Shown here: piece by piece, positions 1-33,351 of the stretch | Numbering within the stretch: position 1 is the first letter of the stretch | Layout of the letters: each line of letters starts with the position of its first letter | Origin: Actinomyces culturomici | GTDB lineage: Bacteria > Actinomycetota > Actinomycetes > Actinomycetales > Actinomycetaceae | NCBI RefSeq assembly: GCF_900499005.1 | Contig: NZ_LS991317.1 | Coordinates: 383,216-416,566, forward strand | Reading direction: 5' to 3' | Length of the DNA: 33,351 nt | Program-made: the position numbers and the translations under genes | Notes under the pieces: model-generated | Seen by the model: only the letters and a program-made list of their open reading frames with translations | Databases searched by the model: none | Told to the model about the DNA's origin: nothing

Positions 1-1090
1 GCCCCGACCCCTCACCCGAGCCCGACCCGATAGCCGACCCGACCCGCCCCTTCCCGTCCCTACCCGGGGACTGGCCAGTCCGGAGGGCAGCACTGGCCCA
101 GTCGCCCCCCAGTCGATCCCCAGTCGGATGGGCCGCAGGAGCAGCGGGAGCGGTATCCAGCGGATCTCCAATCCGACGGCGATCGACCGTCGGGGGATCA
201 ACGCGGGTCGCTCGACCGCGATCCTCACCGGCAGATGCGGGAGCGGTATCCGACGGATCTCCAATCCGACGGTGATCAGCCGTCGGGGGATCGACGCGGG
301 TCGCTCGGCCGTTCATCTGCCCCGCCCCTGCTTCGTCCGGCTCGGTTCCGTCAAGACCCGGGAGTACGCCCACCGAGGGCGCCTCTGAGGTCGAGGCACT
401 CGAAGCCGCGGCGTCGCCGTCGCGGGAGGACTCCTCGGAGCGCAGCAATCCGCGCTCGGCGAGGTACTTCTGCGACCACCTGCCGTAGACGGGGTGATCG
501 GGTACCGGCAGAAGCCGGTGGTATTGGTCCCAGGAGCCCGTGTCGTCGTCCTGCCGCGCTGAATTGCACGACATGCAGGCGACGACCAGCGTGTCTACGG
601 TTCCCGCCTCTCCCGGATTGAGATGGTCCAGGGTCGCCTTTCGATTGGACGCTTTCCCCGGCCAGATCACCACCTTGCCGCACCAGCGGCAGTTGTCCCC
701 ATCCCTCAAGAGGACCGGCCCCTTGAGGTTCGGGTCGATCGTGTCCTTCGCCCTCTGGCGACTCCACTCCACATCCGCCTTCGAGCGAATGTGGATGTAC
801 TCTGGATCCTCGATGATGCGCAGACGCTGCACTCCGTCCACCTCGATGCGCTCCATCAGCCCTGCGCCGACGCACAGATCGATCAGCGTCTTCGCGTGGG
901 CTCCCCCGTAGAGGAAAGCCGCGCCGAGATCGACGACGTAGTCCGTCATGTGCTTCGCCGAGTAGGCGGCGCACCTCGAGACGAATCCGTGGACCTCGTT
1001 CACGCTCCGCTCATCGGCGCCCGAGAGGCCGGAGACCATCATCAGCTTCGGATGAGTGTCCGACTCATCCCCGTGCCTCACCCACGCCAC
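1..1090 (-). CDS. Phage HNH endonuclease, 3' end cut by window edge
   Basis: Predicted HNH nuclease. In actinobacterial phages such a gene usually sits just upstream of the terminase genes and helps DNA packaging. From a GTG at 1090 preceded by AAGGAGG nine bases away, the frame stays open to base 1. An N-terminal helical region (about residues 1-125) is followed by the HNH core: CRWC at 134-137, LDHLNP at 154-159 (catalytic H156) and ACMSCN at 171-176, so two CxxC knuckles flank the DH. After about residue 200 the protein becomes low-complexity, with two 31-residue repeats and a Gly/Ser/Arg-rich tail. The start overlaps the end of the upstream Cys-rich gene by 26 bases. The core is clear; whether the long repetitive tail is all one protein is uncertain because no stop is visible. 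Confidence 0.82.
   Translation of the reverse strand, partial: MAWVRHGDESDTHPKLMMVSGLSGADERSVNEVHGFVSRCAAYSAKHMTDYVVDLGAAFLYGGAHAKTLIDLCVGAGLMERIEVDGVQRLRIIEDPEYIHIRSKADVEWSRQRAKDTIDPNLKGPVLLRDGDNCRWCGKVVIWPGKASNRKATLDHLNPGEAGTVDTLVVACMSCNSARQDDDTGSWDQYHRLLPVPDHPVYGRWSQKYLAERGLLRSEESSRDGDAAASSASTSEAPSVGVLPGLDGTEPDEAGAGQMNGRATRVDPPTADHRRIGDPSDTAPASAGEDRGRATRVDPPTVDRRRIGDPLDTAPAAPAAHPTGDRLGGDWASAALRTGQSPGRDGKGRVGSAIGSGSGEGSG
144..311. repeat. Two 75-bp direct repeats, 93-bp period, inside the HNH gene
   Basis: Bases 144-218 recur at 237-311 with about 90% identity. The period of 93 bp is exactly 31 codons, so the HNH frame is kept and the repeat encodes GRATRVDPPT-type units twice. The substitutions are scattered, which suggests an older tandem duplication rather than an assembly error. 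Confidence 0.85.
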
Positions 1091-1487
1091 AGACGATCAC
1101 CTCCTTGAACGCATCGAACAGGTCGAGCTGAACTCCCGGAAGGTCCGCGCCGAAGTGCCCTGCCCGCCAGCACGCGCAACGCTCGTCATGCGCGATTCGT
1201 GCATCGAAGAAGGGCGCAGACCCGAATGCGGTTCCCCGAACCGACCCGATCCAACCGATCGGTGAGTCCGCCATCTTCGTCTTCCAGTCTTCAGGAACGT
1301 CTCTCCGCTCGTACGGGCACAAGTCGTGCCGGCCGCCAGCGCAGTAGCCGCACCGCCCGTACTCGCACGGGCAATGCAACCGCCCTTCGTGAAGCAGGTA
1401 GACGAGCTCCTTGCGCATCGCTGGCGTCCACACGCTCTCCCGTATCGCCTCCGCTGTCACCTCATCCACGAGCGGCGCCACGACCAC
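1065..1487 (-). CDS. Small Cys-rich phage protein (DUF6248-like)
   Basis: About 140 residues. A cysteine/histidine cluster runs CPCEYGRCGYCAGGRHDLC and a second CxC lies near residue 110, which suggests a bound zinc. The CxC...CxxGxHDxC pattern resembles a family I recall as DUF6248 in streptomycete phages; that match is from memory. Its function is unknown. The GTG at 1487 is the most upstream start after the antirepressor stop in the same frame; other GTGs at 1481 and further in are possible and none has a strong Shine-Dalgarno. It lies between the antirepressor and the HNH gene and overlaps the HNH start by 26 bases, so it is probably cotranscribed. Confidence 0.6.
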   Translation of the reverse strand: MVVAPLVDEVTAEAIRESVWTPAMRKELVYLLHEGRLHCPCEYGRCGYCAGGRHDLCPYERRDVPEDWKTKMADSPIGWIGSVRGTAFGSAPFFDARIAHDERCACWRAGHFGADLPGVQLDLFDAFKEVIVCGVGEARG

Positions 1488-1560
1488 TTCTCGAAGGGGC
1501 CCCGCTCGTCGAGGCGCCCGCGCAGACGTGCAATCCCAGCGGCATTCCGAGTCTCCGCAT
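1462..1560 (-). CDS. Doubtful 32-aa ORF coupled to antirepressor stop
   Basis: An ATG at 1560 overlaps the antirepressor TGA (TGATG) and opens a 32-codon frame ending at 1462, inside the start of the Cys-rich gene in another frame. The only support is the coupling arrangement, which recurs throughout this operon. The product (MRRLGMPLGLHVCAG...) has no recognisable feature. It may serve only to deliver ribosomes to the next gene, or be chance. Confidence 0.2.
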   Translation of the reverse strand: MRRLGMPLGLHVCAGASTSGAPSRSGRGAARG

Positions 1561-2399
1561 CACGCCTCCACCAGCTCCCGCTTCTCCACGAACCCGACGA
1601 GCTCCTCGTTCAACCGCAGCCCGCGGTGATGCAACCACCTCGCGAGCCGCACCTCCGGCTCCCCTGGCCGCACCCTCGGCCGCTCCCGGCGCACGCCCTC
1701 CGAATCGATCGACGCGCGCAAGTAGATGAACTCCTTGCCCTTCGCGGTCGGATACATGTGCTGGGGCCCGTTCTTCACGTGCCCGCGCGCATCGCGCCCC
1801 CGCGTGCCCCGCTGATCGATGAGCAGCCCCGTCGCGTAGAGGAACTCGAAGAACGCCTTCGCCCCGACCTCCGAGAAGTAGTGCTTGTGGAACTCCGTCA
1901 ACGTCGGCCCGTCGGCCGCCTCGATCGCCCTCACCGTCTGCGCCGCGGCCGCCGCCCGCTCCTCCGCCTCCGTGACCTGCCCGCGCGCCTCCTCGAGGAC
2001 GCGGTTCGCCTCCACGAGGGCCGCGGCCATCAACTGCTCCCCGCTCATCGACGAGGACGAGGCCGGCGCCCTGCCAAACGAGTACGACCCCGTCCTGCGG
2101 ATCGACGGGAGAACCTCGTGCGTCACCCACCGCTTGAAGTCAGATGTCTTCCTTCCACGGCTCCCGAAGATCGCTTGATACAGCCCCGCCTCGGAGATGA
2201 TGGACATCTTCTGGATTCCTCCAGGGGTACGCACTTCTGCGTACCCCTTCTCGTCCTCATCGAGGCTACGAGTCATCTCCGGTGCTGCCCTGTACCCGAG
2301 GATCTTGGCGACGTCGGACGCGACGAACCACGGCTCGCCCTCGTCGTCGATGTGAACGCGGACCGGGGAGTCCCCGTAGAACTTCGTGAGGTCATGCAT
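1560..2399 (-). CDS. Phage antirepressor, Bro-N plus KilAC-like
   Basis: 279 residues from ATG 2399. Residues about 8-105 form a Bro-N domain: VRVHIDDEGEPWFVASDVAKILGY, SEAGLYQAIFGSR, then FKRWVTHEVLPSIRRTGSY. A short coiled coil follows (EEARGQVTEAEERAAAAAQ), then a C-terminal domain of KilAC/ANT type (LTEFHKHYFSEVG...GTRGRD...HMYPTAKGKEFIYLR). Such proteins bind DNA and antagonise prophage repressors. GAAGGAGGAG sits just before ATG 2399. The frame is also open upstream to ATG 2573, which is coupled by TGATG to the preceding gene, so a 337-residue form is possible. Family assignment is firm; the start is not. Confidence 0.85.
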   Translation of the reverse strand: MHDLTKFYGDSPVRVHIDDEGEPWFVASDVAKILGYRAAPEMTRSLDEDEKGYAEVRTPGGIQKMSIISEAGLYQAIFGSRGRKTSDFKRWVTHEVLPSIRRTGSYSFGRAPASSSSMSGEQLMAAALVEANRVLEEARGQVTEAEERAAAAAQTVRAIEAADGPTLTEFHKHYFSEVGAKAFFEFLYATGLLIDQRGTRGRDARGHVKNGPQHMYPTAKGKEFIYLRASIDSEGVRRERPRVRPGEPEVRLARWLHHRGLRLNEELVGFVEKRELVEA

Positions 2400-2573
2400 G
2401 GAGGGCTCCTCCTTCGACTGATGGTGCTGTGCTGAGAAGGCGGCGCGAATGCGCTCGTTGCGCTCGAGGCGGGCCTGCCTCAAGAAGTCGGCCCTGGCGA
2501 GCTCGGCGACGATCTCGACGTCGAGGGCGAGCAGGATGCGATCCTTCTCCGCCTGAGAGGCGAACTCCTTCAT
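2400..2573 (-). other. In-frame upstream extension of the antirepressor
   Basis: A 58-codon stretch beginning MKEFASQAEKDRILL, open into the antirepressor with no stop. Its ATG (2573) overlaps the TGA of the gene before it (TGATG). It is strongly helical and charged (ELARADFLRQARLERNERIR). It may be a formerly separate small gene that lost its stop, or the N-terminus of a long antirepressor isoform. The internal ribosome-binding site is itself translated as SKEEP. Confidence 0.5.
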
Positions 2574-2812
2574 CACCAGACCACCTCCGAAGAGTCGAAG
2601 GCGAGGCCGGCGGCCTCGATGAGCCCGTTGGCGAGCTGAAGGGCCTCCAAAGGCGTGAGGACGAACGGCCCCTCGGGGACCTCGACGAGGACGCGGTCGC
2701 CCTCCGCGTAGATCGCCTCGGTGACCGGCGCGGGCTGGGGTCCCCACTCTTCGGGGAGGACTCCTGGGATGCACGCGAGGAATGTGCGAGTACAGGTATG
2801 CGAATCGGCCAT
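2573..2812 (-). CDS. Hypothetical phage protein, 79 aa
   Basis: Starts at ATG 2812, with AAGGAG nine bases upstream, and ends in a TGATG overlap with the antirepressor extension. The second half (GDRVLVEVPEGPFVLTPLEALQLANGLIEAAG) reads like a small beta-hairpin followed by a helix. I do not recognise a family. It is the first gene after a ~300-base gap in the operon, so it may be transcribed from its own promoter in that gap. Confidence 0.6.
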   Translation of the reverse strand: MADSHTCTRTFLACIPGVLPEEWGPQPAPVTEAIYAEGDRVLVEVPEGPFVLTPLEALQLANGLIEAAGLAFDSSEVVW

Positions 2813-2860
2813 GATGAGCCGCTCCTTCGGTCTACTGAACCAATAGGTGCGACCTCTGCA

Positions 2861-3026
2861 CCGTTTTCAGCGGCGCGCGGGTCGGGAGCTGAAAAGCCGT
2901 CAGTAGCCGGCCCCGGGTATTCCCCCGCTGGGCGGGGTCTTGTATTCCCACGGACTCCCGACGCATGAAGCGCCGACAAGGAAGCCGCACTCTCGTGGCG
3001 GCATCCGCTACTGATGGACTTTTCAG
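2861..3026. repeat. Inverted-repeat cluster in the 2813-3110 intergenic gap
   Basis: No convincing gene lies in 2813-3110. Three related copies of a CTGAAAAG element do: 2861-2871 (CCGTTTTCAGC), 2888-2907 (GCTGAAAAG...CAGTAGC) and, inverted, 3007-3026 (GCTACTGATGGACTTTTCAG). The last two form a ~20-base inverted repeat with one mismatch and one indel; the first two form an 8-base perfect stem with a 16-base loop. A short GC hairpin (CCCCGCTGGGCGGGG) lies between them near 2923-2937. The gap separates two parts of the early operon, so these may be operator sites, a processed leader or a terminator region. Confidence 0.55.
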
Positions 3027-3110
3027 ATCCATCACCTACGGTAGCAGCCGCGAGGGCGACTGTGGAAGATTCACGGTCACGTTGCGACGAGAAGGCAGCC
3101 AGCACGATAC

Positions 3111-3497
3111 TCACCGCTCTCCCCGCGCGTCTTCGCCGACGATGACCCCGGTAGCGGCGTCGATCGCCCCGTCCTCTGTGAGGATCGTCTGGGCGCCGAC
3201 GACGCGGAACCCGATCGTCGTCTGCCGGCCGAGGTCGCGGAGGTTCCCCTCGTCGTCGACGAGGAACTCGTGCGGATCCCGCTTGAACTCCGGCAGCCTC
3301 ACGCTGATCCGATCGACGATCTCGACCGTGTCGTCGGAGGCGAGCTGGACCTTCAACGCGAGCGTGAGCTGGCCCTGCCGGCCCGTCTGCTGGACGCGCT
3401 GGACGATCGCCCGCAGCTCCTCCGACAGCTCGTCCTTCGTTCTCCCGTCGCCGAGGAGCTCGAGCACCTCGACGAACGTCATCTCGCCGGCGCTCAT
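3111..3497 (-). CDS. Hypothetical phage protein, 128 aa
   Basis: ATG 3497 overlaps the previous stop (ATGA), which fixes the start. An N-terminal helical region (MTFVEVLELLGDGRTKDELSEELRAIVQRVQ) precedes a beta-rich region (GQLTLALKVQLASDDTVEIVDRISVRLPEF, then FLVDDEGNL and the DPRQ-like ...LGRQTTIGFR). I recall similar small proteins in early regions of actinobacterial prophages, near nuclease and recombination genes, but no function is established. It is the last gene of the coupled block before the gap at 2813-3110. Confidence 0.65.
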   Translation of the reverse strand: MSAGEMTFVEVLELLGDGRTKDELSEELRAIVQRVQQTGRQGQLTLALKVQLASDDTVEIVDRISVRLPEFKRDPHEFLVDDEGNLRDLGRQTTIGFRVVGAQTILTEDGAIDAATGVIVGEDARGER

Positions 3498-4108
3498 AGC
3501 TTCCCCTGGGTCTTCGCGCACTCGACGATCCTGGAAGCCACCTTGAGTGCGATCCCGACGTTGTCGTGCAGCGCCCGCTCGAGGTCGGCGATGAGCGGAA
3601 GCGGGAGCCTGATCGCCGGATCGCAGGAGAAGAGCTTCCAGCCAGTTCCCCTGACCAGTACTCCCAAACCGTGCGGGGCGTCTTCCGGTAGAGAGATCAT
3701 CCCGTCGGAGTAGACGTGTCCAGGCCCGTCGACGACGAACGCTTGCTTGACCGCAACGACGTAGTAGTCGCCGGGCGCCGACGGCCAGTCAACCTCAGGC
3801 GGCTCCCACTCGCCCTCCGGCTCGGCCGGCGCTTCTACCACCGCCTCGGCCTCGTACGCGTCCTCGTCCTCGTGGCCCTCATCGTCGGCGACGGCTCGGG
3901 CAGCCTCGTCGGCGATCGCCGCCGCCACCTCTTCGAGCTCGAGCTTGAGGATCCTGTGCTCCGCCTTCACCTGCATCTCGACGACCGCGTCGAGGCGGTC
4001 CTCGAGCTCGCCGAGCCGCTCGTCGACGCCCAGGAGCGTCTTGACGAGGCTCCGGCCGACGTCGGAGAGCGCGTGATCGTAGTTCGGGACGTCCGGTCGC
4101 TTGCTCAT
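3494..4108 (-). CDS. Hypothetical coiled-coil phage protein, 204 aa
   Basis: Begins with ATG 4108, overlapping the RusA-like gene stop (ATGA). Residues about 15-70 are a predicted coiled coil (LVKTLLGVDERLGELEDRLDAVVEMQVKAEHRILKLELEEV). An acidic Ala/Glu/Pro linker (about 70-105) leads to a compact C-terminal domain (YYVVAVKQAFVVDGPGHVYSDGMISLPE...WKLFSCDPAI). The layout suggests an oligomer with a small globular head. No family is recognised. Its place between RusA-like and other early genes suggests a role in replication or recombination, by position only. Confidence 0.65.
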   Translation of the reverse strand: MSKRPDVPNYDHALSDVGRSLVKTLLGVDERLGELEDRLDAVVEMQVKAEHRILKLELEEVAAAIADEAARAVADDEGHEDEDAYEAEAVVEAPAEPEGEWEPPEVDWPSAPGDYYVVAVKQAFVVDGPGHVYSDGMISLPEDAPHGLGVLVRGTGWKLFSCDPAIRLPLPLIADLERALHDNVGIALKVASRIVECAKTQGKL

Positions 4109-4497
4109 GAGAGGTCTCCTCCGATTTCCGTCAGTGTGAGAACGATCCGGTGAAAGCCCACCGGCAGGCTGCGCAGCATCTCCCCCTGGAGGTGCTCCGG
4201 ACCGACGACGTGCATGTAGTCGTCATCGATGAGAACGCCGGCGTCGCGCAGGCCGTCGACGAGAGGCTTCGTCGAGTCGGCCGCGTTGGCCGGATCCGAC
4301 CGCCTCGTCACCCGTGGATGAATGACCGCGACGATCCGGACGAGACCCGTCATCGGCTTCATTCCCTGCGAACGCGCGAGATAGGCCGCACGAAGACGCA
4401 GCGCCGCGACACGAGACGCCCTCGCAAGCGGCATGAACCGGTCGTTCGCCGTCAACCACTCGTTGCCCGGGATATCGACCTCAAGCACCTGCTCCAT
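4105..4497 (-). CDS. RusA-like Holliday junction resolvase
   Basis: 130 residues from ATG 4497, which overlaps the upstream TGA (TGATG). The RusA fold signature is visible: an N-terminal strand with NEWLTANDR (residues 12-20), a mid-protein basic/acidic stretch RRSDPANAADSTKPLVDGLRDAGVLIDDDYMHV, and a C-terminal strand. RusA enzymes resolve Holliday junctions or branched DNA during phage replication, using conserved Asp residues; here the DP and the DDD of VLIDDD are the candidates. The length is close to the family norm (about 120-140). Confidence 0.8.
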   Translation of the reverse strand: MEQVLEVDIPGNEWLTANDRFMPLARASRVAALRLRAAYLARSQGMKPMTGLVRIVAVIHPRVTRRSDPANAADSTKPLVDGLRDAGVLIDDDYMHVVGPEHLQGEMLRSLPVGFHRIVLTLTEIGGDLS

Positions 4498-4829
4498 CAC
4501 CGCTCCTCCCTCGAGAGGATCGCGGCCTTGTCCTCGAGGAAGCTGGCGAGCTCGCCGATCGCGGACTCCCGCTCCTCGACCGCCGCCGTCTCCTTCTTGT
4601 CGCGAATCTGGGTCGCCACGGACGCCGCGGCGACGATCCACGAGACGAGAACGTCCACCGCCTCGATGAGGTACGCCAGATCATCCGGACACGTCCGGTA
4701 GAACTCCGACCACGCGCGCTCACGCTCCTCATGCGACGCACCCACCTGAGCCCGGTCCACGAACGCGATCGCCGCCAACCGCTCGGCCACCTGGCGCCGC
4801 ACGACGTGCAAATCCTCCGCGCCGCTCAC
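4497..4829 (-). CDS. Hypothetical helical phage protein, 110 aa
   Basis: GTG 4829 overlaps the glutaredoxin-like gene stop (GTGA) and the gene ends in a TGATG overlap with the RusA-like gene, so its frame is supported at both ends. It is predicted almost entirely helical and charged (VVRRQVAERLAAIAF, EERERAWSEFYRTCPDDLAYLIEAVDVLVSWIV, then a Lys/Glu helix). No family is recognised. Confidence 0.65.
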   Translation of the reverse strand: MSGAEDLHVVRRQVAERLAAIAFVDRAQVGASHEERERAWSEFYRTCPDDLAYLIEAVDVLVSWIVAAASVATQIRDKKETAAVEERESAIGELASFLEDKAAILSREER

Positions 4830-5110
4830 GCCGACCTCCTCCCCCGAGACACCCCGAGATGCGCCTTGATCCGATCAGGCCGGAACCCGCTCCACTGATC
4901 GAGCACCCCCTCGTGCGAAGGCCGGTACACCTTCACCACCGGCGCCTCCGAGAACCCCTCGGCCCGCAGCATCTCCATGTACTCCGGCGCATCCACGATC
5001 CCCACGACCGCGTCCAGAGAATCGAGGAGACGCACCGTCGCCTCGCACTGCCCACACCGCGGCTTCGTGAACACCTCGAACACCACCGGCGGCACCATTT
5101 CGACGCTCAT
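4826..5110 (-). CDS. Glutaredoxin/NrdH-like thiol protein
   Basis: 94 residues with a thioredoxin-fold signature: strand VVFEVFTKP, redox motif CGQC (C19, C22), helix TVRLLD, a cis-Pro-type EAPVV near residue 56, and a C-terminal WSGFRPDRIKAHL resembling the WSGF(R/Q)PD segment of NrdH. NrdH delivers electrons to class Ib ribonucleotide reductase, and phages often carry one to support nucleotide supply; whether this copy acts so is inference. ATG 5110 overlaps the upstream stop (ATGA). Confidence 0.85.
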   Translation of the reverse strand: MSVEMVPPVVFEVFTKPRCGQCEATVRLLDSLDAVVGIVDAPEYMEMLRAEGFSEAPVVKVYRPSHEGVLDQWSGFRPDRIKAHLGVSRGRRSA

Positions 5111-5334
5111 GCGCCCGCTCCCTTCTCCTCAACCCACGCCAGCCCCGTCGACTGGTCGAAATGCCTGCGCTCCCACGCCTCACCGCGGATCACGTGATAG
5201 TTCGGCTTGTCGCAGAACACCGTCCTCGGCGCCTTCGCCGACGCCCTCCTGGCCCCGTCCTTCCACGGGACCACCAGGACCGTCTTGGCCGCCCCGCACC
5301 GCGAGGACCCCACCGGATACGCCGACAACGCCAT
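5107..5334 (-). CDS. Hypothetical phage protein, 75 aa
   Basis: ATG 5334 overlaps the previous TGA (TGATG) and the stop overlaps the glutaredoxin-like start (ATGA). The product is basic, with two cysteines (SSRCGAAKTV, TVFCDKPNYHV) and a conserved-looking tail EAWERRHFDQSTGLAWVEE. No function is recognised. Confidence 0.6.
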   Translation of the reverse strand: MALSAYPVGSSRCGAAKTVLVVPWKDGARRASAKAPRTVFCDKPNYHVIRGEAWERRHFDQSTGLAWVEEKGAGA

Positions 5335-5561
5335 CACGGCTCCATCACCGGCGCGAACTGAGGGCAATACGTCTCCCACGCCTCACGTCGCGACGAGAAC
5401 CGCTGACCGGAGTCGTCCCTGACGATCACGAACTCCCACTCCTCGCGCGGACGACGAACGAACCCGCCGTTCCCGTCCGGCATGAAATGGCTCAGGCAGT
5501 GGACTTCCTGTGTCGAGTGATTGACCCCGTGTACCTCGCACCAGTACTCGTCTGCGCTCAC
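5334..5561 (-). CDS. Hypothetical Cys/His-containing protein, 75 aa
   Basis: GTG 5561 overlaps the WhiB stop (GTGA). The N-terminus holds a possible metal site, WCEVHGVNHSTQEVHCLSH, followed by EEWEFVIVRDDSGQRFSSRREAWETY. The second half resembles the preceding small protein's EAWE... segment in style, but no family is known to me. The overlaps on both sides support that it is translated. Confidence 0.6.
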   Translation of the reverse strand: MSADEYWCEVHGVNHSTQEVHCLSHFMPDGNGGFVRRPREEWEFVIVRDDSGQRFSSRREAWETYCPQFAPVMEP

Positions 5562-6040
5562 GCCGCCGTCACCCCCGAACCGGTGAGAGCCTTCGCCCTC
5601 GACCCGGCCGAACGACGCTCGGTGCGGCGAGCCCGCCTATAGCAGGCGCCGCACATCCCGCGCGCTGCCTCCGCCGCGAAGACGGCCCGATCCTCGACCG
5701 ACGTCGACCGCGGCACCAGGAGCCGCCCGCACCCGCCCGAGCACACCGGAAGATCCGGATACTCCGCAGCCAGCTCGACCGGCACCTTCTCCTTCGCTTC
5801 GGCGCTCGCCTGCACCTCGCGGCGCTGGCCCCGCGTCAGCCCACCGCACACGCCCCAGATCTCCGTCACGCCCCTACGAGCATCCACCGACAGAATCCAC
5901 TGCATGCACTCGGCGACCACAGGACAGCTCCGGCACGTCGCCAACGCGGCGGCCACGTCTGCCGGCCGCTCCGAGTAGAACCACTCCGGATCCACACCCG
6001 CAAGACGGCACCGAGCCTCATCCACCCACTCGACGCTCAT
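5558..6040 (-). CDS. WhiB-family iron-sulfur regulator with extra zinc-ribbon tail
   Basis: 160 residues from ATG 6040. The WhiB core is present: C11, then C36-x2-C39-x5-C45 as 4Fe-4S ligands, VDPEWFY, and a modified GVWGG turn (IWGVCGGLT, residues 61-68). WhiB proteins are actinobacterial transcription factors that bind the primary sigma factor, and phage copies can alter host gene expression. Unusual here are a Cys in place of Trp in the GVWGG turn and a C-terminal extension with C100-x3-C104 and C130-x2-C133, resembling a zinc ribbon. The start overlaps the stop of a 35-residue membrane peptide (ATGA). Confidence 0.85.
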   Translation of the reverse strand: MSVEWVDEARCRLAGVDPEWFYSERPADVAAALATCRSCPVVAECMQWILSVDARRGVTEIWGVCGGLTRGQRREVQASAEAKEKVPVELAAEYPDLPVCSGGCGRLLVPRSTSVEDRAVFAAEAARGMCGACYRRARRTERRSAGSRAKALTGSGVTAA

Positions 6041-6144
6041 CGCCGGCTCCCGTCCCACACGACGACCGCCACACCGACCACGCACGGCACAACGACCGCG
6101 ACCAGAAGCTGCACGAACACGCTCCACGGCCCCACGCCGATCAC
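6037..6144 (-). CDS. 35-aa membrane peptide
   Basis: GTG 6144 overlaps the stop of the preceding membrane protein (GTGA), and the TGA at 6039-6037 overlaps the WhiB start (ATGA). The peptide, about MIGVGPWSVFVQLLV followed by AVVVPCVVGVAVVVWDG and SRR, is a single transmembrane helix with a charged C-terminus. Without it there would be a ~100-base hole in an otherwise gapless operon. Function unknown; small membrane proteins of this kind in phages can be holin-like or superinfection factors. Confidence 0.65.
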   Translation of the reverse strand: MIGVGPWSVFVQLLVAVVVPCVVGVAVVVWDGSRR

Positions 6145-6326
6145 CGCCCATCCCACGGATCACGGATCTCGACGACGAGCATCCGCGCCGCCACCGCCGC
6201 GAGAACGAGGGCCGGCACGCACACCCACTCCGACCACCCCAACGGGTTATCCGGAGCCCGCATCGCCAAAGCGAGGAACATCGCCGCCCCCAGCAGAACG
6301 GACGCCGTCTTCACACGCGCGTTCAC
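6141..6326 (-). CDS. Small membrane protein, 61 aa
   Basis: GTG 6326 overlaps the preceding stop (GTGA). Two transmembrane helices are apparent: ASVLLGAAMFLALAM (about residues 8-22) and VCVPALVLAAVAARMLV (about 36-52), joined by a short loop. It sits directly upstream of the 35-residue membrane peptide; the pair could act together, for example as holin-like proteins, though lysis genes normally lie elsewhere. No family match is claimed. Confidence 0.6.
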   Translation of the reverse strand: MNARVKTASVLLGAAMFLALAMRAPDNPLGWSEWVCVPALVLAAVAARMLVVEIRDPWDGR

Positions 6327-6478
6327 TTCGACCCCCTCCGCTTACCCGCAGAAGCCGCCCGCGCCTTCGCGCGAATCCGCCCCGCGTCGAGCCGCTTCAC
6401 GACCCGCTCCTTCTGCCCACCCGGCGGATCGAACGGCATCGACAACCGCCACGCGAGCGTCTTGCTAAGCTCTTTCAT
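6323..6478 (-). CDS. Small basic protein, 51 aa
   Basis: ATG 6478 is preceded by AAGGGAG. The product begins MKELSKTLAWRLSMPFDPPGG and ends in an Arg/Lys/Ala-rich helix (VVKRLDAGRIRAKARAA), as in nucleic-acid-binding peptides. The frame is also open upstream to a GTG at 6601, but the repeat at 6509-6537 lies in that stretch, so the short start is preferred. The stop overlaps the next start (GTGA). Confidence 0.5.
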   Translation of the reverse strand: MKELSKTLAWRLSMPFDPPGGQKERVVKRLDAGRIRAKARAASAGKRRGSK

Positions 6479-6508
6479 GAGTTCGGACTCCCTTTCCTGA
6501 CTCGCTCG

Positions 6509-6537
6509 CCTCTCGGTACGTGCAAGGTGCCGAGGGG
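6509..6537. repeat. Inverted pair of the CCGAGGGG motif, copy 1
   Basis: CCTCTCGGTAC (6509-6519) and GGTGCCGAGGGG (6526-6537) are inverted copies (about 9 of 11 match) with a 6-base spacer, able to form a hairpin. They lie 30-60 bases upstream of the 6478 start on the minus strand. The element is related to those at 6927-6995 and 7877-7926. Confidence 0.6.
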
Positions 6538-6604
6538 CATTTCCCTTTCCACCCGCCCGCGGCCCCGGGGTGCCTCCCATACAGGGGCCGCACGCGAACA
6601 CAGA

Positions 6605-6916
6605 TCACGCGCCGAGCCGGCGGCGCTTCCTCGACCTCGGCGACAAGGGAGCAACAGCCCCCGTGAACACCCCGAAGTCCTCCAGCCTCAACCGCGACGC
6701 CTCAGACCGCGCCAACTCCTCCTCGGCCCGCGCCATCAACCGCCGGCGCCTCTCAACCACCGCCGACTCCGGAATCCGCCACTGCCCTCGAGCCCCAACC
6801 CGATACGCGCCCTCGAACTCGCCGGCCGCGCACGCCGCCGTCACCGCATGCGTCGAAATCCGTTCAAGCTCCGCGACCTCCTTCGAGGTCAACACCCTCT
6901 CGATCACGCCGTTCAT
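6605..6916 (-). CDS. Excisionase-like helix-turn-helix protein
   Basis: 103 residues. An HTH_17/MerR-like domain occupies residues 8-60: LTSKEVAELERISTHAVTAACAAGEFEGAYRVGARGQWRIPESAV, where the final strand-turn is the usual wing. A basic helical tail (RRRRLMARAEEELARSEASRLRLED, then RSRKRRR) follows. Such small proteins act as excisionases or transcription regulators; which applies is open, and it is not next to the integrase. ATG 6916 is preceded at ten bases by GAGGGGG, part of the repeated motif. It heads the coupled early operon. Confidence 0.65.
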   Translation of the reverse strand: MNGVIERVLTSKEVAELERISTHAVTAACAAGEFEGAYRVGARGQWRIPESAVVERRRRLMARAEEELARSEASRLRLEDFGVFTGAVAPLSPRSRKRRRLGA

Positions 6917-6926
6917 CGGAGAACAA

Positions 6927-6995
6927 CCCCCTCGGTAGGCTCGGACGTGGAGAACAACGGCGCGCTGGAAGCACCGCCGACACCCACCGAGGGGG
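6927..6995. repeat. Inverted pair of the CTACCGAGGGGG motif, copy 2
   Basis: The 13-mer CCCCCTCGGTAGG (6927-6939) recurs inverted, 12 of 13, ending at 6995 (CCACCGAGGGGG). Each copy supplies the Shine-Dalgarno of the gene it faces: minus strand for the HTH gene starting at 6916, plus strand for the gene starting at 7001. The 44 bases between must hold two divergent promoters if each gene has its own. Confidence 0.75.
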
Positions 6996-7000
6996 AAGAC

Positions 7001-7519
7001 ATGGCCGTCATCAACTGGTTCGAATCAATGACCGCAGGAGAACAGGGCCTATTCGTCCTCGCAGCGCTGACCCTCATCGGGTCCTCCTTCTGGGCGGTCT
7101 TCACATGGCTGCGGCCCAACCCGAGAAGCGCGCCAGAGACCACGAAGCCGCCAACAGAGACCCCGAATACGAGCCAGTCCGAGACGACTTTCAACGTCGC
7201 CCCCGCGCACAAGCCCCACGAACAGACGAACCACAACTCGGCAAGCGTCCGACCCCGCGTCGAAATCACCTGGGCCTCGAAGAACGCCTTCACAATCCGG
7301 AACATCCAAACGACCCCGCTCGCCATCGAATACGTCCGCAACCGCCGTGACTTCGTGCGGCTCGACCTCGACGACCGATTCACCCTCGACCCGGGACGAT
7401 CCATCCGCGCGTACGCGTTCGGCGCCTGGGGCAAGCCCATCCCCGACGAGCTCGTCCTCGACGTCGTCGGAGAAGACACGCCGCTCGTCGTCCCACTCCC
7501 GCCACACCCTGAGTTCTGA
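7001..7519 (+). CDS. Membrane-anchored protein, probable moron
   Basis: 172 residues on the strand opposite to the early operon. Residues about 15-36 (GLFVLAALTLIGSSFWAVFTWL) form one transmembrane helix. A Pro/Thr/Ser/Asn-rich linker (about 37-80) follows, then a beta-rich domain (VEITWASKNAFTIRNIQTTPLAIEYVRNRRDFVRLDLDDRFTLDPGRSIRAYAF...). The last resembles an immunoglobulin-like or C-terminal beta-sandwich domain; no family is recognised. ATG 7001 follows GAGGGGG. Inverted orientation, own leader and flanking repeats fit a moron, a gene expressed in the lysogen, for instance for surface exclusion. A competing minus-strand frame here has shadow-like composition. Confidence 0.7.
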   Translation: MAVINWFESMTAGEQGLFVLAALTLIGSSFWAVFTWLRPNPRSAPETTKPPTETPNTSQSETTFNVAPAHKPHEQTNHNSASVRPRVEITWASKNAFTIRNIQTTPLAIEYVRNRRDFVRLDLDDRFTLDPGRSIRAYAFGAWGKPIPDELVLDVVGEDTPLVVPLPPHPEF

Positions 7520-7530
7520 GCCGCCTCCTC

Positions 7531-7555
7531 CATCAGAGACCAACTCCCTCGGAAG
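7531..7555. repeat. Direct-repeat copy of the 6914-6938 start region
   Basis: Bases 7531-7555 match 6914-6938 at 21 of 25 positions in the same orientation. The shared block is a minus-strand Shine-Dalgarno, spacer and ATG (motif CCGAGGGRG, then TTGKTCTCYG, then ATG). The two copies bracket the plus-strand gene at 7001-7519, about 617 bases apart. Confidence 0.7.
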
Positions 7556-7856
7556 AGCCGGCCTCTTCCAGGTCGATCAGCGCACGGTGAGCCTCGTTCT
7601 CCTCGCTCATGCACGCCTCGTACTCGCCGAGAGCTCGATCCGCCTGCGCATCACACAGACGAGCCGTCTCCTCCAGGCGCTCGATCACCTCGCGCGGCAC
7701 GTCATGCTCGAGCGCCCAGTTCACCGTCTCGTACGCCCGGCCCCGCCGTTCCTCACGCTCGTCAAGCTCCCGCTCCGCACGGATTCGCGCATCCTCCGCA
7801 CAGCTGATCCGCTCCCACAAGGACGCTTCAACATCGTCCGCAAACGGGCTATCCAC
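7533..7856 (-). CDS. Hypothetical coiled-coil protein, 107 aa (start uncertain)
   Basis: Highly charged helical protein: EASLWERISCAEDARIRAERELDEREERRGRAYETVNWALEHDVPREVIERLEETARLCDAQADRALGEYEACMSEENEAHRALIDLEEA. The GTG at 7856 is the first reasonable start after the plus-strand gene cassette. The frame is open without a stop all the way to 8516, so it could be the C-terminal part of a 327-residue protein whose middle is antisense to the gene at 7935-8282. The middle looks like a shadow, which suggests the cassette split or displaced an original gene. An ATG at 7533 overlaps its stop (TGATG). Confidence 0.5.
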   Translation of the reverse strand: MDSPFADDVEASLWERISCAEDARIRAERELDEREERRGRAYETVNWALEHDVPREVIERLEETARLCDAQADRALGEYEACMSEENEAHRALIDLEEAGSSEGVGL

Positions 7857-7876
7857 AGGCTCGCCCGCGTAGGTAT

Positions 7877-7926
7877 CCCCCTCGGTAGAGTGGCCGTCAC
7901 CACAACACCCCCGCTCTACCGAGGAG
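7877..7926. repeat. Inverted pair of the CTCTACCGAGGGGG motif, copy 3
   Basis: CCCCCTCGGTAGAG (7877-7890) recurs inverted as CTCTACCGAGGAGG (7913/7914-7926), matching at 13 of 14 positions across a 23-base spacer. The right arm contains the Shine-Dalgarno of the gene starting at 7935. If transcribed as RNA, the stem would hide that ribosome-binding site; if DNA, the pair is a good operator candidate. Confidence 0.75.
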
Positions 7927-7934
7927 GAAGACTC

Positions 7935-8282
7935 ATGGACCTCTACGAAGTCCTCGACGGCGTTGAGATCGATATCGACGGCGTCCGCATGAAGGCCAGC
8001 GTCCAAGCCCTCAGGATCCTCCCCGCCATTCCCCGCATGATCGCCGACGGCTTCGGATGCTGGTACGACGACGGAAACAACCGCGAATGGATCGAGCACG
8101 ACTCGACCGTCACGATCGCCATCTACGGCGACACCCCCTACCCGAAGATCCCCCGCCTGTCCGGATCGCTCTACGACGAGATCCACGAGTTCCTCACCGA
8201 CTGCCGGAAGCATGAGATCCTGCCCATCGTTCGCATGATCGACGGTGTCATCACCCTTGAGGAAGAGACAGAAACCCTCTGA
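7935..8282 (+). CDS. Hypothetical 115-aa protein, probable moron
   Basis: Plus-strand gene inside the minus-strand early operon. ATG 7935 follows GAGGAGG by eight bases. The sequence is well mixed and protein-like: MDLYEVLDGVEIDIDGVRM, MIADGFGCWYDDGNNREWIEHD, STVTIAIYGDTPYPKIP, LYDEIHEFLTDCRKHEILP, ending in an acidic tail. No transmembrane segment or signal is seen, and no family is recognised. It shares its leader architecture with the gene at 7001, so both may be controlled together, perhaps from the prophage state. Confidence 0.7.
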   Translation: MDLYEVLDGVEIDIDGVRMKASVQALRILPAIPRMIADGFGCWYDDGNNREWIEHDSTVTIAIYGDTPYPKIPRLSGSLYDEIHEFLTDCRKHEILPIVRMIDGVITLEEETETL

Positions 8283-8516
8283 CAGAGCCGCGTCCAACTG
8301 GAACGTCAACGTCCTCAGAGAACGTGTCACCTCCACGACAGCCTCAAGCTCACGCTTAACATCAGCGGCCGAGGCGTCCAGGCCGTCCACGGACAGCCAG
8401 AACGAGCGCACACGCCGAACAATCTCCGCCTGCCAGACGCCAATCTCCTTGGACAACGCCAACGCCTTGGCAGCCTCAGCACCAGCGCGTAACTGCACAA
8501 CCTTTCGGGACTTCAT
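8283..8516 (-). CDS. N-terminal ORF, frame open into antisense of moron
   Basis: ATG 8516 overlaps the stop of the XRE gene (TGATG). The first ~78 residues (KSRKVVQLRAGAEAAKALALSKEIGVWQAEIVRRVRSFWLSVDGLDASAADVKRELEAVVEVTRSLRTL) look like a genuine helical phage protein. Beyond that the frame continues without stop through the antisense of the 7935-8282 gene to 7533. The end given is therefore only where plausible coding sequence stops. Either the original stop was lost when the cassette arrived, or a 327-residue protein is really made. Confidence 0.45.
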
Positions 8517-8893
8517 CACGCCACCGCCTTTGCCCGAGCGAGAAGATCCGCGAGGTTCTTCTCAATCCCGGCCACGTCAGCCGCGAGCGCCTTCGCCGTC
8601 TCCTGGAGCTTTTCGATGCGTCGTTCGAGCTTGCGGGATTCGGCGAGTGCTTCGGCTTCGTCGCGGTTGAAGTAGCCGTCGCGGACGATGGCGATCTGGG
8701 GGACCGCGAGCGCGTCGGCGATCTTGGCGACGAGGATGGGCGTGATCTGCTTAGCGCCCGACTCGATCATGGAGATGTACGGGCGTGAGATGAAGATGGC
8801 GTGCGCGAGCTGTTCCTGAGAGAGTCCGCGCGCTTCGCGAAGCGTGCGAATGGTCTCGCCGATTCGCTTTCGTTCCTGTTCGGTGACGCTCAT
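8516..8893 (-). CDS. XRE-family phage regulator (Cro/early side)
   Basis: 125 residues. An XRE helix-turn-helix spans about residues 8-62: RIGETIRTLREARGLSQEQLAHAIFISRPYISMIESGAKQITPILVAKIADALAVP. A C-terminal coiled coil (residues ~75-120, ESRKLERRIEKLQETAKALAADVAGIEKNLADLL) suggests dimerisation. ATG 8893 has no Shine-Dalgarno. A promoter with TTGACT, 17 bases and TATCGT ends seven bases before the ATG, so the mRNA would be leaderless. It is divergent from the second XRE gene and leads into the early operon, which suggests the Cro-like or early-control role; the reverse assignment is possible. Confidence 0.8.
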   Translation of the reverse strand: MSVTEQERKRIGETIRTLREARGLSQEQLAHAIFISRPYISMIESGAKQITPILVAKIADALAVPQIAIVRDGYFNRDEAEALAESRKLERRIEKLQETAKALAADVAGIEKNLADLLARAKAVA

Positions 8894-8900
8894 GGCGGTA

Positions 8901-8929
8901 ACGATAGTGACTGACCGTAACCGAGTCAA
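8901..8929 (-). promoter_or_regulatory. Promoter of the minus-strand XRE gene, leaderless
   Basis: Reading on the minus strand, TTGACT (8929-8924), a 17-base spacer and TATCGT (8906-8901) place the start site at about the A of ATG 8893. Two GTAAC half-sites (8898-8903 and 8917-8922) overlap this promoter. Confidence 0.65.
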
Positions 8930-9049
8930 GCGCTATCACATAACCAATCGTTCCGTGGTGCGACTGCGCAGGTGCCGCTGTAACCACATGCGTGTACTTA
9001 CATCTCGGTTTCTCCGTGAAATCGCGCGTTCGCTCCCTGTTGTTCTTGC

Positions 9050-9079
9050 TTGACGTTACCGACGAGTAACGTCCACTCT
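9050..9079 (+). promoter_or_regulatory. Promoter of the plus-strand XRE gene, leaderless
   Basis: TTGACG (9050-9055), 18 bases, then a weak -10 CACTCT (9074-9079), with ATG at 9086. The position mirrors the opposite promoter exactly: the -35 starts 36 bases before the ATG in both. The perfect inverted repeat at 9053-9072 overlaps it, so autorepression is likely. Confidence 0.55.
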
Positions 9080-9085
9080 TTCCAT

Positions 9086-9643
9086 ATGAGTAACGCCGAA
9101 GTGCTTGCGCAGCGTGTTCGTGCTCGTCGCCTCGAGCTCGGCATGACGACGGTCAAGGAGCTCGCGATCGCCGGCGGCTTCACGACGAAGACGGCGAGCA
9201 TCATCGAGAACGGGCATAAGGATTCGTTCCGTCCGGCGACGCTAGCCGCTCTCGATAGTGCCCTCGAGTGGGAGCAAGGTTCGTCGCAGGCGATCCTCGA
9301 CGGCGGGGAACCGACCCCTCTTGCCCCCTCTGGTGCGGCGCCCGGCTCCGTCCTCGTCGACGAAGGGTCCGCCGGCGTGCTCGCCGAGCTGCTCATCGGA
9401 GAGTCGGCCGACGTGCTTGACGAGGACGAGATCTCCGAGATCGAGTCCGTGGCTCGCGCCGCGGCGCTCAAGAGGAAGCGGGAGATCCTCGCCGCCCGGC
9501 CCGCTCGCCCGCTCGAGCTTGTCGACGGCGCCAGCGACGACGCCCCCGACTTCGAACGGCTCGCCGCACGCACCGTGCCTCGGCGACCCGGCTGGGACGC
9601 CTCACGCGCCGGCGACGATGCCGGCGAAGAACCGCAGGACTGA
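9086..9643 (+). CDS. XRE-like immunity repressor candidate
   Basis: 185 residues. The N-terminal HTH (about residues 3-70) reads EVLAQRVRARRLELGMTTVKELAIAGGFTTKTASIIENGHKDSFRPATLAALDSALEW, a form typical of actinobacterial prophage repressors. The rest is acidic and probably partly disordered (ELLIGESADVLDEDEISEIESVARAAALKRKREI). It is transcribed toward the lysogeny genes and the integrase end, from a promoter overlapped by a perfect operator palindrome. This suggests the maintenance repressor; the opposite role cannot be excluded. ATG 9086 has no Shine-Dalgarno, as expected for a leaderless transcript. Confidence 0.72.
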   Translation: MSNAEVLAQRVRARRLELGMTTVKELAIAGGFTTKTASIIENGHKDSFRPATLAALDSALEWEQGSSQAILDGGEPTPLAPSGAAPGSVLVDEGSAGVLAELLIGESADVLDEDEISEIESVARAAALKRKREILAARPARPLELVDGASDDAPDFERLAARTVPRRPGWDASRAGDDAGEEPQD

Positions 9644-9684
9644 ACCCAGACCCCAGACACACCCCGTCGAGATAGGACACCGAC

Positions 9685-10410
9685 ATGTCAACGCCGACAA
9701 CAGACGAAAGCTCGCCCCGTCCACCGTCGGAACTCGCTCCTCTCGCCAAAGCGCCCAAGGGCTCGCGCTACAAGGGCACCTACCGAACCGGCCTCGGCTG
9801 GTTCCTCGCCGTCCTGTGGCCATTCGGCCTCATCCAGTCCATCGTCAAGCACGACTCCATCGGATCGACGATCGTCACGCTGATCGTCTGGGCAGCAGTC
9901 GCCTTCTGGCTCATCAAGTGGGGCCGATCGTTGAAGGCGCAGAAGATCGTCGTCATCCCAAAGGCCCTCCGATCGACAGCACCCGGACGCGGCGCCCCGG
10001 AGCTCCAGCGCCTCATCGCCCAGTACGGCGAACGCGGCCGCATCTCCCTCTACGTCATGGACCGACATCTCCCCGCCATCGAGAAGCTCGCCGCGACTGC
10101 GACGAACTTCAAGCCCGGGCCCCTCGGCGGATCCGGAGCGCTCGTCGCCTGGGCCGACATCATCCCCGAGCCGAAGAACACCTACGACTCGAAGGCCATC
10201 CAGGCCCACGTCATGGGCCGGCCGGTCGCCTACTTCTCCCTCGAGTGGAAGGACCGCGCGCACGCCCAACTCCGCGCCAGCCACCACCGCGGCGCCCAAG
10301 TCCCCGTCGTCGTCAGGTGGTGGAACGGCAAAGCCTTCGTCTGGGCCTTCTCGACCTTCGAAGACGCCGAGTCCTTCGCGAACTGGGTAGTTGCCCGTGA
10401 CCAAAATTGA
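9685..10410 (+). CDS. Two-TM membrane protein with HIRAN-like C-terminal domain
   Basis: 241 residues. A cytoplasmic N-terminus precedes two transmembrane helices: GWFLAVLWPFGLIQSIV (about 38-55) and STIVTLIVWAAVAFWLIKW (about 62-80). The soluble part (about 90-241) contains IIPEPKNTYDSKAIQAHVMGRPVAYFSLEWKDRAHAQL, which resembles the NPYDPNAV...GYL...A core of HIRAN domains, known to bind DNA ends or be linked to damage and defence functions. This likeness is by eye. AGGA precedes ATG 9685. It lies 41 bases after the repressor gene and 18 before the ParB-like gene, probably one transcript. Confidence 0.65.
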   Translation: MSTPTTDESSPRPPSELAPLAKAPKGSRYKGTYRTGLGWFLAVLWPFGLIQSIVKHDSIGSTIVTLIVWAAVAFWLIKWGRSLKAQKIVVIPKALRSTAPGRGAPELQRLIAQYGERGRISLYVMDRHLPAIEKLAATATNFKPGPLGGSGALVAWADIIPEPKNTYDSKAIQAHVMGRPVAYFSLEWKDRAHAQLRASHHRGAQVPVVVRWWNGKAFVWAFSTFEDAESFANWVVARDQN

Positions 10411-10428
10411 CGCCCTCAGGAGTGACCG

Positions 10429-11868
10429 ATGAGCAGCACTACTCGTACGGTGAAGGTTTCGTCCTTGCGTCTAGACTCCCAGAACCCTCGCCTCGGAGGA
10501 GAGATTGCGTCACAGGAGAGAATCTTCGCTGAGCTTCTCTCCACCGACGCGAGAATCCGAGAAATTGTCGAATTGGCTTCTTCCATAGTTAAACTCGGGG
10601 GTCTAGACCCGTCTCAGCTTCCTGTTGTTGTAGAAGAAGGCAGTGAGCTCGTCGTTATCGAAGGCAACCGTAGAATTGCGGCTCTCAAACTTCTCCTGCA
10701 GCCCAATCTTGCTCCTAACGAGAGGATCAAGCGTAGGTTCTCGAAAATAGCGATGGAGGGCTCGATCTCCCAGTCGGTGAGGGTCGTGCGCTTCGATTCG
10801 CGATCCGAATATGACTCATATCTGGTCCTGCGCCACACCGGCGAGAACAAAGGCGCCGGATTGAAGCCCTGGCGAAGTGCTGACATCGCGAGATTCCAAG
10901 AGCGGCAAGGAAAATCTCGGGCAATTCACACTGAGCTCATCGCCTGGTGTCGAGCCGAATTCGCTGACGATGAAGAGATGCTCAAGCTTGTCGAGACGAT
11001 CGAACAAGGCTACTTGACGACACTCAAACGCTTTCTCATGAAAGTAATCCGAGACCGTCTTGGGCTTCGATGGGCCGAGGGGAAACTGAGGGTCGAGTAC
11101 AGCGCCGCACAACTGCGCCCCTTCCTTAAGAGACTCTTTGTCGATCTGACCGGCAAGATGCCCAACGATCAACCGTGGTCACGAGCCCGCCAGGAGAACG
11201 TGCTCACCTACGTATACGAAACCCACCCGGATCTCCTACCATCCGAAGAAGAGAAAGCCCAGCCAGAGCCTGAGCCTGTGGCTGCCCATCCCGACGAGAA
11301 GACCTCTTCTGCCCCCGCAGCCAAGGAAGAGGTTGATCCTCGCTCCGCTTCACCGTCCATATCTTCCGATGAAAAAACTCAAAACCAAGCAAATGCGGGT
11401 AGCGCCCCCCAAACGCCGACTGCGATTCTCGAAGGCTTAGACCTGTCCGTCTTCGGTCAACGAATTAACAATATTCACATCCAAGCTCAGCGACTTCGGG
11501 TAGCGGCCTCACCGGACCTCTGCGGCATTGCACTACGAGTAATCCTTGAACTGTGCGTCGATGAATTCTGCAAACAAACCTCGATCGGCCGTCCGCGGGT
11601 CTTCGCAGATGCTGTCATCAAGGTTATTCAAACGATCGATCCGGAGGCTGTAAAGGGAGGGAATGCTCGAGGTAACCCTCTTGTCCCCATCTACCGGGAT
11701 TACAGGCGCAATGGTGCAGACCGTGGGTATGCCGCTGATAGGCTCCACGACTTCGTTCACTCCAGCACGCGCGTCGTCACAGCGGGTGAAGTTCTTCGCG
11801 AATCACAACAGCTCTCAGCACTGCTGGTGGCCATGAGCGAATATCTGCGCAATACTCAGACCCTATGA
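10429..11868 (+). CDS. ParB-like protein, candidate defence gene
   Basis: 479 residues with visibly lower GC and different codon use (AGA, ATT, GTT, AAA codons) than its neighbours, a sign of recent transfer. Residues about 8-95 match the ParB/sulfiredoxin-type fold: SSLRLDSQNPR, then LVVIEGNRRIAALKLL, where E78-G79-N80-R81-R82 is the nucleotide-binding signature. A helical middle (about 140-270, ADIARFQERQGKSRAIH...) precedes a disordered Glu/Pro/Ser linker (about 271-335). The C-terminal helical domain has LHDFVHSS, resembling HEPN-like domains. AGGAG sits six bases before the ATG. The stop overlaps the methylase start (ATGA), so the two are coupled. Function is inferred only. Confidence 0.72.
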   Translation: MSSTTRTVKVSSLRLDSQNPRLGGEIASQERIFAELLSTDARIREIVELASSIVKLGGLDPSQLPVVVEEGSELVVIEGNRRIAALKLLLQPNLAPNERIKRRFSKIAMEGSISQSVRVVRFDSRSEYDSYLVLRHTGENKGAGLKPWRSADIARFQERQGKSRAIHTELIAWCRAEFADDEEMLKLVETIEQGYLTTLKRFLMKVIRDRLGLRWAEGKLRVEYSAAQLRPFLKRLFVDLTGKMPNDQPWSRARQENVLTYVYETHPDLLPSEEEKAQPEPEPVAAHPDEKTSSAPAAKEEVDPRSASPSISSDEKTQNQANAGSAPQTPTAILEGLDLSVFGQRINNIHIQAQRLRVAASPDLCGIALRVILELCVDEFCKQTSIGRPRVFADAVIKVIQTIDPEAVKGGNARGNPLVPIYRDYRRNGADRGYAADRLHDFVHSSTRVVTAGEVLRESQQLSALLVAMSEYLRNTQTL

Positions 11869-12734
11869 GGAACCTATCGCCGCTTCGCTACCCCGGGGGC
11901 AAAGTGCGCCTCGCGCCCTTCTTCGCGCGGCTCCTTTCCATCCAGGAGCCCGTCCCTACTCGGTACGCGGAGCCTTTCGCCGGGGGTGCTGGCGCGGCCC
12001 TACGCCTCCTCGATGAAGGGCGCGTCTCCCACATCCACATCAACGACATTCACCCCGGCATCGCAGCCTTCTGGCGAAGCGTCACTACACAGCCCGAAGA
12101 ATTCATCGACCGTATCAGATCGACCGCCGTCACGATCGAGGAGTGGCACGCGCAGCGTGAGATCTTCGAGAGTGGGCCCAGCGACGACGACTTTTCGTTC
12201 GGCTTCGCCACCTTCTTCCTCAACCGCACCAATCGCTCCGGAATCCTGACCGCCCGCCCCATCGGAGGCCTCGCCCAGACCGGGAAATGGCTCATCGACG
12301 CGCGATACAACAAGGACGGCCTCATCTCACGAGTCCGCCGAATCGCAGAGCTCGCCGACCGAATCACCGTCACCGAACTCGACGCCCTCGACTTTCTCAA
12401 GACTATCGAGCACTTCGAAGACGATGTCCTCGTCTACGCCGACCCACCGTACGTCGTCCAGGGCAACAAGCTCTACCTCCACGCATTCAGCGCTGACGAC
12501 CACCGAGCCCTCGCAGACAAACTCCTGAACGCCCTCTATCCCTGGATCCTGACCTACGACGACGAACGCGTCATCTGGGAAGACCTCTACGGTGCTGAGC
12601 GCTGCGCCCGATTCAGCATCGCCCACACCGCCCAGAACAATCATGTCGGATCCGAAACCATCATCTACGGCCCCACTATCACTGTGCCCGGAACTCAAGA
12701 AATCACGCCCGGGCGCCGCGCCGACTGGGTTTAG
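11865..12734 (+). CDS. D12-class DNA adenine N6-methyltransferase
   Basis: 289 residues, normal length for the Dam/D12 family. It shows the family's ordered motifs: LRYPGGK (7-13), the SAM-binding motif I EPFAGGAGAALRLL (36-49), NDIHP (60-64), FLNRTNRSGI (118-127) and catalytic motif IV DPPY (193-196). The enzyme transfers methyl from SAM to adenine N6 in DNA; the target site cannot be read from sequence. ATG 11865 overlaps the ParB-like gene stop. The pairing suggests self-protection for a partner that attacks unmodified DNA, or protection of phage DNA against host restriction. It converges on the DUF3800 gene 19 bases away. Confidence 0.9.
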   Translation: MRNLSPLRYPGGKVRLAPFFARLLSIQEPVPTRYAEPFAGGAGAALRLLDEGRVSHIHINDIHPGIAAFWRSVTTQPEEFIDRIRSTAVTIEEWHAQREIFESGPSDDDFSFGFATFFLNRTNRSGILTARPIGGLAQTGKWLIDARYNKDGLISRVRRIAELADRITVTELDALDFLKTIEHFEDDVLVYADPPYVVQGNKLYLHAFSADDHRALADKLLNALYPWILTYDDERVIWEDLYGAERCARFSIAHTAQNNHVGSETIIYGPTITVPGTQEITPGRRADWV

Positions 12735-12753
12735 CTCGAAAGAATCCGACCGA

Positions 12754-13638
12754 TCAGCGTGATGAAGTGATCATGGCGTCGCGAATGCTCTGGGTCATGT
12801 GTGCCCCGTGATGGATAGCGGAAGCGCGTTCTGACGTGCTCCATTTGCGCGTGTGCTTGATCGCCTTGGCGCTGACAGGCCTTTCCTGCGAGGGGAGCCA
12901 GATCCTCGACTCATCAAGCGTTCGCTCGTTAAACACCGCCCCGAAGACGCTGGGGGCCCATGAGAATTCGTCAGAATCAGAGAAGTGGAAGTGAGTGGCG
13001 CGCGAAGCGATCGCGCACATCCAATCCGCGAACTGCACTGCCCCGTACCTGTGGCTCTCCAATTCCATCGGCACCTCGACGATTCGCTTCATCGACGGGT
13101 CGGGGGAGGCGTAGATGAATTGCGCGAGACTCGTGATCGCCTCCTCGCGGGGCATGGGTCCTCCTTTGTCGAGGAAGATCGTGAGATTCTCTCCGCGAAG
13201 ATCCGCATATCGGCACAAGCGGCGAACCGACTCAGTCAGGATCGCTCGCGTTCGATCAGCCGCACTCTGCCCTGTCTCCTTCTCCGTGCCGACTGGTTTC
13301 TCTTCGCCGTAGAAGAAAATCTTCCCGCCGAGCCTTGTCATGTAGTCCGCGAGATCGGAGATGAAATCGACCCTCTCCGGATACTTGCTGTAGGCGCCGG
13401 TCGTGAACATCTCAGCGCCCTTCTTCTCCCAGCGTCGAGGATGCTTCCCGGTCTTGACGATCTCCGACCTGAACTGTCGAGCCTTAACCTGCTCGAACTT
13501 CGCACCGAAAGGGCGAATCGCGGCCTCTGGCAACACGATCCCCGCATACCCGAACAGGGGGTGATCCTTGAATTTCTTGTGCGCCGTGCTGATGTACGGG
13601 CCTACGTGCCCGAACTCATCCAGATACGCGACAATCAC
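12754..13638 (-). CDS. DUF3800 family protein
   Basis: 294 residues from GTG 13638, preceded by GGGGGAGG with a short 4-base spacing. It has the DUF3800 marks: N-terminal strand IVAYLDEFGHVGPYI with acidic D7-E8, a central FLDKGG strand, and a C-terminal YGAVQFADWMCAIASRA where the ADxxxG-type helix normally sits. The family is predicted to have an RNase H-like fold with acidic residues, and its members often sit in prophages and near defence genes; activity is not established. It is convergent with the methylase and divergent from the ImmA/IrrE-type gene, so it has its own promoter. Confidence 0.85.
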   Translation of the reverse strand: MIVAYLDEFGHVGPYISTAHKKFKDHPLFGYAGIVLPEAAIRPFGAKFEQVKARQFRSEIVKTGKHPRRWEKKGAEMFTTGAYSKYPERVDFISDLADYMTRLGGKIFFYGEEKPVGTEKETGQSAADRTRAILTESVRRLCRYADLRGENLTIFLDKGGPMPREEAITSLAQFIYASPDPSMKRIVEVPMELESHRYGAVQFADWMCAIASRATHFHFSDSDEFSWAPSVFGAVFNERTLDESRIWLPSQERPVSAKAIKHTRKWSTSERASAIHHGAHMTQSIRDAMITSSR

Positions 13639-13745
13639 GTGACCTCCCCCAGATATGCGCGGAGGGCAGCCCAAGGCTGCCCTCCGGAGTTGGCGCGTGG
13701 TCCGCAAAGGAACTGCTACCCGCAACGCATGCTATTGACCGACAA

Positions 13746-13786
13746 GCGAGTGCGTCAAGCTGTCCTGGCAGCTCCTGCGCACTCGC
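13746..13786. repeat. Nested perfect inverted repeat in 13639-13827 gap
   Basis: GCGAGTGCG (13746-13754) pairs with CGCACTCGC (13778-13786), and inside it AGCTG (13758-13762) pairs with CAGCT (13769-13773). The whole can fold as a two-tier stem of 9 plus 5 pairs with a 6-base loop. No T-run follows, so it is not a standard terminator. A TTGACC lies just upstream (13735-13740). It may be an operator for the ImmA/IrrE-type gene or a small structured RNA. The rest of the gap shows nothing else. Confidence 0.6.
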
Positions 13787-13827
13787 AGTTCCCCCACATG
13801 CCCATGCCCCCGCGTATCCTCGCGCGC

Positions 13828-14244
13828 ATGTGGCACCCCTGGAAGGCCCTCCGCGAGCGCCTCGACCTCGCCCTCATCTGGACCGAGAACCTCCCGCGCA
13901 ACGTCCTGGGCGCCACTGATGGAACCCGCATATGGATGACCCCACGTCAGCTCCAAGCGGAACGGCGATGCACGCTCACCCACGAGCTCATCCACGTGGA
14001 ACGCGGACACGCCGGCTGCCAGCCTCCGGCCGTCGAACTCGAGGTCCGCGTCGAAGCAGCCCGCCGGCTCATCCCCTTCGACGACCTCGTCCGCGCGTGC
14101 CTCTGGGCCCGCGGCCCCCAAGAGCTCGCCGACGAACTCTGGGTCGATGAGGCCACCCTCGACGACAGGCTCACGCACCTCACCGAGGACGAGCGCACGG
14201 AGATCAACGCGGCGCTCGCCAGAAGGGACGCGCGCGACGCTTAG
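13828..14244 (+). CDS. ImmA/IrrE-type zinc metallopeptidase
   Basis: 138 residues from ATG 13828. The zinc motif HELIH is at residues 52-56 (THELIHVERGH), preceded by TRIWMTPRQLQAERRCTL as in the DUF955/IrrE family. A C-terminal part carries an HTH-like stretch (ELADELWVDEATLDDRLTHL). ImmA proteases cleave phage or ICE repressors to trigger induction; the XRE gene at 9086 would be the expected partner, although it is 4 kb away. No Shine-Dalgarno is present. TATCCT (13815-13820) ends seven bases before ATG 13828, suggesting a leaderless transcript. In-frame ATGs at 13798 and 13804 are alternatives. The stop overlaps the integrase stop on the other strand. Confidence 0.82.
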   Translation: MWHPWKALRERLDLALIWTENLPRNVLGATDGTRIWMTPRQLQAERRCTLTHELIHVERGHAGCQPPAVELEVRVEAARRLIPFDDLVRACLWARGPQELADELWVDEATLDDRLTHLTEDERTEINAALARRDARDA

Positions 14245-15437
14245 CCTGCCGCCGGCAGCAACTGGGGGAGCGCGGTCGCCATCGCCATCTCCGTCGCGTC
14301 GGCCGCGATTCTGCCGGCGTCGGGGACGAGGTGCCCGTACACGTTGACGGTCGTCTCTATCGACTCGTGGCCCATCCTGTACTGGACGATGTGAATCGGG
14401 ACCCCGGCACCCAGGAGCATCGACGCGTGCGTGTGCCGTAGATCGTGAATCCTCGGGCGCGGATCGAGCTTCGCCTTCGCGATCGCCTTCGCCCACACGT
14501 TCTCGGAGAACCACTCCGGCCGCAGCCTGCCCCCGTTCGGCCCCTGGAAGACGAGCCCCTTGCCCGCCGAGGCCGCGAGCGCCTCGAGCTCGTCGACGAG
14601 TGAGCGGGGGAGTGAGACCGTGCGCTTCGACTTCTTCGACTTCGGTGGTCCGATGTGATGGCCGGTCTTGCCGCGCTTCCAGGCGCGCTCGACGCGGACT
14701 GTGGGCGGTGTCGAGTCGAAGTCGAAGTCGGAGGCGTACAGGGCCGTCGCTTCGCCCCAGCGCAGGCCCGTGGCGAGGAGGAAGGCGACGAGTGTTTGCC
14801 ACCGGGCTGGTGTCGCGCTGAGGAGGTCGAGGCGCTGCCTCGTCGTGAGGAAGACGGGGCTGCGCTTCTGGTGAGCGGCCGGCAGGCGGACGCCCTTGGC
14901 CGGATTGCGCGCGAGGGCGCCGGAGTCGACCTGGAGGGAGAGGACCGAGGAGAAGAGCCCCTGGATGTTCGCGATCGTCTTCGTCGACAGGTAGTCCGGC
15001 TCGACGGTCTTGTCGCGCTTTCGGCGCCGGATGGAGGGGAGGGTCTCCTTCTTGCGCAGTGACGCGATCCACTTCTCGACCTGCGGCCGTCCGACCTGCC
15101 CGATCGGCCAGTCGTCGAAGGTCGGGCCGATGTGCAGGGCCCAGGTCGTCTCGTACTTGGCGACCGTGCCCTCCTCGGCGTAGGAGGAGACGTGGTCGAC
15201 GAACTGGGTGAAGGCGTCGCGGCAGGTGAGGACTCCCTCGTCGCCCGCGAGCGTCGTTGCCTCGCGGATCTGGCGCGCCGCGAGTGGGCCGACGCGGTCG
15301 ATGAGGGCGCAGAAGGCGAGCGCCTCCCTGTAGGTGTCGAAACGGTCCGAGGTCGGCGTGCCACCGGGGGTGAGCCTGTACTGGACCCGGAAGAGAACGG
15401 CGCCGCCCTTCGTGCGTACGGGTGACGGAGTGGGCAT
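14241..15437 (-). CDS. int: Tyrosine-recombinase integrase
   Basis: 398 residues from ATG 15437 (GAGG nine bases upstream; ATG 15461 would add eight residues). An N-terminal arm-binding region is followed by a SAM-like core-binding domain (about 75-170, FTQFVDHVSSYAEEGTVAKYETTWALHIGP) and the catalytic domain. The catalytic set is complete: R in TGLRWGEA (226), H and R in HDLRHTHAS (331, 334), H in GHESIET (357) and nucleophile Y in VYGH (367). It integrates and excises the prophage at the adjacent tRNA-Leu gene. It is convergent with the ImmA/IrrE-type gene; the two stop codons overlap. Confidence 0.95.
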   Translation of the reverse strand: MPTPSPVRTKGGAVLFRVQYRLTPGGTPTSDRFDTYREALAFCALIDRVGPLAARQIREATTLAGDEGVLTCRDAFTQFVDHVSSYAEEGTVAKYETTWALHIGPTFDDWPIGQVGRPQVEKWIASLRKKETLPSIRRRKRDKTVEPDYLSTKTIANIQGLFSSVLSLQVDSGALARNPAKGVRLPAAHQKRSPVFLTTRQRLDLLSATPARWQTLVAFLLATGLRWGEATALYASDFDFDSTPPTVRVERAWKRGKTGHHIGPPKSKKSKRTVSLPRSLVDELEALAASAGKGLVFQGPNGGRLRPEWFSENVWAKAIAKAKLDPRPRIHDLRHTHASMLLGAGVPIHIVQYRMGHESIETTVNVYGHLVPDAGRIAADATEMAMATALPQLLPAAG

Positions 15438-15462
15438 GGTGAACCGCCTCGCAAAGGCCATC

Positions 15463-15529
15463 CAAGACCGTCAACAATCCGTCAAGACGACCCCTTGCAC
15501 TGGCCATCTGTAGTCTTGCTGTAGTCTTG
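15463..15529. promoter_or_regulatory. Probable integrase arm-type binding sites
   Basis: Between the integrase and the tRNA lie repeated CAAGAC/GTCTTG elements. CAAGAC occurs at 15463-15468 and 15483-15488, each with an adjoining CCGTCAA (15468-15474, 15479-15485). The 11-mer CTGTAGTCTTG is repeated in tandem at 15508-15518 and 15519-15529. Number, spacing and position fit arm sites of a tyrosine integrase; they also overlap the integrase promoter, so they may autoregulate it. Confidence 0.6.
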
Positions 15530-15548
15530 GCGCTTTTGGCACCCCGAC

Positions 15549-15573
15549 TTTTCCGCAGAATTCTGCGGGAAAA
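15549..15573. repeat. 25-bp palindrome beside the tRNA 3' end
   Basis: TTTTCCGCAGAA (15549-15560) is followed directly by its inverse TTCTGCGGGAAAA (15561-15573), with one extra G. Placed three bases from the tRNA CCA end on the phage side. The A and T tracts are on the wrong sides for a rho-independent terminator of the tRNA. It could be a core-flanking integrase or excisionase site, or an unusual tRNA terminator. Confidence 0.65.
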
Positions 15574-15575
15574 CC

Positions 15576-15610
15576 TGGTGCGCGAGAGGGGAGTTGAACC
15601 CCTACCCCAT
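15576..15610. other. Probable attR/attL core within the tRNA 3' half
   Basis: By analogy with other tRNA-targeted tyrosine integrases, the crossover core should be the 3' part of the tRNA (T arm to CCA). The partner copy would lie beyond the left edge, so the exact limits cannot be read here. Confidence 0.45.
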
Positions 15611-15662
15611 CACTGGGACACGGACCTGAACCGTGCGCGTCTGCCTATTCCGCCACTCGCGC
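15576..15662 (-). tRNA. tRNA-Leu (CAG)
   Basis: Minus-strand cloverleaf. The acceptor stem GCGCGAG pairs with CTCGCGC, with discriminator A and encoded CCA (15576-15578). The anticodon stem CACGG/CCGTG encloses loop TTCAGGT, giving anticodon CAG. A long variable arm (about CCCAGTGATGGGG) marks a class II leucine tRNA, and the T arm has GTTCAACTC. The 3' end faces the integrase, the usual geometry for a prophage inserted in a tRNA, with the phage copy restoring the 3' sequence. Confidence 0.95.
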
Positions 15663-15672
15663 GTGCGTGGAA

Positions 15673-15701
15673 AGGCTACGGGGACCGGCGGGCCGCGTCA
15701 A
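15673..15701 (-). promoter_or_regulatory. tRNA-Leu promoter
   Basis: On the minus strand TTGACG (15701-15696), a 17-base spacer and TAGCCT (15678-15673) lead to a start a few bases before the tRNA 5' end at 15662. The rest of the 15663-15842 gap shows no gene. Confidence 0.7.
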
Positions 15702-15842
15702 ATGAGGGCCGATCGGCGATCCGCGCGATTCAGCGGAATCCCGGGGAAGAAGCCGACGGGCGTGCGATCTCACAGGCCGGAGGCGCGCGGGCGCCCGGCG
15801 GCGTCACCGCGATCGAGGAGTGCCGAGCCCCGCCCGGCGGTC

Positions 15843-16616
15843 CTAGAGGAGGACGTGCGCCGCGACGATCGCGCCTGCGGCGAGGATCCCGACGAGGGCG
15901 GCGACGAGGTCCCGGCCGGCGAGGCGCGGCCGTGAGTCCTCGAGGGGCTCGAGGCCGCCGCGCATCGACATCGCCCGACCCGTGTCGCGGGCGGCCCGCG
16001 AGGCGGCGGAGAGGCATGCGGTGGTGACGTCGACGGCGAGGCGGAGCAGGGTGCCGGGCGTCGCCCTCGTCCATTCGTCGCCCATCCGGAGCTTCGCGGT
16101 GTCGACGACGGCCTGCGCCTGGTCGCCGAGGACGGGGAGGGCGCGCAGGGCGAGCCCCATGATCCGCGCCCACTCGTCGACGGGCAGCCCGACGCGGCGC
16201 AGGGGGCGCAGGAGGGAGCGCAGGGCGCCCGCGAGGCGCGCGGTCGACGAGGTCCACAGGAGGAGCGCCGTTCCCCAGAGGACGACGGTCGTGAGGGCCA
16301 TGAGCCGGACGAAGTACCAGAATCCTCCGCCGAGCGAGGCGCCGATGAGTCCGCCGACGACGCCTCCCCAGAACCACGGCGCCGGGATGGGGATCGCGCT
16401 CGGGGGGACCTTCGCGAGGAGGGACGCTCCGGCGAGGACGAGGCCGAGGACGCCGAGCGTCCACCACGACGGCCACACGAGGAGCAGCGTCGTGAGGACC
16501 GTCCACACGACGATGAGGACCTCGGGCGCGACGCGCGAGAGCACTGACGACCAGGGGAGGGGCCGCGGGAGGGAGAATCCGATCGAGCGGCGCGATCGGG
16601 ATCCGCGCGCGCTCAT
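15843..16616 (-). CDS. ECF transporter T component (EcfT/CbiQ type)
   Basis: 257 residues from ATG 16616, overlapping the stop of the ATPase gene (ATGA). Several hydrophobic helices occur in the first half (VLIVVWTVLTTLLLVWPSWWTLGVLGLVL, WFWGGVVGGLIGASLGGGFWYFVRLMALTTVVLW) and a last one at the C-terminus (LVAALVGILAAGAIVAAHVLL). The ECF-T helical motif region appears as RIMGLALRALPVL and TAKLRMGDEWTRA...AARDTGRAMSMRG, resembling the Ala-Arg-Gly coupling motifs of T components. It would couple ATPases to an S component for vitamin or metal uptake. Confidence 0.82.
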   Translation of the reverse strand: MSARGSRSRRSIGFSLPRPLPWSSVLSRVAPEVLIVVWTVLTTLLLVWPSWWTLGVLGLVLAGASLLAKVPPSAIPIPAPWFWGGVVGGLIGASLGGGFWYFVRLMALTTVVLWGTALLLWTSSTARLAGALRSLLRPLRRVGLPVDEWARIMGLALRALPVLGDQAQAVVDTAKLRMGDEWTRATPGTLLRLAVDVTTACLSAASRAARDTGRAMSMRGGLEPLEDSRPRLAGRDLVAALVGILAAGAIVAAHVLL

Positions 16617-18193
16617 GAGAGGACCCCGTCGGCGAGGGCGAGCCGCTCGTCGCACAGCGGCCCGAGGTCGGCGACGTCGTGGGAGATGACGACGAGGCCG
16701 ATGCCGGCGCGCTTCCGCGCGGCGAGGACGTCGACGAGGATGGCCCGCGACTCGGCGTCGAGTCCGGCCATCGGCTCGTCGAGGACGAGGGCGACCGGAT
16801 CGGACGCGAGGAGGCCGGCGAGGGCGACGCGCCGCATCTGGCCGCCGGAGAGTTCGTCGACGCCCCGGCGAGAGAGGGAGGCGTCGAGCCCGACCTCGGC
16901 GAGCGCTCGCTCGATGAGGGCCTGCGCGGCTCCGGGTTCGAGGCCGCGGCCCTTGCGGCCGCGGCCGGTGCCCACCGAGGGCCCGTACCCGGCCGCCGAG
17001 AGGATGTCGAGGCCGACGGTGGGCCGCTGGAGCTGAAGTCTCGCGAATTGGCGGGAGAGGGCGACGTCGCCGACGCGGAAGCGCATGTCGCGCCCTCCGA
17101 GCGTGCAGCGGCCGCGACTGGGGGTCATGAGCCCGGTGAGGATGCGGGCGAGCGTCGACTTGCCCGACCCGTTCGCCCCCGTAATGAGGAGCGCCGACCC
17201 GGGCGAGACGATGAGCGAGGCATCGGAGAGGACCTCGTGCTCCCAGGGCGTGCCCGCGTCGTAGGCGTGTCCGACGCGATCGGCCCACAGGTGCTCGACG
17301 GGCCCGTTCCACGCGGGCGCGCTCGCGGTGGGCGTCCAGGGCGCGGGGCGTGCGACCGGATCGGAGGAGGCGGGGCGATGGACTGCGGGGTCGACGCGCT
17401 CCTCGGCCTGCCCGTGCATCGCGCCGTCACGAGGTCGGGGCCGCGCGTCCGACGAGGGGGAGTGGGGGAGCGCCGAGCGCACGGGATCGCCCGCCCGGGA
17501 GGAATCCGTCGAGTCGGGGGAGGCGCCCGCGGAAGCGCCGACGCCGCGCGGTCGGGACGCGCCGCGCTCGTCCGGCCCCCCGGTGACGGCGGGCGTCCGC
17601 GCCGTGGCGTCGTCCGGCGAGCCGTCGAATACGACGCGCCCGGCGTCGACTCGGACGAGCCGGTCGGCGCCCTCCGCCTCGGAGGCGTCGTGGGTGATGT
17701 GGACGACCGCGGTGCCGCGCGAGGGGAGGGAGGCGAGGACTTCGAGGAGCTCCCGGCGCCCCTCGGGGTCGATCATCGCCGTCGACTCGTCGGAGATGAG
17801 GAGCACGGGGAGGAGCGCGAGGAGCGCCCACGAGAGCCCCGCCCCGAGGAGTCCGACGCCGACGCCGGCGGCGAGGACCCCGGGGAGGCGGGCCCCGCGG
17901 CGGCGCAGCGCTCCGACGACGAGGCCGACGAGGACGGTCTGCGCGACGGTCCACGCGGTCGGCAGCCCGCCAATCGCCGCGGACATAAGGATCGTGACGG
18001 CCGCGGCGCCGAGGCCGGCGCGCGCCCGGAAGCGGGAGGCGACCATCGCGATGGGGACGGCGGCGCCGACCTGGAAGACGATGTTGAGAACGGGCATGAC
18101 GGAGGCGAGCAGCCCGAGCGCGACGGCGAGGCCGGCAAGGATGCCGGCCGTCGCGATCTCGACGGGCGCGAGCGGTCTCCGTCGGCGCGTCAT
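16613..18193 (-). CDS. ECF S-component/ATPase fusion with apparent internal deletion
   Basis: 526 residues. Residues 7-130 are membrane helices of an S component (VEIATAGILAGLAVALGLLASVMPVLNIVFQVGAAVPIAM... LSWALLALLPV). At about residue 131 the sequence changes to the rear half of an ABC ATPase: LLISDESTAMIDPEG (Walker B and D-loop, 131-145) and HITHD (H168), with no Walker A or LSGGQ ahead. A Ser/Pro/Ala linker (about 195-295) follows, then a complete second ATPase: GANGSGKST (340-348), LSGGQ (449-453), VLDEP (471-475), SHD (505-507). A deletion joining the S-component gene to EcfA1 in frame explains this. One functional ATPase and a truncated S part remain; transport is doubtful. Confidence 0.8.
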   Translation of the reverse strand: MTRRRRPLAPVEIATAGILAGLAVALGLLASVMPVLNIVFQVGAAVPIAMVASRFRARAGLGAAAVTILMSAAIGGLPTAWTVAQTVLVGLVVGALRRRGARLPGVLAAGVGVGLLGAGLSWALLALLPVLLISDESTAMIDPEGRRELLEVLASLPSRGTAVVHITHDASEAEGADRLVRVDAGRVVFDGSPDDATARTPAVTGGPDERGASRPRGVGASAGASPDSTDSSRAGDPVRSALPHSPSSDARPRPRDGAMHGQAEERVDPAVHRPASSDPVARPAPWTPTASAPAWNGPVEHLWADRVGHAYDAGTPWEHEVLSDASLIVSPGSALLITGANGSGKSTLARILTGLMTPSRGRCTLGGRDMRFRVGDVALSRQFARLQLQRPTVGLDILSAAGYGPSVGTGRGRKGRGLEPGAAQALIERALAEVGLDASLSRRGVDELSGGQMRRVALAGLLASDPVALVLDEPMAGLDAESRAILVDVLAARKRAGIGLVVISHDVADLGPLCDERLALADGVLS

Positions 18194-18361
18194 GGTCCCC
18201 AGTGTGCCCCCCGCCTGGGACCTTCGGCACTTCGAAAGGTCCCGGCCCCCGAGCTCCGCGCCTCCGGGAGCGGCCCCGGCCTCGTCATTCCCGCCCGGTC
18301 CGTGTGATGCGCGGCATAGGCTGGCAGCACCGTCGGCTGGAAGACAACGAGGTCTCGATCA

Positions 18362-19819
18362 ATGGTCCGCTCCCATCACTCGCCGCTGCAGGTGAACCCG
18401 CGCTCCGCGCAGAATATGACGACCCGCCAGAAGAAGGAGCGCAGGGGCCCGAGCCCCGTCAAGCTCTTCGGACAGATCGGCGCGGTCGTCGCCATCGTCG
18501 CATTCCTCTTCATCCGGCTCCCCGGACTCGAGGTCGAGGGGTCGAGGATGTTCGGCATCTTCCTCGCCGCGATCCTCCTGTGGGTGACGGAGGCGATCCC
18601 CCTGTCGGCGACGGCGGCGCTCGTCATCTTCCTCGAGGTCCTCTTCATCTCCGACCACGCGGTGATCCCGGTCGCCGAGGAGGCGCCGAAGTACACGGTG
18701 TTCTTCGGGGCGCTCGCGAATCCGGTGATCATCCTCTTCCTCGGCGGATTCATGCTCGCCGACGGCGCCGCGAAGTACAAGGTCGACCGGGCGCTCTCCG
18801 CCGTCCTTCTCAAGCCCTTCCTCGGCAAGCCGCGCCTCACGGTCATGGGCGTCATGCTCATCACCGCCCTCATGAGCATGTTCATGTCGAACACGGCGAC
18901 GACGGCGACGATGTTCGCGGTGATGATGCCGGTGATCATGGCCCTGCCCGAGGGGCGGGCCCGCACCGGCATCGCCCTGTCGATCCCCGTCGCCGCGAAC
19001 GTCGGCGGCATGGGCACGCCCGTCGGCACCCCGCCGAACGCCATCGCGCTCGGCGCCCTCCAGACCGCCGGGATCTCCGTGACCTTCCTCGACTGGATGC
19101 TCGCCGCCGTCCCGCTCATGCTCATCGTCCTCGCGGTCTCCTGGATCTTCATCTCTTGGCGCTACGTCCCCAAGGACGCGAAGTTCGACATCGACACCTC
19201 CGCGACGTTCGACACCTCGCGCAACGCGAAGATCTTCTACGTCGTCTCCGTCCTCACGATCCTCCTGTGGATGACGGAGTCCCTCCACGGCATCTCCTCG
19301 AACGTCGTCGGCTTCCTTCCCGTCGTCGCCCTCATGGTGACGAAGGTGATGGGCGGCGACGACCTGCGCGCCCTCGACTGGCCGGTCCTCTGGCTCGTCG
19401 CCGGCGGCATCGCCCTCGGCTCGGGCGTCGGCGAGACCGGGCTCGACGCCTGGCTCCTCGGGTCGATCCAGTGGGGCGCGATCCCGACGCTCCTCCTCAT
19501 CCTCGTTCTCGCCCTCGTCGGATGGGTGACCTCGAACGTCATCTCCCACTCGGCGTCCGCGAACCTCCTCATCCCCATGGGCATGGGCCTCGCGATGACG
19601 ATCTCGACGCCCGCCGCGGAGATCGCGATCGTCCTCGCGCTCGGCTGCTCGCTCGGCATGTGCCTCCCGATTTCGACGCCGCCGAACGCGATCGCCTACT
19701 CGACGGGGACGACTCCGACGAAGGAGATGGCGATCGTCGGCGCGGTCGTCGGCGTCACCGGCGTCCTCCTCCTCGCCTTCGTCGCGCCGCTCACCTGGGG
19801 CCCGCTCGGGGTGTTCTGA
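18362..19819 (+). CDS. DASS-family (SLC13) sodium/dicarboxylate symporter
   Basis: 485 residues, usual length, with about 11-12 hydrophobic helices. It carries the paired family motifs: SNTATTATMF near 178 and NVGGMGTPVGTPPNAIAL near 220 in the first repeat, and SHSASANLLIP near 400 and CLPISTPPNAIAYSTG near 435 in the second. These Ser-Asn-Thr and TPPN elements bind sodium and carboxylates such as succinate, malate or citrate. GAGG nine bases before ATG 18362 supports that start; ATG 18416 is possible. The sensor kinase gene follows one base after the stop, so transporter and two-component pair form one operon, perhaps with the transporter as cosensor. Confidence 0.9.
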   Translation: MVRSHHSPLQVNPRSAQNMTTRQKKERRGPSPVKLFGQIGAVVAIVAFLFIRLPGLEVEGSRMFGIFLAAILLWVTEAIPLSATAALVIFLEVLFISDHAVIPVAEEAPKYTVFFGALANPVIILFLGGFMLADGAAKYKVDRALSAVLLKPFLGKPRLTVMGVMLITALMSMFMSNTATTATMFAVMMPVIMALPEGRARTGIALSIPVAANVGGMGTPVGTPPNAIALGALQTAGISVTFLDWMLAAVPLMLIVLAVSWIFISWRYVPKDAKFDIDTSATFDTSRNAKIFYVVSVLTILLWMTESLHGISSNVVGFLPVVALMVTKVMGGDDLRALDWPVLWLVAGGIALGSGVGETGLDAWLLGSIQWGAIPTLLLILVLALVGWVTSNVISHSASANLLIPMGMGLAMTISTPAAEIAIVLALGCSLGMCLPISTPPNAIAYSTGTTPTKEMAIVGAVVGVTGVLLLAFVAPLTWGPLGVF

Positions 19820-19820
19820 G

Positions 19821-21896
19821 ATGGAGGGCCCCCGTAGCGTCGCGCCCCCCGGCTTCGAGCCCGCGAGGGGCGCCTGGGAGCGGACGAATGTGCGCGACGG
19901 CGGGCACCGCGTCGGCGCGCACGTCCACGTCCTCGTCATCGGAGACGACTCGCGGGGTTTCGCGCGCTCCCTCACCGAGGACATGGCGGGCGCCTTCCCC
20001 AATCTCTGCCTCGATCGGATCGACGGGGCCGACGACATCGCCCTCTACGACTCGAGTCTGGGGCCGGCCGACCACGTCGTCCTCGGGATCATCACCTCGG
20101 AGGTCCCCGACATCGACGCCGCCCTCGCGCTCACCGAGGACCGGCCGATCCTCGAGCCGACCCGTTGGCTCGTCATCACCGACGAGTCGACGCACTCCGA
20201 CCTCGCCCGCGCGACCTCGTCGGGTCGCCTCTCCTCGGTCCTCACCGTCCCGTGGTCGGTGCCGCTCCTCGCGGGACAGGCGTACTCGACGATGGTCCGC
20301 CACCTCGAGGAGGACGGTCGCAGCGATGCTGAGATCCGCGGGCTCATCGGGGAGGCCCCCGCGATCGCGGTGCGCGGACCGCTCCTCGAGGGACTCGACC
20401 TCTCCGAGAACGAGGTCGTCCGCCGTCTGCTCGAGGGGGTCGAACGGGTCCTCGGGCGCAGGCCGCGAATCGTCATCCCCGCGGGCACGGACCTCGCCGT
20501 GCAGGGCAGGCCCGTCGGCGCGGTTCACCTCGTCCTCGCCGGCGACGTGTCGCTCCACCGCGACTCCGCGCGCGGCGAGGTCCTCGCGCACCACGCGACC
20601 TCTGGGCCGCTCATCGGCCTCGTCTCCCTCGCGCGTGGGGAGAACGCGTTCTTCACCGCGGTGACGACCTCGACCGCGAGGGTCGTCCGCCTCACCCACG
20701 AGCAGCTCGAGATCGCCCTCCTCGAGGAGAGGGGGCTCGCTGCCCCGCTCGCGGCCCTCGCGATCCAGTCGCTCACCCGCAGGCTCATGCGCGCCGAAGA
20801 CCTCCACCTCGAGAACGCGATGCTCGCCGCCGACCTTGAGGTCCAGCGCGAGGCGCTCGAGGTCGCGCTCGAGGACCTGCGGAGGACCCGCGCGGAGCTC
20901 GTCGAGAAGGCGCGCTTCGCGATGCTCGGCGAACTCTCCGCCGGGATCGCCCACGAGCTCAACAACCCCGTCACAGCCCTCGCCCGCGCGGCCGAGCACC
21001 TCGGCGAGGACGTCGACCGGGTGCTCGCCCAGTCGGACCGTCTTGCCGCCGCCCGCGCCGCGATGCACGACGCCCTCGAGGCGCCGCCCCGGTCGACCGC
21101 GCAGGAGCGCGAGCTCGCGAAGGAGCTCCTCCCCGCCGTCGGCGGCGACCGCAGGTTCGCCCGTCGGCTCGTCCTCGCGGGAGTGACGGATCCGGCGAGG
21201 GCGGCGGGCCTGCGCGATGCCGACGAGTCCGAAGTCGAGGGCATCGAGTCGGGCGCGCGGATCGGGTCGTCGCTCCGCTCCGTCCTCGCGGCCGCCGAGC
21301 GCGTCGTCGACCTCACGCGCTCGCTCAAGGGCTACGCGCGCCCTGACGCCGCCGAACTCCAGGCCGTCGACGTGCGCGCCGGCATCGACGACGTCCTGCG
21401 CCTCACCGGCTACCGGATGCGCGGGATCGAGATCGTCCGCGACGAGTCCGAAGTCCCGACCGTCCGCGGGCACGCCGCCAAGCTCCAACAGGTGTGGACG
21501 AACCTTCTGGTCAACGCCGCCGAGGCGATCGAGGACGAGCGCGAGGACGTCGAGGAACGGCGCCGCAACGGGCAGGAGTGCGAGCCCGCTCGCGGGGACG
21601 CGCCCGCCCGGATCGTTCTCGAGGTCCGCGCCGAGGGCGACGAGGTCGTGGTCGCGATCCGCGACAACGGCCCGGGGATCCCCGCCGACCTCGTCGAGAG
21701 GATCTTCGAACCGCACTTCACGACGAAGGCGGGGCGCGTGCGCTTCGGCCTCGGGATGGGCATGTCGATCGTCCGGTCGATCGTCGCCGATCACGGGGGC
21801 GAGATGCGCGTCGACTCCGCGCCCGGCGCGACGACGATGACCGTCCGCCTCCCCGCGCTCACCGATGCAGCACCCGAACCGAAGGAGAAACGATGA
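19821..21896 (+). CDS. Histidine kinase with receiver-like and cNMP-binding-like domains
   Basis: 691 residues without transmembrane helices. Residues 33-165 resemble a degenerate receiver domain (VHVLVIGDDSRGFARSL...WLVITDEST). Residues about 205-320 resemble a cyclic-nucleotide-binding/CRP-type beta-barrel (IVIPAGTDLAVQGRPVGAVHLVLAGDVSLHRDS...GPLIGLVSLARGENAFFTAVTTSTARVVRL). A coiled coil (330-365) leads to a HisKA domain with AHELNNP (H378) and an ATPase domain: N box NLLVNAAEAI (561-570), DNGPGIP (615-621), FEPHFTTK (629-636), GLGMGMS (643-649). A ~100-residue insertion (about 410-480) lies in the dimerisation domain. The stop overlaps the regulator start (ATGA). A soluble sensor of a small ligand is likely. 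Confidence 0.88.
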   Translation: MEGPRSVAPPGFEPARGAWERTNVRDGGHRVGAHVHVLVIGDDSRGFARSLTEDMAGAFPNLCLDRIDGADDIALYDSSLGPADHVVLGIITSEVPDIDAALALTEDRPILEPTRWLVITDESTHSDLARATSSGRLSSVLTVPWSVPLLAGQAYSTMVRHLEEDGRSDAEIRGLIGEAPAIAVRGPLLEGLDLSENEVVRRLLEGVERVLGRRPRIVIPAGTDLAVQGRPVGAVHLVLAGDVSLHRDSARGEVLAHHATSGPLIGLVSLARGENAFFTAVTTSTARVVRLTHEQLEIALLEERGLAAPLAALAIQSLTRRLMRAEDLHLENAMLAADLEVQREALEVALEDLRRTRAELVEKARFAMLGELSAGIAHELNNPVTALARAAEHLGEDVDRVLAQSDRLAAARAAMHDALEAPPRSTAQERELAKELLPAVGGDRRFARRLVLAGVTDPARAAGLRDADESEVEGIESGARIGSSLRSVLAAAERVVDLTRSLKGYARPDAAELQAVDVRAGIDDVLRLTGYRMRGIEIVRDESEVPTVRGHAAKLQQVWTNLLVNAAEAIEDEREDVEERRRNGQECEPARGDAPARIVLEVRAEGDEVVVAIRDNGPGIPADLVERIFEPHFTTKAGRVRFGLGMGMSIVRSIVADHGGEMRVDSAPGATTMTVRLPALTDAAPEPKEKR

Positions 21897-22363
21897 CGCT
21901 GACGATCCTGTCCCTCGAGGACGAGGCCGACGTCCGCGAGGCCCTTGAGCGGGACCTCGACGACTTCTGCTCGAAGATCCGCCTCGAGGTCGCCGACGAC
22001 GCCGACGACGCGTGGAGCGCGGTCGAGGAGATCGCGGCCGACGGCGACGAGCTCGCCCTCGTCCTCTCCGACCACCGGCTCCCCGGCCGCTCGGGCGTCG
22101 ACTTCCTCGTCGAGCTCGTCAAGGATCCGCGCTTCTCGTCGACGAGGACGGTCCTCGTCACGGGTCAGGCGGGTCAGGACGACACGATCCGCGCGCTCAA
22201 CGAGGCGGGCCTCGACCACTACATCGCGAAGCCCTGGGATCCGGACGACCTGCGCAGGGTCGTCCGCGACCAGCTCACTGACTACGTCCTCGAGATCGGT
22301 GTCGATCCGCTCCCGTACCTGCCGGTTCTCGACGGCGTGCGGGTGATGGAGGCGATCCGCTAG
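21893..22363 (+). CDS. Single-domain response regulator
   Basis: 156 residues, with GGAG eight bases before ATG 21893. The receiver fold is complete: acidic pocket E9-D10-E11, phosphoacceptor D60 in VLSDHRLPGRSG, T90 in VLVTGQAG and K113 in YIAKPW. About 35 residues after the domain (RRVVRDQLTDYVLEIGVDPLPYLPVLDG) carry no DNA-binding motif, so output is probably by protein contact. It is the cognate partner of the overlapping kinase gene. Confidence 0.92.
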   Translation: MTLTILSLEDEADVREALERDLDDFCSKIRLEVADDADDAWSAVEEIAADGDELALVLSDHRLPGRSGVDFLVELVKDPRFSSTRTVLVTGQAGQDDTIRALNEAGLDHYIAKPWDPDDLRRVVRDQLTDYVLEIGVDPLPYLPVLDGVRVMEAIR

Positions 22364-22414
22364 TCGCGGGCGCGGCCGCCCCCACGATCTCGGGGCGCCT
22401 CGCGGGCCCGGCGG

Positions 22415-23056
22415 CTACTGCGCGCTCGTGTCGAAGCAGAACGCGGGGCCCTCGAATCCGGAGGCGCCGAGGATCGTGAAGATCGCGTCCATGAGCTCGG
22501 CGGGCCCGGGCAGTGCGCCGCCGACGTCCTCGTGGCGGATCTCGATCGCGGCCATTCCGTCGAGGTCGTTGACGGGCTCGGTCGTGAAGCGCGAGCCGAG
22601 GAGGATGTCCGCCTCGGCGAGGTCGTCGGGCGACCCGAAGATCCACGTCGTCGCGACGCGCGCGCCGGCGACGACGCCGACGTGCATGTGGGTGAGGACG
22701 ATGCGCCGCCCCGCCCTCGGGAATGCGGAGCCGACGCGGGAGAAGAGGGCGATCGACCCGGAGTCGGGGCCGAGGGAGTCCTCGAGAAGGGCGTACGCGT
22801 AGGCGCCGATCCCCCGGAGGGTGAGCGCGTCGGCGAGGCGCCCGAGGACCTCGTCGCCGAAGGGCTCGTCCTCGAAGTAGATCCCCTCGCCGACCGGCGG
22901 CTCGCCCTTCCCGAGGACGGCGATCTCGAAGCCGGCGTCCGCGAGGGCGTCGCGGACCGCCCCGATCTCGTGCTCGGGGAAGGGGTGGAGGACGGCCGCG
23001 TTGGCACTGTGCCGTTCGATGAAGACGTAGACGGGGAAGCCGAGGGCCTGGGGCAT
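22415..23056 (-). CDS. Conserved hypothetical protein, 213 aa
   Basis: Soluble alpha/beta protein with two similar-looking halves: FPVYVFIERHSANAAVLHPFPEHEIGAVRDALADAGFEIAVLG at the N-terminus, and RRIVLTHMHVGVVAGARVATTWIFGSPDDLAEADILLG in the second half. No catalytic motif or family is recognised. ATG 23056 has TACGAT (23068-23063) six bases upstream on the minus strand, so a leaderless transcript is plausible. It converges on the regulator gene; a GC-rich stretch in 22364-22414 may terminate both. Confidence 0.7.
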   Translation of the reverse strand: MPQALGFPVYVFIERHSANAAVLHPFPEHEIGAVRDALADAGFEIAVLGKGEPPVGEGIYFEDEPFGDEVLGRLADALTLRGIGAYAYALLEDSLGPDSGSIALFSRVGSAFPRAGRRIVLTHMHVGVVAGARVATTWIFGSPDDLAEADILLGSRFTTEPVNDLDGMAAIEIRHEDVGGALPGPAELMDAIFTILGASGFEGPAFCFDTSAQ

Positions 23057-23090
23057 GCCCCCATCGTAGGGGGACGAGGCCGGGCCGCCC

Positions 23091-23876
23091 TCAGGAGAGC
23101 GCCAGCCCCTGTTCGTGGAGGACCTCGAGGATCGGGGAGACGTGGGCGCCCCCGATGCCGATCTTCGTGCGGACGAGGTTCGTGAAGGACTCGATGCGCC
23201 TCGAGGCGTCGCGCAGGTCGTAGTACTCGGTGACGATCCGGTCGTAGTCGGCGAGGAGTTCGGCGTAGGAGTCGACGCGCGGGTAGGCGTTCTCTGCGAC
23301 GGTGGCGGCGAGCGGAAGACGCGGCTTGTACTGGGGCGACTGCGCGGGATGTCCGATGAGGAGCCCGACGATCGGGAAGGTGAGTTCGGGGAGGGCGAGG
23401 GCGTCGATGACGCGGCGCGGATCGGCGAGGATCGAGCCGAGGTAGCAGGTCCCCAGGCCCATCGACTCCGCCGCTACGACGACGTTCTGCGCGGCGAGGA
23501 GCGCGTCGTGGACCGCGGTGACGAAGAGGTTCGCCGTGCGGAGCGGGGCGTCGTCGACTCCCGCCTCGGCGCGGATGCGGGAATTGCGGTACTGGTCGGC
23601 GACGAAGACGAGGAGTTCGCCGCGGTCCCCGCCGACGTAGGGCTGTCCGGAGGCGAGGTGGAGCTGCTCGCGCACCTCCGGGTCGGTGACGCGGATGATC
23701 GTCGTCTGCTGGAGGAACGAGGAGGACGCGGTGTGCCGGGCGACCTCGAAGAGGGTCGTCAGCTCGTCGGCGTTCAGCGGCTCCTCGGTGAAGGCCCGGA
23801 TCGTCCGGTGGCCCATCTGGGCGGCGATCGTCGGGTTCTCGATGGGGGCGGTCTCGCGCTCGTCGAGCGTCGTCAT
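23091..23876 (-). CDS. Nitroreductase-family (NfsA/FRP-type) flavin oxidoreductase
   Basis: 261 residues; ATG 23876 preceded by AGGAAAGGA. Motifs of NADPH-dependent FMN nitroreductases appear in order: the FMN-phosphate-binding HRTIRAFTEEPLNADELTTLFEVARHTASSSFLQQTTIIRVTD (about 22-65), the central AAQNVVVAAESMGLGTCYLGSI (about 137-158) and PIVGLLIGHPAQSPQYKPRLPL (about 175-196). They reduce nitro compounds, quinones or flavins; the physiological substrate is unknown. A C-terminal helical extension is typical for this group. Confidence 0.9.
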   Translation of the reverse strand: MTTLDERETAPIENPTIAAQMGHRTIRAFTEEPLNADELTTLFEVARHTASSSFLQQTTIIRVTDPEVREQLHLASGQPYVGGDRGELLVFVADQYRNSRIRAEAGVDDAPLRTANLFVTAVHDALLAAQNVVVAAESMGLGTCYLGSILADPRRVIDALALPELTFPIVGLLIGHPAQSPQYKPRLPLAATVAENAYPRVDSYAELLADYDRIVTEYYDLRDASRRIESFTNLVRTKIGIGGAHVSPILEVLHEQGLALS

Positions 23877-24069
23877 GTCCGGTCCTTTCCTCGGGGTCCT
23901 CCCATTGTGCGCCCCTCCGCGAGCGCCGCGGGCGGCTCTTGGGCGATGGGATCGCTCACGGGCGTGCCGCTCACGAGGCCGGGGCGGGGCGTCCGCTCGA
24001 TGGAGAGGGCTCGGCGCCTCGCGGTGGGGCCGGCGAGAGCCTGCAGAATCCGTGCCTACAATGCTCTCC

Positions 24070-24495
24070 GTGATTAAGCGATCCTTCACCTCCGTCCTCG
24101 CCGCCGGCGCCATTGCCGCGGCCCTCCTCTCCGGCTGCTCCTCGAACGCCGCGTCCTCCGCGTCCTCCGCGTCCACCGCGGACTCGGCGGCGAGCGCCGC
24201 CTCGACCGCGCAGTCGGCCGCGCCCCTGACGATCACGAAGAAGCCCGAGAACATCGACGGCGCCCAGGTGACGCTCCCGGTCAAGCGAGTCCTCATCTTC
24301 GACGTGGATTCCGCGGACGTCGACAAGTGGAGCGCGACCATCGCCGACGGTTCGATCGCCGAGTTCGTCGCGGGCTCCGACTCCGCTCAGCCGATGATCC
24401 GTCCGCTCGCCGAGGGCGAGACGACGGTCGAGCTCACCGCTCCCGACGGCGCGACGACGACCTTCTCCCTCATCGTGACGCCCGGGATCCGTTGA
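24070..24495 (+). CDS. Small secreted lipoprotein
   Basis: 141 residues from GTG 24070. A signal peptide (IKRSFTSVLAAGAIAAALL) ends in lipobox LSGC, so the protein is lipidated at that cysteine and displayed outside the membrane. A Ser/Ala-rich tether leads to a small beta-rich domain (PLTITKKPENIDGAQVTLPVKRVLIFDVDSADVDKWSATIADGSIAEFV...TTVELTAPDGATTTFSLIVTPG) resembling an immunoglobulin-like fold. TACAAT (24057-24062) ends seven bases before GTG, making it the likely leaderless start; ATG 24061 would lie within the -10 box. A strong terminator follows. Confidence 0.8.
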   Translation: MIKRSFTSVLAAGAIAAALLSGCSSNAASSASSASTADSAASAASTAQSAAPLTITKKPENIDGAQVTLPVKRVLIFDVDSADVDKWSATIADGSIAEFVAGSDSAQPMIRPLAEGETTVELTAPDGATTTFSLIVTPGIR

Positions 24496-24519
24496 GCCCC
24501 GGCGCTTCCGCAACCTCTT

Positions 24520-24552
24520 GAGGGGGCCGCGCCCATCCGGCGCGGCCCCCTC
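24520..24552 (+). terminator. Strong hairpin terminator after the lipoprotein gene
   Basis: A 14-bp perfect stem, GAGGGGGCCGCGCC (24520-24533) with GGCGCGGCCCCCTC (24539-24552), and a 5-base loop, 25 bases after the stop. The downstream T-run is weak (ACTGTTCATT). Confidence 0.75.
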
Positions 24553-24566
24553 ACTGTTCATTCCGG

Positions 24567-24689
24567 CCCGCACAAACGCACACAGTTTCTCCATCGGCGC
24601 GAGCGGAACAGCCTTCTGACCGGGCCTTTCTCTCGGTGACCTTTCGAGAGTCCACGGGAGATCCGGGAAACTGTGTGCGAAATTGCGGG
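24567..24689. repeat. Palindromic intergenic repeat, copy 1
   Basis: A left arm CGCACACAGTTTC (within 24567-24592) and the inverse GGGAAACTGTGTGCG (from 24665) form ~25-bp imperfect arms about 70 bases apart. The same arms recur at 26971-27093. This fills most of the 332-base gap 24496-24827; besides it and the terminator, only the ABC gene leader remains (24690-24827), in which I see no gene. Confidence 0.75.
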
Positions 24690-24827
24690 TGAACCCCGAA
24701 GGGGTGCCCGCGTGGACGCCGGAGAAGCGAACGCGCGGACCCCGGTGATGCCCGGAAACGGAAACCCGGGACGGGGAAGGGCGTTCCCTCATGGCGGGCG
24801 ACCTCGGCGAGAACCGAGGATCGGAGC

Positions 24828-25613
24828 ATGAACTCCACGATCCCCCCGACCAACGCCCCCTCCCGCGGCGCGATCTCCGTCCGCGGCCTCGTCAAGACCT
24901 ACGTGCGCGAGGGAGTCTCCGTCCCCGCGCTCGCCGGCGTCGACCTCGACATTCGCGGCGGCGAGCAGGTCGCCGTCATGGGACCCTCGGGCTGCGGCAA
25001 GTCGACCCTCCTCCACTGCCTCGCGGGCGTCCTCAGGCCGACCTCCGGATCCATCGCGATCTCCGGCGTCGAGGTCACCGCCCTCTCCGATCGGGAGAGC
25101 TCGAAGCGGCGCCTCTCCTCCTACAGCTTCGTCTTCCAGGACGGCCAGCTTCTCCCCGAACTCCCCTGCGAGGAGAACGTCGCCCTCCCGCTCATGCTCA
25201 TGGGCGCGTCCCGCGCCGAGTCCGTCTCCCGCGCCCGCGGCCTCCTCGCCCACCTCGGGTGCGATGGGCTCGGCGCGTTCCGGCCCGGGCAGCTCTCGGG
25301 CGGACAGGCCCAGCGCGTCGCGATCGCCCGCGCCCTCGTGGCGGCCCCGGAGGTCGTCTTCGCCGACGAACCGACCGGCGCCCTCGACCAGCGCACCGGA
25401 GCCGAGGTGATGAGCGTTCTCTCGGGCGCCTGCGCCTCGACCGGCTCCACCCTCGTCCTCGTGACCCACGACCCGGCGATCGCCGCGCGCCTCGGCCGCA
25501 CGGTCGCCATGCGCGACGGGCGGATCGAGCGCGACTCCGCGGCGCCCGCCCGGACTCCGATGGGCGCCGCCGCATCCTTCGGTGCCGCCCCGCTCGACGG
25601 GTCGGCCCGATGA
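24828..25613 (+). CDS. MacB/LolD-type ABC transporter ATPase
   Basis: 261 residues. Walker A GPSGCGKST near 53, Q-loop FVFQDGQLLPELPCEENVALPL, signature LSGGQAQRVAIARAL near 155, Walker B VVFADEPTGALD near 176, and H-loop VTHD. The TGALD D-loop and ELPxxENVALPLMLMG are typical of ATPases that drive FtsX-like permeases of the MacB/LolCDE group, which export peptides or lipoproteins or relay force to cell-wall enzymes. GAGG lies eight bases before ATG 24828. The stop overlaps the permease start (ATGA). Confidence 0.92.
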   Translation: MNSTIPPTNAPSRGAISVRGLVKTYVREGVSVPALAGVDLDIRGGEQVAVMGPSGCGKSTLLHCLAGVLRPTSGSIAISGVEVTALSDRESSKRRLSSYSFVFQDGQLLPELPCEENVALPLMLMGASRAESVSRARGLLAHLGCDGLGAFRPGQLSGGQAQRVAIARALVAAPEVVFADEPTGALDQRTGAEVMSVLSGACASTGSTLVLVTHDPAIAARLGRTVAMRDGRIERDSAAPARTPMGAAASFGAAPLDGSAR

Positions 25614-26962
25614 GCGGCGCGCTCGTCGCGTCCCGCGCCCTCCTGCGCTCGCGGGACGTCGCGACCTCCGGCCTCGCGATCCTCTCCTTCGCCGTGCCCC
25701 AGGCGATGCTCCTCAGCGTCACCGCCGGCGCCCTCGCCTTCCAAGGGCGGGCGGACGAGGGCGGGCCCGTGGGCCCCGAGATCGGAGGCGTCTACGTCGG
25801 CCTCGCGATCTTCGCCGCGATCCTCCTCGTCGTTCCGATCCTCACGATGGGTGCGGCCGCCTCGCGCCTCGGCATGTCGCGGCGCGCCGAACGGCTCGCC
25901 GTCCTCCGCCTCATCGGGCTGAGCGCGGGCGGAGCCCGCCTCGCCTGCGTCCTCGACACCGTCGCCCACGCGGCGGTCGGAGCTCTCGCCGGCGTCGTCC
26001 TCTACGTCTGCGCCCTGCCGATCTGGACGCTCTTCACCTTCCAGGGCCTTCCGCTCAGCGTCTCCGAGATGGTGCTCGGCCCAGCTTGGATCGCGGCGGA
26101 GTCCCTCCTCCTCGTCCTCCTCGGGGCGGCGAGCGCCTGGATCGCCGTGCGCCGCGCGTCGATCTCCCCGCTCGGCGTCGCCCGCCGCCAGGAGGCGAAC
26201 AGGGCGTCCGCGAAGGCCGCGGCCGCGATCGGAGCGATCTTCGCGTTCTGGCTCCTCGGCGGGACGCTGCTCCGCATGGCTCCCGAGGCCGTCGGCACCG
26301 CGATGGTCTTCCTCATCCTCTTCGTCGTCTTCTCCGGGATCAATGCCGTCGGCGCCTGGTCGGTCGGACTCCTCGGACGGATCATGGCGCGACGGGCCCG
26401 TCGTCCCGGCGCGCTCCTCGCAGGGCGCCGCCTCGCCGACGACCCGAAGTCCGTGTGGCGCTCGTTCGCGGCGGTCGCACTCGTCGGATTCATCGCCGGA
26501 TGCGTCTACCCGATCACCGGCGCCCTCGCCACAGGCGCGACGACTCCCGAGGACGCCCTCCTCATGACCGACCTGCGCACGGGCATCGGACTCACCCTCG
26601 GGATGTCGGTCGCGCTCGCGGCCGTCTCGACGGCGGTCGCTCAGGCGTCCCGACTCGTCGACACGATCGGCGAGGTCCGCTCCCTCGTCAAGGCGGGAGC
26701 CCCGATGCGCGTCCTCGATGAGGCCAGGCGCCGCGAGATCCTCCTCCCGGCCCTCCTCCTCGTCGGAGGCTCCACCTGCGTCGGGCTCGTGTTCCTCGCG
26801 CCCGTCGGGCTCGCCGTCACCGGGCCGGTGGCGCTCGCCAAGGCGCTGCTCGCCCTCGGGATCTTCCTCGTGGCGTCGCTCGCCGTTATCGTCGCCGCCT
26901 CCGAGGCGACGCGGCCGATGCGCGCGCGGCTCCTCGCGGAGGAGTCGGCTCCGCGGGAGTAG
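25610..26962 (+). CDS. FtsX-like ABC transporter permease
   Basis: 450 residues with about ten hydrophobic helices in two halves, each a four-helix FtsX-type unit: near 20-45, 65-85, 115-145, 160-180 in the first, and near 210-230, 240-265, 300-330, 385-435 in the second. MSRRAERLAVLRLIGLSAGGARLACVLDT carries the typical cytoplasmic RLxxLRxLGxS coupling helix contacting the ATPase, and a second version appears as EVRSLVKAGAPMRVLDEARRREI. Substrate unknown. Start ATG 25610 overlaps the ATPase stop. Similar pairs in actinobacteria often export or sense antimicrobial peptides, but no two-component genes adjoin. Confidence 0.88.
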   Translation: MSGALVASRALLRSRDVATSGLAILSFAVPQAMLLSVTAGALAFQGRADEGGPVGPEIGGVYVGLAIFAAILLVVPILTMGAAASRLGMSRRAERLAVLRLIGLSAGGARLACVLDTVAHAAVGALAGVVLYVCALPIWTLFTFQGLPLSVSEMVLGPAWIAAESLLLVLLGAASAWIAVRRASISPLGVARRQEANRASAKAAAAIGAIFAFWLLGGTLLRMAPEAVGTAMVFLILFVVFSGINAVGAWSVGLLGRIMARRARRPGALLAGRRLADDPKSVWRSFAAVALVGFIAGCVYPITGALATGATTPEDALLMTDLRTGIGLTLGMSVALAAVSTAVAQASRLVDTIGEVRSLVKAGAPMRVLDEARRREILLPALLLVGGSTCVGLVFLAPVGLAVTGPVALAKALLALGIFLVASLAVIVAASEATRPMRARLLAEESAPRE

Positions 26963-26970
26963 CCCGAAGG

Positions 26971-27093
26971 GCGCGAAAACGCACGCAGTTTCCCACGGCG
27001 CTCACGTGCGACGAGGTCGTGACCTGCGCATTCGTCGACGGCTGATGGGGGCCGGACGCCGAAATCCCGGAAACTGCGTGCGTTCTTGCGGGC
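26971..27093. repeat. Palindromic intergenic repeat, copy 2
   Basis: A left arm with AACGCACGCAGTTTCC (26971-26996) and the inverse GGAAACTGCGTGCGTT (27065-27093 region) match at about 21 of 25 positions. It lies between convergent genes ending at 26962 and 27104, so a hairpin here could end transcription from both sides. Confidence 0.75.
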
Positions 27094-27103
27094 GGGGTCG
27101 TGG

Positions 27104-27889
27104 TCAGTGAAGGATCCGCGAGAGGAAGTCCCTCGTCGAGGGCTCCTGGGGATCGTCGATGACCTGGGAGGGCGCGCCCTGCTCGACGATGCGGCCGTGC
27201 TCGAGGAAGACGACGCGGTCGGCGGCGTTGCGGGCGAATCCGATCTCGTGGGTCGCCATGAGGATCGTCGAGCCCTGGTCCTTGATCTCGCGGACGAGGT
27301 CGAGGACTTCGCCGACGAGGACCGGATCGAGGGCCGAGGTGATCTCGTCGAGGAGGAGCAGCTCCGGGTTCGTCGCGAGGGCGCGGACGATCGCGACGCG
27401 CTGCTGCTGGCCGCCGGACAGGCGATCCGGGTACTCCTTCGCCTTCGCGTCGAGGCCGATGCGCGCGAGGAGCTCCATGCCGCGCGCCTCGGCGCGCTCG
27501 GGCTCCCAGCCGTGGACGATCCTGGCGGCGAGCGTGACGTTCGCGAGGACCGACATGTGGGGGAAGAGGTTGTAGTGCTGGAAGACGACGCCGATGCGGG
27601 CGCGGACCTTGTCCGCGTTGACCGCCGGGTCGGTGATGTCCTCGCCGGACAGGAGGATCTGCCCGTCGTCGACCTGCTCGAGGAGGTTCGCGCAGCGCAG
27701 GAGGGTCGACTTGCCGGAGCCGGAGGCGCCGAGGAGGACGACGACCTCGTGCGGGTCGACCTCGAGGTCGAGGCCGCGCAGGACGACGTTGTCGCCGAAG
27801 CGCTTGACGACCCTGCGCGCCTCGAGGACGGGGACGGCCGAACCGGATCCGGGGGCCGGAGCCGCGGTGGGGGTCTGGGGATCGCTCAT
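27104..27889 (-). CDS. Polar amino acid ABC transporter ATPase (GlnQ-like)
   Basis: 261 residues. Motifs: Walker A GASGSGKST near 54, Q-loop VVFQHYNLFPHMSVLANVTLA, signature LSGGQQQRVAIVRAL near 157, Walker B LLLLDEITSALDP near 177, H-loop ATHEIGFA. The HYNLFPHMxVLxNVTLA and DEITSALDP wording is characteristic of the PAAT (glutamine/histidine/cystine) ATPases. ATG 27889 overlaps the permease stop (TGATG). It is last in the operon of binding protein, permease and ATPase. Confidence 0.93.
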   Translation of the reverse strand: MSDPQTPTAAPAPGSGSAVPVLEARRVVKRFGDNVVLRGLDLEVDPHEVVVLLGASGSGKSTLLRCANLLEQVDDGQILLSGEDITDPAVNADKVRARIGVVFQHYNLFPHMSVLANVTLAARIVHGWEPERAEARGMELLARIGLDAKAKEYPDRLSGGQQQRVAIVRALATNPELLLLDEITSALDPVLVGEVLDLVREIKDQGSTILMATHEIGFARNAADRVVFLEHGRIVEQGAPSQVIDDPQEPSTRDFLSRILH

Positions 27890-28758
27890 CAGACGGCGCC
27901 TCCCATCTGCTCGCGCTTGCGGAGCCTGGCCGTGTACCAGTCGGACAGGCGGATGAAGGGGAAGGACATGAGGATGAAGAGGACGCCCGCGACGACGTAC
28001 GACGTGAAGTTGTAGGTCGTCGCCTGGTAGATCTGCGCCGAGCGGATCGCGTCGACCGCGCCGAGGACGGAGATGAGGCCGACGTCCTTCTGCATCGAGA
28101 TGAAATCGTTCATGAGGGCGGGCGTCACCTTGCGGATCGCCTGCGGGACGATGATCCGGCGGAGCGTCTGCCCGTGGGTGAGTCCGAGCGAGCGCGCGGC
28201 GTAGCGCTGGGAGGGGTGGACGGACTCGAGGCCGGCGCGCAGGACCTCGGCGACGTAGGACGTGTACGTGAGGACGAGGGCGATCGTGCCGAGGACGGCG
28301 ACCGGGATGCGGGTCGTCGGATTGAGCGCCGGGATGCCGAAGCCGATGAGGTAGAGGACGACGAGGAAGGGCATGCCCCGGAAGACGTCCGTGTAGGCGG
28401 CCGCGAGGAAGCGGACCGGGAAGAAGATCGGCCCGCCGAGCGTGCGGGCCGCGGCGAGGAGCGTCGCGAAGACCGCGACCCCGAGGACCGCGATGACGAG
28501 GATCCGGATATTGAGCCACAGGCCCTCGGCGACCTTCGGGAGGGCCGCGACGAAGTGCTTTCCGGAGAAGAAGGTCTCGCGCGTCGTGTCCCACCCGGGC
28601 GAGTGCGTGACGACGAGCCACATGACGACGGCGAAGACGAGCGTCGACGCGATCGAGACGAGGATCGAGCGCTGGGCGCGGCGGCGCCGATACGCGCGAC
28701 GGCCGAGTTCCACGTCGGAGACGGGGAGCTCGGCCAGGGGATCGGTGGTGGTGCGCAT
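27889..28758 (-). CDS. Polar amino acid ABC transporter permease
   Basis: 289 residues. An N-terminal cytoplasmic stretch and helix (SILVSIASTLVFAVVMWLVV) precede a long periplasmic-side loop and the HisM/GlnP permease core: LWLNIRILVIAVLGVAVFATLLAAA, AYTDVFRGMPFLVVLYLIGFG, and the EAA loop YVAEVLRAGLESVHPSQRYAARSLGLTHGQTLRRIIVPQAIRKVTPALMNDF. The Arg-Gly-Met-Pro motif and EAA loop are typical of PAAT permeases. A good GAAGGAGG lies 11 bases before ATG 28758. One permease suggests a homodimer. Confidence 0.93.
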   Translation of the reverse strand: MRTTTDPLAELPVSDVELGRRAYRRRRAQRSILVSIASTLVFAVVMWLVVTHSPGWDTTRETFFSGKHFVAALPKVAEGLWLNIRILVIAVLGVAVFATLLAAARTLGGPIFFPVRFLAAAYTDVFRGMPFLVVLYLIGFGIPALNPTTRIPVAVLGTIALVLTYTSYVAEVLRAGLESVHPSQRYAARSLGLTHGQTLRRIIVPQAIRKVTPALMNDFISMQKDVGLISVLGAVDAIRSAQIYQATTYNFTSYVVAGVLFILMSFPFIRLSDWYTARLRKREQMGGAV

Positions 28759-28782
28759 GCGGGTCGGGGGCCTCCTTCGAAT

Positions 28783-28814
28783 CGCGCGGGCCCGGCGGAT
28801 GCCGGGCCCGCGCG
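28783..28814 (-). terminator. Intercistronic hairpin between binding protein and permease
   Basis: A perfect 14-bp stem CGCGCGGGCCCGGC (28783-28796) with GCCGGGCCCGCGCG (28801-28814) and a 4-base loop, lying between the binding-protein stop and the permease ribosome-binding site. No T-run. Probably an attenuating or mRNA-stabilising hairpin giving more binding protein than permease. Confidence 0.7.
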
Positions 28815-28819
28815 CCGGG

Positions 28820-29689
28820 TCACTTGAGGATCGTCAGCTCCTTGCCGTCCGAGGCGGTGAGCCACTGCGTCTGGAGCTTGGCGAGCGTCCCGTCCGCGGT
28901 GAGCTCGTCGACGGCCTTCGAGACGGACACGGTGAGCGAGGATCCCTTAGGGAGGACGATGCCGTAGGAGTCGCCGCCCTCGGTGTCGGCGAACTGACCG
29001 ACGATCACGCCGTTGTCGATCTGCGCGGAGACCATGTAGAAGGCGGTGGGGACGTCGACGACGATCGCGTCGACCTTGCCGGTCTGGAGCGCGAGGACGG
29101 TGTCGTCGGAGGAGTTGAAGATCTGCGGGGCCTGCGAGAGCTTCGAGGCGAGCGTGTCGGTGACGAACTGCTGGGAGGTCGTGCCCGCCTGGACGCCGAC
29201 GAGGACGTCCTTGAGGTCCGCGATCGAGGTCGCGCCGACGGCCGGGGAGTTCGCGGACGCGATGATCGCCTGCGAGGTCGTGTAGTACGGGCTCGAGAAG
29301 TCGACGGCCTGCTTGCGCTCGTCCGTGATGGAGAACTGCTGGAGGTTGATGTCCCAGTCCTTCGCGCCCGGCGCGATCGAGGAGTCGAAGGTCGCGCGGG
29401 TCCACACGACGTCGTCCTTCGAGTAGCCGAGCTTCTCGGCGACGGCGTAGGCGACGGCGGACTCGTAGCCCTTGCCGGAGGTCGGGTCGTTGTCGAGGAT
29501 CCACGGCGAGTACGCGGGGTCCGAGGTCGCGACGGTGAGCTTGCCCTCGGTGACGGTCTGAAGGGCGCCGGACTGCGAGGCGGACTCGGAGTCGGCGGAC
29601 GAGCCGGTCGAGCTCGAGCAGGCGCCGAGGGCGAGGGCGGCGGCCGCCGCGGTCGCGAGGGCGGAAAGGGTGCGAAGTGAACGGCGCAT
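28820..29689 (-). CDS. Amino acid ABC transporter substrate-binding lipoprotein
   Basis: 289 residues; ATG 29689 preceded by GGAGG. The signal peptide (RRSLRTLSALATAAAAALAL) ends in lipobox LGAC. The mature part has the family-3 solute-binding fold: KLTVATSDPAYSPWILDN, KGYESAVAYAVAEKLGY, FSITDERKQAVDFSSPYYTTSQAIIA, LKDVLVGVQAGTTSQQFV, KVDAIVVDVPTAFYMV. It binds an amino acid outside the cell and delivers it to the permease encoded next. The ligand cannot be read, although the ...GYE.. and ...GTTS motifs are those of glutamine/cystine-type binders. Confidence 0.93.
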   Translation of the reverse strand: MRRSLRTLSALATAAAAALALGACSSSTGSSADSESASQSGALQTVTEGKLTVATSDPAYSPWILDNDPTSGKGYESAVAYAVAEKLGYSKDDVVWTRATFDSSIAPGAKDWDINLQQFSITDERKQAVDFSSPYYTTSQAIIASANSPAVGATSIADLKDVLVGVQAGTTSQQFVTDTLASKLSQAPQIFNSSDDTVLALQTGKVDAIVVDVPTAFYMVSAQIDNGVIVGQFADTEGGDSYGIVLPKGSSLTVSVSKAVDELTADGTLAKLQTQWLTASDGKELTILK

Positions 29690-29805
29690 CAGGGGCCTCC
29701 GTGTCGATTCGGGGTGGATCGCGGGTCGCGCGAACGATTCGCAGCGTAGGCGCGGGATTCCCGGACCGCGAACGAGCGTCCGCACCCCGGACCTTCGTCA
29801 CGGAT

Positions 29806-30318
29806 TCAGGCGTCGTCTTCCGCGAGTTTCCAGTCCTCGTAGGAGAACTCGGGTGAGACAACGCACGTCGCGAGCGCCGGGCCGCCGCGGGCGACGGTCC
29901 GCTGCCAGACGCCCGCGGGGACGAGGAGCTGCACGGGATTCGAGGCGTCCGTCGCCCCCGTTCCTCGAGCGCCCGCCGCGCCCTCGTCGATCGGAGACGC
30001 GGGGACGGGGGAGGCGAGGACGACGCGCCGCGGCTCGGCGGGCGCGTCCCCGGTGCCGCCGAGGTCGATCTCGAGGCGGCCGGGCCCGTGCCAGAGCCAC
30101 AGTTCGTCGGAGCGGACGACGTGCCAGGCGGCCTCCATGTCCTCGTCGAGGAGGAAGAGGATCGCCGAGGCCGTCGCCCTCTCGCCGTTGGCCGTGTCGA
30201 CGCGGGCGGGCGCGGTCCACGTGCGGCGGAACCAGCCGCCCTCGGGATGCGGTTCGAGGTCGAGGGCGGCGACCAGGTCGAGGGCCCGGGGGCTCGCGGG
30301 AGTCGAGGGGGTGCTCAT
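29806..30318 (-). CDS. DUF985 cupin-fold protein
   Basis: 170 residues. The N-terminal LDLEPHPEGGWFRRTW, the central ASAILFLLDEDMEAAWHVVRSDELWLWHGPGRLEIDLGG and the terminal GPALATCVVSPEFSYEDWKLAE are the conserved elements of the DUF985 (RmlC-like cupin) family. Residues 110-135 include an Ala/Gly/Thr-rich insert. No reaction is established; fold similarity suggests small-molecule or sugar-nucleotide binding. ATG 30318 overlaps the amidohydrolase stop (ATGA), so it is the last gene of that operon. Confidence 0.88.
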   Translation of the reverse strand: MSTPSTPASPRALDLVAALDLEPHPEGGWFRRTWTAPARVDTANGERATASAILFLLDEDMEAAWHVVRSDELWLWHGPGRLEIDLGGTGDAPAEPRRVVLASPVPASPIDEGAAGARGTGATDASNPVQLLVPAGVWQRTVARGGPALATCVVSPEFSYEDWKLAEDDA

Positions 30319-31616
30319 GCGAGGCCTCCTTCGGCGGTCCACCGGACGGCGCCGGCCACGACGGTCTCGACCTGGCGGCCGGCGCCGTGGCGGGCGACGT
30401 CCTCGATCGTGCCGACGACGTCGGAGACGGGGACGTCGATGACGGTCATGTCGGCGACCGCGCCCGCCTGGAGCTGGCCGATCCGGTTCGGGCCGGTCGC
30501 GAGGCCCATCGCGTGCGCGCCGCCGAGGGTCGCGGCGTCGAGGAGCCGGCGCGCGAGGTCGGAGGAGCGGTAGCCCTGGGCGCGCGCGAGGTCGAAGAGG
30601 ACGGCGACGTCCTCGAGGACGTCGAGCGAGGGGGAGGAGGAGAGGGAGTCCGTGCCGACGGCGATGAGGTTGCCCTCGGACAGGTAGGCGGCGACGGGCG
30701 GTGCGTCGAGCCCGATCACCCGGTTCGACCTCGGGCACAGCGCCACCGCGGTCGAGCGCGCGCGCAGGCGTCGGCGGTCGTCGGCGGTCATGTAGACGCC
30801 GTGGGCGACGTGGCAGTCGGGGCCGAGGACGCCGAGCTGGTCGACGAACTGGGTGGCGGAGAATCCGCCGCCGCGCGCCCGCATCGCGGTGAACGAGGAC
30901 GAGTCGCCGCTCCTCCACAGGTCGGAGAGCTCGCTCGTGCGGCCCTCCGACCATTCGGCCTCCGAGTGGGATTCGCCGAGGTGGATGTGGAGGCGCATCC
31001 CGCGCCTGCGCGCGAGGTCGGGGAGGTCGAGGAGCGGGTCGGCCTCGAGCGAGTACGGGGCGTGGGGGGAGACGCCGACGCCCGGCGGGGTCGGCATCGC
31101 GTCGAGGGCGGCGTCGACGGTGGCCGGTCCGCGCTCGCGCCAGTCGGCGTTCGACCAGCCCATGACCTCCCAGTAGGCGACGCCGTGAAGTCCCGCGTCG
31201 TGGAGGGCGCTCGCGGCCTCCGGGTCGGTGACGACGTCGGCGGCCGAGGTCGTCCCCGCCTCGAGGAGCATCCGGGCGCCGGCGGCGGCGTGGGCGCGGA
31301 AGTCGAGTCCGCCGCGGTCGTAGACCTCGTCGAAGGAGCGCATCCAGTCGGGGAAGCCCGCGTAGTTCCGGGCCCCGACCTCGGCCATTCCCGTGTACTG
31401 GAGGTGGGTGTGCGCGTTGACGAGGCCGGGCATGAGGACCCCCTTGAAGCGGCGCTCCTCGAAGTCGAGTCCGCGCTCGGCGAGGGTCTCGAGGACCCAG
31501 TCGCGGGCGCCGACGTGCTCGATCCGCCCGTCGCGCACGGCGACCGCCCCGTCCATCACCGAGGGGGCGGTGATGGGGATGACGAGGCCCGCGGACCACA
31601 CCTGGACGTCGGACAT
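30315..31616 (-). CDS. Amidohydrolase, S-adenosylhomocysteine/MTA deaminase type
   Basis: 433 residues; GGAGGAG just before ATG 31616. Metal-dependent ATZ/TRZ-type amidohydrolase: MPGLVNAHTHLQYTG (metal ligands H69, H71), SPHAPYSLEAD, MRLHIHLGES, CHVAHGVYM and LIAVGTDSLSSSPSLD (metal-binding Asp). The composite beta-sandwich forms from the N- and C-termini (LVIPITAPSVMDGAVAV...VADMTVIDVPV). Deaminases of this group act on adenosine derivatives (SAH, methylthioadenosine, aminodeoxyfutalosine) or guanine-like bases. Directly following a SAH-hydrolase-like gene, SAH or a related nucleoside is the best guess. The menaquinone intermediate aminodeoxyfutalosine is an alternative. Confidence 0.85.
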   Translation of the reverse strand: MSDVQVWSAGLVIPITAPSVMDGAVAVRDGRIEHVGARDWVLETLAERGLDFEERRFKGVLMPGLVNAHTHLQYTGMAEVGARNYAGFPDWMRSFDEVYDRGGLDFRAHAAAGARMLLEAGTTSAADVVTDPEAASALHDAGLHGVAYWEVMGWSNADWRERGPATVDAALDAMPTPPGVGVSPHAPYSLEADPLLDLPDLARRRGMRLHIHLGESHSEAEWSEGRTSELSDLWRSGDSSSFTAMRARGGGFSATQFVDQLGVLGPDCHVAHGVYMTADDRRRLRARSTAVALCPRSNRVIGLDAPPVAAYLSEGNLIAVGTDSLSSSPSLDVLEDVAVLFDLARAQGYRSSDLARRLLDAATLGGAHAMGLATGPNRIGQLQAGAVADMTVIDVPVSDVVGTIEDVARHGAGRQVETVVAGAVRWTAEGGLA

Positions 31617-31644
31617 GGGGCTCCTCCTCGTTTCGCTTCGACGC

Positions 31645-33168
31645 TCAGTCATCCTGGTCGCCCAGTGCCCGTCGCGCAACGCGGTCGTCGGCGTCCTTCG
31701 GCAGGGGGACGAGGCCGGGGCGCAGATCCTGCGAGCGCTCGAGGAGGAGGCGCAGGGCCTCGACCTGGACCCCGAAGCTCATGTCCATGATCTCGATGGG
31801 GTTGCCCTCCCCGGCGGTGCAGTTGATGCAGGCGCCCCGGTCGAGGATGCGGAGGGTCCGCCCGGCGGGCGAGGTGAGGAGCCCGACGGCGCGGGACGGC
31901 GCCTCCTCCCAGGTCCAGCCCCTCTCGAGGGCTTCGACGATGCCGACTTCGCCGGCGACGCCGCCCGCGACGGCGACGGCGGCCCCGTTCGGAAGGGCGG
32001 AGAGCGCCTCGACCGGGAGGGTCGCGGGCTCGCCGGTCGCCGACATCACGAGATCCGCGTTCGCGCAGGCCTCGAGGAGGTTCGCGGTCTCGTATCCGTC
32101 GAGGCGGGCGCGGAGTTCGCGCACGGGGTCGATCTCGACGACGGTGACGAGCGCGCCGCACGCGGCGGCGAAGCGCGCGCATCCCGTTCCGACGTCCCCG
32201 TAGCCGATGATCGTCACCCGCTTCTCGAGGATCGGCGAGCCGACGCGGGCGGGGTCGAGGAGGTCGAGGACCGTGAGGAGGCACGACTGCCCGGTCGCGT
32301 AGGCGTTGTCGAAGAGGGTCTTCGAGCGCGCGTCGTTCGAGGCGACGACGGGGACGCGCAGGGGGAAGCCGCGCAGGGGCCGGATGCCCGAGGTCGTCTC
32401 CTCCGCCGCCCCGAGGAGCGCGTCGAGGGCGCCGGGGGCCCGCTCGGGGTCGTGGGCCATGCGGATGAGGTGCGAGCCGTCGTCGAGGAGGAACTCCGGG
32501 GAGGTCGCGAGGAACGCGCGCGCGAGCTCCTCCTCGCGCGCGGCGTCGGCGTCCGCCTCGGCGAACACCTCGAGCCTGCGGGCCCGCAGCGCCGCGGCCA
32601 CGTCCTCGCGCGTCTCCTCGGCGTGCCCGAAGACGGCGACCCGCGCGCCCGCCTCGGCGAGGAGGAGGGCGAGGACCGCGGTCTTCGGCTCGAGGACGAG
32701 GGCGAGGCCGATGCGCCTGCCGGTGAGGAGGCCCGAGTCGGCGAGGTCGCCGACGCCCCTCGCCGTCACCGGCATGAATCGGCGCGCCCATTCGAGGCGG
32801 CGCTCCGCCCAATCGGGGGCGTTGTCCGGATCGTAGGGGTCGGTGAGCGGCGTTCCGTCGGGGCCGAGGACGCGGATGGGGCCGACCGGGTCGGCGAGGA
32901 CCGCGATCCGTCCCGGCATCGGTGCGGTCGAGGCGTCGAGGAGGACGAGGACGGCGTCCTCGTCGATCGCCTCGGGCCGGGAGTCGAGGATCTCGGCGCG
33001 GGCGCCGAAGCCCGTGAGGAGGCGTCCGAGGGCCTCCGCGAGTCGGCGCGCCGCCCCGTCCTCGTCGATCCCCCGGGCGGCGGAGGGGCGGACGAGGACG
33101 AAGAGGCGCCTGGGGACGAGGAGGTTCGTCGCGGCCGCGAAGGCGCGGAGGACCACCTGGGCGCGCAT
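31645..33168 (-). CDS. Divergent S-adenosylhomocysteine hydrolase-like protein, 5' end uncertain
   Basis: 507 residues from ATG 33168. SAH hydrolase landmarks: KTAVLALLLAEAGARVAVFG (162-181), LLDDGSHLI (227-235), EETTSGIRPL (256-265), SNDARSKTLFDN (277-288, keeping the K and D of the active site), NAD-binding GYGDVGTG (322-329), EIDPVRELRA and near the end INCTAGEGNPIEIMDMSFGVQ. It departs from true SAH hydrolases: an extra ~130-residue N-terminal region, no LHMT histidine, Asn for His in the GHP motif, and no ...YRY tail. The ATG lies five bases from apparent adapter sequence, so the real N-terminus may be missing. Confidence 0.8.
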   Translation of the reverse strand: MRAQVVLRAFAAATNLLVPRRLFVLVRPSAARGIDEDGAARRLAEALGRLLTGFGARAEILDSRPEAIDEDAVLVLLDASTAPMPGRIAVLADPVGPIRVLGPDGTPLTDPYDPDNAPDWAERRLEWARRFMPVTARGVGDLADSGLLTGRRIGLALVLEPKTAVLALLLAEAGARVAVFGHAEETREDVAAALRARRLEVFAEADADAAREEELARAFLATSPEFLLDDGSHLIRMAHDPERAPGALDALLGAAEETTSGIRPLRGFPLRVPVVASNDARSKTLFDNAYATGQSCLLTVLDLLDPARVGSPILEKRVTIIGYGDVGTGCARFAAACGALVTVVEIDPVRELRARLDGYETANLLEACANADLVMSATGEPATLPVEALSALPNGAAVAVAGGVAGEVGIVEALERGWTWEEAPSRAVGLLTSPAGRTLRILDRGACINCTAGEGNPIEIMDMSFGVQVEALRLLLERSQDLRPGLVPLPKDADDRVARRALGDQDD

Positions 33169-33172
33169 GGCG

Positions 33173-33351
33173 CTGAGGATTATATCCATCTGACGCTGCC
33201 GACGAATAGAGAGGGGGGGAACTCGGGGGGGGCCGGGCAATTAAAAAAAAAAAGGAAGGCGTAAGACGGGAGAGGCGGGCACCAAGAAGAACAGATAGAC
33301 GATGAACGCGCTGAGTGCAGGATAGAAACGCAAACACGAGAGCGATAAAAG
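33173..33351. other. Sequencing artefact: transposase-adapter read-through at contig end
   Basis: Bases 33173-33191 resemble a damaged 19-bp Tn5 mosaic end (13 of 19). GACGCTGCCGACGA at 33192-33205 is exactly the following Nextera adapter. ATAGAGAG (33206-33213) equals an i5 index complement, followed by a G-rich degraded adapter remainder, AATT and a run of A, then low-quality AT-rich sequence unlike the rest of the window. No biological feature should be called here. Confidence 0.92.

Follow-up and report, generated by a model that had tools for sequence, protein, structure and literature searches.

A prophage of Actinomyces culturomici carries a ParB-like protein and an adenine methylase that are in all likelihood a divergent PD-λ-5 system

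What is the role of a gene for a ParB-like protein (A) which overlaps, by the four bases ATGA, the start of an adenine methylase gene (B) in a prophage of Actinomyces culturomici? The original prediction, made from the DNA letters alone, took this block to be a defence module, included in it a DUF3800 gene that converges on B, and knew of no described system with such a pair. We analysed the 33,351-nucleotide stretch that contains the locus (the window), and both the coordinates and the Pfam matches confirm the predicted gene layout (table 1), with a gap of 19 bases between B and the DUF3800 gene. The A-B pair is cargo of an integrated phage, flanked as predicted by the repressor gene on one side and the integrase gene on the other. 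The low GC content claimed for A is also found (0.549, with 0.622 for B and 0.589 for the DUF3800 gene, against 0.688 for the whole window).

Table 1. Features of the A-B locus and its carrier prophage (positions in the window)
Feature	Position	Strand	Remarks
HTH repressor, one flank of the cargo slot	8516..8929	-	HTH_3 PF01381, 5.1e-14
Gene 5' of A	9050-9643
Gene 5' of A	9685-10410
A (PD-Lambda-5_A)	10429..11868	+	479 aa
EGNRR of A, residues 78-82	10660-10674	+	GxxR P-motif position, ParB NTPase fold
C-terminal domain of A, HEPN/DUF4145-like, residues 338-479	11440..11865	+	hhalign
R370-V-I-L-E374 of A	11536..11550	+	alignment A3
F442-V-H444 of A	11752..11760	+	alignment A3
B (PD-Lambda-5_B), D12-class N6-adenine DNA methyltransferase	11865..12734	+	289 aa
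DPPY of B	12441-12452	+
DUF3800 protein	12754..13725 (TTG ORF) or 12754..13638 (GTG start)	-	Pfam PF12686, 1.9e-10
Metallo-protease gene, between DUF3800 and integrase			phrog_87, 2.8e-19
Prophage tyrosine integrase, other flank	14241..15461	-	Phage_integrase PF00589, 4.7e-21
tRNA-Leu adjoining the integrase	15576..15662

The slot also holds a metallo-protease gene and two genes upstream of A, which the original prediction did not mention. The upstream genes were considered as conserved partners of A-B and rejected, since they have no counterpart in loci L033-L140 except in a copy of the window's own prophage; a weak REase_II match (0.0027) of the second of them was taken as chance.

The identity of the pair follows from two nearly full-length matches to the models of a known defence system. 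PADLOC model PDLC03999 (PD-Lambda-5_A) covers residues 3-477 of the 479 of A (6.7e-103), and PDLC04018 (PD-Lambda-5_B) covers residues 3-279 of the 289 of B (4.2e-108). In addition, phrog_9592 matches A (2.5e-51) and the Pfam family MethyltransfD12 (PF02086) matches B (1.4e-14), in which the methylase motifs are retained. Judged by these matches, the pair is almost certainly a PD-λ-5 system; the prediction of a defence module in a prophage is thereby upheld, and the statement that no such system had been described is overturned. PD-λ-5 is a two-gene system, named a compact RM+Abi system, which protects E. coli (Vassallo et al. 2022; PMC9519451): in a strain without the mrr region, all but one of the phages tested changed in plating or in plaque size. 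We infer that methylation by PD-λ-5 triggers Mrr. Elsewhere the system is reported as prophage-borne in Actinobacteria (PMC10482375) and is placed among the HEPN systems (PMC11811056). The window has the same two proteins in a similar prophage setting, in the slot beside the DUF3800 gene; however, its allele has diverged, A being 41% identical to the nearest relative found, and the protection on record is that of the E. coli system. A near DNA search for the E. coli locus in which PD-λ-5 was first described gave no match, and distant DNA searches returned only methylases among the matches listed (in 36, 99 and 76 genomes).

The association of the two genes is conserved well beyond this prophage. 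When the window is included, B is the adjacent downstream gene in 62 of the 66 non-redundant A proteins that have the C-terminal domain, on the same strand in 50 and convergent in 12. Two of the other four are cut and two are exceptions: one, in a Vibrio phage (L055), is an A of full length that has a gene annotated as a type II restriction enzyme, not B, for its neighbour, and whose record carries an annotated type II methylase at its other end; the other (L106) is a 349-aa A with its C-terminal domain cut short and B 351 bases further on. Among A-like proteins without a detected C-terminal domain, B adjoins 2 of 27. Across 213 genomes of the same family the A model is found in 26, the B model in 26 and both in 24, and for 60 pairs the distance matrices of A and B are correlated (Spearman 0.57, against a maximum of 0.17 in 1000 permutations), phylogeny being ignored in the hypergeometric and permutation figures alike. 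These patterns support A and B as a dedicated pair, as predicted; a general lack of methylases beside the homologues, which would have spoken against it, is not what these counts show. The scarcity of A without B would be expected if A were harmful in its absence.

The order of domains in A is a ParB-like N-terminal domain, a middle region, a low-complexity linker rich in P, E, A and S, and a HEPN/DUF4145-like C-terminal domain, and the three features that the original prediction had picked out, the EGNRR motif, a disordered linker and an FVH motif, are found at residues 78-82, about 270-335 and 442-444. The EGNRR motif occupies the position of the GxxR P-motif, whose role in the ParB NTPase fold has been described (PMC12704722). 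All five of its residues are invariant in the 40 rows of alignment A2; G79-R82 are also invariant in the 21 rows of alignment A1, where E78 is replaced by D in some rows. The resemblance to known ParB profiles is faint: a Pfam scan of the window's A gave no match, ParB_N included, and among relatives ParB_N matched one of the 40 A2 members at E<=0.01 and four listed relatives below the cut-off. A profile search of the PDB with A2 yielded weak matches only, among them a ParB-like chain at E 0.17.

For the C-terminal domain, a profile of a known partition or replication protein would have argued against a defence role; the profile comparison points instead to DUF4145, which is a HEPN family. Aligned by hhalign with 24 DUF4145 sequences, the domain scored 40.1 (probability 87.0), while one reversed and five shuffled controls reached at most 12.1 (probability at most 0.26), 16 other families at most 17.2, and the highest control anywhere 18.4 (reversed A3 against Abi_C). 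An assignment to Abi_C (11.9, no better than the controls, with only four Abi_C sequences used) found no support, and the match to DUF5677 (24.0, probability 8.0), though above the controls, was too weak to be adopted; the idea that the domain is hidden in genes adjoining short A proteins was likewise not supported, two such families scoring 11.2 and 11.8. The domain thus resembles DUF4145 in profile. Its R370 is matched to the Arg of the aRxxLE helix of DUF4145, in a region that the profile alignment covers with confidence, whereas the His falls in a low-confidence extension. Both R370 and H444 are invariant in all 38 C-terminal domains of alignment A3, which are 10-25% identical to that of the window, and this invariance suggests a role for them beyond that of a scaffold. 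Of the 38, 33 lack the classical Rx4-6H motif of HEPN proteins, with neither R nor K at positions -5 to -7 of His444; four of the rest have Lys there and one, the window protein, has Arg. Because the motif is missing in so many relatives, the domain may be inactive.

How might such a pair work? The explanation we propose, most of which we infer, has in our judgement even chances of being right as a whole. In it A would be, as the original prediction had it, an effector under the control of methylation state. B would methylate the adenines of its own recognition sites in both host and prophage DNA, while A would use its nucleotide-binding ParB domain to scan DNA and would stay quiet where the sites are methylated. 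Unmethylated DNA of an incoming phage would alter A in its NTP or DNA state, whereupon its C-terminal domain would be activated, probably to cut RNA, so that the infection is stopped. We consider it somewhat probable that A recognises self by methylation, our confidence being lowered by the Vibrio phage in which no B adjoins A; for RNA cleavage of the HEPN type as the effector step we put the chance slightly below even.

The most substantial alternative is a compact DNA restriction-modification system, in which the ParB-like domain would nick or cut unmethylated DNA and the C-terminal domain would do no more than hold A together or bind DNA. The near constancy of the methylase partner (62/66; 24 of 26 genomes), the nicking ParB/Srx proteins cited in PMC12839542 and the lack of a classical HEPN motif in 33/38 relatives are all in its favour, but the best 25 of the 26 PADLOC families matching A are all PD-Lambda-5_A, with no restriction enzyme, and the 38/38 conservation of Arg370 and His444 suggests more than a scaffold; we hold it to be unlikely, though worth serious consideration. 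Alternatively, A could regulate or guide B, and the pair would shield phage DNA from host restriction instead of defending the host. The prophage location would suit such a function, as would the enrichment in prophages of ParB-fold/methyltransferase fusions, for which anti-defence roles have been suggested (PMC12704722). Nevertheless, with PD-λ-5 cloned in E. coli most of the phages tested plate less well or form smaller plaques (PMC9519451), and relatives also occur on plasmids and, in one case (L034), beside a type I RM locus; we consider this reading distinctly improbable.

A last alternative would make the DUF3800 protein the nuclease effector of a three-component system, as its convergent gene 19 bases away and the RNase H fold predicted for DUF3800 (PMC10910872) might suggest. 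Its linkage to A is, however, not conserved, and its membership of the module, as originally predicted, is not sustained. Among 29 genomes a DUF3800 gene lies near A in two, the window's own and G009, where it is 3.6 kb off (some contigs are short, 5.9 kb in G080, and a neighbour could be missed); it lies near A in one of 50 records, which is the same prophage, and in none of 37 further ones, which makes none in 86 records apart from this prophage, some of which are fragmentary. In L062 and L063 the metallo-protease gene accompanies A and B, and nothing as large as the DUF3800 gene lies between it and B; moreover, A and B of the E. coli PD-λ-5 are already fully protective alone (PMC9519451). 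We therefore rejected DUF3800 as a third component, a reading that we regard as very improbable; on this neighbourhood evidence it is probably separate cargo, outside the system.

The proposed sensing of a missing mark by a ParB-type domain that releases a HEPN-like effector has several parallels. A catalogue of 2013 (Anantharaman et al.; PMC3710099) lists HEPN-ParB fusions and operons in which HEPN genes stand with genes for ParB and a methylase; as in A, a domain of the ParB type is joined there to a HEPN-like one in RM-like surroundings, but the A family differs in that Rx4-6H is missing in 33/38. The A2 profile had no match on plasmid pNL2, where we sought Saro_3948, an example from that catalogue, whose replicon may be another. 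In RNases of the PrrC/RloC type a nucleotide-sensing domain restrains a HEPN RNase (PMC3710099), an arrangement that A would resemble by analogy, and PrrC adjoins a DNA-modification system as A does B; their sensor is of the ABC type, whereas that of A is ParB-type, and the A-B pair has no separate restriction enzyme. The short ParB-like phage proteins with separate methylases (vB_EcoM-12474III, L053) have a ParB domain related to that of A, but no HEPN-like domain was detected in them, and an additional gene, of about 330 aa, is present; the methylase of L053 is, unlike B, of the C5 type and on the other strand.

The methylase itself has been found in other company. In four E. coli loci that we inspected, three of them near copies of one arrangement, a methylase of the B family (checked by scan in two of the four) adjoins an AAA-ATPase gene, and this neighbour fits with B being a self-marking part with exchangeable effectors. 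The boldest form of our proposal, which we offer tentatively and think rather unlikely to hold in every part, is that PD-λ-5 would be a minimal, two-protein "RNA restriction", in which the methylase marks self DNA, the absence of the mark is read by a ParB-type NTP switch, and a HEPN-like RNase in the same polypeptide has a moved active site, Arg370 from an adjacent helix standing in for the lost Arg of Rx4-6H; the methylase family would be common to other effectors, such as the AAA-ATPase of E. coli prophages.

A seemingly undescribed pair of genes is thus, almost certainly, a divergent PD-λ-5, of which the DUF3800 gene is very probably not a part. In the passages of the literature that name PD-λ-5 we found no mechanism stated, and R82, R370, E374 and H444 are candidate residues for that of A. 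The methylase family of B may be common to different effectors.

The ParB-like protein A (479 residues) and the D12 adenine methylase B (289 residues) encoded in the window constitute a member of an already known kind of gene pair. A Pfam search returned no match for A and a D12 methylase for B, and PADLOC identified the two, almost end to end, as PD-Lambda-5_A (6.7e-103) and PD-Lambda-5_B (4.2e-108). PD-λ-5 is a two-gene anti-phage defence system whose discovery by functional selection in E. coli has been reported (PMC9519451), and it is reported to be among the two commonest systems on prophages in Actinobacteria (PMC10482375). The original prediction, which knew of no described system with such a pair, must therefore be revised, as the system is already published; HEPN–ParB fusions (PMC3710099) and the HEPN label for PD-Lambda-5 (PMC11811056) are also in print. 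The literature naming PD-λ-5, as far as its text was accessible and with bioRxiv preprints outside its scope, gives no mechanism.

The pair is part of the cargo at one end of a prophage, between a repressor and an integrase; the host is presumably an actinobacterium. The coordinates, motifs, overlap and spacing predicted for it were all correct when re-derived from the window sequence, and the GC content of the block is indeed below that of its surroundings. A viral record in IMG/VR (L001) carries the same A at 100% identity; none of the nine tested ORFs to the left of A had a PHROG match. The two genes upstream of A, closely spaced with it, possibly form one operon with A, and neither had a matching ORF in the comparison loci L033–L140, except in a copy of this prophage. 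The metallo-protease and HTH repressor that flank the cargo are reminiscent of ImmA/ImmR.

Features at the prophage end that carries A and B
Feature	Position	Strand	Remark
HTH repressor	8516-8929	-	one flank of the cargo
Gene upstream of A	9050-9643	+	close to next gene
Gene upstream of A	9685-10410	+	HIRAN-like by eye; without Pfam match
A	10429-11868	+	PADLOC PD-Lambda-5_A
B	11865-12734	+	Pfam D12 methylase; PADLOC PD-Lambda-5_B
DUF3800 gene	from 12754		convergent with B
Metallo-protease gene	13756-14244	+	phrog_87, 2.8e-19; weak M78 Pfam match below cut-off
Integrase	14241-15461		prophage end
tRNA-Leu			same prophage end

Relatives of A were gathered with A itself as the query and not via the methylase. 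The sample comprised 80 of 160 viral-contig matches, 20 genome regions, 8 of 20 phage or plasmid matches and the window, and the removal of copies at 90% identity left 66 A proteins with the C-terminal domain. Homologues that never occur with methylases had been named as evidence against a defence pair; B adjoins A downstream in 62 of the 66 (50 on the same strand, 12 convergent). Two of the other four (L064, L068) are cut by the end of the locus, and two are exceptions. In L106, A is 349 residues long, its C-terminal match is shortened, and B lies 351 bases further on. The Vibrio phage L055 (L055 1-3284; L217 4891-5751) is a true exception, with a full-length A and no adjacent B; the downstream gene is convergent and bears a type II restriction enzyme annotation, and a type II methylase is annotated at the opposite end of the linear record. 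Among 27 A relatives without a detected C-terminal domain, some of them fragments and two longer than 500 residues whose C-terminus may be diverged, B lay within 200 bases in 2, 2 were cut and in the other 23 B was not within that distance.

The same association is seen among 213 genomes of the same family, where the A and B models each match 26 genomes and share 24 (hypergeometric value 3e-27, which ignores phylogeny). In all 24 the two genes are on one contig, and counting open frames they are adjacent in 23, the gap in G056 being 1.6 kb. In the two genomes with A only, A is short or fragmentary; in the two with B only, no A was seen in the 1.5-kb flanks. Distances between A proteins and between B proteins are correlated (Spearman 0.57; permutations ≤0.17). 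Several variants were also observed. In L170, L171 and L172 (G120, G164 and G141) the order is A-B-A', where A' is a second, shorter ParB-like protein that overlaps the end of B and in which the C-terminal domain was not detected. In L123 (7965-10286) A is seemingly split into N- and C-terminal reading frames upstream of B. The nearest relative found for the window's A (41% identity; L034 4787-13949) adjoins a locus for type I restriction-modification, in which two successive ORFs matched the restriction subunit.

The DUF3800 gene, originally proposed as part of the module, was sought in 29 A-bearing genomes and then in sets of 50 and 37 records. Three cases placed it near A: the genome of the window, G009 (3.6 kb off) and the viral record that holds this prophage; a plasmid match in the 37-record set was far from A, and seven other A-bearing genomes had DUF3800 elsewhere or on another contig, although such a neighbor could be missed where A sits on a short contig. 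In L062 and L063, B follows A, a relative of the window's metallo-protease comes directly after B, and a recombinase gene (called by eye in L063) is next, with no DUF3800. The DUF3800 gene is thus best read as separate cargo.

The EGNRR motif of A is invariant in all 40 rows of the alignment of its relatives and is consistent with the GxxR P-motif known from the ParB NTPase fold, the arginine of which is reported to be required for nucleotide binding in the members tested (PMC12704722). In the C-terminal domain, Arg370 and His444 are the two residues invariant in 38 of 38 sequences. A scan of these 38 domains against 24736 Pfam models gave just two families with more than one matching member, DUF5677 (three, best 5.7e-4) and DUF4145 (two, best 0.0032); the single-member matches include Csm6 HEPN, and the window's own domain matched none of the models. 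Profile comparison with DUF4145 gave probabilities of 62.7 (5 sequences) and 87.0 (24 sequences), against ≤0.5 and ≤0.26 for one reversed and five shuffled controls. Sixteen other families, including B and the short A family, scored ≤17.2 versus 32.1 and 40.1 for DUF4145, and the top control score overall, for the reversed domain set against Abi_C, was 18.4 (probability 2.0). DUF4145 has been assigned to the HEPN superfamily (PMC3710099). The Rx4-6H motif of HEPN proteins is missing in 33 of the 38 domains, which counts against a plain HEPN RNase; however, some HEPN families may use other residues (PMC3710099), so the domain may or may not be active.

The P2-like E. coli phage L053 (4968-8037) encodes a short ParB-like protein, which also matches PDC-M38A, together with an unknown 330-residue protein and, on the opposite strand from the ParB-like gene, a C5-type methylase. 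Four E. coli loci, three of them near copies, were examined; in each a methylase of the B family adjoins an AAA-ATPase gene, and the two of these methylases that were scanned matched PDLC04018 at 8.7e-122 and 5.8e-124. These loci (L196 3928-6488, L197, L198 2022-4734 and L199) are prophage-like and the partner is not ParB-like; the ATPase has GajA/PtuA-type matches and, by eye, a Toprim-like motif. This shows that, outside the 213 genomes, B is not exclusive to A. The sequences establish what A and B are, that they pair and which motifs they carry. The mechanism that we infer for the pair involves gating by methylation, sensing by A and cleavage of RNA: B would protect self DNA, A would sense unprotected DNA through its ParB domain, and its C-terminal domain would then act, probably on RNA. 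The occurrence of the B family beside an AAA ATPase in E. coli supports the view of B as an exchangeable self-mark.
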